Assembly (NCBI RefSeq): GCF_964355755.1
Contig: NC_092671.1
Location: 39,387,304-39,451,303, forward strand
DNA: 64,000 bases
Source of the DNA: Antedon mediterranea
Lineage: Eukaryota > Echinodermata > Crinoidea > Comatulida > Antedonidae
Direction of reading: 5' to 3'
A program made the position numbers and the translations under genes. This document shows positions 1-64,000 of the stretch, piece after piece. Under the pieces are notes generated by a model. That model saw only the letters and a list, made by a program, of their open reading frames with translations. It did no database searches and was not told the origin of the DNA. Numbering within the stretch: the first letter of the stretch is position 1; every line of letters begins with the position of its first letter.

Positions 1-350
1 TGTTAATAGGTATATACTTGCAGAACATGCCTTTTGATTTTCAGGAAAATTGCTATTGGTTACGTCACAAAAGCTTATTATATTGAAATCTGACTTACAT
101 GCATCTTCCAGATGAGATATTATATAAATAATGAATGTTTATGAGTGTAATGGTACAAATAATGGCATGAGGTGAAATATAACCTTTGGTATGCTATAGC
201 ATACCAAATAGTACACTCTCTGTATTGTTTTAACATTGACCGAAATATCAACTATGGAGCCCTTTCTCCGAATATAGTATTCCCTGATTTTGATATTTTG
301 CCAATACAAGTACTTTTCATTCAAATATTGATTTTTGTTTTTTTCCCCAG

Positions 351-1078
351 AAACAAGTTCGTAGAGTATATGAAATATTACGGTTACGTGCTACCGACAT
401 GAGCGATGCCGAGGCTGTGAAAGCGTATAGGATAGAGGTCAAACAAAGGCTGAATATTCCATTCCAGGTATTGTAAAAATTTGTTTGCAAATTTAATAAT
501 ACCACATTTATATAGTGCTCGAAGGCGCTTTACAGCATGACTTTTGACTTAATAATATAATAGTTCATTCTTATATAGCGCATATAAGCAAGCTTTCCAA
601 GCGCTGAACATTATTACCCCAGTCATTTTTTTGGATCAAACACGTATACACCTGGGTGGAGAGAGGCAAATGTAAGTAAAGTGTCTTGCTTAAGGATACA
701 AACAATGCAACGAGAGTTGGATTCGAACCACGATTAGTAATCCAGCGTCCAACACACTGCCCCACACGCCCTCATATAATCGTTATTGATTTTTATCTTG
801 CTCACAATTAGGGAGAATGTTCAACCCATGTTTTCAAGGACATGAAGTGACCTGCAGCCTACACCAATTATTATTAATTTTTTGAAATGTTTCTCTTTTA
901 TTCTAACATTCAGAAACAGAAAAATGAGCTTGAAAAGCTGAAGAAAGTTCTAAAACCCGAAGAACTTGCTGCAGCAATGCAGGCTGTTGATACAAATGAG
1001 AGATTTAAAATGTTAGAGAAATGGTACCAGGAACATATAGATGCTTACATGAGAGTCATAGGCAAACTCTCATCTTAG
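351..1078 (+). CDS. HAT1: Histone acetyltransferase type B catalytic subunit HAT1, C-terminal part (last two coding exons)
   Basis: HAT1 acetylates newly made histone H4 before chromatin assembly. Two exons are visible: 351-467 (after ttttccccag, before gtattg) and 914-1078 (after acattcag, ending TAG). Both junctions are phase 0, giving 93 residues. The first exon reads KQVRRVYEILRLRATDMSDA, which closely follows the vertebrate HAT1 segment RRVYEILRLLVTDMSDAE. The second carries the charged helical tail with the KPEEL motif (LRPEEL in vertebrates) and ends VIGKLSS. The catalytic acetyl-CoA-binding domain lies upstream of the window, so the gene is cut by the window edge. The 446-base intron contains a minus-strand tRNA-derived SINE. 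A polyadenylation signal AATAAA lies at 1512-1517. Identification rests on recalled family sequence; I see no frameshift. Confidence 0.93.
485..775 (-). mobile_element. tRNA-derived SINE in the last HAT1 intron
   Basis: Read on the minus strand, the segment starts with a tRNA-like head: GGGCGTGTGGGGCAGTGTG resembles an A box, followed by GGTTCGAATCC, a perfect pol III B box. It ends in a GCGCTATATAA-like tail. A second copy is at 11080-11311. The match between the two copies, including the sentence-like order of head, AAGTGTC block and tail, shows that it is a repeat family. Confidence 0.75.
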
Positions 1079-1511
1079 TAAAGGCACTTAGTGAAAATAG
1101 ATGCTTACAGGACAGTCATAGAATACTTTATCATAGTTGAAGCAGGGAAAAGTAACTCTTCCCTGGTTGAAGTTACTCAGTGAAACTTGTGTAACTATTA
1201 TATCAAAGATAAAAGGAATCATTTCTTTAAACATCATCTGTTGTCATATATTGAAGTGTGTAAAGAACATTTCGCTATAGTGTAAAACTCGAAAAAGAAG
1301 CTCATCTCAAAAACAAGTCTTCACCATGGTTTGCAGATGTAATACTGTATTAACAAATGTATGTTGTATGAAATGACAAAGGAATTGTGGGATAAATCTG
1401 GCATTTACTTGTTAGATATGAGATGCCATCATCTTATTATATTTGTCCTCTTTGAGGTGTTTACAGCAATGGTATTTATACTGTACAATATGTATTTTTC
1501 TTATCGTTCAT

Positions 1512-1517
1512 AATAAA
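1512..1517 (+). terminator. HAT1 polyadenylation signal (AATAAA)
   Basis: AATAAA occurs 434 bases after the HAT1 stop codon in AT-rich sequence, the first canonical signal downstream. A second AATAAA is nearby at about 1550. This is a likely but unproven 3' end. Confidence 0.5.
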
Positions 1518-1824
1518 ACCATGATTTCCATATGATCAGACAGTCTAATAAATAAATATTGAAATGCGATTATTAAATGATTGTGTAAATACTTTACTTG
1601 TTTTTCATTATTCAGAGAATCAGGCCATCATTGACTGGTTTTGTATATTTAATTGAGACAGTAATTAAATGCACAAATATTTATCTTTTATATTATTATT
1701 ATATTAATGTACATCAATATTGAAAACATCACGGTCCAGTATATATATATTTTTTTAAATTTATTCTTGAATTGAAGCACTGGGTTCCATAGCTGTCCTG
1801 CTCTCGTAAAATCAGTCGTACTTA

Positions 1825-2665
1825 TTGCAGGCCATGAATCAGGTGGGAGTATCCTTTACCGCATTATACGTAGTTCGTCTATTTCACCCTAATCGAGGAC
1901 AGGCGTCATCCGCGATGACGACAGCGCCTTCAACCTGTATGAAAACCAGCAAATCAAGTTTAATTATTAGAAATGTTAAATGTAATTCAACTATAATTAG
2001 CAATACATGACTGTCCTCAGCTCTCATAATCATTGGTCACAGACATATTACAAGCAGTAAAGATTTGGATGAAATGAAGAATGAAAGATGAAAAATGAAA
2101 TGTATATAAATGATGATAAATGAAGATGAAGCTTGAATGAAATCTCAACTTCTGCAATACATTAGTCTCAGATTCTTGTTCACATCATTGGACAGTAAGT
2201 ATATTTAACTGCTTTATTATAATGGCATGAATAAGGAGGGAATATCAAACAAATTCTAAACACCTTGATTGACTTGGTAGCCTCAAGTCTATAGCATATC
2301 ATTTGTACTTAGTCGACCCACTTCACCCCAAAGCGGGGACAAGCTTCATCCTGGACGACTCAAGAGCGCCAGCAACCTGTATGAAAACAAGCAAACAAGT
2401 TTAATTAGCATAAATGGTAAATTTAATGAAACTATAAATAGTTTTAATTAGTATTAATAAATAATTTTAAATACATGACTGTCCTCAGCTCTCATAATCA
2501 TTGGTCACAGACATATTACAAGCAGTAAAGATTTGGATGAAATGAAGAATGAATGATGAAAAATGAAATGTTTAATAATGATGATAAATGAAGATGGAGC
2601 TTGAATGAAATCTAAACTTCTGCAATACATTAGTCTCAGATTCTTTTTTACATCATTGGACATTT
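1825..2665 (-). repeat. Tandem duplication (about 1825-2190 and 2295-2665) with conserved hairpins; possible non-coding RNA pair
   Basis: Two units about 440-470 bases apart share three blocks: a GC-richer core near 1880-1945 and 2330-2390, an AACCTGTATGAAAAC block, and a long block starting ACATGACTGTCCTCAGC (near 2005 and 2473) that runs about 180 bases. Read on the minus strand, each core can fold. Copy 1 has CGTCATC-GCG-GATGACG and an outer ACAGG/CCTGT stem. Copy 2 has ACAGG/CTTGT in the same place (a G-U pair replaces G-C) and CCCC-GCTTT-GGGG where copy 1 has CCT/AGG. No long reading frame is shared. No known RNA family was recognised; the strand is a guess. Confidence 0.4.
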
Positions 2666-2984
2666 GCATAAAACCAATTTCTTTTTTTTTCAAGTAAAAT
2701 ATAAATTGTAAATAATTATAACAATACATAATTTTGTTAAAAATATTAGTATGTTATTAAATCAACTTACAGATAATTATTTTCTTTTCCTGCAAGCATT
2801 ATAGTTGGTTCTAGAGCACTGGTACTCAATCACACTGAAGTCCATAGCACTGTAAAAAGAAAAAATATAATAACATACAGTACTAGGCATTGTTTTCCTG
2901 TGTAATATTCTATTGAAAAACTATACAAAAGGTTTTTATATTAACATTTACACTATGTAACTTAATACTAGGTAGGTATATATT

Positions 2985-3195
2985 GACATAAAAGAACACG
3001 GCTCATCACCGTGGAAACGGACTGATCGCTGGGTAATGCCCAGAATTCCACTCGCAGACAGTTTGAATTGCAATACTTGAGCACTCTCTGACGATCGTTC
3101 TTAAACGGGCTAACACCAGGGGTCCTGGAATGCCCTTCGGTAATGAATCCAATCAAAACAACTCGACAACTAATTAAGAGTGTATGCTGCATTTG
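2985..3195. other. Hairpin-rich segment of unknown nature
   Basis: This 210-base stretch is GC-richer than its surroundings and contains several compact hairpins: CCGT-GGAA-ACGG (a GNRA-type loop on the plus strand), CTGGG-TAATG-CCCAG, CCAGG-GGTC-CTGG, and a CTTCGG turn. The minus strand also has a 74-codon frame without recognisable domains. I could not match it to U1-U12, RNase P/MRP, SRP, 7SK or U3 from memory. Confidence 0.25.
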
Positions 3196-3299
3196 GACAG
3201 ATACTTAATTTTTAAAAGGCAGTTGGGATTGGACTGTTGAACAAGAACTTTCTCCAATAATTTATTAGAATTAGCCAACAATCATGATGTGCCTTGGAA

Positions 3300-4453
3300 A
3301 GGTAGGTTTAATTAATATTCAAAATCTAAAGAGTAAAATGTAACAGCAATAAATATGGAAATTTACTGGCCTGGGGATGAATTAGGATGCAAAAAAGTTA
3401 AATTATTAAACCAAACTGCTACTTTACTTCATCAATTACTACTACTACTAGGAACTTATAGTACTCCTAGTCTATAACCAACCATATGGACTGAAGTTTA
3501 CCTCCATCCATGTACTAGTATCTAAACTAGGCTTAGGCTAAACCTACAGCTAGTTAGGGTACCGAGTATGGTATGGGCCTACAACCTATATACATTATAA
3601 TCGAAAATTTTAAAAGAAAAATCAATTTTAAAAAGTTTTTATTTTAAATAGCCTAGGCCTGTCTAGCTAGCTAGCTAGGCTAGCCTAGGCCTAAATATTA
3701 TTTATTCAAAAGACAAATTAAAATGTTAATTGCATTACAAATCCGGTGGAATGTGAAGATATGTAGGCCTATACAACAAAAATAAAACGTGTTAGACGAT
3801 ATTATTGGTTCCCAATGTTAAGCTAGGCCTAGATCCCCAACCCTCACGATGTCCGTACAAACTAGGCTAAAGGACAGCTGAAATGCCGTTGGGCCTACTC
3901 GGACTGAGTGAGTGAGACTCTGCAGGCCTAAGAATTCATCAACAAAATAAACGTGTTTTTGATCGACTGATTAGGACCACAATACATGACAAACAACAAG
4001 AGGAGACATTGAAAATGTGTCACTTATATAACAGAACTCTCACCCAGGGGACAACTGTATTTAAATAAAAGTATTTGAACAATTTGGAAAATGTTCACGC
4101 TTCTTCTTGTCTCTCCAAACGCCGCCATGTTTGTTACTCAAATGTGTAAAATTACTCTGGACGACGGCGTAATATCATTCCGCATTTACAATTTATACAA
4201 TAATGTGTGCATTAATAAACGTCAAATTTACAAATATACTTTTATAAATTTTTAAAAAATTATATAAACGGATTTATAATGTAATAAAATATCTTTACTC
4301 AGAATAATGAATTCTATTTTATTTCGAATACACATACACAAATCGTTGTGACGCGTACTTCCTATACACACTCCCCAAAACATTGGATTGTTAAATACCG
4401 TCTGCTGTCAGTTTATTTTTCTTTAATTTTCTCTTTCTTTCAATTCTATAAAT
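3300..4453. other. Gene-free stretch with the upstream region of RSU1
   Basis: The sequence holds many TAGGCCTA/GCTAGCTAGG words (3530-3900) and no supported exon until RSU1. Near 4120-4135 the minus strand reads AACATGGCGGCG, which matches a YY1 site and could also begin a short minus-strand frame followed by a GTGAGA donor-like site at about 4049. The RSU1 5' leader is probably the pyrimidine-rich tract just before 4454. Confidence 0.3.
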
Positions 4454-7400
4454 ATGTCTAAATCTGTAAAGAAACAAGTTGATGAAGCACAGAATCATAA
4501 AAGCCCCGAGTTGGACCTGTCAGATAAAAGTATCAGCAAAATATTGGACATTCCATCTCTTTGTAAGTTACTATTTTTATTGATATTGCTAACTTGACTA
4601 TCTTATTCTTATGTTTGCTTGCCTGAAATGTGCCTGAAAATAGGCCTAGAATACTGTTTAGGCCTAGATAATCATTGATAATGATATAGTTCCACCAGGG
4701 AGTTACAAATTCCATGGACCACCCATTTACATAATAATAAATATTCACTTCTTGTCTATACTGTAAATTAAATATCAAAGTTAATTACTTTATTTTGTTT
4801 GTTTTTTCTTTCAGTTTCATTGGCAGACCATTTGACAAAACTAACTTTGAGTCACAACAAGATAGAAAGTAAGTTGGCAACAAAACAGACAAACATCCAA
4901 CAAGAAAGGTTAAAATCACAACACTTACTAAGGAATAATAGGCTAATCTACCAATGAATAAACAATCTATATCGCAAATAGCGTGCACAACGCATGGTGG
5001 GAACGATTTGGGAGCAAACGTCACATTGTTGTCGTGACAATTGCTCTCAAACCCTTCCCATCTTGTGAAATCAAGCTATTTGCGATAAACCATACTCTAC
5101 TACTATAACAAAATTTCCACAAACAAATAAAAATCATGAAAAAAAAGTTTAATTATTAATTATTTTGATCATATTAATAACTTATAATTAAATTTAATTA
5201 GGCAACTCATATAAATACAGTTTGTCCTTCCTGTCGTCCTTGTCGTGTTTGTATCGTCGTACATGTCCGTCCCTGTCTGTCAGTAGCGTACCTTCACTTT
5301 GCTTATTATTATTATTTTTAACTTTTTAATTCTTTCTGGTGGATCCAGGCTTAAAGCCCCTTGGGGTTTAAATGGTATTCTCCAGGCATAATGCAACTAT
5401 TTTTTACTTAATTTCCAACCACTTGTATCTTTTATATTTTGTATATGTTTGCATTATGTGAATAAATTTGAACTTGAACTTGAAGTGTGAAAATCAGCCA
5501 ATGAGAATTACTGTAAATGATGAAAACATACTGTAATTGTATTTTAGAATCCATAACATTTGTTATTCATACTGTAGTTAACATTTTCAACTTTTTTTTT
5601 AACAAGGCGTTCCTGCAGCAATCGTAGAACTTCACAAATTGGAAGTCTTAAACTTATTCAACAATCACATCGAAGAGTTACCAAGCAACTTCAGCTCGAT
5701 GCAAAATTTGAAAAGACTCAATCTAGGGTAAAGTTAAAGCCAATGCCCCAAAAAATAATTCTTCAAATTTATCTACTTCCTTCCAGGGCCGTAGCCAGCA
5801 TATCGTCTGAATTTCAATTTTCACCACCCACCCCAATTCCCCAGCAGAGATCGTCATATTTTATATTGATAATTAAGCATCTTGCCTCATCTGCTTTTAA
5901 CTCTCGCTACGGCCTTGCCTTCCTTCCATTGACTAATTCCAATGTACTACTACACATTTAACATAAAACATTTCCTTACATAATGGACTACTGCATTATT
6001 AATTTTTTTATTTTCAATGTTTTTTTCAGGATGAATCGATTGTATCAGCTCCCTCGTGGGTTTGGTGCTTTTCCAAAGCTAGAAGTTCTTGATTTAACGT
6101 ACAATAACCTGAGTGAAAACAGTTTAAGTAAAAACTTTTTTCTTTTAGGTGAGTGACTCAAATTCATTCTTTAAACATTGCATTTTTTGTTTTGAATAAG
6201 TATATTTGGGATTTGAATAGTTTGAGGAGCTAAAACCAGACCAATCAAATAAACCATATCTGTAATACGCCAGGGAAGAGCTCTTCTGTGGCGTTTTAAT
6301 ATTATTGTGTATGTTTGTGATTTGTGATTATATGTGCCAGAATTGCTTGATGATGAGTGCTTTATAAACTTGATAAAATGTCATGTGTTATTCAAAATTG
6401 GTTACCTTTTTACAGGTACGTTACGCTCTTTATACATCAGTGATAATGATTTTGAGGTTATTCCAGAAGGGATTGGCAAGCTGACAAATTTAAAACAGGT
6501 AAAAATTCTTGAAATAATATAATGTAATTATTTTTACAAATTAATTTTTATATGTATATGCAATTAACTCGCCAATTACAGGACAGATAAACTATTTAAT
6601 AATTTATCATGCTTATAAACTAAATCTCATTTGAGACTTAGGGAGTGGAGTTGAAAGAGTTGTACAACCCTGGCACTAGGTCAGGATTGAACCCCGGACC
6701 TTGGCATTGGAAGCCAACACTACTATTTTCATCAATCTGTAATTAGTTTGTTATTTATTTTATTATTTTAGATTAATTACTAATATATATATATATATAT
6801 ATACTGATTATTGTATTAAATAGTTTGCAATCCGAGACAATGATCTTATATCCCTCCCGGAAGAAATTGGTGAACTATCATATTTACGAGAACTTCACAT
6901 TCAAGGAAACAGACTAACAGTTTTACCGCCAGAGCTTGGTAAGAATGTTATTTGTTTATTTGAGAATTTATATTTATTAACATGAATATTTCTTATATGA
7001 CCCTCTCCTCCACATGATTACTTCATTGTATTTATTATCCTGTATGTTATTGTGTATTGTGGAAATAAATTAAATTGAAATACACACAAGAAATAAAGTC
7101 ACCAGAAATAGTGCCTAGAGTCCTCATTCACATAATGCTATCCCTCATATAGTACAACCATATTATGGGAACATCCCTAAAGCTCTGTCTACACTATCAA
7201 ACTGTGATGTGTCCATATATGGACATGATGATGTCATATCACTACCATATTTGGCCATATCACTACCATATTTGGCCATATCACTACCATATTTGGCCAT
7301 ATCTCTACCATATTTGGGCACATCAAACCAGTTTGATAGTGTAGATAGAGCATTACAAAGTGTCCTTTTGTCCTCTTGTTCTACGTATTCTTATTTCGTA

Positions 7401-8011
7401 ATATTATATATTATTTATGATATTTTTATCCTATAGGTAAACTTGACCTGTACACTGGTCAGACTGTATTCAGGGCAGACAACAACCCATGGGTGCCTCC
7501 AATTAACGATCAATTTCAAGTTGGAATATCACATGTTTTTGAATACATCAGATCAGACACCTACAAATAGTAAGTTAAAAAATTATTTTATACTTATTGT
7601 ACTACAGTATGAAATGGATAGATGACCAACATTAAAACCTATATAATAATATAATATAATGTGACATTTATATAGCGCTATTTTGTAAAGATCAGAGCGT
7701 TTTAAATGTTTGTTGATTATTAAAATTATTCTAGACTCTGAACAGGAAAAAGGCTAACCAAAGACAATCCGTTAATGACAATAAAAAAAATAAAACAACA
7801 AAGATGATTCAAATACCACCGCACTGTTCCCCTGCAATTTAAGGCGCAAGGCCCGCCTGGACAGTATTCACCTACTTCGTACCATTACAATTATATTGTT
7901 GTATCTTACAGTTTATATGGCAGGCACATGCAGGCAGGTGCCGCTCCACCTCCAAAGAAGGCTAACAAAAGTAAAAAGATCTGCAAAAGAGAAATTTGGG
8001 CCAAGAAGTGA
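4454..8011 (+). CDS. RSU1: Ras suppressor protein 1 (RSU1), complete, eight coding exons
   Basis: RSU1 is a leucine-rich-repeat protein that binds PINCH in the integrin-linked-kinase adhesion complex and was found as a suppressor of Ras transformation. Exons: 4454-4562, 4815-4868, 5607-5727, 6030-6148, 6416-6498, 6824-6938, 7437-7569, 7912-8011. All junctions are GT-AG and in frame; the sum is 834 nt, or 277 residues, the same length as human RSU1. The start [13 protein letters not shown] matches the family N-terminus. LRRs run from about residue 40 to 215; runs such as [33 protein letters not shown] and NNPWVPPI are near-identical to the vertebrate protein. The tail is lysine-rich as expected. 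Introns hold an inverted repeat (intron 2), a SINE (intron 5) and a MITE (intron 6). A donor-like AAGGTAAGT at about 8020 suggests a possible intron in the 3' UTR. Confidence 0.97.
4971..5093. mobile_element. MITE family 3 copy, degenerate, in RSU1 intron 2
   Basis: An imperfect palindrome with ends TATCGCAAATAGC and GCTATTTGCGATAAACC and inner arms GGGAGCAAACGTCAC / GCTCTCAAACCC. Longer copies of the same family are at 33175-33355 and 43767-43941. Confidence 0.65.
5325..5490 (+). mobile_element. 5'-truncated non-LTR retroelement tail in RSU1 intron 2
   Basis: The segment ends in a stepped simple repeat, GAATAAATTTGAACTTGAACTTGAA, preceded by TTATATTTTGTATATGTTTGCATT. CR1/L2-like elements of marine invertebrates commonly end this way. 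No coding part remains. Confidence 0.45.
6625..6725 (-). mobile_element. tRNA-derived SINE fragment in RSU1 intron 5
   Basis: The minus strand reads TGTTGGCTTCCAATGCCAAGGTCCGGGGTTCAATCCTGAC, with a B box GGTTCAATCC, followed by CAACTCCACTCCC. The same head and tail occur, in the other orientation, at 51165-51345. Confidence 0.6.
7179..7354. mobile_element. MITE family 1 copy in RSU1 intron 6
   Basis: Terminal inverted repeats AAGCTCTGTCTACACTATCA and TGATAGTGTAGATAGAGC enclose four near-identical 21-bp units of CATATCACTACCATATTTGGC, which also give a repetitive open frame. It contains one CCATATATGG and four CCATATTTGG sequences (CArG consensus). Confidence 0.85.
7640..7905 (-). mobile_element. 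SINE-like sequence in RSU1 intron 7
   Basis: It begins (plus strand) AATGTGACATTTATATAGCGCT, the reverse of the common SINE tail AGCGCTATATAAATG, and ends with AAGGCGCAAGGCCCGCC. The tRNA-like head is not clear. Confidence 0.45.
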
Positions 8012-10394
8012 GAACACCATCTAAGGTAAGTGTTGATTTAAATTATTCTTGTTTCAATAATTGTTTTGTTTGATCATTCCTTTTAAAATTTGTTTCTGTT
8101 GATAGTTAATTAATAATAATAATAATAATAATGTTTTTGTTTCACTTTGCAAGTTTATACTAATTCAAGCTAAAGAAAACTTAGTTTACTGAAATGATTT
8201 TATTGCGTAATATAAAACAAATAATAAATTTAGGAAAATAAACCATGTTTTCTTTCTTACCTTCCCTGCTACCTGAACAATGCAAGATTTGACTTATACC
8301 ATTTATTTATTGGTTCAACTTTAAAATGAAGAAGCTATCTCACACAAAAAATATACAAAATAGTTACATTACATATATAAATCCAAAGGCAAATTACTAC
8401 TGAAAAATGTCAATGCTGTGGGTATCAGTGGCTGTATTTCAAATGGCGAATATACAAATAAAAAAAGCAGAAATGTAAAAAAAATTAAAATGATATTTAA
8501 GTAAAACAGCAAAAAACAGGGTTCCTTCCAAGGTTTTGGATATTAGTTAATCAGGTATATGAGATACGATACAAAAACTTCACAATTGCAATAATGCAAC
8601 AAATTCTACAGACATAAAGAATAATATTGCAAGGAATAAAGTTATAATAATGTGTGGAAATGTTTTTCAATGTTTCTGGTGCATGTGCATGTGTTTCCCT
8701 CTACATCAGCTGCAGGTTTAGTTATTAGAGTTACCCTCTTAAAGTTGAAATGAATGTGCCTTAATTATCCATCACGTTTTATTTTTCAATAATTTTGGTT
8801 AATATCTCGGTTTTTATTCACTTTTTCCGACAGACATTGTGTTTGTGTAAGACTGTGTGAGTCGGTATTGTGGAATAGCACCATTCTGTTTCTGCTATTC
8901 AAGGGCATGCACTGATTGGGCATGGGGAAATGGAACTAGTAAAGTTATTTAGAAAAGCTAAACGAATAACACATCGTAAGCACGTTTTTACTGAATGATA
9001 GAGGGCAGAATTGAAGGCTTCTGTTTATGAGATGTTCGTATATGCTTTGCAGATCTTATGGTCGCTTGTTTTGGAAGCTGTTTTGCCAGATGTGGTACTC
9101 TTCTGTACCCCATGTATCCCCTTCCCACACCATGTCCTGGATTCTTTTATACTGTACATTGTCGCCATAGTACTACTCTAGTACTATGTTAAATCACATC
9201 CAACTGCCATCTAATAGCCTACAAACAGTAATGAGGTTTATCACAATGAAATAAAGAATATTCCATTGTGTTTTAGTATTGTGCAAATAGATAATAAATT
9301 ATTATATTGTTTCATAAGATACTGTGCTGTGTGGAGGTTGACTGGGTCATTTTCTGAACTCAGCCTTGATTCCTCCCATCTTGATTTCAACCAACCAGTA
9401 AAAAGCTGGTTGTTCTTTTAGCATTATTGTCCTTGCATGTTCTCACCCATTCTTAGATCACTAGCTGATTTATCTAAGTGATATGCTTTTTTTCTTACTG
9501 CATATCATAGTTTATGACAATTAGTTATTGAATCATTACTAGTTTTTAAAATTATACTATATAGCGCCCTCTTGTGGTAATATTAATCTTGCCAAAACAT
9601 TCTATTGGTATCATATTGCAATATTTGAGGCATGCCCCAAATGTCGTCTATTGAAAATACTTGCATGGGTACGCCCTTAAAGTATTACTTCCATCAAATG
9701 TCTTAACCCTGTAAAAATGTTTATCATAAGAAGTGTGTAGGAACCGCGATGTCAAATCTAAAACATGTCCATTAAAGTACTCGCAATTCAAAATTATGAA
9801 TACTTGGACCATGGAGAAATAAGTTAACTTATTTCTCCATTCTGGACATAACATGTCTGTGTTCTTGCTATTTAAGGCATTGTATAAATTCTACGGAAAA
9901 AAATGTGACAAAAATATTAAACATAATACTGTAATAACATAATAGTATATGTTAAGAAAAAATTTACCTTGGTGCGTAAAGTCTTAATTTATAATAAGCT
10001 TTTTGCTTTTTAATGTTGTTTATACAAAACTGATTGTGCTTTCTGAAGGAGTTGTGCTGAGTGTATTCCCTGCTCACACACAAAAACAAGGCTGACAATA
10101 ATCCGTAATAGTTTTCTCTAAGACCTACTAAGCCCGCTTATTTGAATTAATTATTTACACAAATAATTAGAATGAATTTGATAACAATTTTAAAACGACC
10201 TTCTGGTGCTAATCAAATATTTGTTCTTGTTTGTAAAAAAGAAATAGCTTTGATACATTTATATATAATAACTTTTATAAGTAGATTTAACTAATGTGAT
10301 TAGAATGTGTTTTTAATTTATCAATTTAAACCAATATAAAATAATGTAGCATAATTGTGTAAAAATAAATTAACTTTTTAATAGTAAAACATGA

Positions 10395-10560
10395 TTTTAC
10401 AGATTATTATTGTTATTATATTTATTCTTATTCTTTATTGCCAAAAAAACATTAAAAAAACAACCAACTACAAAGTAAGTGTCATGAAACACAAAGGGAA
10501 CTAAATCCCTATGACAAGAGCCTGTGAATCCTCTTACCAAGTAGCACATAGAGATAATAT
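10395..10560. mobile_element. Retroelement tail fragment
   Basis: TTTATTCTTATTCTTTATTGCC followed by AAGTGTCATGAAACACAAAGGG and AAGAGCC resembles the reversed 3' ends at 24620-24805 and 46505-46760 (TTTATTTTC..., AAGTGTCATGAA..., AAAAGCC/AAAGAGC). No coding region remains. Confidence 0.35.
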
Positions 10561-10684
10561 ATAGTATCAATAAAATATATCAGAAAATATCAACGAAAAA
10601 ATGTTAAAATCACTCATAAATACACAAAAACTAGCAGCACCACTTGCAACAATGCATAAACACTTTATTTTCCAGAACAAGTTA

Positions 10685-10830
10685 AATGCATTTACATTTT
10701 CCAGTTACTATTTTACCCATCCACTTACTGTCTAGTAGCTGCCAGCCAATGGGTTTTTGGTTGAATTTAACCATTTATTTTGTCATTTTATAAGCGAAAA
10801 CATCATTTGATTAACTTTATTAAAACTACA
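10685..10830. mobile_element. MITE family 4 fragment
   Basis: The segment with GGTTTTTGGTTGAATTTAACC, TTTTGTCATTTTATAAGCGAA and AACTTTATTAAAAC is the reverse complement of the left interior of the family 4 copies near 16370 and 19810. The terminal repeats are missing. Confidence 0.45.
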
Positions 10831-11079
10831 AAATAACCTATTCAAATTCTGATTTAATTAATTTTTTTTAAATAATTTTTCATGTTTGTGGGGTTCTTTA
10901 AGCGGACACCTCTATTAAGTGTTCCCTGTATAGGGTTTCTAATGTAGTCTCAATAAAAAAACCGCCAAAGTTTCTCCTAAATAACTACTTGCGTGAAAAT
11001 GTCTTTTTAGTATATCATAATCATATCATAAGAGTTAAATTTAATTTTTTTATTAACTCTTCCCTGATCATAAAATGAT

Positions 11080-11311
11080 ACCACATTTTTATAGCGCCCT
11101 TTCCATGAGTAATCATTCTCAAATGCGCTTTACATTTTCCCCCATAATGCAGCTAGTAATCAGCACAAAGTTGTGTCTTGATATAACCAGGTAACCAGGT
11201 TAAAATGTAAGTGAAGTGTCTAAGGATACAAGCAATGCGGCGAGAGTTGGATTTGAACCACGACCTTACGATCGGTAACCCAGCATCCAACACACTGCGT
11301 CACACGCCCTT
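11080..11311 (-). mobile_element. tRNA-derived SINE, second copy
   Basis: The minus strand has a tRNA-like head with B box GGTTCAAATCC, then the AGACACTTCAC block, and a tail beginning GCGCTATAAAAATG. It corresponds block for block with the copy at 485-775. Confidence 0.75.
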
Positions 11312-12224
11312 ACAATTATATTTACACATTAACTCATTACACATTTTGCAGTAGTTTCAATAATCATATTCCATAACAGCAGTGTCAACATTCCCATCTG
11401 TTCCTTAGATAACCAATATGTTTGAAAATGTTTCAAATATGGGATTGCTGGTTTCGATAACTCGCCCCTGGCCATTCGTAGTTAAACACCCAAAGATAAA
11501 AGAACAAAGAATTGAAACAATAATACAATTGTTGAACTTTGTGCCTATGTTTTTGTCAGACTAAATATTCATGTAATGGGTAATATATCAGTATGTCCAT
11601 TAGGTGTTTCTTCCAATGAGACTAATGAATTTCTGTTCGTCTGAGAGATTTGAAATGTTGTGCAGTACCAACATTTTTCGAGTCAGTTTGTCGGTCTGTC
11701 CCCGCTAACTGACGACGGTATGTTTCTTTGATGTGTGTTATATACACAGGTTGTTTTTGTTTTTAAATGAAATCTTAGATCTACATCCTGTCCATTTTAA
11801 TGTTGATTTATTTTTATCTATTTAAAACATATTTATACAGGATAAATATATCAGGTATAGATGTAGCACGTGTTTTACATAATGGTCCTGTTTATATAAA
11901 ATAAAAAAACAAACAAAAACACAAACAAACAAAAAGCCACAAAACAAAACTTGTTAAAACAGTAGGCCTACATTAACAAAACAAAGTCAAAAAAATATAT
12001 ATAGGCCTACATGAAAATACAACAAGGAATAAAAAAAATTTGTAATTGACCTAAGCACAAATTGTGACTTCAACAGAGACAATAAAGTAGTTTTAAAAGA
12101 CAATTTCTAAAATGAATCCCCAAATACAATCATTATCAATGTCAATGTTAAATCACACCGTCGTATGGTCAGCCATTTCAATGATTCTAACAGGGTTTAA
12201 TTAATTAATTAATTCATACATACA

Positions 12225-12490
12225 TGTTTAAAAACAGTGCGAATTGACGTTTATTCAGAATGAATACAGTAGTAATGTTGCTATTATAAACGAAACTTGT
12301 GTCTGGACTGACAGGATAGTTGAGTTGTAATTGGCGCCAACTTTAATGTATTCATACATACATATCTTTTTAAAAACAATGCGGACTGACGTTTTGTGAT
12401 GTTTATTCAGAATATCAGTAGTAATGTTGCTATTATAAACGAAACTTGTGTCTGGACTGACAGGATAGTTGAGTTGTAATTGGTGCCAAC
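12225..12490. repeat. Tandem duplication, two units of about 125-145 bp
   Basis: The block TTGCTATTATAAACGAAACT through GATAGTTGAGTTGTAATTGG occurs twice (near 12278-12340 and 12427-12485), each preceded by AAACA(G/A)TGCG(A/G)A(T/C)TGACG. Copies differ by a few bases and a short insertion, so the duplication is fairly recent. Confidence 0.8.
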
Positions 12491-13785
12491 TGCAAACTAA
12501 TCGTCCGTCTTTACGAGTGCGTAAAACCCTCAAGTGCAAAATAAACTTTTAAATTATTAGTAATTTAGTCATAAAAGAGTGTATAATTGGGGATTATACG
12601 CGGTAGATCAAAGCCACAGGTAAAACATGATTGCAATTTAACAGTAATTATGACACCTGTATTGTTACTTGTTAGAAAGCAAAGTTGTCCCTCGACCCCA
12701 CTTCAAACGTGTCAAGAATATGTGTAAATGTTGATGCACCTTATACAGGAGACACTAAAGTAATCGATAGCCGCACTTTTCTACTTTGTTTAACCAGTAC
12801 GCACTTTTTCAAGTTGTTTCAAGTGCTCTTTTAATGGTGTAATTATGCTCTGACGATCGCTATTCGGCTCTAAGTCAATTGACTTTCAGATTAAGAGGTT
12901 ACACCACCAATCTGTACTCATTCGTAATGTACCTATGAAAGTAAAAACAACGCTGGCCTTCTAACAATATGCTTCAATATTATAAAGTGTGAAGAAAATT
13001 ATGTTCAAATAAAAAATCACCTGAATAATAATTTCACAGACAAAAATGATAATTTAGAAACAAACGAAAATTCGTTCTTTCATTCGTGTTATAAATATTA
13101 AAACAAAAAAACATTTCAATACTGTCTATCATACACGCCAAAACAATGAAGTGATCGGATATTAATTAAATTTCGGTTCACGTGGGCGCCGTGAAACCTC
13201 AACTTATATTTTAAGCCTGATACAATCTTAAAAGGGCTACATACATTCGATAACATTATATTTATGTAACTCGTGACGGCGGAAAAAATTTGGACAGAAA
13301 ATCAGTTTAGGTTTGTTTAATCCTGTCACTGTCATGGGTTTCTTATGTTTATTTGTATTGTATTACAGGTATCATGTTTTAATTGACGAAATGAATGAAA
13401 TGTTAGCTAATATAGCCGATGTGGATAAATTACATGATAAACTGATAATTGTTTACACCCTCATTTTGGTGGACACAAGTTTCACAATAGACGTTAGGCC
13501 TTCTATAAACAACTCGTCAAAATACCGAATTATTACACAACATAGCCCACAGTATATTAGAATAGGTTTTTGTGTATACAAGATAAGAACATTAGTAGAT
13601 TTTATCCTAATAAATATTTGAATGGATTATCGTTATGCGTGTCCACAAACTAAGCTCTGGTAATTCATATTAAGTAAAGTAAAAGACGTCTTTTAATAAT
13701 TAAAACTTTCCACCACCTGAACAAACCATAAACCATTAAACGATTCCGTTTATTTTGGTTAATATTAAATGGTTATTTTTTGTTT

Positions 13786-13943
13786 GACTACACTATCAAA
13801 CTTTATATGACAAAAAAATGTAATGTGCCCAAATATGGACATGATGATGTCATATCACTACCATATTTGAGCATACCACTACCATATTTGAGCACATCAC
13901 ACTTTTTTTGTCAAACTAGTTTGATAGTGTAGACAGAGCTTTA
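13786..13943. mobile_element. MITE family 1 copy
   Basis: Palindromic ends CTACACTATCAAACT and AGTTTGATAGTGTAG, with inner TGACAAAAAAATGTAATGTGCCC and CACATCACACTTTTTTTGTC. Contains one CCAAATATGG box; the CCATATTTGA variants have lost the last G. Confidence 0.85.
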
Positions 13944-14878
13944 TAGATGCTAGTGAAGAAAAAGATGAGAGCGCGGTTACGTCATGTCGACGCGTCCATC
14001 AACGTCACTTATTATCCAATATTAAAGTTGTGAACAACGCGAAAGGAATACATCTCTTTCATTCCTTAGTCAATCTCAGTGATTACATCTAACAGAAATG
14101 AATTAATAATTTAAAAACAAATTCTGATACTAATCCAGTAATCGAACTAATTACCTCACTCACGGGTATCAATTGTCAGGACGCCCCTCACCTGCCCCAA
14201 CCCGTCCAGTCCAACCTACAGTAGCCCATTAGCCTATGAGTAACTTATATTCGTTACATGTAACCGAAACTTTACCTCAGCTTATGCAAATCTGCTGTCG
14301 TTTCAATTAATTCGTGAGTAAATGAAAAGAAATTGTCGAAAACAATACAGTTTTTCGTCGTCATATGCTGTGTTGTACGATCGGGGTTAAGGCTGCTCTT
14401 TTGTTCCTAACTATTGAATTACCTCAGTTTTTCTTTAGTTCGCAATCTGTCAATTCGTGTAGGCCGTGTAGTAATTCATTGGGTAGATTTCATTTTGTTA
14501 TCGACACCATTGCCCGATGGACGGAAACAATAACTAATTTCTTGAGAACGCTGGAATCAAATTTCGTTAACAAAACTCTTGCTGATAGTTTTAATGTGAT
14601 TAGTTTAATGATGCGGGGTAATTGTTGCCGTATCACTTAGATCAATTTCACAAATATTTCAATAAAGAGAAATGCATTTTAGAAATTATTTCTTTAACAT
14701 TTTCCCTAAAGATTATTAATAATAGATCGTTTTTCTATGTTCGTTTCATCGTTTATTTACCAAGTTGGTTAAATCGATTTTCTGTAGGATGGTATGATAG
14801 GAGACTTCTGTATCGATGTACTTGATATCTGTCCAGACTACAGAAATAGTAAATATGACAAACCCCGATTCATAACTA

Positions 14879-15070
14879 AAGCTCTGTCTATACTATCAAA
14901 CTTTATATGACAACAATGTGATGTCCCCATATATGGACATGATGATGTCATATCACTACCATATGTGGGCATACCAATACCATATTTGGGCACATCACAC
15001 GCACATTAAAAAAATAAATGTACATCACACATTTTTGCCACATAAAGTTTGATAGTGTAGACATAGCTTT
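14879..15070. mobile_element. MITE family 1 copy, abutting a family 2 MITE
   Basis: Ends AAGCTCTGTCTATACTATCA and TGATAGTGTAGACATAGCTT. The interior has CCATATATGG and CCATATTTGG. A family 2 element begins directly at its right end, with no intervening bases that I can assign. Confidence 0.85.
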
Positions 15071-15230
15071 AAGTGTGGTTCTCACTAGGAACGCAATGCA
15101 AGGACGTAGATGCAACGGAAGCAAATTGACAAATGACAAGCGATAGTTGAAATAATATATCGCTTGTGATTCGTCAAATCACTAACGTTGCGCTTGCGTT
15201 GTTGCGTTGCTTTCTAGTGGGAACTAAGCG
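15071..15230. mobile_element. MITE family 2 copy
   Basis: Imperfect palindrome: TGTGGTTCTCACTAGGAACG and CTTTCTAGTGGGAACTAAG at the ends, with inner arms GACAAGCGATAG / ATATCGCTTGTGATT around a short AT spacer. Confidence 0.85.
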
Positions 15231-16352
15231 TTTTATCGGGATTTATTTTCGTTGAGCTTCGCTGCTATCGTTACTCTCTGACTAGACAAGCCACGCCCGA
15301 ATACACCACAGGGTCAAACAATACCCCCGATTCTTTCTCCAGATTTCGTTGTAACTTTTTGGGTCACAAACACTCATTATTGTTTTTGTTTCACAATATG
15401 CTTTTATTATTGCGATTTGCTGCTAATAACATAAGTCAACACATCTAATAATTTCAGATATTATGTTTTCAAAATCAGCATCCGGTCAATTGCACCATGA
15501 CGAAGGAGGAGCGATTAACAAGAAATATATAAGATTTAAATTGAGGTTATTTCGACTTGATTCAAAAGTAAATAGAAACACTTGAACGTTAACAACTTTG
15601 AAAGGAAACTCTACTTGTATTAATCGATTCCAAATAAACTCGAGTTTTCTTTCCACTCGTGTCGGGCTGTATAATGTAACGTTTGGCGCGCGCGTACAAT
15701 AAACGATATTCGTCTAAGAGCCACTTAGCTTATCAATTATTACCATTTACGGCCAATTTTTATATTGCGTAGACTGAAATAGAACAGATTTTGTTAGGGT
15801 CTTTAGTGACTACAAACCATTTGTTCTAATTGAGAATATGAGTAACGATTGAGAAGACACTTTACATTTTATTTATCAATATCTCCACTAATATACTTCT
15901 TATGAAAAATGAATTACTAATGTAAACAAAAGGCACTGGAAAAGACCGAGCAAAATACACTAGAATGTGTTTGTAATTTAGCGCAATTGAATTCTATATG
16001 AAGTAAAATCGTCATTAGCGTTTGACTCGAAATATCGCAGTTAATTAGTTATTTCATTAATTGAATTTCGTATGGCAAGTACACATTGTTCATTTAGCGT
16101 TGATAATAAAACAATAACTTATAGGTACCGATATAATAGGCCTAAGTGTAATTGTTGTTTCATTTGACATGTGAGAAACCGACAATTCAGAAGATTCTAT
16201 AAGGTTGCAAGAATCCTGATCACAAGACAAAAGACTGGCAATATTTCAATCATATATATTTTTCTTTTTTTTTTCTTCAAAATAAACATAGATAGGCATA
16301 TATACAGTAGTAAATAAAACAAAAATAAAGATGTGACTTTAATAAGCTTATT

Positions 16353-16625
16353 GTATAGTTTAATAAAGTTAATCTTTACCGTAACAAAAAGAATGTTTTC
16401 GCTTTATAAAATGACAAAATCAATGGTTAAATTCAACTTAAAATCCATTGGATGGCAGCCAATTTGACTATATTATGTTCGCTTTAAATTACATTTTTTT
16501 CAGGTAAATACATTTTTTCGATCTAATTTCTGGTCAAAGTGGATAACTATTATGTGACATTAAAATAACATATTAAAAAAACCATTTTTAATAATTATTT
16601 TTTCAGGAGGACAATACATCTTTAA
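16353..16625. mobile_element. MITE family 4 copy (left end eroded)
   Basis: The right terminus reads GGAGGACAATACATCTTTAA. Interior landmarks shared with other copies are TTTAATAAAGTTAATCTTTA, TTATAAAATGACAAAA, TTCGATCTAATTTCTGGTCA and GGATAACTATTATGTGACAT. Confidence 0.7.
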
Positions 16626-16670
16626 TGTTTCATTTGTTATTATGCATTTATACAGTCTTCTCTCGATCTT

Positions 16671-16921
16671 TCAATTATAATAATTTAGCGCAGTATGTTT
16701 CATTGCATACATATTATAATAATTTAGCGCAGTATGTTTCATTGCATACGTATTATAATAATTTAGCGCAGTATGTTTCATTGCATACGTATTATAATAA
16801 TTTAGCGCAGTATGTTTCATTGCATACGTATTATAATAATTTAGCGCAGTATGTTTCATTGCATACGTATTATAATAATTTAGGGCGCAGTATGTTTCAT
16901 TGCATACGTATTATTATGTAA
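16671..16921. repeat. 39-bp tandem repeat, about six units
   Basis: The unit starts TTATAATAATTTAGCGCAGT and ends TTTCATTGCATACGTA. Units differ by single bases; the last has a GG insertion. Because 39 is a multiple of three, it stays open in frames on both strands, but the predicted peptides are repeats of noncoding sequence. Confidence 0.9.
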
Positions 16922-17404
16922 AGGAATTAATCAGTTTAAACAACTTGTGAACTTGTTCTATTTATCCAAGTGTTTGAATTTATGGAGTAGTAATCATGTT
17001 TAATCACCAGATTTTGTTGGCATTATTATCTCGACTAGTTAATTTAAACCAATTTGTAGATAACAAAATATAACATGCAGTTGGTGAAATGAAGATAGTT
17101 TAAACGAACGCGGAGAAGCTTTGAGAATATTTTATCGTATCTCACCTGGTGGTTAATCTAATTGTTAAGCGACTTAATTAAAGTCGATAAGAATGGCTTA
17201 AACGTGACGAATTACTCATTCGTATCAGGTAAATCTACATCCACTATACACAGCCTTATCTATGTTATCTCAAATAGTGCACTGTTAGTACTAATACACA
17301 CACAAGATATTTTCGAATTTGAAATAATAACATATATTATCACTTCGTAATTCGTGTTAATTGTTTAATGTCAAATTCTCTTAAATTAGTATTTTGTTTT
17401 TCTT

Positions 17405-17600
17405 CTTTATGTTGCGATATAGTGCGGTATGTTGCGATACAGTGCGATATAGTGTGATACATTGTGATATGTTGCGATATAGTGCGATATGTTGCGATAT
17501 AGTGCGTTATGTTGCGATATAGTGCGATATGTTGCGATACATTGTGATATGTTGCGATATAGTGCGATATGTTGTTGCGATATGTTGTTGCGATATAGTG
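17405..17600. repeat. Low-complexity GCGATA-rich repeat
   Basis: About 190 bases of alternating ATGTTGCGATA and TAGTGCGATA words with no strict period. It leaves an open minus-strand frame that I regard as noise. Confidence 0.85.
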
Positions 17601-17660
17601 CGGCTCTAATCCAATAATTATTTGTTGTTATATAATTCACCAGCAATTAGTATTTTATTG

Positions 17661-17802
17661 AGCTCTGTCTACACTATCAAACTAGTTTGACAAAAACACG
17701 TGATGTACCCAAATATGGTAGTGATATGCTCAAATGGTAGTGATGATCATCGTGTCCATATGGGCACATAATAATTGATATACCTAGTGTCGACAGAGCT
17801 TT
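17661..17802. mobile_element. MITE family 1 copy
   Basis: Left end AGCTCTGTCTACACTATCAA, right end TAGTGTCGACAGAGCTTTA, with one CCAAATATGG box. The right arm is partly decayed. Confidence 0.8.
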
Positions 17803-18569
17803 ATTATTATTATTTTTACAGTTATAATGGTATATTGCTAATGTAATGTTTAAAAACATAAACAGTCCATAGCTATACAAAGCAGCAATAATAAATATAA
17901 ATTTAAAAGAAAGCTAAAGTAGGCCTCAAAGACTCATTCAATTTCAAAAGACCTTTTACTTTTTTTAAATATTTTGTGGTTCACCACCACCTTTATTAAT
18001 GCAATGTTTCAATAGGCCTATTACTTTGTTATTACTATTTGTCATCATTAGACCTATTACTATTTCCCTCATAATTTTGATAACTAAATATAAATGACTT
18101 CGGTAAAAGGCAACTGAAATAATCAAAGATTTCTAAACAGCGCCACTTGCCTCAGCATAAGATGACAATATCAGCAACTTAGTTGATTGCAATTAAACGT
18201 AAAGTTCATCGTCATTTACTTATAATCTTGAAAAGAGAGCAGTAATCATCTAGGTTTCAAATGCTCACGTGATGATGAAACCAATTAACTGATAACAAGT
18301 CCAAGTGGGGTTTTTTTTCTGGTTGTAAATTGGTAAAGATGTTTCATTTAATCAACAACGTCTAAATTAATTTCAAACGAGATAAATTTGTAACAGAGAA
18401 AAATTGCTCTTTGTCAATTAATATGGAATTCCATTGATGTTGGTATTTCGACACTTAACGTTATAAATATGGCAATGATGATTTCATATTTCAACATTTA
18501 GTAATAAAAATGTCATGTTCATTCATCCGATACCCGTACTGTAATTTGTATGATTTATTTCTTTTTTAT

Positions 18570-18619
18570 TTTTAAATGCGCCTTGAGCACTCTGGAGTGG
18601 TATGTGCGCTATAAAAATC

Positions 18620-18654
<35 letters not shown>

Positions 18655-18655
18655 G
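18570..18655 (+). mobile_element. SINE 3' tail with (ATT)n
   Basis: GCGCCTTGAGCACTCTGGAG followed by TGTGCGCTATAAAAATCTT and a run of ATT triplets. This is the common SINE tail plan of a GCGCTATAAA stem followed by a microsatellite. Confidence 0.6.
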
Positions 18656-19712
18656 TATCTTGTCTAGCGATTATAAAGAAACATACTGTATCGTGTCTTA
18701 GACACCAAACCGTCCTCACATGGGATGCTAATGGAGATATAAATAAGTTAACTTAACTCTCTTACTTATTTCTCCATGGGATACTGTATGGCGTCTGCTG
18801 ACACATTAGAGTGCCTCTGTTTAGTGTTGCAAGACATGACACTGCGTCAGTCGGCTGTTATTAAATAACGTATCGAAATAAGTCACTTTTATATTTATAC
18901 CCATGTTAAACTAATAATATTCTTTAGTGACCCCATGATGAGACAATAAGTTTTTTTCTTACCTTAGCAACACGAATAAGAAAATCTTCATAACAAATTG
19001 TATTTTAGTTAAATTTATTTATTATGTTGGATTGTTTCGATTAATTCAAATTATTTTGCAGTGTCCTATCTGGACGATACCATTAATGCCACCACGCATA
19101 AAGAAACAAGAAAAACATATTGTTGATAGATTGAGTGAAATATCGTACGTGTCAAATTCCTAACGAAATAATTTAAGGAAATAATTGTAACACATTTTAT
19201 TAGACACTACCTTGGTAAGGCGATGGTATAGTGTGGGGATAATATCCCTAGCCACGGCTAACCCGGCTCGTTCCTTGTTAAACCTAACGCCATATGTGTT
19301 ATGTAAACTCATAGAAATAGGTTGATTGGGCGTGCATTGGGTTGAAAGCGCGAACGACGCGCTATTGAATGGGGTTAGAGACCCGGCTAAATTCACTCGG
19401 TAAGAGGCAGACGACATATAATTTGATTCAGATAATTCATTATAACCACTTATCGAAATGTACGTTGTCACCAGCCGGACTCTTTGAAGTTAATACCACT
19501 AATCAAATAAGACTTAGTCGTCTCGTCACTCTAAGTATCAACTGTCACTTTACATGGCATTACATTGGGATAGAGATGGATAGAACGGGTTAAAACTGTA
19601 AATGATACATTCAATATAGGCCTATGATGCGAATATTAACGAAGATAATAATATTATCTTAGAAAATAGAAATATGGTTTATTCTGTAAACCAATAGGCC
19701 TAATGGTTAATT
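18656..19712. other. Gene-free stretch with a GC-richer block
   Basis: Most is AT-rich. The 19210-19490 block is GC-richer, with CCACGGCTAACCCGGCTCG and GCGCGAACGACGCGC. It is open on the minus strand for 104 codons, but I see no known domain or splice signals that would support a gene. Confidence 0.4.
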
Positions 19713-20047
19713 TTAAAGATTTATTGTCCCCCAAAACATGAAAAATGAAGATTAAATTTTAAAAATCGGACTTTAAATATATATATAAATAATAGGCCAT
19801 TTTGCAGTTTTAATAAAGTTATTCACTTCTGTAAATAAAAAAATAATTTCTTCACTTATAAAATGACAAAAGAGACGTATAATTTTAACCAAAAACCATT
19901 GTCTGACAGAAAATTTAAGTATTTTTTGCTTTAAATTTAATTTTTTTTTTCGATCTGGTTTTTGGTCAAAGTGAATAACTATTATGAGAAATTAAAATGG
20001 CATATTAAAATTGGAAAAAAAAATTGTTAGGGGGACAATATCTTTAA
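19713..20047. mobile_element. MITE family 4 copy, full length
   Basis: Left terminus TTTAAAGATTTATTGTCCCC and right terminus GGGGGACAATATCTTTAA form an inverted repeat. Interior arms are AGTTATTCACTTCTGTAA / GTGAATAACT and AACCATTGTCTGACAG. Confidence 0.8.
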
Positions 20048-20589
20048 GTTAGTAAATTCGCACGGCTGCCGTTTAAACGTTTAATAATACGGCGGAAAAT
20101 ACAATATCCGATACTGACAGCATTTGGATCATTTACAAATACAAAAATCAGCTCTCCGCATTCGTTGTCATAATTGAATATTTAAAGCAATAACTTAGTG
20201 GTTATTGACGATTAATTACCGTGTATCTGAACGCATACATTATCAGTAAACTTAATTTCGACCAATGTTTGCAGAAACTGTAGCGTGTTTGCAAACTATT
20301 TAACTCTTTCAACTTATAATAACCAATCGTGCTTATTTATATTGAACGTGGTAGCGTTAAGAATCCGCTTACTGCTTAATCAATTGTCAATAATAGAAGA
20401 ATCGGTCGTGTTCATAATACTCATTTCATACGTATGAAATGTCAACGCCCCTTGTTTAAGTTATTTGTATTGTTAAGTTCAGAGAACCAACCGTTTTTCT
20501 TTCAATTCTTAAATCATAATCAATTGTCAATAAGAACCGTATTTACAAGTCTCGTTTTTAATAAAAGTTTGATAAACGCGTTTTGGATA

Positions 20590-20700
20590 TTGTCAACGCG
20601 TTTTGTAATGTAACGTAAAAAGCGTAACGTAATGTAAAAAAACGTAACGTAATGTAAAAAAACGTAACGTAATGTAAAAAACGTAACGTAATGTAGATTA
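20590..20700. repeat. Short tandem repeat of AACGTAACGTAATGTAAAA, about five units
   Basis: Near-perfect units of 18-20 bases that vary only in the length of the A run. Confidence 0.85.
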
Positions 20701-21734
20701 AATTAGACCACACCATCTTCGTTGTTCCCTCTCTTCCCTTCGTTTTCTTCAGAATCTATGTCTTATCAGGTTTATTATAATGCTTGCGTTTTTTAACATT
20801 TGAACACCTCTCTAAACTATTTACCTACATTATAGATTAAAACAACTTTTAAGTGGAATATGTATGCTTTCATTATCTGTAATTAATAAGATGGACGTGC
20901 TCACAAAATTGTATCAATTAGATCGACGAAGTATGAAACGCCGATAGCGACCCTATGTCTCCCTTTACGACGAATTAAATCTCATCTCATTTCCAATTTA
21001 CATGGTATAGTCTTACAAACTTTAATTTGATTTAGCTTGTTATCAAGACAGTCTCTTATGCTACTACACCGAGTATCTACTCTCTTTTCACAAGCAATTA
21101 CAGAAAATAGCTTTTTACATTTTTATCAAATTAATTGAGTTATTAGGCTTTGGAAATAGGCCGTGATTCGCATCAATACGGTGTTGATATCAGACTAACA
21201 CGTTTTGTTTAATTTAATCAATCTTAGAGGTAATTGACTATGTTGTACGATTGATTATTGTTTTCTGGCATGTCTTTAATATTACACAATAGTGCCTTTA
21301 AACAAACTAGAGATTTTCTAATAGCTTCATATTCCATGTTCATTTCTCACATTTTCTGCAGATGTTATACAAATTACCCCGCCCCCGACATTTTTGTTTT
21401 TCGTTAAAATAATAAAACAAGACACAATAACCAATTCAGTTTAATAATGGTTTATTTAAAATGACAATCATAATATATTACAGCAACATACTTTGGCACC
21501 ATTCACAATTTATATACTGGATCATTATATACACAATATTTACATTTTTGGCAAGCACAACAATGATTACATATTAATCACTGTATTTTAAACGTAAAGT
21601 GTGGAATTTATACGTATTTATTTGTAATAAAAATAATTACTGTTTTAGGCCGTATACATTGGTTTTAAATTCAAAAGCTATACGTCAATTTAGAAAAAAA
21701 AAAGCTTATGTACGTACTAAAGCGTGGTTCCTAT

Positions 21735-21918
21735 TAAGTTTGGTTCCCACTAGAACGTAACGCAAGGACGTAAACGCAACGCAAGCGTTTTAACCAATGA
21801 CAAGCGAAGTTATAGACAGTTAGCAATCACAAGCGAATAAGCCATCGCTTGTGATTGGTCAATTCACTTGCGTTGCGTTACGTCCTTGTGTTGCGTCGCT
21901 AGTGGGAACCACGCTTTA
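21735..21918. mobile_element. MITE family 2 copy (first of an adjoining pair)
   Basis: Ends TTTGGTTCCCACTAGAACG and CGTCGCTAGTGGGAACCACG enclose GACGTAAACGCAACGCAAGC and its reversed partner. A second copy follows directly at 21919. Confidence 0.85.
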
Positions 21919-22052
21919 GAGACGCAACGCAAGGACGTACGCACAACGCAAGCGAGTTTCACCAATGACAAGCGACTTTTCGAATAATCCATCGCTTGTC
22001 AACTACGTTGCGTTACGTCCTTTTGTTGCGCCGCTAGTGGGAACCAAGCTTA
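21919..22052. mobile_element. MITE family 2 copy (second of an adjoining pair)
   Basis: Begins GAGACGCAACGCAAGGACG, lacking its own GGTTCCCACTA start, and ends GCTAGTGGGAACCAAGCTT. It appears to share the junction with the preceding copy. Confidence 0.85.
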
Positions 22053-22293
22053 AGAGATTGTCTAGGCCTTTATGATAAGCAACTCAATATAACAATTTGC
22101 AACAACCAATAACACTAAAATTAAACACCATAAATCAGTTATTTTAATATCTTATATTATTTATTAAATACAATTAAATGTCCTATAAAGCTTAATATCT
22201 TTGGCACTATTAGATCCTTTGGTCGACAATGTATGCAGCAAACATGAACATACAAAAAACGTACGTCATAACGTATGCCTTTCATATAAATAG

Positions 22294-22615
22294 TTAAAGA
22301 TATATTGGCCCCTGAAAAATAATTTTTTTTTTACATTTTTTGTTGAATATGTCATTTTAATGTCACATAATAGTTATTCACTTGGAGCAAAAACTGGATC
22401 AAACAAAAATTATTTACCTTAAAAAATTTAATTTACAGCAAAATACTTAAAATTGTCTGTGGTCAGACAATGAGTTTTTTGTTAAAATTAACAGTTTATT
22501 TTGTCTTTTGTTCTACAGAAGTGAATCATGTTATTAAAACTGAAAAATGGCATATTAAAAGTCTGATTTTATTAATTTAAATTTGTTATGATTTTGGGGG
22601 ACAATACATCTTTAA
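22294..22615. mobile_element. MITE family 4 copy, full length, reverse orientation to the copy at 19713
   Basis: Left terminus TTAAAGATATATTGGCCCC, right terminus GGGGGACAATACATCTTTAA. The interior order is reversed relative to the 19713 copy, with the CTGTGGTCAGACAATG block after the AAAGTAAATT-type arm. Confidence 0.8.
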
Positions 22616-23172
22616 GGTGAGATTAATCTTACTATTGTTTTAACGTACAACTCCGCTTCTTTAACCTCAACTCCGCGTTGGGCTGGCCCATTGTTAAAAG
22701 TATTTGGAATGCTTTTTTATTATCAAAACATTAATTATTGCATCATTTTAAACATCATTTTAAATATTGATTAAAAATGTTTATTTTTTCTTAAAAATTT
22801 ACTTAAAATGGCAATTTTTGTACAAAAAAATCCAGCCACACTTAATCAATACACACTTTACGGTACATTAATATCGTACAAACTTTGGTATATTTGAATG
22901 GTGGTTAAAAAACTCACAATATTAATATTACAAAATATAGATCTCATTCCAAGTCAATTTTCTCGACATGTGTCTCTAGTCTCTTTCGTGAGTTGTCTGT
23001 GATGTTAGAACACACGATAAGCGAAATCAAAATATGATCTAACCGGCGCGGCGTACAAACAAACATTTTGAGACGCGCGCGTTTGCCTGTCCTTGTTTCG
23101 TCATACGCGAACCAATCCTGAAATGTGGTTGAAGAAAGATCTATGTAGAGGAAAAAAGGGTGTGATCGGATA

Positions 23173-36542
<13,370 letters not shown>

Positions 36543-37960
36543 GTTCCTCTGTAGTACAATAAAGTTTTCTAAATATTTCATAGATTAATATAATATATTC
36601 AAATCAATTTGTCAAATCGCTTTAAAAGAGTCCAAACTTATTGAATTATTTGTCACTAAAATGAGAATGTAACTTCAGTGTCCGTCGTTAAATGGCATTA
36701 GCAGCAATTGAGTATATTACACAAAGATTTCCTCCAACCAATACATGTGTGATGTGAACTTGGCCTCCTCGTAGCCTTTATGACTTTCTATGATACCATC
36801 ACTTTATTTCAACTAATCATCTGCTACAGTTCCTATTATTATATCACGTATAATCCAACATAACAATACGGCCCTCTGATTGGTCAGATTTATGTAAACG
36901 AATTCAATATACAAAATGGAATTGGTGGGTGGACGCATAATTAAGCCGCAAAATTATGTGTTGACACCATTGGCGAATGATCAATCATAATCGGCTTCCC
37001 TTATCTGCTCATGCGTACAAGAATCAACACTATTATTAACTGCCGCACCATTTGTTTTGTGATTTTGATCAAACTCTGTCGAGTTTGTTTTGTGTCGGTA
37101 ATATTGTTTGTTTTAAAGGTTTTGACAAAACAAACGTTTTTAAAATTTAAATCATTTTTTAAACAGGTCAATGTACTGAATGAAATAATAATAATATAAA
37201 TTAATAATTTAATATCTTAAATATTATTATTTTTATTATTGAATATTATGTATCATAATATGTATTTAAGTGTAAAAAAAGTAATACTGTAATAGTGGTT
37301 TGAACCCGTGACAATGCCGAATGGTCAAAACACTGACAAAACACATATTATTTACATTTACATTTCCCCGCTGTATGCTTTTCAACATATACCCTAAATT
37401 CACATGCGTCCCCGGACGCAGCTCCCTGGACTATACCATTTATCATACACCCCTGATATGACGAGCCGTAACGGTACGCGGAAAACCACGTAGCTTGTCC
37501 CACATAGAATTATAATTTGTATCTATCCTGAGCGGAAACCGCCCGTCCACTCCGCGTTATGTGTAAATGGTCATAAGGAATAACGTAGATTCTATAATGT
37601 TATTACCGTGTGAATTGGCCTATAGGCAGTTCCCGTCTTATACGTACTGAATGAAAGAACAGAAACAAAACCGAATTGTGTGTCGATATAGAGGGCGCGC
37701 TGTAAGTTGCTGTCTGCTACTTTCCATCTTTGTGTCGCATAGTATGCTTTGTAAACAGAAGTATTGAATATTCATGATTTTTCTGGAATGATAATTAGCG
37801 TATACAAGAGGGCAGCATACTAATAGATGGAATGTTACACAGGTGTAGTTCTTACAGAACGTTACATTCAGACTTGTAATCTCTTGGCACGCGTTGAGCC
37901 AGTACCTTTGACGAAATCACACTTTTTTGCCTCGACTCTTAGAACTAATTACAAGTCAAA
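36543..37960. promoter_or_regulatory. Divergent upstream region shared by MNX1 and the Q-rich gene
   Basis: The two start codons face away from each other across 1.4 kb with no MITE. An AT-rich centre (37190-37270) separates two more complex halves. The right half has a GC-richer block (37370-37740) with GAGGGCGCGCTG. No TATA box stands out. That both promoters lie here is inferred from gene orientation. Confidence 0.5.
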
Positions 37961-40900
37961 ATGGCTAATCAACAAACAGCTAATACAGCCCCGCCGCCTG
38001 ACCACCACCAGCACCAGCACCAGCAGCAGCAGGGGTTACCGGGTACGACAGCAGGGCTAACATTGTTGCAAATTGCACCAACGCCAAATATGTCGCATCT
38101 TGCTCCAACAACTCCAGGCTTTCAGCAATTTCCACAGCTGCAGCTTCTACAAGGTAGGACAACATAGTTATATGTTTAACGGTTATATTAATGTATGCTA
38201 TTGCTAGATATACAATCTGTAGGCCTATTATGGCGTTAATATGCGCATATTTAACTGTCATCTTAATAGTTTTATTATTTATGGGAAATGACTGTTTTAT
38301 CTAAGTTCTATTTACTTGTATTGTTCTTATGTAAAAGGGTCTTACAAAAAAACGAAGCTACAGCTTTTTTATGCAGGATTCTTGTTATCAGTTGTATTGC
38401 AATTATGATGTAATTAAGGACTAAATAAATGTGGAATAAATGAATAAAATTTAGCATATTATTGATTGTTTTTCATCGACAATTATTGTTTAGAGGGATT
38501 TATATCGTCGATATTGATTCGACAAAATCCTAATGTATTTCATGTTTTCTTTATAAAATAAGTCTGAAAATATTTAGAATAACCATGCGTCACATGCTTT
38601 ATATGGTCATATAAATAACTTATGTTTTAGGTCAACACATGATACATGGCCAACAAATGATTCCGGGTCAACACATGATTCCGGGTCAACACATGATACC
38701 GAACCAGCAGATGATGCCGGGCCAGCAAATGCTTCCGTACCAAACTCTATATCTACATCAAAATAACAACAACATTGGTCAACAGTTGCAACTTCTGCAG
38801 CAGTCCAGTTCGTCTAACCAACAGTTCCATATTTTACAGCATCCTCAGTTTGCTCCCGGTCAGCAATTGCAGCTTGTCCAGCAGCAACAACCTCAGTTGA
38901 TCTTAGTTCCTAACAATCACTTCGTTGGCAATACTCCTCAAACTCCAGCTCATATCTTGTGTGGCACTCAAGGATCTTCATCGATGCTTCCGACGTTGTT
39001 GTTAATGCCTTCAAATACTGTAAAACATCAGAATGAATCCCAGGTACGTCACTGTATACTGTTAAGCTCTGTCTACACTATAAACGTTATGTGACAAAAA
39101 AATGTAATGTGCCCATATGGACATCACAACGATAATCTGTACAATGAACAAACGCACACACTTTCTCTTAAGCTTGGTTCCTACTTCGACTCAACAACGT
39201 AAGGACGTAGATGCACGCAAGCATGTTGACCAATGACAAGCGACAGTTCGAATAATCCATCGCTTGTGATTGGTCAAATCCCTTTCGTTGCGGTACGACA
39301 TTGTGTTGCAACTCTAGTGGGACCACGCATTAATATAGATAATACTATCGACTATACATTTATATGCCAGTTCACCTTTAACCTTATTTCATTCTTGCTT
39401 TATTTTAGAAAAGCGAGAAAGATCCGGGCAACAATAACAAAGAAAACCAGAATGAAGTGACGTTGCAATCGAATGATACCGCAAGAGACTTTGCGACGGC
39501 TGCCGTTGCGTCTACTCCGCTTGAAGAGACTACGAAGTTAATGAAAACAATCTCACTGGACAACAGTTACAGCTACTTAAACTACAACCCAGACATGGAG
39601 GCGGTTCTTGAAAACACTTTGTACGTTAGTTGCGGCGATCCTAAAATTCGACCACTTCCGAAAAATCGGCCTCCATCTCCGATGTTGCCATTTTCGAATT
39701 ACGGTTGTAAGATTCGCAGGATGAACCCAAACGATACCGTGTTAACTTCCGAAGACGATCAAGCAATATCTGATGAATCCACATTTACTCATGATCAACA
39801 TCTTCATAGCGTCTGGATGAGTTACGATGATGAAAAGATGTTTCATTACAAACCAATCCTCGTCGACAGAAGTTCTGCTGACGAAAGCAACACTAGCGTA
39901 GGCTCTGACGATGAGGGTGATTCGTCCCATACGGCAGTAGGATTCCACTCTATACAAGAGGATGAGGCTCGATACTGTATGTCGAAAACCAACGAAACTG
40001 ACGATACATGCGAAATTAGCACCGAGATTGAAAATTCATGCGATACTTCGGAAACGCATCAAGTGCGGACTACTTGCGATGAGATTGACGTCATCAGTCC
40101 CTATACAAGGGGGTTTAAGCAAACTGTTGATCAGCAGAGACAAACAGGACTGTCGCCTTACGGCACAGGAAGTAATAGTAGTGAAGGGCAAAAGGACTCG
40201 GCGTTTGAAACCAGTGACTCTAGCGATGGAAAGGCAACATACTCTCCGAAAAATGGTCAAACCGGAAGTAAGATATCAGTTGAAACTGGACCACCCCTTG
40301 GAACCTATCAGAGCATTCAGAAAACAAACAATATTTCCCCAAAACCTAACGTCAAGAAAGGAATAAAATCTTCAACAAAACAAACAACGATATCGTCAAA
40401 AGGCAAATTCTCTTCTTCTCTTCCACCACATAGAGATTCAAAGAGGAAGTCTGTGTCTCCAACGGGAACTCTGGGTAATAAGGTTCATCAGTCTATCAAT
40501 GCCAAAAGAACAACGAATTCACCGGCGACAAGAAGTTTGAAAGCTTCCGGAAGATCATCTAGTCTAAGAACTGGAATAAAGGTTACACGTAAGTGAACAA
40601 TATTATACTAAATATTTGGTTCTTAAGCTTGGTTCCCACTAGAGACGCAACACAATGCGTAGGGCAAAGTAAGGGATTTGACCAATCACAAGCGATGGAT
40701 TTCTTCGACTGTCGCTTGTCAATGGTCAACTCGTTTGCGTGCGTCCTAGTGGGAACTAAGCTTTACAGAGGATCTAGGACGCAACGCGTCCCGTAATTTG
40801 ACAAATAACGTGTGTTGCGCGTACGTCTTTTCGTCTTATAACAACCAATTTTTTTTTTATTTATTATTAATTTGTTTATTTTATTTTCAGTTCCTCTTCG

Positions 40901-41051
40901 TAAACCTGGAAACAAACTGAGCGAATCTGCTCGACAGCCAAGCAGTAAATTTGGATGCAGTGCAGCGCCCTCAGAGTGTAGATCTTTACGAGCAGACGGT
41001 TATCATCTTAAAAAAAAGCGAGCAGGCGAAGACGATTCCCGCCAAATTTAA
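37961..41051 (+). CDS. Unrecognised Gln/Met-rich, largely disordered 648-residue protein, four coding exons
   Basis: I do not recognise this protein. Exons: 37961-38153, 38631-39043, 39409-40588, 40891-41051; junction phases 1, 0, 1, all GT-AG and in frame; 1947 nt. The start MANQQTANTAPPPDHHQ is the first Met after an upstream stop in frame. Residues 17-24 are His/Gln alternations. Residues 65-102 are five or six heptads of the form GQ(H/Q)M(I/M)PG, followed by Gln-rich sequence to about 170. Exon 3 has a Pro-rich motif RPLPKNRPPSPMLPFSNYG (about residues 270-290) and an acidic/Ser-rich middle. The tail is Lys/Ser-rich and basic, with a likely nuclear signal HLKKKRAGE near the end. There are no membrane segments. 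A nuclear regulator is possible, but that is a guess from composition. Intron 2 holds two MITEs and intron 3 one. Confidence 0.82.
39063..39127. mobile_element. MITE family 1 half element in intron 2 of the Q-rich gene
   Basis: Only the left half: AAGCTCTGTCTACACTATAA, GTGACAAAAAAATGTAATGT, then GCCCATATGGACATCAC. It starts 20 bases after the splice donor. Confidence 0.8.
39169..39332. mobile_element. MITE family 2 copy in intron 2 of the Q-rich gene
   Basis: Ends TAAGCTTGGTTCCTACTTCG and CAACTCTAGTGGGACCACGC, inner GACAAGCGACAG / CATCGCTTGTGATTGG. Confidence 0.85.
40624..40830. mobile_element. MITE family 2 copy plus a trailing second half-copy, in intron 3 of the Q-rich gene
   Basis: The first copy (40624-40765) has ends TAAGCTTGGTTCCCACTAGA and TCCTAGTGGGAACTAAGCTT. 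Directly after it, ATCTAGGACGCAACGCGTCC through GTTGCGCGTACGTCTTTTCG looks like remains of a second copy. Confidence 0.75.
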
Positions 41052-41164
41052 AAATGAGTGTATAGTGAAATATTATATTGTATTTATATAAGATTATATA
41101 AGATTATATTATGTATAAGATCAAATGTATTTATATTCTAATCTACCTTCAAATACACAGTTTG

Positions 41165-41170
41165 AATAAA
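41165..41170 (+). terminator. Polyadenylation signal of the Q-rich gene
   Basis: AATAAA 114 bases after the stop codon is the first canonical signal downstream. Confidence 0.5.
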
Positions 41171-42267
41171 ATGCACTTTTAATGAAGTGCACTTAATATA
41201 TGTACTTCATTATTAAACCGTAGTTGGAAGTCAGTTTCTCATGGATGAGTTGATTCAATTTTCTTGAATCAACTGTTCATTGGTGGTTATTTTTATTAGA
41301 TAAGGTTTAAAAAAGCAAAATGATAAAACAAGGGCTAGATAAAAATTATTGATATGTATTTGATGCTGTAATAAATGTCTAAATTGTTATATACTGTTCA
41401 AATGCATTTTGTAAAATGAATGAACATTTTTGTATTATATTAGTAAGTTGTTATAATAAATGTTTTGCATTGTTCAATAATTAGTAGTTTTGTGATTTGT
41501 TACTATTATAATTACTACACGTTTGTTGATGAATAGATTCAGTTTATTTCCGAAATGAAACATGTACAACACAACAATTTAAGAGACCATTGTCCCGGTA
41601 GCGAAATTTGTTTTCGTACATAAGTTGTGGACCCCTCGTGAAACGTCACAAAATAAACATGAATATGGATACGACTAAGAATTGAGCAAACTTCAATTCG
41701 CTAATGTAAACGCTTCTGTGGATTAGACTATGGACTTTACATGTCGATGTATGGAGTTCGAATCCCATGAGCAACCTCTTTTTACTTCATAGTAAGAGAG
41801 ATTATTTTGAGGGTTAGGTTTAGTTATATTTAGGAAGGCGTACCCAACTTATCTACGAAAATCGCGTCCTGGTATACTTCGATCCACGTGATATATTATT
41901 GCAGTCTAACTGGTAAAAATATTCATTACATGAATAAAATTCCTGCAGTTCTAAGGCATATGCAACTTTGGTTTAACTGGACTTACATAGGCAGTTCAAT
42001 AGGTAACGGTAATTAAAGAACACACATTTGAGATATGCGCAGCTAACCCACTGAATACCTAACTAGAAAATCTTTAAAACTAAGTACAGCTCGCATTGAA
42101 CAAGTCTGGTTTATCCTTCTGGTGAGGATATATGTCCGTACATTTCATGTCCTTTTTGATACGGATCCATAGACAAAACAAAACTTGAACGGAAATATTC
42201 GTTTTCCTGCAAGTTGATGATGCTTGATGATTTTCACTGGGGAAATATTAGGCATGTTTTCAGTCTG
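41171..42267. other. Convergent intergenic stretch between the Q-rich gene and melanoregulin A
   Basis: AT-rich with no supported gene. The words AATCGGATT-like GAATCCCATGAGCAACC (41758-41775) and, reversed, GTTGCTCATGGTATTCGAAC (43997-44020) mark a short inverted repeat pair flanking the 3' part of melanoregulin A. This tract probably holds the 3' UTRs of both neighbours. Confidence 0.4.
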
Positions 42268-45092
42268 TCAGGAACCCAGAGTCATTTGTGACGTCATCGT
42301 CATTCCTTCTGGTGGATACATATCCTTTGCGATCCGTATAAAATTGTCTGCGGCATCCAGGTCTAGTAAACGATCCTGTAGTTGAATAAACAATACTTGT
42401 TACATCTGTATGTTTGCATGTTATAATTATTATTTTATTCACACATTAACACTTGGAATTTATTCATAAATTCGGTTATGGTAGTATAGTGTAAAACCCT
42501 GTCTACACTACCAAATATGGTAGCGATATGCCCAAATATGGTAGCGATATGCCCAAATATGGTAGCGATATGCCCAAATATGGTAGCGATATGTCCAAAT
42601 ATGGTAGCGATATGCCCAAATATGGTAGCGATATGTCCAAATATGGTAGCGATATGCCCAAATATGATAGTGATATGACATCAAGTCCATACATGGGCGC
42701 ATCACATTTTTTTGTCACATAAAGTTTGATAGTGTAGACAGAGCTTAAAGATGTATTGTCCCTTGAAACACAAAAAAATGAAAAACAAAATATTCTAAAT
42801 TTAAATTGGCCATATCAAAGTAATAAAGTTATTCACTTTAAGTCGAAAATTCGAGCCAAAAACAAGAAGTTTACGTAATTAACAGGTAAATTAATTTGAT
42901 TACATTTCGTCTGGAAAATTGTCACTAGCGAAAGTAAACAAAGATTTCAAACCATTAGTATGCATTCATTATGCATGATGCTAATTAGGATTGTTTACAA
43001 CTCATCGCGGTTGAGAAGGTGTTTTCACACAGATCGCGAAGAAGTTTTATGATTATGCATACAGAGTAGTCAAACAAGCGCGTTGCATTATGAGATATGC
43101 TTTGATCAAAAACTTTGACTGGAAGTTATTTTTCGAACAAAAAAACGTCTGTATTTCGGTTAAATAATTTTTTTTTCGACAAATTTTTGGTGAAAGTTAA
43201 TAACTATTATGATACTTCAAAATGACCAACTTTGTTTCGAAATATTAAAAAAATTGTTGTTGTTGAATTAGTCAAAGGGACAATACATCTTTAAGGCGAG
43301 AATTAAATATTACAACCATAGGTCTTACGGTAATTTATTTGGTGAAACTTACTAATATGATCGTGTACCGTTGTGGTTGCGTGACGTCTTCTAAGAAGAT
43401 TGACGTCTGCGTGGCCAACTTGTCGTGTAGTTGTCGCGCCTTTTGTGCAGAGCCTAACGTCTTTGACGCAGACGATGAGGTGACCACGAGAAGTGATTTA
43501 GCATCTTCAATGAAACCTTCAAAATGAATAATAACAATGATTTAGTTTAGTTTTAATTGCTTAATTTTTATACCTTATATGGGTTAGTTATTCCAGATGA
43601 TTTAAGGGGAATGGCAGACAAACGTAGCCTACCTAAGCGATCTAGGACTTTCTTCCATCGCTCTTGAACAGCTAGTCTCCGAGATCGTATTCTGCTTATC
43701 TCAATATCAACATCCATCCATTCCTACTAACACAATAATACAAATAAAATAATATATATCAATTTTAAGGTTTATCGCAAATAGCTTGATTTCACGAGGA
43801 ACGTCATTGCATGGCACAATGCATGATGGGAGGGGGTTGGCAGCAAACGTCACGACGCGTACGTACAAACAACACATCACGTACGTACACGTCGTGACCT
43901 GCTCCCAAACCCTTTCCATCATGCTTCGCGCACGCTATTTACTTCCTAATCTCTAAATAATCTCTCTTAATCTCTCTCACTATAAAGTAAAAAGAAGTTG
44001 CTCATGGTATTCGAACCCCATACATCGACATGTCTAAGTCCATAGTCTAATCGACGGAAAGCGTTTGCATTTAGCAATTTGTAGTTACCTCAATTCTTAC
44101 GCCACACCTTATGGTTATGACTATGAATATTTATGTATTTTGTGACGTTTCATGAGTCCCCAACTTATGTACCAAAAGAAATATCGCGGGCCGGCCCACT
44201 ATTCTATAGTATATCAATCTGCTATTGATTTAGATAGGAGTTAAAATATAACACAAAAAAATAGATAAATTATTGGAACTTGCTTGTGACCCGGGTTCTT
44301 CATCCTTTCTCCTTTGAATTAAATTATATAATTGTCGGTCGTCGTCTGCTTCCATGTGTGTGACGTCATTTGGCTCACTCCATAGATTCTCGTCATCGTT
44401 AGATGTATGAGTGATGGTTTCATCGTAATAACGAGTTGCAACAGGCCTAAATGGAAAGAGAAACTTATTTAAAGCTTAATGATTCCCACTTGGACGCAAC
44501 GCAAGTAAAGGCCAACTTAGACATCGTCGTACGACGAGGCCTGACGAAACGTCTTGACTCGTCGGTACTGTCTGAGTTGAATCCCGACGAGACGTCTTGA
44601 AATAGCGTCAGGCGTAGTTTTTAAGTCGTCGGGAGAACATTAAACATGTTTAACTTTCTCCTGATGACTCGTCGGGCCCCGTCGCACGACGCTGTCTGAG
44701 TTGGCCATTATTTGACCAATCACGACGTGATGGATCACCAGAACTGTTGCTTGTGATTGGCAACTCACTTCTTGCGTTTCGCCTACGACGTTGCGTAACA
44801 TCAAAAAGTGAGAAACAAAAGTTTTTACGCAGAAATGTATGGGCGTATCAGCGACGCAGATATCATAATGGGCGAACGTTTGAGCGACACCATAATGGCG
44901 ACTTTAAACGCCGCTCTGCTTCAGAATTATAAACATATGCAACATGCTTAGTCAGACCATACACATCAATTTCAAATAAAATGTTTGTAGGAGGCTTACT
45001 CACGAAATTAGGGCACGTCTTTCCTCTTTACTGCCTTCATATGGTGGCGTCACGGACCGCTGATAGTCACTGGGACAACAACAGAAATCCAT
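42268..45092 (-). CDS. MREG: Melanoregulin paralogue A, complete, five exons
   Basis: Melanoregulin is a small peripheral membrane protein that affects melanosome and lysosome transport and maturation. Exons on the minus strand: 45092-45004, 44446-44284, 43723-43633, 43516-43353, 42375-42268; phases 2, 0, 1, 0; 615 nt, 204 residues (human 214). The N-terminus MDFCCCPSD has a Cys cluster at 4-6 in the place of the palmitoylated cluster of the family. Residues 48-67 (DENLWSEPNDVTHMEADDDR) match the vertebrate core EKNLWSMPHDVSHTEADDDR. Later GFIEDAKSLLVVTS and DRLLDLDAADNFIRIAKDMY match GFQKEADSLLSVT and DRLIALDAAEEFFKLARRTY. Intron 2 uses a GC donor (ACAA|GCAAGT), supported by the homologous junction in paralogue B. 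A family 4 MITE fills intron 4 and a family 3 MITE lies in intron 2. Confidence 0.94.
42493..42746. mobile_element. MITE family 1 copy with an expanded 21-bp CArG array, in melanoregulin A intron 4
   Basis: Left end AACCCTGTCTACACTACC, right end TTTGATAGTGTAGACAGAGC. The interior is eight units of AAATATGGTAGCGATATGCC(C). Seven units contain CCAAATATGG, starting at 42511 and then every 21 bases to 42637; the eighth (42658) reads CCAAATATGA. The left arm has been overwritten by the array. Its right end touches a family 4 MITE at 42745. Confidence 0.9.
42745..43294. mobile_element. MITE family 4 copy, long form, in melanoregulin A intron 4
   Basis: Left terminus TTAAAGATGTATTGTCCCTT, right terminus GGGACAATACATCTTTAA. 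At 550 bases it is about 200 longer than other copies; the extra is around 42900-43130 (GCATTCATTATGCATGATGC and CATCGCGGTTGAG), not found in the others. Confidence 0.8.
43767..43941. mobile_element. MITE family 3 copy in melanoregulin A intron 2
   Basis: Ends AAGGTTTATCGCAAATAGCT and the decayed CGCGCACGCTATTTAC; arms GCAGCAAACGTCACGACGCG / ACGTCGTGACCTGCTCCCAA around a palindromic ACGTACGT centre. Starts 43 bases upstream of exon 3's acceptor on the minus strand. Confidence 0.85.
44472..44800. mobile_element. MITE family 2 copy interrupted by a nested family 5 MITE
   Basis: The outer parts are 44472-44509 (ATTCCCACTTGGACGCAACG) and 44707-44800 (ATTTGACCAATCACGACGTG to CTTGCGTTTCGCC). They are separated by the nested element listed next. 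Located in melanoregulin A intron 1. Confidence 0.8.
44510..44707. mobile_element. MITE family 5, inserted in a family 2 MITE
   Basis: Ends GGCCAACTTAGACATCGTCG and GACGCTGTCTGAGTTGGCC form terminal inverted repeats; the inner sequence has repeated CGACGAG, CGTCGGG and GACGTCTTGA words in both orientations. This is the only copy in the window. Confidence 0.8.
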
Positions 45093-46338
45093 TTGTACGA
45101 GTGCTACATAATAATGGTGGAAATTAATTAATTTAAGTTATACTACCGTATCTGTTTATATGAAACATTAAAGCTAGTAGTTTATGCTATAAGGCAGAAT
45201 AAAACAACACAATTAGATGTATGTACCGGTAATTCATAAAGATTGGAATTTCCTCGAGTTTATAAATAGCTCAACAGAGTTTTCTATCTTTAACTTTTAA
45301 TGTGATTAAATGGTTAATATATGGACACTCCTCCGTTTCATAAAACACACTTTATGTTAACCTTCATCGGTAATTAGTAATCAATTAGAATCAGTACTAA
45401 AAACAGCAAATTATAATAATTATGCATTGTTATTATATGAATTTACGTTCGAACAAGCTATACTATAGGCCTACTGTAAATGTTTACGGATCGAAGGTTA
45501 AAAATCACGAACACTGTTTGTTCAAAATGTTCAACAAGTTGTTGATAAAATAATTTGGCCTATTTTATAAGTCGATGTGTACAATGTTGGCACCTTTTAA
45601 GTAGTAAAATATATCGGCAGTGGATAGGGAAGAGTGTAATTTCACTTTTCCCTCAAAATACATACCTGTTGATGACTTCCTTTTTTCAAAATGTACCGTA
45701 ATCGCTTTAAGTGTATCGTCGTTCAAAATATTGTCACTATCACGAGCTTGTGATAGCCAACATATCACATGCTACAACGAACTTTGAACACTACTATTAT
45801 ACTCACCTTAGTTACATCAGGTAATTTGGACACTTTGTGACATCATTGCCAGTGTAACATACCGATAAATTTAACACTATAGAAGTTATGTATTAAAATG
45901 TACTGTGTGCCTTTATAACATTGCTGATGTTAGTGTTGAAAACAAAACACCACTATTTCTTGTACTTTAATCGAAAGTTATTGTGAAAGAGCGATACGGT
46001 GTTGATAAATCCGCGTAGGCCAATATGAAACTCTGATTATGTTAAGAGAAATTTGTAATATACGAGACGAAGAAACACCCGAGTTTTGGTTCGTTTTCAC
46101 ATTATATTGGATGATTATCATCACATCAATAAAGATCTCTACTTGAAATAAAGTAAACACAATGTAAATACTCATATAGTAACTAATGCAGAAATATAGA
46201 TATAAAACATCATTCTATTTGGTTACGTTCACATTTCGATGTATTTTCACTATTAGTGCAAAGAACTCCTAATTATTTTGATTACGAGTCTTACCTAATA
46301 GCATTTCCACCTTCGCGACAAAGCGCGCCCTCAAGACA
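45093..46338. other. Gene-free stretch upstream of melanoregulin A
   Basis: AT-rich with no exon supported on either strand. It must contain the melanoregulin A promoter (minus) near its left side. Open frames at 45565-45768 and 45978-46175 show no known domain. Confidence 0.4.
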
Positions 46339-46435
46339 TATAAAAAGACCCAAATTGGGTTCATCAAGAAAATATTGACACCGTTAATTATCTGATTATC
46401 TTATCAACATTTGATTTTTGTTTAGATTTTATTAG
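46339..46435 (+). promoter_or_regulatory. Possible TATA promoter and 5' UTR exon of the glycosyltransferase gene
   Basis: TATAAAAA at 46339-46346 is followed by an initiator-like GTTCATC about 22 bases later and a strong donor ATTAG|GTAAGC at 46436. The next acceptor in the right orientation is at 47231, just before the coding start. This is an inferred promoter. Confidence 0.4.
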
Positions 46436-46504
46436 GTAAGCATCTTCTAATTGTTATATTTTATTTTACTTTCTTAGATTAAATAATCGTAATGTGTCTT
46501 CTAC

Positions 46505-46760
46505 TTTTCAGTTTCAGTTTCAGTTTTTATTTTCCAATATAAACAAGTGTCATGAATATAAGCAAAAATGGAAGGATGACCAAAAAAGAGCAAAGCTCGT
46601 ACAGTATTTGGCCACCTTAACAAAATAATTAATACATAATACAAACATAATTGAAGCACAGGACGAGACAATACTAGCTAAACATGTTGGCATATGAACT
46701 CAAAGATAGTGCGCTATATCATGCTTCACCAAGCAAATCGTGAGTAGGTGTGCCAAAATA
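46505..46760. mobile_element. Retroelement tail fragment
   Basis: TTTCAGTTTCAGTTTTTATT and AACAAGTGTCATGAATATAA, followed by AAAAAAGAGCAAAGCTCGTA, share their order with the tails at 24620 and 10395. Lies in the putative first intron of the glycosyltransferase. Confidence 0.45.
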
Positions 46761-47251
46761 CAGTCTTAGTTAAAATTCCGAGAGAAAGACATGTCAAAAA
46801 ACTGTCCTTTCCTACAATTCGGAATATTTGTCAATTTACATTTCCTTGATATTGTAACTTAAAAGCAATGCATTAAGTTAGGCCTAGGATAACTTTTCAG
46901 TCAAAATATAGAAGAGGAAGTTAGGTAAGTTAATCTAGACTACCTTAAAATCAAATTGTATTTACATTAGTTTCTCCTCGGCTGTACTAACATTGTGTTG
47001 TAGTGTTCAGCAAACCATAGACCTTAGCAAACAATGCCGTCAGTGGCCTTCTTTAGAATTGTATATAAAGGTTGTAATAAAGGCTTAAATATCCTATTGT
47101 ACTGTATTCCTAACACTGCACTGAAGTTAAGTCAACTAACAGAAAAGAACCGATATACGTAAACTTGTACTTTCATTGAGAGCATTTCTAAACTTCATCC
47201 AATGTTTCATATTTCCATCTTTTACTTTTAGAAATTGGAATTAACTACACA

Positions 47252-48992
47252 ATGGTATCTTTTCGGTAAGTTTCTTTCTATTTCTGTTATCACTTTCCAT
47301 TTCTACCAAACCAGAGAGAAATGGTAGGAAAATAAATTCCATCCTGCAACGTGTAATACGCAGAAGTGAAGTGGACAGACTGCAGATCCTCAGAGATGGG
47401 TTCAGCTAAAAAAACACAACAACATAAAAATGCATATATACGAGTGGTCTGGTGGAATGCAGGAGCATCAACACGCAGTGGCCATGAGCGGTACAGTCAA
47501 TAGCCACCATAATATGTGATCTAGTATTACGGTTACAAGGACCAGTAGGCCTACCAGTAAAATGCTCTTTTTAAAATCACAAGTTTAAATTATTAAGTTT
47601 TTGTTTTCTGTTACAGATTTAAGATGCGTGTCGTCACTATTCTGGGGATTATTACTTTATCAATAATAGTATTCTTTTATTTAGATTGTAAGTATTACAA
47701 TATTTCTTTAAAAATTTACATTGAAACTTGCATTTCAAGAAGCAAAGTCGATCTTATTATTAAAAATTGACGGTACAGCATTGAATTCCTAAACTGTAAA
47801 AGGAAACAAAATTTGAGGATGCCTCAGTAGTAAAGTAAAGCTCTGTCTACACTATCAAACTTTATGTGACAAAAAATGTGATGTGCTCAAATATGGAAGT
47901 GATATGAGATCATCATGTCCACATGGGCACATAAAATTTTTTTGTCACATAAAGTTTGATAGTATTGACAGAGCTTTAGACATTAACATTTGTTATGTGA
48001 ACCGTATTATTAATAAATCAGTTAGAACATCAGTTAATAAAAGAGAGATTTATTTATTTGTTATTATTTAAAATTCACATTCATTCATGTTACATTATAG
48101 ATATTAGACATTGTACCTATTAAATACTTTAATACAACTTATGTTTTTAGTGGACAATAGTGTAAAACTAAGGCCAAAAGATGATACATTTCCAGGCAAT
48201 GTGCCCCGAAATCCATCACAGCAGACCAAACAATATGAAGAAGTCATGAAGAAAACTGTTGTTTTAACTTCAACAAACTCTGGATTTTTAGACATAGCAA
48301 TAAATTGGTTGGAATCAATTAAAAAACTTGGTATACATCCTAATATAATACTGGTGGCAGAGGATGAAGAAGCATATAATACGTTACTACCGTATAACGA
48401 TTCAACAACGTTTATTCGTAAAGGTACTTTGGCTCAATCTACCAACAAGAACAAATTAGTCTACGACACACCAGAATATAAGAAGCTTGTTTACAGACGG
48501 CCACGGTACATTTTAGATGAGCTTGAAAAGGATAGAAACGTGTTCTTCTGTGACGTCGACACAGTCTGGTTACAAGATCCTTTTCCATATTTCGTTGGAG
48601 ACTACGATATTATTCTACAACGAGATATGTTCTTTAAGAAACACGTTGCATACTGCGCAGGAATGGTGTACTTTCGCTCATCTAACCTGGTAAACAATTT
48701 TGTTAAGGATTGGACTCAGCAGACATTGAAAGAGAATTTAAAGAGTAACAAAAATGATCAGACCATTCTAAATGCTTTATTACTTTATAAATCGTATTCA
48801 AGTACATTGAAACGGAAGGTTTTAAATTCTGATGAGTTTCCAAACGGACAGTTATTTTTCAACGATTCGAGGATTGCATATAGGAACGAAGCAGTGGTTG
48901 TGCACAATAACTGGGTGATTGGACACGATATCAAAGTGGAAAGATTCAAGAAGACTGAATTGTGGCTTGTTGATAAATTACGCAATAATTAA
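47252..48992 (+). CDS. Type II membrane nucleotide-diphospho-sugar glycosyltransferase (GT77-like), three coding exons
   Basis: Probably a Golgi glycosyltransferase of the nucleotide-diphospho-sugar transferase fold (Pfam Nucleotid_trans, PF03407); donor and acceptor unknown. Exons: 47252-47265, 47617-47687, 48151-48992; 927 nt, 308 residues. The start MVSFRFKMRVV uses the 14-base first coding exon after an acceptor at 47231; starting instead at Met 8 (47624) would also be in frame. Residues about 9-27 form a single membrane anchor after basic residues, as in type II Golgi enzymes. The luminal domain has TVVLTSTNSGFLDIAINWL and the metal-binding DXD motif FFCDVDTVWLQDP (DVD at 163-165), then AYCAGMVYFRSS and NDQTILN. 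The gene lies between the two melanoregulin genes, on the opposite strand. A MITE sits in intron 2 and another just past the stop. Confidence 0.87.
47838..47977. mobile_element. MITE family 1 copy in glycosyltransferase intron 2
   Basis: Near-perfect palindrome: AAGCTCTGTCTACACTATCA and TTTGATAGTATTGACAGAGC, then TTTATGTGACAAAAAATGTG / TTTTTTGTCACATAAAG. The interior is short, with TCAAATATGG. Confidence 0.9.
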
Positions 48993-49016
48993 CATTACAT
49001 CATTAGTATTATCAGA

Positions 49017-49163
49017 TAAAGATTGGTGTCCACTAGCAACGCAAGCACGTAAGTGATTTGACCAATTACAAGCGATGGATTATTCGAACAGTGGCTTGTC
49101 ATTGATCAACTTGCGTTGCGCGTACGTCCTTGCGTTATGGTCTCTAGTGGGATCTAAGCTTAA
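49017..49163. mobile_element. MITE family 2 copy in the 3' region of the glycosyltransferase
   Basis: Ends AGATTGGTGTCCACTAGCAA and TCTCTAGTGGGATCTAAGCT. It starts 25 bases after the stop codon and precedes the first AATAAA (49218), so it is probably transcribed in the 3' UTR. Confidence 0.8.
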
Positions 49164-49217
49164 CAACTTTTCTCACAGTTAATGGCAGCTGACAAAAGAA
49201 TACATTCCAAAATGTTT

Positions 49218-49223
49218 AATAAA
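49218..49223 (+). terminator. Polyadenylation signal of the glycosyltransferase gene
   Basis: AATAAA 226 bases after the stop codon and 146 bases before the convergent end of melanoregulin B. Confidence 0.5.
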
Positions 49224-49368
49224 AATATAGTGAAGGCATTCCATTGTAAGCTAACGTATCCAATAACATTACAATTACAGTACCTAGCCTATACTATACT
49301 TAAAGATTTGTAGCGAAAATTTTAGTTTGTTATTTTAAAGCCTTTTGTAATATAATATAGTAATGAAA

Positions 49369-52300
49369 TCACTTCTTCGGTAAATGCCTTCTTGGAAAAC
49401 TTCTTTTTGCCATTTTTACAAAGTCTTTGCCAATATCAAGATCTACCAAACGATTCTGTAAAAAGTAACATTCAATTAGAAGTTTTGTCTCATAGCTAAT
49501 GAACTATATTTTAAAGATATGCACTGTGTATGCGCAAATTTAGAAATATAAGCCTATATTATTCTTGGTTTGAAAGTCAATCGTTGCTTTTGTGTATCAC
49601 AAATCACAATCGAAAAAGTTTGATAACACAAAATGGACACATTAAAAGAAGGCAAACGTCTCTATAACCGGACAAACATCCAATGTAAACCAAACTTAAG
49701 CTCTGTCTACACTAACTAATGTGTGACAAAAAAAATGCGATGTGCCCATATATGGACATGATGATGTCATGTCACTACCATATTTAAGCATATCACTACC
49801 ATATTTGGGCACATCACACCTTTTTTTTTTATCAAACTTGTTTGATAGTGTAGACAGAGCTTTATTGTTTTACTACTCAGTACTATTAGCCAAGTTCGCA
49901 ATCAGTGCTTTTACTTACCATTACTATTAGGTATCGATCCGGTTGGCTATTTCCTTCAGTAAATATTGCAGTTTCGTCTTCGAGTTCATGGAACAGTATA
50001 TATGTCTCATGCGATATACCCTCACGCATGGCTGATGTAGCCAGGCCGGTTACTGATACCAAATCTTCAACACTTTTTGAGAAGCCTATAAGTTTAGAAG
50101 AAAATTAACATTAATGTTAAATAGATTGCATTAAAATTGGTATATGCCACTACGGTTATCATTAAACAAAATAAACGATCGCATCGTAACGAAATTTTGC
50201 ATCTCAAAACTTTTGACCTAATATTAGTAACAATGTTTTGGCACATATGCCGTTTCATACGTATATTACTTAGAGACAAAAATCGAAACGTCGACTGTTT
50301 GTTGGACTGACATTAAAAAAGACAATAAATTTTACCACCTCTCCTCCAAAATAGCTGATTAAAACACATATTGTCGAGTAAAAAGACAATATAAAGTCCC
50401 GACTCAAAGAGTAGGGAATTGAGTATGCCAACGATAGTCTATTTGTAAACGGTAATAATGTGTTGTTAACGTTAACTATGCTTGTATTTATTGCCTAAAA
50501 TTATTATAGTGAAATAAATCCGTGTTTATTTATATGTACGATCCCTTAACACGCCTTGTACCTGTATTATTCATTACATTGAATGATATATGCACAATGT
50601 CGCTAAAATGATAATTCAAATGGATTACGTCATTGTTTGTAATGTGAATGTCAATTCTGCAACGTTTGATGAAATAACTGTACGCATATAATTACTATAC
50701 CAAGGTATTCATAACGTTAGTAACGTTAGTAACGTTCATAAGGTATTCATAACGTTAGTAACGTTAGTAACGTTCATAAGGTATTCATAACGTTAGTAGT
50801 TCCACAACAAAGTCACTCTTAATTTCTATGTTTGTTCTTTATACATGTTCTATTGTAATAAGGATAAAGTTCACAGTAAAGTACCCTCCTATTGTATGGA
50901 ATAGCCAAGTTCAAGTTACGCAAAATGCCTGATGAATTAAGGAATATTCACATAACATAATCACTTGACTAATATAATAGGACTTATTTTACATATTGTT
51001 ACTCGTGAATAATTGTTCATAACAATGTGAGATATACTAGTTAAAGCACCATATGTACATTAATCCAATGATTTTTATTTTTGCATATTTTTATTTTTGC
51101 ATATTTTTACTTGATTTGATTTGGAAAATCATCATAAAATATATATAAAGGATGACATAATTTAATAGAGTTGGAGTTGGAGTGGAGTTGTGGCCTGGTG
51201 GTTATGATGCTTGGCTGCCAATCCAAGGGTCCTGGGTTCAAGTCCTGTCATATGTCAGGATTTTTTCTAATGACAATTTACAACTCCACTCCCAAAGACT
51301 TGTAATAAAGACTTTGTTTATGTAGAGCATTGTGTGTATATGTTTGTCTCGTGAACGGATTGCCACCTTTAAGAAGGATAGTGATTGAATTTGCTTATGG
51401 TTATCCTTGGCAATTTGCCTAAATATATAAAATAAAAATAAAAATAATGACATTACGAATAAATACATTTATAAAAGATTTTCCAGGATAGCCCAAACAG
51501 CTTATTAGCTTATTTCTATTAGGATCTTTTTTAATCTAAATAAAATGAGTATTGCATTATAAACACTTACATATAACAACAACATATATTTATAAACAAT
51601 AAAAAGACTATGATTGTAGTTATTTAGTAGATAGGACAGTAGAACTCATCCCTATCCCAAATTACCTACATAACAATGACGTCACCGTCTCTGCACATAC
51701 CTAATAACTGCAGCACTGCTTTCCATCGTTTTTGTGTTTCTTTTCTGATGGCACGAATTGAATTTATTTTTGCTTCTACGTCACTATATTGCTAAAAAGA
51801 TAATTGTAATTCAGTATTAATATTATATATTATCAAGCATGCTTTCCAACCAGCAACATTAAAATACATTAACTGAGGCTTATAGGCCCTATCATAATAT
51901 AATATAGTTAAGTTCGTACCCAACATAGCAATATTATTAATAGGCTTAAGCTCTGTGTACACTATCAAACTTGTGATGATGTTTACCCATGGACACGATA
52001 ATGTCATATCACTACGGTATCATATTTGGGCATATCACTACCATATTCGGGCACATCACACGTTTTTGTCAAACTAGTTTGGTAGTGTAGACAGAGCTTT
52101 AGTATAATATATTAAATTGTAAGATAAGCATAACACAGTAGTATGTCAAGCCCCGGATGTAGGCGGGAAATACAATAGACCTACTACAGTCGTGCTGCTG
52201 TGATAGTATGAATATTTAGAAATACGTCAGAATACCGAGCATGATTTTAAACCAAAGCCGAAGAAATTATTACTTTGAAAGTGGCATTTTAAAAGCAATA

Positions 52301-53226
52301 GTCTACACTATCAAACTTTATGTGACAAAATATATGTATATGAACATGATGATGTCATAGCACTACCATATCTGAGCATATTACTACCATATTTTGGCAC
52401 TTTACACTTTTTTGTGAAACTAGTTTGATAGTGTAGACAGAGCTTTAATGTGCGTAACGTTTACTTATACGCATGATAGATGATTTATTTTGTCACCACT
52501 TCGCGACAAGCTCTGTATCGTGACATTTCATCAATATGGTATATTTACCGGTGAACCTGGCGGCAAACCAGAGTGTTGCTGTATCAATTCGTATAATTCT
52601 CTGTCATCGTCTGCCTCTATGTGCGTATAATCATCCGGGATACTCCATATGTTGATTTCGTTTTCTAATTCACTGGTAGGCTGTTGTAGCACTTTCGTTT
52701 CATCCGGTTTATATGTACCAAAGCTGCATCAAAATAAACACACAAATATTATTTTGGTTACGATGTTATTACTTTATCTATGGGAAGGCCTATGTACACG
52801 ATAGGTTGTTAGTCGGCGATATATGTGGCAAAGCTGCATCAATAAACACACACACACATAATTATTATGGTTACAATGTTATTACCTTATCCATGGGAAG
52901 GCCTATGTACATTTTTACAATGGGTAGTTAGTCATCTTATCGATAAAACAAATTATTGATTAAATAGACATATAGGATTTTAATTAAAGTGAAAATGTAC
53001 AAACACTAGACCTACTAGTATATATTAGGCCTCCTATACCAGACATTTACGCAACGATACTGTGGTATTGATATCAACTAAAAATAGTCCTAGCGAGTCC
53101 ATTTGATGGAAAACAGATTTTAAACAGGAGACGGGTCTTCCAACTGTATACTTACTATAATAAAGGTGTAGCCTCTGTTGAGTGTGATTTTCCTTTAAGA
53201 CAACACCATCCAGTTACCGTAAACAT
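49369..53226 (-). CDS. MREG: Melanoregulin paralogue B, complete, five exons
   Basis: Exons on the minus strand: 53226-53156, 52723-52549, 51791-51701, 50085-49919, 49455-49369; phases 2, 0, 1, 0, the same as paralogue A; 591 nt, 196 residues. The start MFTVTGWCCLKG has two Cys (8-9) where A has three. The core WSIPDDYTHIEADDDRELYE (about residues 50-69) matches the vertebrate WSMPHDVSHTEADDDRTLYN. Exon 3 is 91 bases, exactly as in A, and encodes the SIRAIRKETQKRWKAVLQLL helix. The last exon NRLVDLDIGKDFVKMAKRSF replaces DRLLDLDAADNFIRIAKDMY of A, and the tail RRHLPKK is shorter and basic. All introns are GT-AG. A 110-bp duplication beside exon 2 creates a second copy of its acceptor. The genes are more diverged than a recent duplication would be; both look intact. 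Confidence 0.92.
49697..49863. mobile_element. MITE family 1 copy in melanoregulin B intron 4
   Basis: Ends TTAAGCTCTGTCTACACTAA and TTTGATAGTGTAGACAGAGC, with CCATATATGG and CCATATTTGG. Confidence 0.88.
50705..50800. repeat. Tandem repeat of GTTCATAAGGTATTCATAAC with AACGTTAGT, about three units
   Basis: Blocks of AAGGTATTCATAACGTTAGT followed by AACGTTAGTAACGTTCAT repeat with a 39-bp period in melanoregulin B intron 3. Confidence 0.85.
51165..51345 (+). mobile_element. tRNA-derived SINE in melanoregulin B intron 3
   Basis: Head GTGGCCTGGTGGTTATGATG (A box) and CCTGGGTTCAAGTCCTGTC (B box GGGTTCAAGTCC), with the tail TTTACAACTCCACTCCC. A minus-strand fragment of the same family is at 6625-6725. 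Confidence 0.8.
51947..52101. mobile_element. MITE family 1 copy in melanoregulin B intron 2
   Basis: Ends TTAAGCTCTGTGTACACTAT and TTTGGTAGTGTAGACAGAGC; the CArG-like blocks are altered (CCATATTCGG, TCATATTTGG). Confidence 0.85.
52292..52446. mobile_element. MITE family 1 copy in melanoregulin B intron 2, 103 bases from exon 2
   Basis: Ends AGTCTACACTATCAAACTTT and AGTTTGATAGTGTAGACAGA; the second copy in the same intron. Confidence 0.85.
52711..52930. repeat. 110-bp tandem duplication spanning the exon 2 acceptor of melanoregulin B
   Basis: ATATGTACCAAAGCTGCATC at 52711 recurs as ATATGTGGCAAAGCTGCATC at 52821, followed in both by AATAAACACACA and later GGGAAGGCCTATGTACA. On the minus strand this duplicates the GATGCAG acceptor and the first bases of exon 2. 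Confidence 0.88.
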
Positions 53227-53657
53227 CTTCGTTGTTTTTAACTTTAAAATATAACCATCGGTTTACATGCAAATAATAGCATCATTGTCGCTAACATTAG
53301 GTTTTCGTACCAGCAAGTCTAAAATCCAAAATACTACGTCACGCTGCAGTATATCATATTTTAAATACCAACTTTGTTTTGATGGTAGTAGGTTGAATCA
53401 CGATAACAATACAGTGTATTGTTTGTGTTAATTGTATTAAGGGCTGTACATAATTATTATTAACAATGCACATGTCTGAGCTGTCTAAAATGATGTGTTC
53501 ATATACAAAATTGAAAAGGAACACTTAATTAGTTATAAGCACACTTAATTAGTACTGGTCATTAGTTTAATACGTATATTACAAATGGCACTATACTTCA
53601 TATTTGTGCATGTTGAAACCTTAAACAAACTCGTACACATGAAACATCAAAGTAGAC

Positions 53658-53817
53658 AAAGCTCTGTCTACACTATCAAACTAGTTTGACAAAAAAGTGT
53701 GATGTGCCCAAATATGGTAGTGACATGCCCAAATATGGTAGTGACATCATCATGTCCATAATATGGACACATCACATCTTTATGTAACATAAAGTTTGAT
53801 AGTGTAGACAGAGCTTA
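53658..53817. mobile_element. MITE family 1 copy
   Basis: Ends AAGCTCTGTCTACACTATCA and TTTGATAGTGTAGACAGAGC with two CCAAATATGG boxes 21 bases apart. It lies 432 bases upstream of the melanoregulin B start codon. Confidence 0.9.
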
Positions 53818-54489
53818 AGAAATGGCCATGGAGGGAAAATGGTATGACAGCCAATACACAAGCTATAGCTACAGATTTCAACTCTCTTTATCTGTTATGG
53901 AATTCCTCCCGTCATATTGTTGTTACCATGTTTTATTCCTTTCATTTTAACTATTTTCTTGTTACAATAGAGTGTCGGTAGATTCTGAATGTTTGGGTAA
54001 ATATGTCTCATGGTGGAAATTAAGGTATACATTGATTTCCCTTTGTACTAAAATTGCGTAATCTTCTAATTTAAAAGAACAATAATAATGACGAATATCG
54101 GTGCCTTTGAAACACTCATGCTAATGTGACGGATACTTAATTTTGGGGGCGTGGTTCCGGCTAAAAATTAAGACACAGAATGGGTTAATTAAGCTTCCTG
54201 TGTTTGGAGGCAAAGCACGCGGTACAAGCAGTGATTTCAAACTTAATTTTTGATTTTTTTTAACTAAGCGAGAAGTCACCGGGTTGTTGACCTAACAATT
54301 TAAACTTGTTAAAAAAGTTTTAACACAAAACATTCATTTGTTCTAATTTAAGGTTATATCCCAAGCATTTTAATTGTTTTTTTGACCAAAATATGAACCC
54401 AATCCCGATGGAATCGTATTAGTCCCTTGTAAGCATTGATGATATGTTTCCATTCGTCAGCAGTGACACTGAAGTTCAAATGTTCCGTA

Positions 54490-54724
54490 GCTTAATTGTA
54501 ATTGGTCAACTTCCTTGCGTTGGGTGTGCGACATACGTTCATGCGTTTGCGTCAGGCAAACGTGAGTGATTTGACCAATCACAAGCGATGGACTATTCAA
54601 ACAGTGGCTTGTCATGGTCACATAGCTTGCGTTGTGCGTTCGTCCGTGTGTTTCGTCTCTAGAGTGTGAACAACGCTTTAGGATGCGTGCGTACGTCAAT
54701 GCGTTGCTGCATGTGGAAACAAGA
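54490..54724. mobile_element. MITE family 2 copy, decayed and compound
   Basis: Contains GTGATTTGACCAATCACAAGC and GTGGCTTGTCATGG with flanking AACTTCCTTGCGTTGGG and TAGCTTGCGTTGTGCGTTCG arms. Extra GCGTTTGCGTC and GTGCGTACGTC pieces suggest parts of two overlapping copies. Confidence 0.65.
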
Positions 54725-55685
54725 TTTGGACACATCTAACTCGTCGCGTATTGGTTACGATAATCTGCAGTATTATACGGCTCTTTTGGTGTCACTGTTG
54801 TGAGAAGAATTCTCCGAGCACGTGACTTCTATTCTCTGCTGTGACACAAGTGATGCTTAGTCAGACTATAATTTGTAAAGTTCCGGCAGGAAACTGCTGA
54901 TGTTGGATTGGAACGCACTCAGACGATGAGTCATCAGCCGCGGGAGGATCTCCTAACCCTGAGAATATTATAAAACAAAATCTGCAAAATGGTCAGTGAA
55001 TCCGTGAAAATCAAGGGATGTATACACGAGGCATACTCATTCAGTATCCATAACCTAGGTGTTATTTTTAGACATAAGTTAATCCTCATAATTATCTGAT
55101 TCCTGAATACTTGCAATAATTGCGTCACTAGAGTTGTACTTCAGTAGTGTAGACATTGCAGGTGTAGACAAAGAACAACAGGCTTTAACAAGTTACACTT
55201 TTGTTTATATTTTTTTTTATTTAGCAAATGTTGTGTTGTTGCAGTATGCAAGTGAAACATCAAATAATTTATGAAATTAATGTTCTTCTTCTATTTTGTT
55301 ACTGAACCTAAACAATAAAATACATTTCTTTTTCATCAACATATGAATAAATGTTAGTAAGGTATATTGTTCGAAATTTCTTCAAGTTAAAGAACCTTGA
55401 TGATCACAAAACTACATTTTTTCTGGGTCAATTTAAATGAATTTTAACTTTTTTTATTTTCCAACCTCAACTTTTCTACATTTCTTGGCACTACAGTACT
55501 TCTGCAAACTGCTCGTCGTTATCACGTGACTCTATAACGAACGTTTCCGTGCGTTGTTTTAGAACCTGACATTGCTGGTTTGGCCAGGATACATCTTAGA
55601 CTGTTGTAACATCTCTGCAGGCAGAGTAATATTTTTCTTCCATATTTTTTTAAACTTTACATTGCTTCGTTTTTGGACTTACAAG

Positions 55686-58600
55686 ATGCCAACAACAAGA
55701 TCGGAGGATGAGCTCAATTTGGTAATTCTTTTTTTGTTATTTAATTTCAGATCAGAAAATGTGCAATAAGTCCATAAAAGAACAACACTTATAAGTTACG
55801 GCAGAAATACGGTATGTTTTTGATGTAAACTGCATGAATTCATTGCTCGTACCGTACGTTATCTCTGTAATGTTTTTCCGTCAGTATTTGGTCAGATATT
55901 TTGCTCCAGAAGCAAAACTCCACAGTAGTTAAACATTCAATTATCATAAGCTATACTTTTGTCAATAGGAGGCCTATATTGGTTTAATCGAAAAAGTTAT
56001 AGATGCAAAGTTAAATGTAAATGAAAATTGTCTATAATTAGGCCTAGTGATATGTAATGCCAAAATGTGTCTGACAAAATGACACGTGGATTCGTATTTA
56101 CCCACGGTAATGATGCTTATTTTACTTTTTATTCAAAAATTTTGTACAGCTAATGTGGTGAAAACCTTTTCATCTGGTTTCGATTTAGCTAATGTTAATC
56201 TATAAAATCTCTAATATTTTGCAGAATGTCTTTCGCAATCTGCCGTACGTTACTTATTAACAAGATATTAAGAACTATTTTTGATTTTGATATCTGTTAA
56301 ATAAAATGCATAAAATGAAAGCAGTGGCTGAATGTATAGTTTAGGCCAAAGATAGTTCTTATTGATATCATCCATTTTAATTGTATTTCCTGCTAGCGGT
56401 TACGAAAAAGGTGATAGGGCTAATTTGCTTAATTGATTGTAGTGTTTGCCAAGTATATTCAACCATTGCTGCTGCAGAGGATAAGTTGCATTTCCGTTAA
56501 TCAGAAAAAAAAACGGTTTCTTTCAATTAACAATAAATAATTGTATTTCCGTAATATTACTACAAGACAAAAGAAACGTAATAACAATAAGTTTTATTTT
56601 GATTGGCAAAACTTGTAGTTATGTTTTATTTTACATGGAGTTATTTGATTTCATCCCATGCCGTTTTTGTTCAATTTTAATATTGGCGAATTGAACATCG
56701 TGAAAACACTTGCATGCCCATGTAGACAATTTATTAACAGTAGGCCTAATATTATTGTCCTTCGTTCAGTATCTTAATTAGTTATCCGCACCATGCCGGA
56801 TAACTCCTTGAAATCGTTATGGTACTATTTTCTTTGAAAAGCTGGCTATTGTCAAGGTTTTACTCATTATTAAGGGGACGTCCTTAAGAAATAAGAAATA
56901 TAAACAAATGTATTTATGTCTTTCCTCTGTGCTGAGACAAACGGAACAATTATTCCAAACCATTAGTCACATTACGCTTGGGCTTTATTTTAGATCAATT
57001 ACAGCCAATACATTTATAAACCTAAATATTGAAACAAGCAACACTTTAAAGATAACTCAAGAAAGAGTGATGAATCATGATGCAAAAACCTGCAATTATT
57101 TACATAAAACGAAGAAAAAAATGTTAAACCTATCTATTTTCAATCTTTCGCAGGTCATAAATGGAACGAAAGTTCCTATGCGAAATGGTCACTCGAGGCA
57201 TGTTGTGGTCCCGATGGAAAACCTGAATGGTGGTGAAAAAATACAGGATGGAGTAAAAGAGAAAGAACATCTAACCACAGTGGAGGAAGAAGTCATTGAC
57301 CCCTGGACAGTTGCAGATATTGAAAATACAACCACGCCATGGTCAGGTATAAAATGAATGCTAAAGATCTTTAACCTATCTATGAAACCAAAATAGGTCG
57401 TAATAAGTTCTCAATACGGTAATTTCAATTTCCGATATCAGGTTAATTCTCGCTGCTCCACACTGTTTAATATTGTCACACGATTTTTTGCACATAACAA
57501 GATTTAAAAATAGAGTTGAATTTGAAATATAACAATCTCTCATATTGAAATTATTTAAGAAATTGTTGAATAATGCCATGTGTTAGAGATAAGCCTTTGG
57601 CATACAAACATACATTATTGATTTGTAGGCATACCACGTGACTTTGAGTCGGAGTTTTTTATTCATGTACACAGATGTATCATTTCAACTAGTTGCTGAT
57701 AATATAAGTAATAAGTTGCCAATTTATAATGGGGTGTTTTCTCTTAGTCGTTTCCCCACAATCCCTTGTGAATCAGTGAAAATCTGATTAGAGGGGGAAA
57801 TAGTGTTTATCGTTATATTCAGTAAACATGGGAACTAATATTGATTTCAAATATGAATGTTACGACTATAATATTTCTAGCTTGTAAAGCTAAACTAGTT
57901 TGACAAGACAAGTGTGATGTTGTCAAATATGGCAGTGATATGCCCAAATGTGTTAGATATGACATCGTGTCCATATATGAGCACATTTTTTTTGTCACAT
58001 AAAGTTTGATAGTGTAGACAGAGTTTAATGGAGCACATTTGAGACAATAAATTTAGAAAAAGAGTTAAATATTTCTTTTTCTTCAGAGTTGGATAGAAAA
58101 GGCAAAGCGCTACGAGTGACACTGTGGTTCCTTAAGCCGATCTTGATCATCACCCTGCTTTACTTCTTTATCTGTTCCCTGGATCTTATGAGCTCTGCGT
58201 TCAGACTGCTTGGAGGCAAGGCTGCTGGTGAAGCCTTGTCTCACAACGAGCTTCTGAATAACCCTGTATGTGGACTCATGTTAGGTATTCTGGTGACTGT
58301 ACTGGTACAGAGCTCATCAACATCTACGTCTATTACCGTGTCTATGGTTGCTGCTGGATGTAAGTACTATACGATAACACAAAATAAACATTCTGGCTCA
58401 ATCTCCACTCCTTCACGTCATTGTTCAATCTTAACACTCTCAACACTTTGAAAATTTCAACATTTCAACATATTTTATTATTTCTCTTCAACATTGTCTC
58501 TTCAAGTTAACACTACACCACACTGAGCACACTGAAAAGAATAAACGTGGTATAAGCCTACTCTAGTAAACTATAGTTTGCAAAATTGAGCAAAAGTTTG

Positions 58601-61366
58601 CTAGATAAACTTCCACAAACTGTAGAAAACTAGTTTTCAAAAGTAAGGCCAATTGCTTCTGCAAAAATGACAGCCTTTAGCAATAGAGAATTTTAGTTTT
58701 AACGATCGTCTTCAAACAGTCGTAAACTTTGAAGGTTTGGTAACGTTTGCTAGTGTAGATTATGATAAAACGACCGTAGATTTTGTTAAAGAATGTAATA
58801 ACACAAATTCTGTTTACATATTGTTTTCCGTTCAGTGTTACAGGTGCAGCCAGCAATCTTCATTATTATGGGTGCTAATATTGGAACGTCAGTGACCAAT
58901 ACCATCGTATCACTCGCACAATCGGGCGACCGAAATCAGTTCCGACGTGCCTTCGGCGGGGCCACCGTGCACGATATGTTCAACTGGCTGGCTGTAGGGA
59001 TCTTACTTCCCCTGGAAGTCATCACTGGATACCTATATAGATTAACTAGTATTATTGTCAAGTCCTTCAATATACACTCCAACGAAAATGCTAAAATCGA
59101 ACTGTTGAAAGTTCTTACAAAACCATTTGCAAAAAAGATAGTACAGGTTTATATTTTCATTTTCTTCTTCATTTTCAAATGATAAAATATCAGATAATGA
59201 CGACGAAATGTATGGTAATGCTGTGATAAAAATGATCAAATGAGTCAATAATAATAGCTGATGATATTGATGAAGATATTGATCATGATAGTGATAATAC
59301 AAATTATGAAGATTCTTTAAAAATTACGTTTTACACAAACTATAGTAATGATGATGATATAAAATACTGGTGTAATACTACGCCGTATACTGAATGTCTC
59401 TAGAAGCAGTAGTGCCAGTATGATGTTTATTGAACATGGTGTCCCTTCTTTAATGAGTAATGCGAAAATCTATCCATGGTTTTATGCAACGTATGTTGAA
59501 TAGTTGTAATATTCTTGTTGCTTGTGTTTCCAAACATATATGCTTCATAACTAAAATATGTATTGTAGATAGAGAAGTATCCTATATATTTAAGCTTAGA
59601 GTTTGCGAATTTTCTTTTTTCTTTTTCTGTTTGTACGTTTGTTGGATAGGGATGAAATTTCCGAAATAAAAGAAACTGGAATTGAATACATTCAGTTAAA
59701 CATAACTCTCTATTGGCAGGTTGATACCAAAGTCATCAGTAAAATCTCTACCGGTGAGGTGCAGGCTGATAACTCATCTCTCCTGAAAATCTGGTGCAAG
59801 AAAGAAGAGGTTGCTGTACTAAAAAACGTTACCAAATTGGCGACTGTTACGGAGAACAACTATAACTATTTTGGACAGCTGGTGAACTCGACCTACCAAG
59901 TGAACATAACACGGTCTGAAACAACGTTTGAGAAAGTTGGAGTTGAAAAATGTAAGTTGTCATCGACAGTTAACAGCTATATAAATATTTCTATTTTATT
60001 AGATAGTACTTTTCTGCCAACAACTTGACTTGAAAGTTGAGAATATTTGCAAAAAAATGTTGTTTTCGGGTGGGAAGCGAAGTTGTTATTTATTCGTTAT
60101 ACTGGGTAGCCCCTCTTCAGTTTTCCAGAGGGCCCAGTTTCTCGAAAGATGCACTGGTTTTTTTTAAGTGCACATGAGCTAGATGTGTACACTGGACTTT
60201 ATGGTTTATAGTCCTTATCCGAGAAGACTCGTTCTAACACCAGAACCATGGAGCGAGTGAGTCTCGATAACTTGCCGATGTTATGGTTACGCCGTATTGC
60301 GGTTCCACTTAACTGTCTTAACCGCTCGGCCACTCACTTGCAAATTCTTCTTGCGCTGCTTGCATGTGACTGATCTGTTTTACTCTATTTTATTCTAGGT
60401 AAATACTTGTTCGCTGACACTGGCCTATCAGAAACAGCTATCGGTGCAATTCTTCTCTGTGTTTCGTTGTTAATGCTTTGCATTTGCCTGGTGATCCTCG
60501 TCAAAACCTTAAATTCTGTACTACAAGGCAAAATGGCGTCTGTAATCAAAAACACCTTGAATGCAGATTTTCCAGGACGACTGTCTTTTCTAACGGGCTA
60601 CTTCACAATTTTGGTTGGTGCTGGTATGACGTTCATTGTCCAAAGCAGTTCTGTGTTTACATCCGCCATGACACCACTGGTTGGTATGGGAGTGATAACA
60701 CTGGAGAGGATGTATCCATTGACCTTAGGGTCAAACATTGGTACCACGGCAACCGGTTTACTTGCCGCGTTAGCCAGTACAGGCGGCAATTTCAGTAACT
60801 CGTTACAGATCGCACTCTGTCATTTACTGTTTAACATTTCTGCAATATTGCTCTGGTATCCAATACCGATCATGCGCAGACTGCCGATTTACATGGCAAA
60901 GTGTTTAGGAAACACAACGGCGGATTACCGCTGGTTCGCCATTTTTTATCTCATATTAATGTTCTTCATTTTGCCTGGTTTTGTGTTCCTGTTGTCGCTG
61001 GCGGGAACCGGTGCATTCATCGGAATCGGATTACCGCTGTTAATTTTCGCTGCCGTTATCGTCATCATCAACATCATGCAGGATAAGTGTCCACGGTTTT
61101 TACCAGAAAAGTTACGAGATTGGGAGTTCCTGCCGTTGTTTATGCGTTCATTGGATCCGTTAGATTCGATCCTATCACGCCTATTTGCAATGTGCCATTT
61201 CTGCCGATGTGTGACGGGTGATTATGTTTCTAAGATCGCCAACCCTCCTGTGTCTTACAGGCATTCTATGATTCGTGCTAGCTACCATCGCGCCTCCAAT
61301 AAAGCATACCTGACGCTTCCCAACCAGAAAGCATCCAAACAGGCGAAACGAACGCGTACTATGTAA
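55686..61366 (+). CDS. SLC34: Sodium-dependent phosphate cotransporter, SLC34 (NaPi-II) family, complete, six coding exons
   Basis: Moves inorganic phosphate into cells with Na+ across the plasma membrane. Exons: 55686-55721, 57154-57346, 58087-58359, 58836-59146, 59720-59951, 60399-61366; phases 0, 1, 1, 0, 1; 2013 nt, 670 residues (human SLC34A2 690). Both inverted-repeat signatures are present: QSSST (151-155) and QSSS (430-433), each in the usual setting ([26 protein letters not shown]), plus GANIGTS and GSNIGTTAT. The large loop (exon 5) has several N-X-S/T sites and Cys 297 and Cys 349 for the expected disulfide. GGATVHD (208-214) keeps the Asp linked to electrogenic transport, but the first Ala of the Ala-Ala-Asp set is Gly. 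The C-terminus is short and basic, without the Cys-rich tail of NaPi-IIb. The 12-residue first coding exon is the least certain part. Confidence 0.96.
57885..58027. mobile_element. MITE family 1 copy in SLC34 intron 2, 60 bases before exon 3
   Basis: The left end is decayed (AAAGCTAAACTAGTTTGAC), the right end AGTTTGATAGTGTAGACAGA is intact. It has TCAAATATGG. Confidence 0.82.
60090..60345 (-). mobile_element. SINE with a tRNA-Leu/Ser-like head in SLC34 intron 5
   Basis: The minus strand reads CAAGTGAGTGGCCGAGCGGTTAAGACAG; TGGCCGAGCGGTTAAG is the typical A-box region of class II tRNAs (Leu/Ser). The B box is degraded (TGGTTCTGGTGTTAGAAC). The body ends with CCCTCTGGAAAACTGAAGAGG. Confidence 0.65.
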
Positions 61367-64000
61367 TTGATGACGTTGTCAATTCAGATACGAACTTATT
61401 TTAAAAACTAAATTGACTTTTTTCGCTATAAATGAATTGTAAATACCTACAGCTTCATGATAGATACCAATTGTCCAAAGTTGGTTATGTTTATTTCGAG
61501 CGCAGCTGTTTTTGTACAGTAACAATGTTATGACATATCGTAAGTAGTGGGACGTATATTTAGCAATGATGCATTATAATAGTAATACTATAGATGTTTA
61601 GGCCTACAAATTCACCGACAATGGGCCGACAATAGAACAGAACCAGATTTACCTACAAGAAGTAGAAAAACAATTTATTATTTTTGTATGCAATCCAACT
61701 AGCTGTATGTTAACTGGGCTGTAGAGGGCTCCCTCCTCTGATAATCTTGTTCTCTTTATTGTAAAAAGCTATAATATTCAATGCGGTAAAATGGCTATTC
61801 CAATTCCAAATACCTAAAGATAGACCCTTAAAAATCTTATTGAGTTTCTTATGTGCTGAGTACTGAGGGCGACAAACGTTCCTTAAAGTCTATGTAAAAT
61901 GTAGAGGGAGTTGCTTATTAAGAAGAGATAGAACCCGAGGTCGAGTCTCGGTGATTTATTATTAGGCCTACTCGGCGTTTACAGTATTTAATTTCAGTAA
62001 CTTTTGCTGGACAAACCAGATGTTTCTATTTGTTAAAATGTTATAGATAAACAAGAAATATTTCTTACAAAAAACGCTGCTCGCTTATTGAAAAATATTT
62101 TTTATTTCAAATGTTTTTGAATGTGTCATTTTATTGTTTTACCTGAAAAAAATGTAATTTAAAGCAACAAATACTTAAATTGTCTGTCAGACAATGGTTT
62201 TTGGGTTTCTTTTCTTTTTTTATATGTGAATAAATATTATTTTTTTGTTACAGAAGTGAATACTCAATTTCTGTCACTTTAGTTAATTTTATTGCTAAGG
62301 TCAAATCTGGGGGTCACTTCATCACCCTAGATATTTCAATTGTGAAGTATCCTATTACAAACACAAACTTTAATGGACTGTTTCGATAATAATTCAATGA
62401 ATATCTGACAGTGAATATACCAGAAATGCTTAGGGATTTTTAATTTTAGCATGACATGTCCTAATAGACTCTTTCCCAGACGTTTTTTGGGTCTACTGTA
62501 GCAGCTGGAATCAATAAATTATAGTGGAGTTTCCATTTTCACAAAACTGTCTGTCCTTAGAACTATAACTGCTGCTTGCTTTAGCTTCTGATTGAGTAGT
62601 CCTAATGGGACGTAGCGGGCTAGAGCAGCAGCGTGAAAATATTAATAGGTATTTAAACAAAACAAAAAACCGAACCTGTAAATATAACTATGCCGCCTGA
62701 GGAAGAATCAAACAATCCTGTTCAGTTGTGTTGACTTGTAGTCTGAATCATTGTATTATAGCAGCTTATTTTTTATAGAAACTTACCATAGAGATATTAT
62801 AGTGAACTATAATATCTCTATGCTTACGCGTACTTAATTGACTTTTATATTTTTTCGATTTTAAATATTGTTAACCAAAGAATGGTAATAAAAGTAATCA
62901 GATGTAATGTTCAGAGTGTGCTTTGTGGAATTGATCTCTTTAGAAGAGGGTCCAAATCACAGGTATTCATTCGGAGGAAAATCGGCATCAAAATGTGGAC
63001 AAGTGGTTATTTGTTTTCCAGTAGAACCGATTTAACACTTACTTAATTAATAAAGCACTCGCTTCTAAAAAAATTTAGAATTTAAGAAATCGTATAGGCC
63101 GACTATAAATAGAATTTCTCTTTTCTCCACACACAGATTCAGATTCGATTTATTAAGTCATTCAAACATAGTATAATGATTGCAGAAAAACACAAGCAAA
63201 ACCTACACACAATACCTGACAACTTTAGTAGTATAGTTGACAAACCAAATACAATTGAGCCGCATTCAGCACAATGGTCTATCGAATAATAGCGAGACAA
63301 AACACGATTATCACTGGATAAAAAAACAAAGAAAAATACGCGCCTTTTTTAGGCCCGGCCAACTACCGTTCTTGGCGAACATCCGTTACATTTGTTTTGA
63401 TAATATCATTGGTAGAACGCTAACTCAAAAATTCAACATTATATTAATACTTTGAATGTTGGTTATAAATCTATTCTATTTAAAAAAACGTATGCATGTT
63501 ATTGTATCGTTACTGATAAAAGAAACACTCTGAACAATAACATAACATTTCAATTTTCCCGCTTTTTACTACTACACCGCCATCAACGTTGTTTTTATGT
63601 ACGTAGTAAAATGACGATTCATTCATAAAGTCAAGTTTAGTTCAATACAGGGGTAGCTCATCCTATCTAAATACTATAACAATATTAGGATCAAATATTA
63701 ACTATAAATAATTTTTTCTACTTAATATTTTCAATGAATAAATGTTTACTAAATATATTTATATTTGTTTAATATTGGTAATTCTATTTTAATAATTGTA
63801 AAAATGGATTTTTACTGTATATTATAAAGTGGGCGACCCAATAACTATATGTCCACGCGCTCTTCACCTTCGAGCATGTGAACACCATTTTAACCAACCG
63901 CCGCTGCTGATTGGTCAATTTACTTGGGTATGGCATGTGGATTTTTAAGACATACCGGTAACCGGCTCAGTTGATGGCTGACTTTTGTTCAAGATGGTTT
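61367..64000. other. Gene-free stretch after SLC34
   Basis: It holds the SLC34 3' UTR and AT-rich sequence. A family 4 MITE fragment is at 62085-62275 (AAATTGTCTGTCAGACAATG and GAAGTGAATACTC). A short inverted repeat TATAGTGAACTATAATATCT lies near 62800, and a retroelement-tail-like CAGATTCAGATTCGATTTAT near 63136. No exon is supported on either strand. Confidence 0.45.
62085..62275. mobile_element. MITE family 4 fragment
   Basis: Interior blocks AAATGTAATTTAAAGCAACA, TTGTCTGTCAGACAATGG and ACAGAAGTGAATAC are shared with the 22294-22615 copy in the same order. The terminal repeats are missing. Confidence 0.5.

What the first reader, a model, noticed from the sequence alone, without database searches (positions are those of the whole stretch)
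42493..42746. A MITE carries a seven-box CArG (SRF-type) array with exact 21-bp spacing
Seven CCAAATATGG sequences start at 42511, 42532, 42553, 42574, 42595, 42616 and 42637. Each is a perfect CC(A/T)6GG consensus, and 21 bp is about two helical turns, so all boxes face the same side of the DNA. The array is inside melanoregulin A intron 4. That SRF or another MADS factor binds there is inference; the sequence and spacing are seen directly.
Basis: partly seen in the sequence, partly recalled or inferred. Interest (0 to 1): 0.66.

Follow-up and report, generated by a model that had tools for sequence, protein, structure and literature searches.

The report
MITE with an amplified 21-bp repeat
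The seven identical "CArG boxes" are one 21-bp unit copied inside a small, very abundant mobile DNA element, and the boxes decay across copies no slower than the rest of the element, so this is an ordinary transposon-borne minisatellite rather than a demonstrated gene switch.

Summary
Seven perfect CCAAATATGG boxes start at 42511-42637, spaced exactly 21 bp, with an eighth unit broken (CCAAATATGA). They lie inside a MITE (42495-42745, TAA at both edges) in the last coding intron of a melanoregulin gene on the minus strand.

The boxes are not seven independent events. They are an in-element expansion of a unit that most copies of this foldback MITE family carry once or twice. The genome (354 Mb) holds thousands of copies (18,552 near-matches to a 31-bp unit probe; reversed control 0) and many arrays as long or longer: 31 with at least 5 exact consensus units, one of about 39 units.

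Boxes diverge 6.9%, linkers 7.0%, the rest of the element 5.5%. 55% of boxes are still perfect; neutral decay predicts 61%. Arrays amplify CArG-broken units too (8 of 30 have a broken modal box).

SRF binding at individual copies is not excluded. One such array lies about 3.4 kb upstream of the SRF gene itself, but most of its boxes are broken and chance explains it at the per-cent level. Verdict: new member of a known kind, the tandem-repeat-containing MITE.

The parts
42492..42494 (.). left TAA (target-site duplication, TWA type)
   Evidence: TGTAA|AACCCTG...; matching TAA on the right side
42495..42510 (+). left terminal inverted repeat, truncated: joined straight to the array, about 34 bp of the usual left arm (TCAAACTAGTTTGACAAAAAAAGTGTGATGTGC) missing
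   Evidence: this exact junction occurs at only 4 places in the genome
42511..42677 (+). tandem array, 8 units of 21 bp (CCAAATATGGTAGCGATATGY); units 1-7 carry a perfect CArG box, unit 8 is CCAAATATGA
42678..42745 (+). right half of the element: palindromic spacer, decayed third box (CCATACATGG) and right terminal inverted repeat ending TAGTGTAGACAGAGCT
42746..42748 (.). right TAA
42376..43352 (-). intron of the melanoregulin gene that contains the element (last coding intron)
   Evidence: Pfam MREG on neighbouring exons; last exon reads DRLLDLDAADNFIRIAKDMYPPEGMTMTSQMTLGS* on the minus strand; splice sites read
53654..53825 (+). standard two-unit copy of the same MITE (used to define the family)
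7169..7362 (-). four-unit copy of the same MITE, five perfect CArG boxes

Best explanation
This is one expanded copy of a very abundant, non-autonomous, foldback MITE (about 160 bp, about 60-bp terminal inverted repeats, 3-bp TWA-type target duplication). The family's standard form carries one or two copies of a 21-bp unit, CCAAATATGGTAGTGATATGC. In some copies slippage, unequal exchange or gene conversion multiplied the unit (here to eight, elsewhere to about 39), giving a minisatellite riding inside a MITE. The CC(A/T)6GG motif is a property of the founder element: it sits at the inner tip of each arm of the inverted repeat (CCAAATATGG / CCATATATGG). It is copied with the unit and then decays neutrally. 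Shown: anatomy, copy number, variable unit number, no excess conservation. Inferred: the duplication mechanism, mobilisation by a PIF/Harbinger-type transposase, and absence of a host function.
For: Many copies in the window (21 matched stretches, 18 copies inspected) with 0-8 units, mostly 1-2. Thousands in the genome: 3,100 and 2,761 first-look candidates; 18,552 unit matches at up to 3 mismatches, reversed control 0; 1,779 exact double CArG boxes, control 0. Graded array lengths, including 31 distinct arrays with at least 5 exact units (my count from the listing) and one of 39 units, 36 perfect boxes (L029). The near-complete foldback places boxes in both arms (79% identity of the consensus to its own reverse complement). 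TWA at both ends in most copies. Neutral decay of boxes: 6.9% versus 7.0% in linkers and 5.5% in the rest of the element. Perfect boxes 63 of 115 (55%) against 61% expected from background rates. W-to-W changes, which keep the box, are not enriched (4 of 22 in boxes, 46 of 152 elsewhere). Arrays homogenised for broken boxes: TCAAATATGG x18 in L006, CCAAACATGG, CCAACTATGG, TTAAATATGG, CCAAATATTG. Literature: tandem repeats growing inside MITEs are described in Xenopus and the clam Donax (review PMC12628747).
Against: A/T sites inside boxes are somewhat less variable than A/T sites elsewhere (3.1% versus 4.4%; permutation P = 0.06). No autonomous partner was found. The two TWA copies agree in the middle base in only 31 of 50 pairs (P = 0.07), so the superfamily is not settled. 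Family-wide neutrality does not exclude function at single insertions.
Confidence: 0.88

Rival explanations
1. SRF-binding array: the MITE has spread SRF-responsive cis-elements, and the seven-box, helically phased copy is an enhancer or silencer of melanoregulin.
For: CCAAATATGG fits CC(A/T)6GG; 21 bp is two helical turns; the genome encodes one SRF and one MEF2. Transposons have distributed CArG-like sites for a plant MADS factor (PHERES1 and Helitrons, PMC6914339). One expanded array lies about 3.4 kb upstream of the SRF coding start.
Against: No excess conservation of boxes, broken boxes amplified too. The array near SRF has mostly broken boxes (modal CCAAATATGA). Canonical actin genes have none of the listed arrays within several kb. 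Melanoregulin is not a known SRF target (own knowledge).
Confidence: 0.06
2. The unit is a binding site for the element's own transposase or accessory protein (internal subterminal repeats), kept because it helps transposition; CArG resemblance is incidental.
For: The box is part of both long inverted-repeat arms, and its AAATAT core is among the better conserved stretches of the element. Transposases of several families bind repeated subterminal motifs (own knowledge).
Against: Copies with a single unit or a decayed unit are also numerous; no autonomous element with these ends was found.
Confidence: 0.05
3. Chance or assembly artefact.
For: Tandem arrays can be misassembled in length.
Against: Many independent arrays of all lengths across the large contigs with unit-specific variants; reversed-pattern controls give 0.
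Confidence: 0.01

Closest known systems
Tandem-repeat-containing MITEs of the clam Donax trunculus (Satovic and Plohl 2013, cited in PMC12628747) and tandem repeats riding on the Xstir MITE of Xenopus (Hikosaka and Kawahara 2004, same review)
   Same: MITE with an internal short tandem repeat of variable copy number that can grow toward a satellite
   Different: Other sequences and organisms; here the unit happens to contain CC(A/T)6GG. The primary papers were not available to read.
miDNA4, Tc1/mariner MITE driving a satellite in Xenopus (Scalvenzi and Pollet, via PMC12628747)
   Same: MITE with a monomer or array of variable number, leading to satellite DNA
   Different: Different superfamily ends; the target duplication here looks TWA rather than TA
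Minisatellite-containing MITE of Porphyromonas gingivalis (PMC4596501)
   Same: Minisatellite inside a MITE (title and abstract)
   Different: Bacterial, unrelated sequence
RC/Helitrons carrying PHERES1 CArG-like sites in Arabidopsis (PMC6914339)
   Same: A transposon family that disperses CArG-like motifs
   Different: There, binding and expression effects were measured; here neither was, and the motif shows no retention

Membership tests
MITE (non-autonomous, short, TIR-bearing DNA transposon family) | terminal inverted repeats, no coding capacity, under about 600 bp | tested here: met
   about 60-bp arms, 160 bp standard length, no gene
MITE (non-autonomous, short, TIR-bearing DNA transposon family) | high copy number of uniform length with target-site duplication | tested here: met
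   (thousands); TWA at both flanks in 50 of about 70 copies
Tandem-repeat-containing MITE | internal direct repeat whose copy number varies among copies of one family | tested here: met
   0 to 39 units
PIF/Harbinger MITE | 3-bp TWA target duplication | tested here: inconclusive
   TWA both sides in 50 copies, but the middle base agrees in only 31 of 50 (P = 0.07). A MITE inserted at another's edge (L058) fits TAA.
PIF/Harbinger MITE | autonomous partner with the same ends encoding a DDE_Tnp_4 transposase | tested here: inconclusive
   150 DDE_Tnp_4 matches in the genome; none of the 8 read has this TIR within 1.5 kb; most were not read
SRF-responsive CArG regulatory element | CC(A/T)6GG sequence | tested here: met
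SRF-responsive CArG regulatory element | motif retained beyond neutral decay | tested here: not met
SRF-responsive CArG regulatory element | bound by SRF, open chromatin, effect on a gene | not testable with these tools
   needs ChIP/CUT&RUN, ATAC and reporter assays

The most novel reading that the evidence does not exclude
The MITE family has seeded this genome with hundreds of phased, multi-box SRF sites that titrate or redirect SRF, including an array about 3.4 kb upstream of the SRF gene that makes SRF respond to its own transposon-borne sites.
Probability: 0.05. Interest if true: 0.65.

Novelty: new member of a known kind. Interest (0 to 1): 0.22.

Why it matters
It shows how a perfect, helically phased transcription-factor 'array' can arise by plain tandem duplication inside a transposon, and why motif perfection and spacing alone say little about function. 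The family itself is a good natural series (1 to about 39 boxes on one backbone) for asking at what box number a dispersed motif array begins to be bound.

Tried and rejected
Identifying the organism by COX1 failed (no match). An autonomous partner was sought among 8 DDE_Tnp_4 loci and not found. An empty-site search by joined flanks inside the fetched DNA gave only MITE-in-MITE cases. A literature search with the TIR string found nothing. The Donax paper PMC3879986 is not held. SRF-target enrichment was checked roughly through actins: no listed array within several kb of the canonical actin genes; one array lies within an actin-related gene locus, about what chance gives.

Full report
Observation. 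The sequence is as described: seven CCAAATATGG boxes at 42511-42637 with period 21, an eighth unit ending GA instead of GG, and short inverted repeats at the ends. The element spans 42495-42745 with TAA on each side. Its host gene is melanoregulin on the minus strand: MREG-domain exons around 44.2-44.5, 43.6-43.7 and 43.3-43.5 kb (the middle one scores below the curated cut-off), and a last exon just below 42.38 kb that reads DRLLDLDAADNFIRIAKDMYPPEGMTMTSQMTLGS*. The MITE lies in the intron before that last exon, roughly 118 bp from its acceptor.

Is it more than chance? Thirty CC(A/T)6GG in the window against about 5 expected is a real excess, but 26 of the 30 fall in copies of one MITE family. 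In twelve random 5-kb stretches, with one MITE copy among them, there were 5 CArG boxes, none in a MITE. So the excess is the MITE, not a separate property of the locus.

What the element is. Thirty best relatives of the neighbouring copy at 53.65 kb give a clean consensus of about 160 bp: AAGCTCTGTCTACACTATCAAACTAGTTTGACAAAAAAAGTGTGATGTGC-[CCAAATATGGTAGTGATATGC]x2-...ACATCATCATGTCCATATATGGGCACATCAC...GTTTGATAGTGTAGACAGAGCTT. It is a foldback: the consensus aligns to its own reverse complement over its full length at 79%. One CArG box lies at the inner tip of each arm (CCAAATATGG left, CCATATATGG right). The genome (354 Mb, 11 large contigs, species not identified) holds thousands of copies: 2,761-3,100 first-look candidates and 18,552 near-matches to a 31-bp unit probe, with 0 for the reversed control.

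Array length. Genome-wide it is not: 1,779 exact box-linker-box matches; 360 registers with five consecutive near-consensus units, of which 70 are exact and fall in 31 separate arrays by my count of the listing; and arrays of 17, 23 and 39 units (L003, L006, L029). The copy in the window also has an unusual left end in which the TIR joins the array directly; that junction occurs at only four places in the genome. Its units carry TAGCG where the family has TAGTG, in seven of eight units, so the expansion followed that mutation. Spacing of 21 bp is the repeat period. Copies with 25-26-bp units exist (L012, L022), so phasing is not strictly kept.

Test of the CArG interpretation. Across 41 near-standard copies, substitution from consensus is 6.9% in the boxes, 7.0% in the linkers and 5.5% in the rest of the element. 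Split by base, box G/C sites are less conserved than other G/C sites (12.6% versus 7.5%), and box A/T sites slightly more conserved (3.1% versus 4.4%, P = 0.06). Box-keeping changes (A to T or T to A) are not favoured (4 of 22 in boxes, 46 of 152 elsewhere). Perfect boxes are 63 of 115 (55%) against 61% expected from the background rates. In 30 expanded arrays, chosen by similarity to an all-CArG query and therefore biased toward intact boxes, 8 have a broken modal box, and one of these has 23 units. I see no sign that amplification or survival depends on the motif. The sample was chosen by similarity to window copies, so very old copies are under-represented.

Classification. TWA flanks point to PIF/Harbinger, but the middle base agrees in only 31 of 50 TWA pairs (P = 0.07), and no autonomous element with these ends was found among eight DDE_Tnp_4 loci. 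I file it as a tandem-repeat-containing MITE and leave the superfamily open. Such elements are known: the review PMC12628747 describes tandem repeats expanding within MITEs in Xenopus (Xstir, miDNA4) and cites the Donax work; a bacterial case is PMC4596501.

What is not excluded. The genome has one SRF gene (L082, with ...GRVKIKMEFIDNKLRRYTTFSKRKTGIMKK / AYELSTLTGTQVMLLVASETGHVYTF...) and one MEF2 gene (L081). Unexpectedly, one of my 30 array loci (L012, C10:16,105,4xx-16,105,7xx) lies about 3.4 kb upstream of the SRF coding start, and the 6 kb from the array through the first SRF exons contain no other perfect CArG. With perhaps 160 to a few hundred arrays in gene-rich DNA, one within 4 kb of SRF has a chance of the order of 1-3% (my estimate; seen after the fact), and most of its boxes are CCAAATATGA. 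I note it as a lead, not as evidence. A precedent for transposons spreading MADS sites exists in plants (PMC6914339).

Conclusion. A correct and well-read observation, but an ordinary object: a minisatellite grown inside an abundant MITE whose unit happens to match CC(A/T)6GG.

Noticed in passing
L012 (G000:C10:16,105,422-16,105,727) and L082: An expanded CArG-array copy of the same MITE lies about 3.4 kb upstream of the SRF coding start; 4 perfect boxes, most others CCAAATATGA; no other perfect CArG in the 6 kb down to and past the first SRF exons.
   Followed up: partly
G000:C2:9,103,002-9,103,179: A long array of at least eight exact consensus units lies within an actin-related gene (actin-family matches at 9,101,141-9,101,576 and 9,103,379-9,103,582).
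   Followed up: no
L029, G000:C8:3,280,890-3,281,956: Array of about 39 units, 36 with perfect CArG boxes: the MITE repeat grown to a small satellite.
   Followed up: partly
window 42745-43295: A second, different short element with ends TTAAAGATGTATTGTCCCTTGA / TCAAAGGGACAATACATCTTTAA directly abuts the MITE; the MITE's right TAA coincides with this element's edge.
   Followed up: no
window 49886-50104 (-): A second melanoregulin-like exon (MREG E=1e-7), suggesting tandem melanoregulin paralogues.
   Followed up: no
window versus L061-L072: The MITE is about 20 times denser in this window (21 matched stretches in 64 kb) than in 60 kb of random genome (1), suggesting strong clustering in gene-rich or distal regions.
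   Followed up: partly
window 31526-32150: A large G+C-rich minisatellite with 20/42/62-bp higher-order period (GTAGGCGTTAGGCCTATGGG).
   Followed up: no
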